Shown piece after piece: positions 1 through 11,798 of a stretch of DNA of 11,798 nucleotides. The stretch covers positions 1 to 11,798 of the forward strand of contig JAJQCU010000009.1 of NCBI GenBank assembly GCA_021202575.1, in the 5' to 3' direction. The translations under genes and the position numbers were made by a program. The notes under the pieces were generated by a model, which saw only the letters and a program-made list of their open reading frames with translations, had not been told where the DNA came from and searched no databases. Source of the DNA: Lachnospiraceae bacterium (GTDB lineage Bacteria; Bacillota; Clostridia; Lachnospirales; Lachnospiraceae). How positions within the stretch are numbered: position 1 is the stretch's first letter; the number at the start of each line of letters is the position of its first letter.

Positions 1-251
1 AAAAAATCATCGAAACAGTCAACAAGAACGGATCTCAGGTCAGCGGCCGCGGCCCTCTTCCTACCAAAAAGGAGGTTGTGACCATCCTCAGGGCGGTTCA
101 CAAGTACAAGGACTCCAGAGAGCAGTTTGAGCAGAGAACCCACAAGAGACTGATCGATGTCAATGCCCCGAACCAGAAGACCATGGATGCCCTGCAGAGA
201 ATGGAACTTCCGGCCGGTGTCAATATTGTTATCAAAATGGTCACAAAGTAA
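1..251 (+). CDS. rpsJ: 30S ribosomal protein S10 (3' part)
   Basis: This is the C-terminal part of S10, a protein of the 30S head that in many bacteria also acts as the transcription antitermination factor NusE. The reading frame starts at base 3 and gives 82 residues up to TAA. About 23 N-terminal residues lie outside the window, judging from the usual length of about 102. Recognisable S10 segments are [20 protein letters not shown], then [14 protein letters not shown] and the terminal [15 protein letters not shown]10 is normally the first gene of its operon, so the promoter and any leader regulation lie upstream and cannot be seen. It is followed by a 63-base spacer and rplC. Identification is secure. 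Confidence 0.97.
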
Positions 252-261
252 TTACAAAACC

Positions 262-301
262 TTCTACTAGAATGAATGGCCGGTTCCATTCCGCTGTAGA
301 A
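262..301 (+). promoter_or_regulatory. two-part stem-loop just before the rplC ribosome binding site
   Basis: The spacer between rpsJ and rplC can fold. TTCTAC (262–267) pairs with GTAGAA (296–301), and inside it GAATGG (274–279) pairs with CCATTC (286–291) around a CCGGTT loop. The unpaired bulges are 268–273 and 292–295. The outer stem ends just before the AAGGAGG at 304–310. There is no U-run after it, so it is not a standard terminator. It could affect rplC translation, mRNA processing or stability. Function is inferred only from position and pairing. Confidence 0.4.
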
Positions 302-314
302 AAAAGGAGGAAAA

Positions 315-998
315 ATGAAAAAAGGCATTTTAGCAACAAAAATCGGCATGACCCAGATTTTTGCCGAAGACGGCTCCCTCATTCCCGTAACCGTGCTTCA
401 GGCGGGCCCCTGCTACGTCACCCAGGTCAAGACTGTGGAGAAGGACGGTTATTCCGCGGTACAGCTTGGCTTTGTTGACAAGAAGGAAAAGCAGAATATC
501 AAGGACAGAAGCGGCAAGAAGGAAGTAGTTCACAGACACGGAGTGAACAAGCCGCTGCAGGGACATTTCGCGAAAGCGGGCGTAACATCCAAGAGATATG
601 TCAGAGAGTTTAAGTTTGTGAACGCTGAGGATTATGCCCTGGGCGCGGAGATCAAAGCGGATATCTTCGCGGTGGGTGATCACATAGACGCGACTGCCAT
701 CAGCAAGGGCAAGGGCTTCCAGGGCGCCATCAAGAGACATGGCCAGCACAGAGGCCCCATGGCTCACGGCTCCAAGTTCCACCGCCATCAGGGCTCCAAT
801 GGCTCCGCCACCACGCCGGGCCGCGTGTTCAAGGGCAAGGGAATGCCCGGACACATGGGCTGCGTGACGGTGACCGTGCAGAACCTGACCGTAGTGAGAG
901 TAGACGCAGAACAGAACCTGCTGCTGGTGAAGGGCTCCGTTCCCGGTCCCAAGAAGGGTCTGGTCAAGATCAAAGAGACCGTCAAGGTCGAGGCTTAA
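315..998 (+). CDS. rplC: 50S ribosomal protein L3
   Basis: L3 is a 23S rRNA-binding protein that starts 50S assembly; its long finger reaches towards the peptidyl-transferase centre. The product is 227 residues. The N-terminal [18 protein letters not shown] and the central [15 protein letters not shown], followed by [11 protein letters not shown] and [13 protein letters not shown], are typical L3 and form the barrel and the finger. The start is ATG at 315, four bases after AAGGAGG at 304–310. The protein is longer than the ~209 residues of Bacillus L3. The extra residues fall around 60–77, between the KEK and NKP segments, in a lysine-rich stretch, so they look like a lineage insertion in a surface loop. 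A Cys follows GHMG (residue 174 or so) where many homologues have Gly or Lys. It ends with TAA, 23 bases before rplD. Confidence 0.98.
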
Positions 999-1021
999 TC
1001 GGTTGAAAGGAGGACATTCAG

Positions 1022-1642
1022 ATGGCAAACGTATCTGTTTATAATATGGAAGGCGAACAGGTCGGCACACTGGAGTTAAATGACGCAGTGTTCGGCGTAC
1101 CTGTTAATGAGCACCTGGTACACCTGTCTGTAGTGCAGTATCTTGCTGACAACCGTCAGGGCACGCAGAAGGCAAAGACCCGCTCCGAGGTCAGCGGCGG
1201 CGGCAGGAAGCCGTGGAGGCAGAAGGGAACCGGCCACGCGAGACAGGGTTCCACCCGGGCGCCCCAGTGGAAGGGCGGCGGAGTTGTGTTCGCGCCTGTT
1301 CCCAGGAATTACAGCTTCAAGATGAACAAGAAGGAAAAGAGAGCGGCTCTGAAAAGCGCTCTGAGCGATGCGGTGGCAAGCGGAAAGCTGATTGTGGTCG
1401 ACGAGCTGAAGTTTGATGAGATTAAGACAAAGGCCTTTGTGAAGGTCATGAATAATTTAAAGGTGGAGAAGGGCCTGGTTGTGCTGGATGAGAATGATCC
1501 GAAGGTAGTCATGAGCGCGAGAAACGTGGCCGGTATCCAGACGACTCTGACGAACAGCCTGTGCACCTATGACATTGTGAAGGCGAAGAAGGTTGTCCTG
1601 ACAAAGGGAGCTGTGGCAAAAATTGAGGAGGTATTCGCATAA
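1022..1642 (+). CDS. rplD: 50S ribosomal protein L4
   Basis: L4 binds 23S rRNA, and its long loop lines the peptide exit tunnel next to L22. In enterobacteria it also represses its own operon; whether it does so here cannot be told, because the leader is outside the window. The product is 206 residues, the normal length. The tunnel loop, about residues 45–92, is clear: [20 protein letters not shown] followed by [18 protein letters not shown]. This region is where macrolide resistance changes occur in other species; the conserved [11 protein letters not shown] core is intact. The ribosome binding site AAAGGAGG (1006–1013) is well placed for ATG 1022. The TAA stop shares its last base with the ATG of rplW. 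Confidence 0.98.
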
Positions 1643-1941
1643 TGGCCAATATTCAGTATTATGACGTTATCCTCAAACCGGTAGTGACTGAGAAGTCCAT
1701 AAACGGCATGAGCGAGAAAAAATACACGTTTTACGTACACCCGGAAGCAAATAAGATTATGATCAAGGAGGCTGTCGAGAAGATGTTCGACGGCGTCAAG
1801 GTCAAAAAGGTCAATACCATGAACTGCCTCGGCAAGAATAAGAGAAGAGGCATGGTGACAGGCAAAACCTCTGCGAAGAAGAAGGCGATTGTCTGGCTGA
1901 CTGAGGACAGCAAGGACATCGAGATCTTTGCGGGTCTGTAA
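1642..1941 (+). CDS. rplW: 50S ribosomal protein L23
   Basis: L23 sits at the exit of the peptide tunnel, where it docks trigger factor and the signal recognition particle. The product is 99 residues, close to the usual 95–100. The signature [12 protein letters not shown] is at residues 8–19; its Glu17 corresponds to the glutamate used for trigger factor binding in E. coli. A basic KNKRRG loop lies near residue 65, and the protein ends in the usual strand (KAIVWLTE). The start overlaps the rplD stop by one base (TAATG). Its ribosome binding site GAGGAGGT (1625–1632) lies inside the rplD coding sequence, which suggests translational coupling. Confidence 0.98.
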
Positions 1942-1961
1942 ATCGAAAGGAGAATGATAAC

Positions 1962-2804
1962 ATGGGAATCAAGACATATAACCCATATACCCCTTCCAGG
2001 AGAAATATGACCGGCTCTGATTTCGCGGAGATCACAAAAAAGACTCCTGAGAAGTCCCTTACCAGAGCGGTGAAGAAGAATTCCGGCCGCAACAACCAGG
2101 GGAAGATTACAGTAAGGCACCGCGGCGGCGGCGAGAAGAGAAGATACAGGATCATCGATTTCAAGAGAAATAAGGACGGCATTCCGGCAAAGGTCATCGG
2201 CATTGAGTACGATCCCAACAGAAGTGCCAACATCGCCCTGATCTGCTACGCGGACGGCGAGAAGGCCTATATCCTGGCGCCGAAGGGACTGACCGACGGC
2301 ATGAAGGTGATGAATGGCCCGGAGGCTGAGGCCCGTATCGGCAACTGCCTGCCGCTTGCCAATATTCCGATTGGTACCCAGATTCACAATATTGAGCTGT
2401 ACCCCGGCAAGGGCGGACAGCTGGCCCGCTCCGCGGGCAACAGCGCTCAGCTGATGGCCAAGGAAGGCAAGTACGCCACCTTAAGGCTTCCCTCCGGAGA
2501 GATGAGAATGGTGCCGTTAAACTGCAGAGCCACCATCGGCGAGGTCGGCAACGGCGACCACAATCTGATCAAGATCGGAAGCGCCGGGCGCAAGCGCCAC
2601 ATGGGTATCCGCCCCACGGTCCGCGGTTCTGTTATGAACCCGAACGATCACCCGCACGGCGGCGGCGAGGGCAGAGCACCCGTCGGACGTCCGGGACCGA
2701 GTACCCCCTGGGGCAAACCGGCTCTCGGCTTAAAGACCCGCAAAAAGAAGAAGCAGTCCAACAAGCTGATCGTGAGACGCCGCGACGGCAGGGCGATCAA
2801 GTAA
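1962..2804 (+). CDS. rplB: 50S ribosomal protein L2
   Basis: L2 is a highly conserved 50S protein needed for subunit joining and peptidyl-transferase activity. The product is 280 residues (usual 273–280). An OB-fold N-terminal half includes [19 protein letters not shown] at about 51–69, and an SH3-like C-terminal half contains [14 protein letters not shown] at about 225–238. His230 in that motif corresponds to the E. coli His229 reported as important for activity. The basic tail ([19 protein letters not shown]) is intact. ATG 1962 follows AAAGGAG (1946–1952) at normal spacing. It is 20 bases after rplW and 18 before rpsS. Nothing is missing. Confidence 0.99.
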
Positions 2805-2822
2805 TTCAGGAGGAAGATAAAA

Positions 2823-3104
2823 ATGGCAAGATCATTGAAAAAAGGACCATTCGCAGACGCGAGCCTGCTGAAAAAGGTGGATGCGCTGAACGCGTCCGGT
2901 CAGAAGCAGGTTATCAAGACCTGGTCCCGCCGCTCTACAATTTTCCCGTCCTTTGTTGGGCATACCTTCGCGGTTCACAATGGAAAGCAGCATATTCCGG
3001 TATATGTCACCGAGGATATGGTTGGCCATAAGCTGGGAGAGTTCGTGGCGACCAGAACGTTCAGAGGACATGGCAAGGACGAGAAAAAGTCCAAGGTAAG
3101 ATAA
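2823..3104 (+). CDS. rpsS: 30S ribosomal protein S19
   Basis: S19 lies in the 30S head, binds 16S rRNA together with S13, and approaches the A-site tRNA. The product is 93 residues, the standard length. Family landmarks are [12 protein letters not shown] at the N-terminus, [20 protein letters not shown] in the middle and [18 protein letters not shown] near the C-terminus. AGGAGG at 2808–2813 serves ATG 2823. It lies 38 bases before rplV; that spacer can form only a weak 4-bp hairpin (TCCC/GGGA). Confidence 0.98.
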
Positions 3105-3142
3105 GACGGCGTCCCAGAAGGGATTGAAAGGAGGCTATATCT

Positions 3143-3532
3143 ATGGCAAAAGGACATAGATCTCAGATTAAGAGAGAGAGAAACGCTCAGAAAAAAGATA
3201 CCAGACCTTCGGCTAAGCTGTCTTACGCCAGAGTGTCTGTTCAGAAAGCATGCTTTGTGCTTGACGCAATCAGAGGCAAGGATGTGGATACCGCACTGGC
3301 CATCCTTTCCTACAGCCCCAGATATGCGGCCAGCATTACCAAAAAATTACTGGAATCGGCAATCGCGAACGCTGAGACCAACAACGGATTAAACCGTGAC
3401 AATCTTTATGTCGCAGAGTGCTACGCAGGTCAGGCGGCAATCATGAAGCGCATCAGACCCCGCGCACAGGGCAGAGCGTACAGGATTGAGAAGAGAACGA
3501 GCCACATTACTATCATTCTCGATGAAAGATAG
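3143..3532 (+). CDS. rplV: 50S ribosomal protein L22
   Basis: L22 contacts all domains of 23S rRNA, and its beta-hairpin lines the exit tunnel opposite L4. The product is 129 residues, longer than the ~113 of Bacillus. The additional residues form a basic N-terminal extension (MAKGHRSQIKRERNAQKKDT) before the conserved domain starting near PSAKLSYARVS (22–32). The ATG at 3143 is supported by AAAGGAGG at 3127–3134, eight bases upstream, so the extension appears real; I recall similar extensions in Lachnospiraceae L22. The tunnel hairpin (about 91–112, MKRIRPRAQGRA) and the terminal HITIIL are intact. The stop is TAG, unlike the common TAA. Confidence 0.98.
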   Translation: MAKGHRSQIKRERNAQKKDTRPSAKLSYARVSVQKACFVLDAIRGKDVDTALAILSYSPRYAASITKKLLESAIANAETNNGLNRDNLYVAECYAGQAAIMKRIRPRAQGRAYRIEKRTSHITIILDER

Positions 3533-3553
3533 GACTGTTGAAAGGAGAATCAA

Positions 3554-4210
3554 ATGGGACAGAAAGTTAATCCTCATGGCCTGAGAGTAGGTATCATAAA
3601 AGATTGGGATTCCAGGTGGTATGCTGATAAAAAGTTCCCTGAATATTTAAAGGAAGACTATGAGATCAGGAAGTTCCTGAAGAAGAAGTTATACAGCGCG
3701 GGCGTATCCTAAATCGAGATAGAGAGAGCGGCCGAGAGAGTAAAGGTTACTCTTTATACAGCGAAACCGGGCGTTGTCATCGGCAAGGGCGGCGCGGAGA
3801 TCGAGGTTACCAGGCAGGAGCTTGGCAAGCTGACCGGCAAGAAGGTTCTGATTGACATCAAGGAGATCAAGAGGCCTGACAAGGACGCGCAGCTGGTGGC
3901 GGAGAATATTGCGCAGCAGCTGGAAAACCGTGTGTCCTACAGGCGTGCCATGAAGTCCTGCATGAGCAGAACCATGAAGTCCGGCGCACTTGGCATTAAG
4001 TGCTCCGCCTCCGGACGTCTGGGCGGCGCGGACATCGCGCGCAGAGAGTTCTACAGCGAGGGCACCATTCCGCTTCAGACTCTGAGAGCGGATATTGATT
4101 ACGGCTTTGCGGAGGCGGATACCACCTACGGCAAGGTCGGTGTGAAGGTATGGATTTACAAGGGCGAAATACTGCCGGAAAAAGGAAACAGGGAAGGGAG
4201 CGATAAGTAA
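3554..4210 (+). pseudogene. rpsC: 30S ribosomal protein S3 gene interrupted by an in-frame TAA at codon 53
   Basis: S3 sits at the mRNA entry tunnel of the 30S subunit and takes part in unwinding mRNA; it is essential. ATG 3554 is preceded by AAAGGAG (3541–3547), and the frame runs 219 codons to TAA 4208–4210, the normal S3 length. The N-terminus [18 protein letters not shown], the KH motif VIGKGG (75–80), the RRAMK helicase-type residues (130–134) and [18 protein letters not shown] (153–170) are all classic S3. However, bases 3710–3712 are TAA, between GVS and IEIERAA. Homologues have Lys or Arg here (GVSKIEIER type), so AAA to TAA, one A-to-T change at 3710, is the simplest cause. The frame is otherwise undamaged, with no indel. 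As written it yields a 52-residue fragment; the next in-frame start is GTG 3896 with no ribosome binding site. A sequencing or assembly error is the likeliest explanation. Confidence 0.93.
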
Positions 4211-4212
4211 TT

Positions 4213-4650
4213 ATGTTAATGCCAAAAAGAGTGAAACATCGTAAACAATTCCGCGGTTCCATGCACGGCAGAGCGACCAGAGGCAACACAATCACCTACG
4301 GCGATTACGGCCTGGTGGCGGTGGAGCCCTGCTGGATCAAGGCCAATCAGATTGAGGCTGCCCGTGTAGCGGCAACCCGTTATATGAAGCGTGCGGGAAA
4401 GGTCTGGATCAAGATTTTCCCTGACAAGCCGGTAACAGCCACGCCCGCTGAGACCCGTATGGGTAAAGGTAAGGGCAGCGTGGAGTACTGGGTAGCGGTG
4501 GTCAAGCCGGACCGCGTACTGTTCGAGGTCGGCGGCGTACCGGAGGAGACGGCAAAGGAGGCCATGCGTCTGGCGATGCACAAGCTCCCCTGCAAGTGCA
4601 AGATCGTTTCCAAGGCGGATCTGGAAGGCGGTGTATCAAATGAAGAGTAA
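4213..4650 (+). CDS. rplP: 50S ribosomal protein L16
   Basis: L16 helps position the A-site tRNA and completes late 50S assembly. The product is 145 residues, a little longer than the usual ~137–144 because of an acidic tail (EGGVSNEE). Family features are the start [15 protein letters not shown], then [20 protein letters not shown] (about 49–68), the RMGKGKG loop (82–88) and [20 protein letters not shown] 4213 lies only two bases after the rpsC stop; its best ribosome binding site, GGGAG at 4196–4200, is inside rpsC and rather far, so coupling to S3 translation is plausible. If so, the stop inside rpsC would also reduce L16 translation. The second ATG at 4219 is a less likely start, since homologues begin ML(M/L)PKR. 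Confidence 0.97.
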
Positions 4651-4849
4651 GAAATATATTGATGAATTAAACGGGAAGACCCCCGCGGAGCTTCAGAAGG
4701 ATTTGACAGCGGCGAAAAAGGAGCTTTTCAATTTGAGATTCCAGAATGCGACCAATCAGCTGGATAACACGGCGAGGATCAGGGAGGTTCGCAAGAACAT
4801 CGCCCGCATCCAGACGGTGCTTACCCAGAAGGCAAAGACGGCCGAGTGA
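4640..4849 (+). CDS. rpmC: 50S ribosomal protein L29
   Basis: L29 is a small helical 50S protein beside L23 at the tunnel exit. Starting at ATG 4640 it has 69 residues (usual 60–70), beginning [18 protein letters not shown] and including the signature [20 protein letters not shown] (about 27–46) typical of L29. A GTG at 4631 in the same frame would add three residues, but GGAAGG at 4623–4628 fits ATG 4640 better and homologues start there. The gene overlaps the end of rplP by 11 bases, in a different frame. It ends in TGA, 36 bases before rpsQ. Confidence 0.95.
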
Positions 4850-4869
4850 GTCGCAGGTATGATTTCAGA

Positions 4870-4875
4870 AAGGAG
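4870..4875 (+). promoter_or_regulatory. ribosome binding site for rpsQ, which decides its GTG start
   Basis: AAGGAG at 4870–4875 lies ten bases before GTG 4886. No in-frame ATG precedes that codon with the correct spacing, and the protein starts as expected for S17, so GTG is the start. Confidence 0.85.
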
Positions 4876-4885
4876 ATTTTAAGCC

Positions 4886-5143
4886 GTGGCGGAAAGAAAT
4901 TTGAGAAAAACACGTGTTGGTAAGGTTACCAGCAATAAGATGGATAAAACGATCGTCGTCGCAATCGAGAATCGTGTCAGACATCCTCTTTACAAAAAGA
5001 TTGTGAAGAGCACCTATAAGCTGAAGGCGCATGATGAGAATAACGAGTGCAATATCGGCGATACCGTCAGAGTTATGGAGACCAGGCCTCTTTCCAAGGA
5101 AAAGAGATGGAGGCTGGTTGAGATCATCGAGAGAGCGAAGTAA
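4886..5143 (+). CDS. rpsQ: 30S ribosomal protein S17
   Basis: S17 is an OB-fold protein that binds 16S rRNA early in 30S assembly. The product is 85 residues, the usual length. It contains [19 protein letters not shown] (residues 4–22) and [21 protein letters not shown] (30–50), which are S17 signatures, and ends with the KRWRLVEII strand. The gene uses GTG as start (4886), the only non-ATG start in the window among complete genes, with AAGGAG ten bases before it. It is followed by rplN after 35 bases. Confidence 0.97.
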
Positions 5144-5178
5144 GCTCATTTACAGTAAGATATGGAAGGAGAATTAGC

Positions 5179-5547
5179 ATGATTCAGCAAGAAAGCAGAC
5201 TGAGAGTTGCTGATAACACCGGTGCCAAAGAGCTGCTCTGCATCAGAGTTTCGGGCGGCTCCACCAGGAGATATGCAAATATCGGTGATATCATCGTCGC
5301 TACCGTCAAGGACGCAACACCCGGCGGTGTTGTGAAAAAGGGCGATGTTGTGAAGGCCGTTGTCGTCCGTACTGTAAAGGGCGCGAGACGTAAGGACGGT
5401 TCCTATATTAAATTTGATGAGAATGCCGCTGTGATTATCAAGGACGACAAGACCCCCAGGGGTACCCGTATCTTTGGACCGGTGGCGAGGGAGCTGCGTG
5501 AGAAACAGTTTATGAAGATCGTTTCTCTGGCCCCTGAAGTGTTATAA
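5179..5547 (+). CDS. rplN: 50S ribosomal protein L14
   Basis: L14 lies on the interface side of the 50S subunit, forming bridges to the 30S; it is also the anti-association target of RsfS. The product is 122 residues, exactly the typical length. The start [19 protein letters not shown] and the signature [15 protein letters not shown] (36–50), then [18 protein letters not shown] (70–87) and [18 protein letters not shown] (90–107), are complete. AAGGAG (5166–5171) serves ATG 5179. The TAA stop (5545–5547) overlaps the next ribosome binding site, AAGGAGGTG at 5546–5554. Confidence 0.98.
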
Positions 5548-5562
5548 GGAGGTGCCATTATT

Positions 5563-5868
5563 ATGTTGAAAATTAAAAAGGGTGATACGGTTCAGGTGAT
5601 CGCCGGCAAGGATAATGGCAAGCAGGGCAAGGTGGTATCCGTGGATTTAAAGACCCGCAGAGTGATTGTCGAGGGCGTCAATGTGGTTTCCAGACATACC
5701 AAATCCAGCCAGGCGAATCCCAACGGCGGTATTGTCCAGAAGGAAGCTCCTATCGATGGCTCCAACGTTATGCTGGTTTACAAGGGAAAGCCCACCAGAG
5801 TTGGCTTTGGCATGAAGGACGGCAAAAAGGTCCGCATCGCGAAGGCTACCGGCGACGTCATCGACTGA
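5563..5868 (+). CDS. rplX: 50S ribosomal protein L24
   Basis: L24 initiates 50S assembly by binding the 5' domain of 23S rRNA. The product is 101 residues, standard for Gram-positive bacteria. The N-terminal KOW motif (KKGDTVQVIAGKDNGKQGKV, about residues 5–24) and the central EGVNVVSRHTKSSQANPNGG (about 38–57) are clear, and a second strand carries GFGMKDGKKVRIAK near the end. Start ATG 5563 follows AAGGAGGTG, which overlaps the stop of rplN, so the two genes are probably coupled. Stop is TGA. There is a 24-base spacer to rplE. Confidence 0.97.
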   Translation: MLKIKKGDTVQVIAGKDNGKQGKVVSVDLKTRRVIVEGVNVVSRHTKSSQANPNGGIVQKEAPIDGSNVMLVYKGKPTRVGFGMKDGKKVRIAKATGDVID

Positions 5869-5892
5869 TTCTGAAGGAAGGAGATTAAATTC

Positions 5893-6432
5893 ATGGCAAG
5901 ACTGAAGGAGACATATCAGAACGAGATTGTCGAAGCTATGACAAAGAAGTTCGGATATAAGAATATAATGGAAGTCCCGAAGCTTGATAAGATTGTGGTC
6001 AACATGGGCGTTGGCGAAGCGAAGGACAATGCGAAGGCCTTAGAGGGCGCTGTCAGAGACATGGAAGCCATCACGGGCCAGAAGGCGGTAATTACCAGAG
6101 CCAAGAACGCCATCGCGAACTTCAAGATTCGTGAGGGCATGGCAATCGGCTGCAAGGTGACTCTGCGCGGCGAGAAAATGTATGAGTTTCTGGATCGGCT
6201 GGTGAACCTGGCTCTTCCCCGTGTGCGTGACTTCAGAGGCGTCAATCCCAATTCCTTTGACGGGAGAGGCAATTACGCCCTTGGCATCAAGGAGCAGCTG
6301 ATTTTCCCGGAGATCGAGTACGATAAGGTTGACAAGGTAAGAGGCATGGACATCATTATCGTCACTACCGCAAAGACGGATGAAGAGGCACGTGAATTGT
6401 TAAAGCTGTTCAACATGCCGTTTGCGAAATAA
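5893..6432 (+). CDS. rplE: 50S ribosomal protein L5
   Basis: L5 forms the central protuberance of the 50S subunit with L18 and 5S rRNA, and contacts the P-site tRNA. The product is 179 residues, identical in length to Bacillus L5. Conserved stretches are [41 protein letters not shown] and [20 protein letters not shown], the last being the P-site loop, then the C-terminal [15 protein letters not shown] 5893 follows AAGGAG (5878–5883). I looked for an S8-type repressor hairpin at the start, as known from E. coli, and saw no convincing one. Spacing to rpsN is 14 bases. Confidence 0.98.
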
Positions 6433-6446
6433 CAGGGAGGTAATTC

Positions 6447-6632
6447 ATGGCAAAGACATCTTTGAAAGTGAAACAGCAGCGCAAACCGAGATTTTCTACG
6501 CAGGCTTATACCCGCTGCAGTATCTGCGGACGTCCGCACTCCGTTCTGAAAAAATACGGCATCTGCAGAATCTGCTTCCGCGAGCTGGCATATAAAGGAC
6601 AGATCCCCGGCGTGAAGAAAGCAAGCTGGTAA
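6447..6632 (+). CDS. rpsN: 30S ribosomal protein S14, zinc-binding type
   Basis: S14 assembles late into the 30S head. The product is 61 residues, the short form (type Z) used by Gram-positive bacteria. Four cysteines, at residues 24, 27, 40 and 43 (CSIC and CRIC), form a C+ zinc ribbon. The C-terminal region [18 protein letters not shown] is the canonical end. Because it needs zinc, such organisms often carry a second, cysteine-free S14 (C-) for zinc shortage, but only this copy is visible. ATG 6447 follows GGGAGG at 6435–6440. In the same operon lies adk, also with four zinc-type cysteines. Confidence 0.98.
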
Positions 6633-6656
6633 ATAATTATTAAGGAGGAACAAATC

Positions 6657-7058
6657 ATGGGTATGAGCGATCCGATAGCAGATATGCTGACGAGAATTCG
6701 CAACGCGAACACCGCGAAGCATGACACTGTGTCTATTCCGTCTTCCAGGATGAAGCTTGCGATTGCGCAGATCTTGCTGGACGAAGGATATATCAAAAAA
6801 TATGACGTCGTACCGGACGGCAATTTCAAGAATATTGTGATCACATTAAAATACAGCGCGGATAAGAGCGAGAGAGCGATCAGCGGCATTAAGAGAATTT
6901 CCAAGCCGGGTCTGCGTATTTACGCCGGCAAGGAGGATATGCCGAAGGTGCTGGGCGGCCTGGGAATTGCCATCGTATCCACCAACCAGGGCGTGATCAC
7001 GGACAAAAAGGCCAGAGAGCTGCAGGTTGGCGGCGAGGTGCTGGCGTACGTCTGGTAA
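6657..7058 (+). CDS. rpsH: 30S ribosomal protein S8
   Basis: S8 binds the central domain of 16S rRNA and in E. coli represses the spc operon. The product is 133 residues, typical. [20 protein letters not shown] (residues 3–22) opens the protein and [13 protein letters not shown] (108–120) is the C-terminal S8 signature; it ends [16 protein letters not shown] (6642–6648) is eight bases from ATG 6657. A second ATG two codons later (6663) would give MSDP... and cannot be fully excluded. Fourteen and twenty-four base gaps on the upstream side show tight packing. Confidence 0.97.
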
Positions 7059-7088
7059 GACGATTTATTATCACAAGGAGGTACGGGC

Positions 7089-7628
7089 ATGTCACGTATA
7101 GGAAGAATGCCAATCGCTGTCCCCGCGGGAGTTACCGTGGAGATCGCAGAAAATAATAAAGTGACTGTAAAAGGTCCCAAGGGAACCCTGACAAGGGCGC
7201 TTGCACCTGAGATGGAGATCAGACAGGAGGGTGCTGAGATTATTGTCTCAAGACCCAATGACTTAAAGAAAATGAAGTCCCTGCACGGCCTGACCAGGAC
7301 ATTGCTTCACAATATGGTTGTGGGCGTTACAGAGGGCTACGCCAAGAAGCTGGAGATCAACGGCGTGGGCTACAGGGCGTCCAAGTCCGGAAAGAAGCTG
7401 ACGCTGAACCTTGGTTATTCCCATCCGGTGGAAATGGTTGATCCCGAGGGTATTGAGACCGTTGTAGAGAATAATATCATCACCGTAAAGGGCATCGACA
7501 AGGAGAAGGTCGGCCAGTTTGCGGCGCAGATCAGAGATAAGAGGAGACCTGAGCCGTACAAGGGCAAGGGCATCAAGTACGCGGATGAGACGATCAGACG
7601 GAAAGTCGGCAAGACCGGTAAGAAATAA
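7089..7628 (+). CDS. rplF: 50S ribosomal protein L6
   Basis: L6 lies at the base of the L7/L12 stalk, near the sarcin-ricin loop where elongation factors act. The product is 179 residues, the usual size, with two tandem copies of an alpha/beta RNA-binding domain: about 1–80 ([26 protein letters not shown]) and 81–179. The C-terminal signature [11 protein letters not shown] (154–164) is intact. ATG 7089 follows AAGGAGG (7075–7081). Spacing to rplR is 17 bases. Confidence 0.98.
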
Positions 7629-7630
7629 TT

Positions 7631-7636
7631 AAGGAG
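7631..7636 (+). promoter_or_regulatory. ribosome binding site that decides the rplR start
   Basis: AAGGAG at 7631–7636 is only three bases from an in-frame GTG at 7640 but nine bases from ATG 7646. The usual spacing and homologue N-termini (MVNK or MVSK type) favour ATG 7646. Confidence 0.8.
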
Positions 7637-7645
7637 AGTGTGAAA

Positions 7646-8014
7646 ATGGTTAATAAAGTATCCAGACAGGAAATTCGTGCGAAAAAGCACAGAAGAATGC
7701 GCCGCCATTTGAACGGCACTGCTTCCAGACCGCGTTTGGCAGTTTTCAGAAGCAACAATCACATGTATGCTCAGATCATTGACGACACTGCTCAGAATAC
7801 ACTGGTTTCCGCCTCTACTGTGGAGAAAGAGATCAAGGCGGAGCTTGACAAAACCAATGACGTTAAGGCGGCGGCATATATCGGCACCATCGTAGCAAAG
7901 AGGGCTCTGGAAAAGGGAATCACCGAGGTCATTTTTGACAGAGGCGGCTACATTTATCAGGGCAAGGTTGCGGCGTTGGCACAGGCGGCAAGAGAAGCCG
8001 GCCTGGAATTTTAG
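7646..8014 (+). CDS. rplR: 50S ribosomal protein L18
   Basis: L18 binds 5S rRNA together with L5 and links it to the 50S subunit. The product from ATG 7646 is 122 residues, the normal length. It has a basic N-terminal arm ([19 protein letters not shown]) and then [20 protein letters not shown]. The C-terminal part has [20 protein letters not shown] and AREAGLEF, both L18 signatures. An upstream GTG at 7640 would add MK, which the ribosome binding site does not favour. The stop is TAG at 8012–8014. Confidence 0.97.
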
Positions 8015-8032
8015 GAAGGGAGGATACAACAC

Positions 8033-8542
8033 ATGAAGCGTACAATCATTGACCCGAGCCAGTTGGAGCTTGAAGACAAAGTTGTGACTCTGAAGCGTGT
8101 ATCAAAGACTGTCAAGGGTGGACGTAACTCCCGTTTCACAGCGCTGGTGGTCGTAGGCGACAAGAATGGCCATGTGGGCGCCGGCCTGGGCAAGGCCGTG
8201 GAAATTCCGGAAGCAATCCGCAAGGGCAAGGAGGACGCTACAAAGCAGCTGGTGTCCATCGCCCTGGATGAGAATCATTCCATACCTCACGATTATATCG
8301 GAGAGTACGGCGCGGCAAGCGTTTTGCTCAAGCGCGCCCCCGAAGGTACCGGTATTATCGCGGGAGGCCCGGCGCGTGTGGTATGCGAGCTGGCGGGTAT
8401 CCAGAATATTCGTACCAAGTCCCTGGGCTCGAATAACAAGCGCAATGTCGTTCTGGCAACCATCGCGGGCTTAAGCCAGTTAAAGACCCCGGAAGAGGTT
8501 GCGAAGAAGCGCGGTAAATCTGTCGAAGAAATACTGGCTTAA
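8033..8542 (+). CDS. rpsE: 30S ribosomal protein S5
   Basis: S5 lies at the mRNA entrance with S3 and S4, acts in decoding accuracy, and is the site of spectinomycin resistance changes. The product is 169 residues (usual 160–170). Its N-terminal double-stranded RNA-binding domain includes [20 protein letters not shown] (about 23–42) and the C-terminal domain has [20 protein letters not shown] (102–121) and [16 protein letters not shown]. The conserved loop around residues 25–32 looks normal, with no sign of a resistance change that I can judge. ATG 8033 follows GGGAGG (8018–8023). The TAA stop overlaps the next ribosome binding site. Confidence 0.98.
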
Positions 8543-8555
8543 GGAGGGCAGGCAA

Positions 8556-8738
8556 ATGTTAAAAATTACTTTGGTGAAGTCTCCTATTGGAGCGGTTCCG
8601 AAAAACAGAGCGACTCTTCAGTCCATGGGGCTTCGGAAGATCAACAAATCCATCATTCTGCCGGATAATCCCTGCACCAGGGGCCAGATCCAGCAGGTGA
8701 GACATCTGATTAAAGTCGAAGAAGTAGAAGAGGCCTAG
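8556..8738 (+). CDS. rpmD: 50S ribosomal protein L30
   Basis: L30 is a small peripheral 50S protein. The product from ATG 8556 is 60 residues, the standard length. It reads KITLVKSPIGAVPKNRATLQ, then LGLRKIN-like MGLRKINKSIILPDNP and the final helix RGQIQQVRHLIKVEEVEE. AAGGAGGG (8541–8548), overlapping the rpsE stop, supports ATG 8556. An ORF opening further upstream at 8499 overlaps rpsE, has no ribosome binding site and would add 19 residues foreign to L30, so it is rejected. Stop is TAG. L30 is absent from some bacteria but usual in Bacillota. Confidence 0.97.
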   Translation: MLKITLVKSPIGAVPKNRATLQSMGLRKINKSIILPDNPCTRGQIQQVRHLIKVEEVEEA

Positions 8739-8756
8739 GGAAAGGAGGGAGTCAGC

Positions 8757-9197
8757 ATGGAATTATCTAATTTAAGACCTGCAGAGGGTTCCAAACACAG
8801 CAATAATTTTAGAAGGGGCCGCGGACATGGTTCAGGCAACGGCAAGACAGCCGGTAAGGGCCACAAGGGCCAGAAGGCTCGTTCCGGAGCGCCCAGACCT
8901 GGCTTTGAAGGCGGACAGATGCCTTTATACAGACGTATCCCCAAGAGAGGCTTCCACAACAGAAACACCAAGGAGATCGTTGCCATCAACCTTTCCGCTC
9001 TGGAGAGATTTGAGGACGGCAGCGTGGTGGATGTGGATACCCTCGTGGAGACCGGCGTTATCAAAAATCCCCGCGATGGGGTAAAGATCCTTGGCAAGGG
9101 TGAGCTGACCAAGAAATTAGAGGTAAAGGTGAATGCGTATTCCGCGTCCGCAAAAGAGAAGATTGAGGCTCTTGGCGGAACGGCCGAGGTGATCTAA
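8757..9197 (+). CDS. rplO: 50S ribosomal protein L15
   Basis: L15 binds 23S rRNA and is a late assembly protein. The product is 146 residues, the typical length. The N-terminal glycine- and basic-rich arm [20 protein letters not shown] (20–39) and the motif [18 protein letters not shown] (49–66) are diagnostic. The remainder is the globular domain with [19 protein letters not shown] near the end. ATG 8757 follows AAAGGAGGG (8741–8749). The stop TAA shares its last A with the ATG of secY, so translation of the two is probably coupled. Confidence 0.98.
9186..9194 (+). promoter_or_regulatory. ribosome binding site of secY with extended match to 16S rRNA
   Basis: GAGGTGATC inside the end of rplO is fully complementary to the stretch GATCACCTC near the 3' end of bacterial 16S rRNA. 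The last base lies two bases before ATG 9197, so pairing could be long even though the match contains only part of the AGGAGG core. Confidence 0.6.
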
Positions 9198-10510
9198 TGT
9201 TCAATACACTGAAAAATGCATTTAAAATCAAGGAAATCAGAAACAGACTTCTGTACACGCTCATGATGCTGGTTGTGATCCGTTTCGGGTCACAGCTGCC
9301 TGTGCCGGGTACAAACAGGACGTATTTCGCCTCCTGGTTTGCCTCACAGACCAGCGACGCGTTCAGCTTTTTCAATGCATTTACCGGTGGATCATTTTCC
9401 AGCTTTTCCATCCTCGCGTTAAGCATAACGCCGTATATCACGTCCTCCATTATCATACAGCTTCTGACAATTGCGATTCCGAAGCTGGAGGAAATGCAGC
9501 GCGACGGAGAGGAAGGACGTAAAAAGATTGCTGCGATGACACGTTATGTGACGGTTGCGCTGGCGTTGATTCAGTCGACGGCCCTGGCTGTCGGCTTTGG
9601 AAGGCAGGGACTGCTGGAAGAGTACAACGCTTTCAATGTAATCACTGTGATTGTGGCATTGACAGCAGGCAGCGCTTTCCTGATGTGGGTTGGCGAGCAG
9701 ATTACGGAGAAGGGAGTCGGAAACGGCATTTCCATCGTCCTGGTGATCAATATTCTGTCAACCATTCCCAGTGATTTCGAGGGGCTCGCGGAGCAGTTTG
9801 TGTTTGGCAAGGCGCCGGCGACGGCTATTCTTGCGGTAGTGATCATTGCGGCGATTGTCCTTGGCATTATTGCTTTTATCGTATTGCTGAATTCCGGCGT
9901 CCACAAGATTCCGGTTCAGTACGCGCAGAAGGTACAGGGCAGAAGAAGCGTTGGCGGAGCAAGCTCCAATATCCCGCTGAAGGTCAATACCTCGGGCGTT
10001 ATCCCTGTCATCTTCGCCTCCACGATTTTGCAGACCCCGAGCATCATCTGTTCGCTCTTTGGAGTATCCGCTTCCGGAGTGGGCGGGGAGATTATCAAGG
10101 TTTTAAGCTCCAGCTACTGGTTCAGTATCAGCACTCCGGTTTATTCGGTCGGCGTAGTGCTGTATGTGGCAATGATTATCGGGTTTGCCTATTTCTACAC
10201 CTCGGTGACATTTAACCCGATGATGGTCGCGGACAATATAAAGAGGCAGGGCGGTTTTATCCCGGGTATCCGGCCCGGCAAGCCCACCACGGATTATCTG
10301 AATAATGTGCTGCACTATATTGTGTTTATCGGCGCGATTGGACTGGCTTTTGTAGCCATTGTGCCCTATATTTTCTCGGGCCTGTTCAATGCCAGTGTTT
10401 CCTTCGGAGGCACGTCGTTAATCATTATAGTAAGTGTGACGCTGGAGACCCTGGAGCAGGTGGAGTCTCAGATGCTTGTTCGCAATTATAAAGGATTCTT
10501 AAACAGTTAA
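9197..10510 (+). CDS. secY: preprotein translocase subunit SecY
   Basis: SecY is the membrane channel through which proteins are exported or inserted, acting with SecE and the ATPase SecA. The product is 437 residues (usual 420–440). The hydrophobic pattern fits ten transmembrane helices; the first is near residues 18–35. Landmarks are the plug-side region and ALSITPYITSSIIIQLL (74–90), EKGVGNGISI (171–180), the cytosolic loop QYAQKVQGRR (241–250), SGVIPVIFAS (266–275) and the SecA/ribosome-binding loop NIKRQGGFIPGIRPGKPTT (347–365). It ends LETLEQVESQMLVRNYKGFL, as expected. The ATG overlaps the rplO stop. A 184-base gap follows, the widest in the window. Its position at the end of the ribosomal cluster is the standard one. 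Confidence 0.99.
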   Translation: MFNTLKNAFKIKEIRNRLLYTLMMLVVIRFGSQLPVPGTNRTYFASWFASQTSDAFSFFNAFTGGSFSSFSILALSITPYITSSIIIQLLTIAIPKLEEMQRDGEEGRKKIAAMTRYVTVALALIQSTALAVGFGRQGLLEEYNAFNVITVIVALTAGSAFLMWVGEQITEKGVGNGISIVLVINILSTIPSDFEGLAEQFVFGKAPATAILAVVIIAAIVLGIIAFIVLLNSGVHKIPVQYAQKVQGRRSVGGASSNIPLKVNTSGVIPVIFASTILQTPSIICSLFGVSASGVGGEIIKVLSSSYWFSISTPVYSVGVVLYVAMIIGFAYFYTSVTFNPMMVADNIKRQGGFIPGIRPGKPTTDYLNNVLHYIVFIGAIGLAFVAIVPYIFSGLFNASVSFGGTSLIIIVSVTLETLEQVESQMLVRNYKGFLNS

Positions 10511-10521
10511 ATATGGAAACG

Positions 10522-10552
10522 GTATCTGGGCGGAAAGCTTCTGTCCAGATAC
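10522..10552 (+). promoter_or_regulatory. strong hairpin after secY
   Basis: GTATCTGGGC (10522–10531) pairs with GTCCAGATAC (10543–10552), with one G-U pair. The next bases continue the stem (GGAA with TTCT, one G-U pair) down to an AGC loop, giving about 14 pairs in 31 bases. No T-run follows, only ATTTCGCG, so it is not a typical intrinsic terminator; it could be a processing, stability or partial termination element for the secY end of the mRNA. The pairing is directly visible; the role is inferred. Confidence 0.55.
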
Positions 10553-10577
10553 ATTTCGCGTTTACGAAAAGAAATGC

Positions 10578-10586
10578 TGATACAAT
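10578..10586 (+). promoter_or_regulatory. possible extended -10 promoter element upstream of adk
   Basis: TGATACAAT (TG at 10578–10579, TACAAT at 10581–10586) matches an extended -10 box. No good TTGACA-like -35 is present 16–18 bases upstream (GCGTTT at 10558–10563), so this is a weak candidate. It would drive adk from about position 10593. Confidence 0.25.
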
Positions 10587-10694
10587 GCCGGACATAACCG
10601 GCTCTTATCTATATGGAGCGGCGTCCGCGTCGGCGGATATGTCCGTTTTGCTGATTTATGCTGAGGAAAAGGCGTTGTACCGGAGGAGAAGGAA

Positions 10695-11336
10695 ATGAAG
10701 ATTATTATGTTAGGCGCGCCGGGCGCCGGCAAGGGCACTCAGGCCAAAATGATTGCCGAAAAATATCAGATTCCCCATATTTCTACCGGCGATATTTTCA
10801 GGGCCAATATTAAAAACGGCACCGAGCTGGGCAGGGAAGCGAAGAAATATATGGACCAGGGAGCGCTGGTTCCGGATGAGCTGACTGTGAAGATTCTGCT
10901 TGACAGGGTGGCGCAGCCGGACTGTGAAAACGGTTATGTGCTGGACGGCTTTCCGCGCACGATTCCGCAGGCGGAGGTCCTGGACAGGGCTCTCTCAAAG
11001 CTGGGAGACGCTGTTGATTACGCTGTCAATGTGGATGTGCCTGATGAGAATATCGTGAGGAGAATGAGCGGCCGTAGAGCCTGTCTTTCCTGCGGGGCTA
11101 CCTATCATGTGGAGCATATTCCGCCGAAAAAGGAAGGCGTCTGTGACGTCTGCGGCCAGCCGTTGGTTCTCAGGGATGATGACAAGCCGGAGACTGTCAA
11201 AAACCGCCTGAAGGTTTACCATGAGCAGACCCAGCCGCTGATTGATTTCTACAAAGAAAAGGGCATACTCAGAACCGTGGACGGCATAGCGGATATGAAA
11301 GATGTATTCGCGGCCATCACCGCGATTTTGGATTGA
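10695..11336 (+). CDS. adk: adenylate kinase
   Basis: Adenylate kinase catalyses ATP + AMP = 2 ADP in the cytoplasm. The product is 213 residues, the long bacterial form. The P-loop GAPGAGKGT lies at 7–15, the AMP-site STGD at 30–33 and DGFPRT at 84–89. The LID region (about 127–163) has cysteines at 130, 133, 150 and 153 (CLSC and CDVC), which form a structural zinc site in Gram-positive Adk; the enterobacterial enzyme has hydrogen-bonding residues instead. ATG 10695 follows GGAGGAG (10682–10688). Adk is often located between secY and map in Bacillota. The stop TGA is 15 bases before map. Confidence 0.98.
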
Positions 11337-11351
11337 TCGGGGGCACAAGGC

Positions 11352-11798
11352 ATGGCGGTATCGATTAAATCTGCAAAGGAGATCGAATTAATGCGCGAGT
11401 CCAATAAGCGGCTCGCGGAGGTTCATCTGGCGATGGAAGAGCTGATTAAGCCCGGTGTGACCACATGGGAGCTTGATGAGTTCGCGGAGAGAATGATCCG
11501 AAATATGGGATGTGTTCCTAATTTCAAAAATTATGAAGGCTATCCCGCGACAGTCTGTTGCTCCGTCAATGAGGAGGTTGTGCACGGTATTCCCAGCAAG
11601 ACAAGGTATCTGAAGGAGGGGGATATCATCAGCCTGGATATGGGTCTGATTTATAAGGGGTTCCACTCCGACGCGGCCCGCACCCACGGCGTGGGCAGGG
11701 TCAGTCCAGAGGTGCAAAAGCTCATGGATGTGACAAAGCAGAGCTTTTTTGAGGGGATCAAATACGCGGTTGCGGGGCACCATCTGCATGAGATTGGA
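11352..11798 (+). CDS. map: methionine aminopeptidase, type I (5' part)
   Basis: Map removes the N-terminal Met from new proteins at the ribosome. The frame begins at ATG 11352 and gives 149 residues before the window ends, out of about 250. The family pattern is present: VVHGIP with His78, then LDMGLIYKGFHSD with Asp96 and Asp107, the first two metal ligands of type I enzymes. The remaining ligands (one His, two Glu) are beyond the window. GGGGG at 11339–11343 is a weak ribosome binding site with fair spacing, following adk by 15 bases, so translation may be coupled. No early truncation is visible. Confidence 0.95.
   Translation, partial: MAVSIKSAKEIELMRESNKRLAEVHLAMEELIKPGVTTWELDEFAERMIRNMGCVPNFKNYEGYPATVCCSVNEEVVHGIPSKTRYLKEGDIISLDMGLIYKGFHSDAARTHGVGRVSPEVQKLMDVTKQSFFEGIKYAVAGHHLHEIG

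Follow-up and report, generated by a model that had tools for sequence, protein, structure and literature searches.

The window, which is the entire 11,798-nucleotide stretch of DNA analysed here, corresponds to one complete contig (C371) from a draft genome that totals 2,481,547 bases over 427 contigs and is 84% complete. The named records closest to the S3 protein of its relative belong to Lachnospiraceae. It carries a ribosomal protein operon that runs from a cut rpsJ gene through to a cut map gene; besides rpsC, S10 and L3, the gene names in the window were assigned by reading the proteins. The rpsC gene, encoding ribosomal protein S3, begins with an ATG at 3554 and ends with a TAA at 4208-4210, and in the same frame it contains a TAA at codon 53 (3710-3712, + strand). 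The gene is laid out as 52 codons for the N-terminal part of S3 (3554-3709, + strand), the TAA, and a further 165 codons together with the normal TAA stop (3713-4210, + strand), which is the arrangement given in a preliminary description of this sequence. As that description also noted, rplP starts two bases past the end of rpsC, at 4213.

Both halves of rpsC match the bacterial S3 profile TIGR01009 in register, with the first half covering positions 1-53 (65 bits) and the second half covering positions 55-210 (225.8 bits) out of 212; the profile's cut-off of 114.5 bits is passed by the second half and not by the first. In comparison with bacterial rpsC genes for the 30S protein S3, the gene has the expected profile match on either side of the stop and the expected neighbors, rplV and rplP, but its reading frame is interrupted by the TAA. 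Chance does not account for an S3 remainder of 165 codons that stays in frame. Moreover, the portion of rpsC downstream of the stop has no amino-acid changes that are unique to the window when compared to its congeners, which argues that the gene is not decaying.

Eight other genomes from the genus were searched using the rpsC DNA, yielding matches in five; the three genomes where a match was absent are 56, 83 and 75% complete. In all five congeners with a match, rpsC has no internal stops and codon 53 encodes either Lys (four genomes) or Arg (one genome), so that the close relatives carry the intact gene that is expected if the stop were a sequence error. The nearest relative (G003) is 98.8% identical across the whole window and 85.4-96.4% identical to the draft elsewhere, according to 13 alignments spanning 36.6 kb of other contigs (only alignments with at least 800 columns and at least 85% identity were kept). 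Its codon at this position is one base away from TAA, in keeping with the preliminary proposal that a one-base change explains the stop. Across 114 fetched loci, which include at least seven genomes that were fetched twice, codon 53 encodes K in 95, R in 12, T in 3, N in 2, D in 1 and H in 1. One further stop sign appears among these loci (L135), located at the extreme C-terminus of the alignment. The S3 chain within a solved ribosome (PDB 3j9w), which we take to be the B. subtilis structure, reads VSKVEIERA here, placing a Lys at the codon-53 position; the preliminary description had quoted the same letters for Bacillus.

The survey was extended to 397 genomes from the family, where rpsC was matched in 351 and gave no match in 46. 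A sequence pattern for the codon-53 stop had matches in nine of the 397 genomes, and it falls within rpsC solely in the present genome. The other eight matches are at chance level, because no S3 was found within the surrounding 3 kb and because a backward control pattern also had matches (6 genomes by count). The corresponding pattern for codon 57 had one match across the 397 genomes, outside of rpsC. It was run because short S3 clusters (described below) had suggested that S3 might be naturally and repeatedly truncated around codons 53-57, a reading that the pattern does not support. Both patterns fix the neighboring codons, so that S3 genes with different wording escape them; stops elsewhere in rpsC were counted among the best rows, with re-inspection of 11 genomes picked for their odd rows.

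The base changes that are unique to the window, or unique to G003, were identified by comparing both sequences with the other four congeners, one of which (G001) spans only the bases from 3050 onwards. The window has 59 unique bases, including 45 synonymous changes (32 transitions and 13 transversions), 13 non-synonymous changes (6 transitions and 7 transversions) and 1 intergenic change. The 50 bases unique to G003 are divided into 30 transitions and 10 transversions that are synonymous, 8 transitions and 0 transversions that are non-synonymous, and 2 intergenic changes; three sites are present in both lists. Non-synonymous transversions therefore make up 7 of 59 unique bases in the window versus 0 of 50 in G003 (Fisher p = 0.015, a test picked post hoc). 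All seven of them, including the stop, are located at bases 23 to 3710 of 11798, and four are found within the first 163 bases. In particular, the cut rpsJ gene at the contig end (S10; 3-251, + strand) has four amino-acid changes and zero silent changes with respect to G003, all four of them unique (bases 23, 49, 52 and 163); at three of the four sites, the base is identical across the three other relatives that cover them. The S10 profile score is 85.2 bits in the window versus 92.1 bits in G003. Two other unique non-synonymous transversions lie in rplC (619, + strand) and rplV (3308, + strand), and a unique synonymous transversion is found 4 bases 5′ of the stop (3706, + strand). Unique transversions are paired within 5 bases at 49/52 and at 3706/3710 (p = 0.010, also chosen post hoc). 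A stricter outgroup rule, which leaves out 85 sites, gives non-synonymous to synonymous ratios of 12:19 for the window and 8:14 for G003, without a difference between them. These tests on the unique changes are statistically modest and were selected after the data had been seen. Within rplV, there is also an in-frame AAA (3194-3196) that is missing in all five congeners compared.

Irregularities were also observed on other contigs of the draft, at places aligned with the stretches fetched from G003. One is another in-frame stop, a TAG inside a 398-codon frame on contig C369 (L155), which has a 15-base gap and a cluster of mismatches against G003 close to it; the other is on contig C316, where ten N stand in for 24 bases of one frame. 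Letters besides ACGT are found in 9 of 19 unmasked contigs sampled from the draft. Frame breaks outside the window are no more frequent in the draft than in its relative: a stop interrupts 1 of 30 open frames each way, and frameshifting gaps affect 7 of 30 open frames in the draft and 9 of 30 in G003. These counts therefore do not demonstrate that errors are unusually frequent in the draft beyond the window.

We infer that the base at 3710 is wrong and that the TAA is very probably an error in the draft sequence, arising from a base call, a thin consensus or a local assembly fault, as judged from sequence comparison. The preliminary description had made a base-call or assembly error its first choice, and that choice is favored by the open genes of the congeners, the odd unique changes and the intact remainder of S3. 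The odd changes are in excess within the same third of the contig as the stop. Further, a random substitution in the window's coding DNA creates a stop in 3.8% of cases, and one stop among a few errors in the contig is therefore unremarkable. In living cells, codon 53 of rpsC would most likely encode Lys, full-length S3 would be produced, and translation would be ordinary. There is precedent in M. smegmatis, where sequencing errors were behind 28 of 73 interrupted genes, as shown by resequencing (PMC1852416). Both cases have a conserved gene that is broken once in a deposited genome and is intact in relatives; however, the M. smegmatis errors were proved by resequencing and mass spectrometry, whereas the present case relies on sequence comparisons with an incomplete draft. 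A literature search that combined premature stops, assembly errors and metagenome drafts found no paper.

The alternatives to a draft error accept the TAA as real. Stop-codon recoding and nonsense suppression resemble the present case in that a conserved gene has an in-frame stop with its sequence continuing beyond it, and the intact frame and S3 sequence past codon 53 would be compatible with a TAA that a suppressor tRNA or a programmed event allows to be read as an amino acid. We consider this highly improbable. TAA is a common terminator here, closing 17 of the 23 gene ends counted in the window (rpsC's own end included), and the preliminary count stands, giving no support to a recoded genetic code; two genes in the draft contain release-factor domains (frames of 380 and 381 codons). 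A check of the tRNA genes, as the preliminary description had proposed, found no stop-reading anticodon among the 20 identified in the 84% complete draft. The RNA 3′ of the stop folds no better than its shuffled versions (z = -0.11), which does not support a role for RNA structure there. Ribosomal frameshifting does not rejoin the S3 frame either: a +1 shift at the stop runs into a TAG at 3720-3722 and the -1 frame bears no relation to S3. The preliminary description was right about both outcomes, although it had placed the TAG at 3719. Least credible of all is the production of S3 as two chains, the second one by a restart past the stop. One family genome (G075) has an insertion after approximately residue 48 of S3, suggesting that the chain tolerates changes nearby, but the region past the stop has no in-frame ATG, GTG or TTG before the GTG at 3896, about 61 codons downstream, and a restart there would lose nearly all of the KH match (3662-3880).

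Two further readings also take the TAA as present in DNA. An intact second rpsC could lie within the missing part of the genome, given that the draft is 84% complete; it is very unlikely, because the draft has a single S3_C match, its other KH_2 match sits in a separate frame of 302 amino acids, and the interrupted rpsC itself has kept its protein sequence past the stop. The search for such a copy, also suggested in the preliminary description, found none in the draft. Since the genome is incomplete, a missing tRNA or a missing second rpsC is weak evidence. Somewhat less improbable, yet still unlikely, is a true nonsense allele that existed in a fraction of the population sampled (cells that were dying or had the operon duplicated) and entered the consensus. 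A fragmented draft of 427 contigs may mix strains; however, the loss of S3 should be lethal and the majority normally sets the consensus. S3 is essential in both E. coli and B. subtilis. In addition, rpsC is listed among the core genes kept in Mollicutes (PMC4014445).

A genuine stop would make a core ribosomal protein reliant on readthrough, a very surprising situation. There is only a very slight chance that the cells truly have TAA at codon 53, with the supply of S3, and perhaps of the downstream L16, depending on suppressor-driven or regulated readthrough. Under the favored explanation of a draft error, the case cautions that an isolated stop in a fragmented draft has to be checked against the reads or a sister assembly, and comparing the types of unique changes against a near relative provides a cheap check where reads are missing.

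When the first 52 residues of S3 served as a protein query, the matches included short clusters that end close to the same position. Among the best 120 of 1681 matches, these clusters are exactly 56 or 54 amino acids long and all come from the source 'ena'; the 56-residue clusters comprise P0121 (77 contigs), P0130 (66), P0207 (31), P0202 (7), P0137 (2) and P0182 (1), and the 54-residue clusters comprise P0171 (26) and P0221 (1). P0121, P0130, P0207, P0171 and P0202 are S3 pieces from metagenome contigs of several lineages that end in ...SKI or ...KIEI. The 56 residues of P0121 open at least seven full-length S3 proteins among the matches listed; for the other seven short clusters, no full-length S3 with the same beginning was found among those matches. 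Our guess is that the short clusters are contig ends.

Other unusual S3 genes were observed across the family. The insertion in G075 (L179:1501-2541) is charged and about 75-80 residues long; the protein is otherwise S3-like, with KH and S3_C domains, and its genome is 99% complete in 20 contigs. In two family genomes, rpsC is cut by a contig end (L180 in G289 and L181 in G312). In a draft with 410 contigs (G024, L177), rpsC has an in-frame TAG at approximately residue 202, near its C-terminal end.
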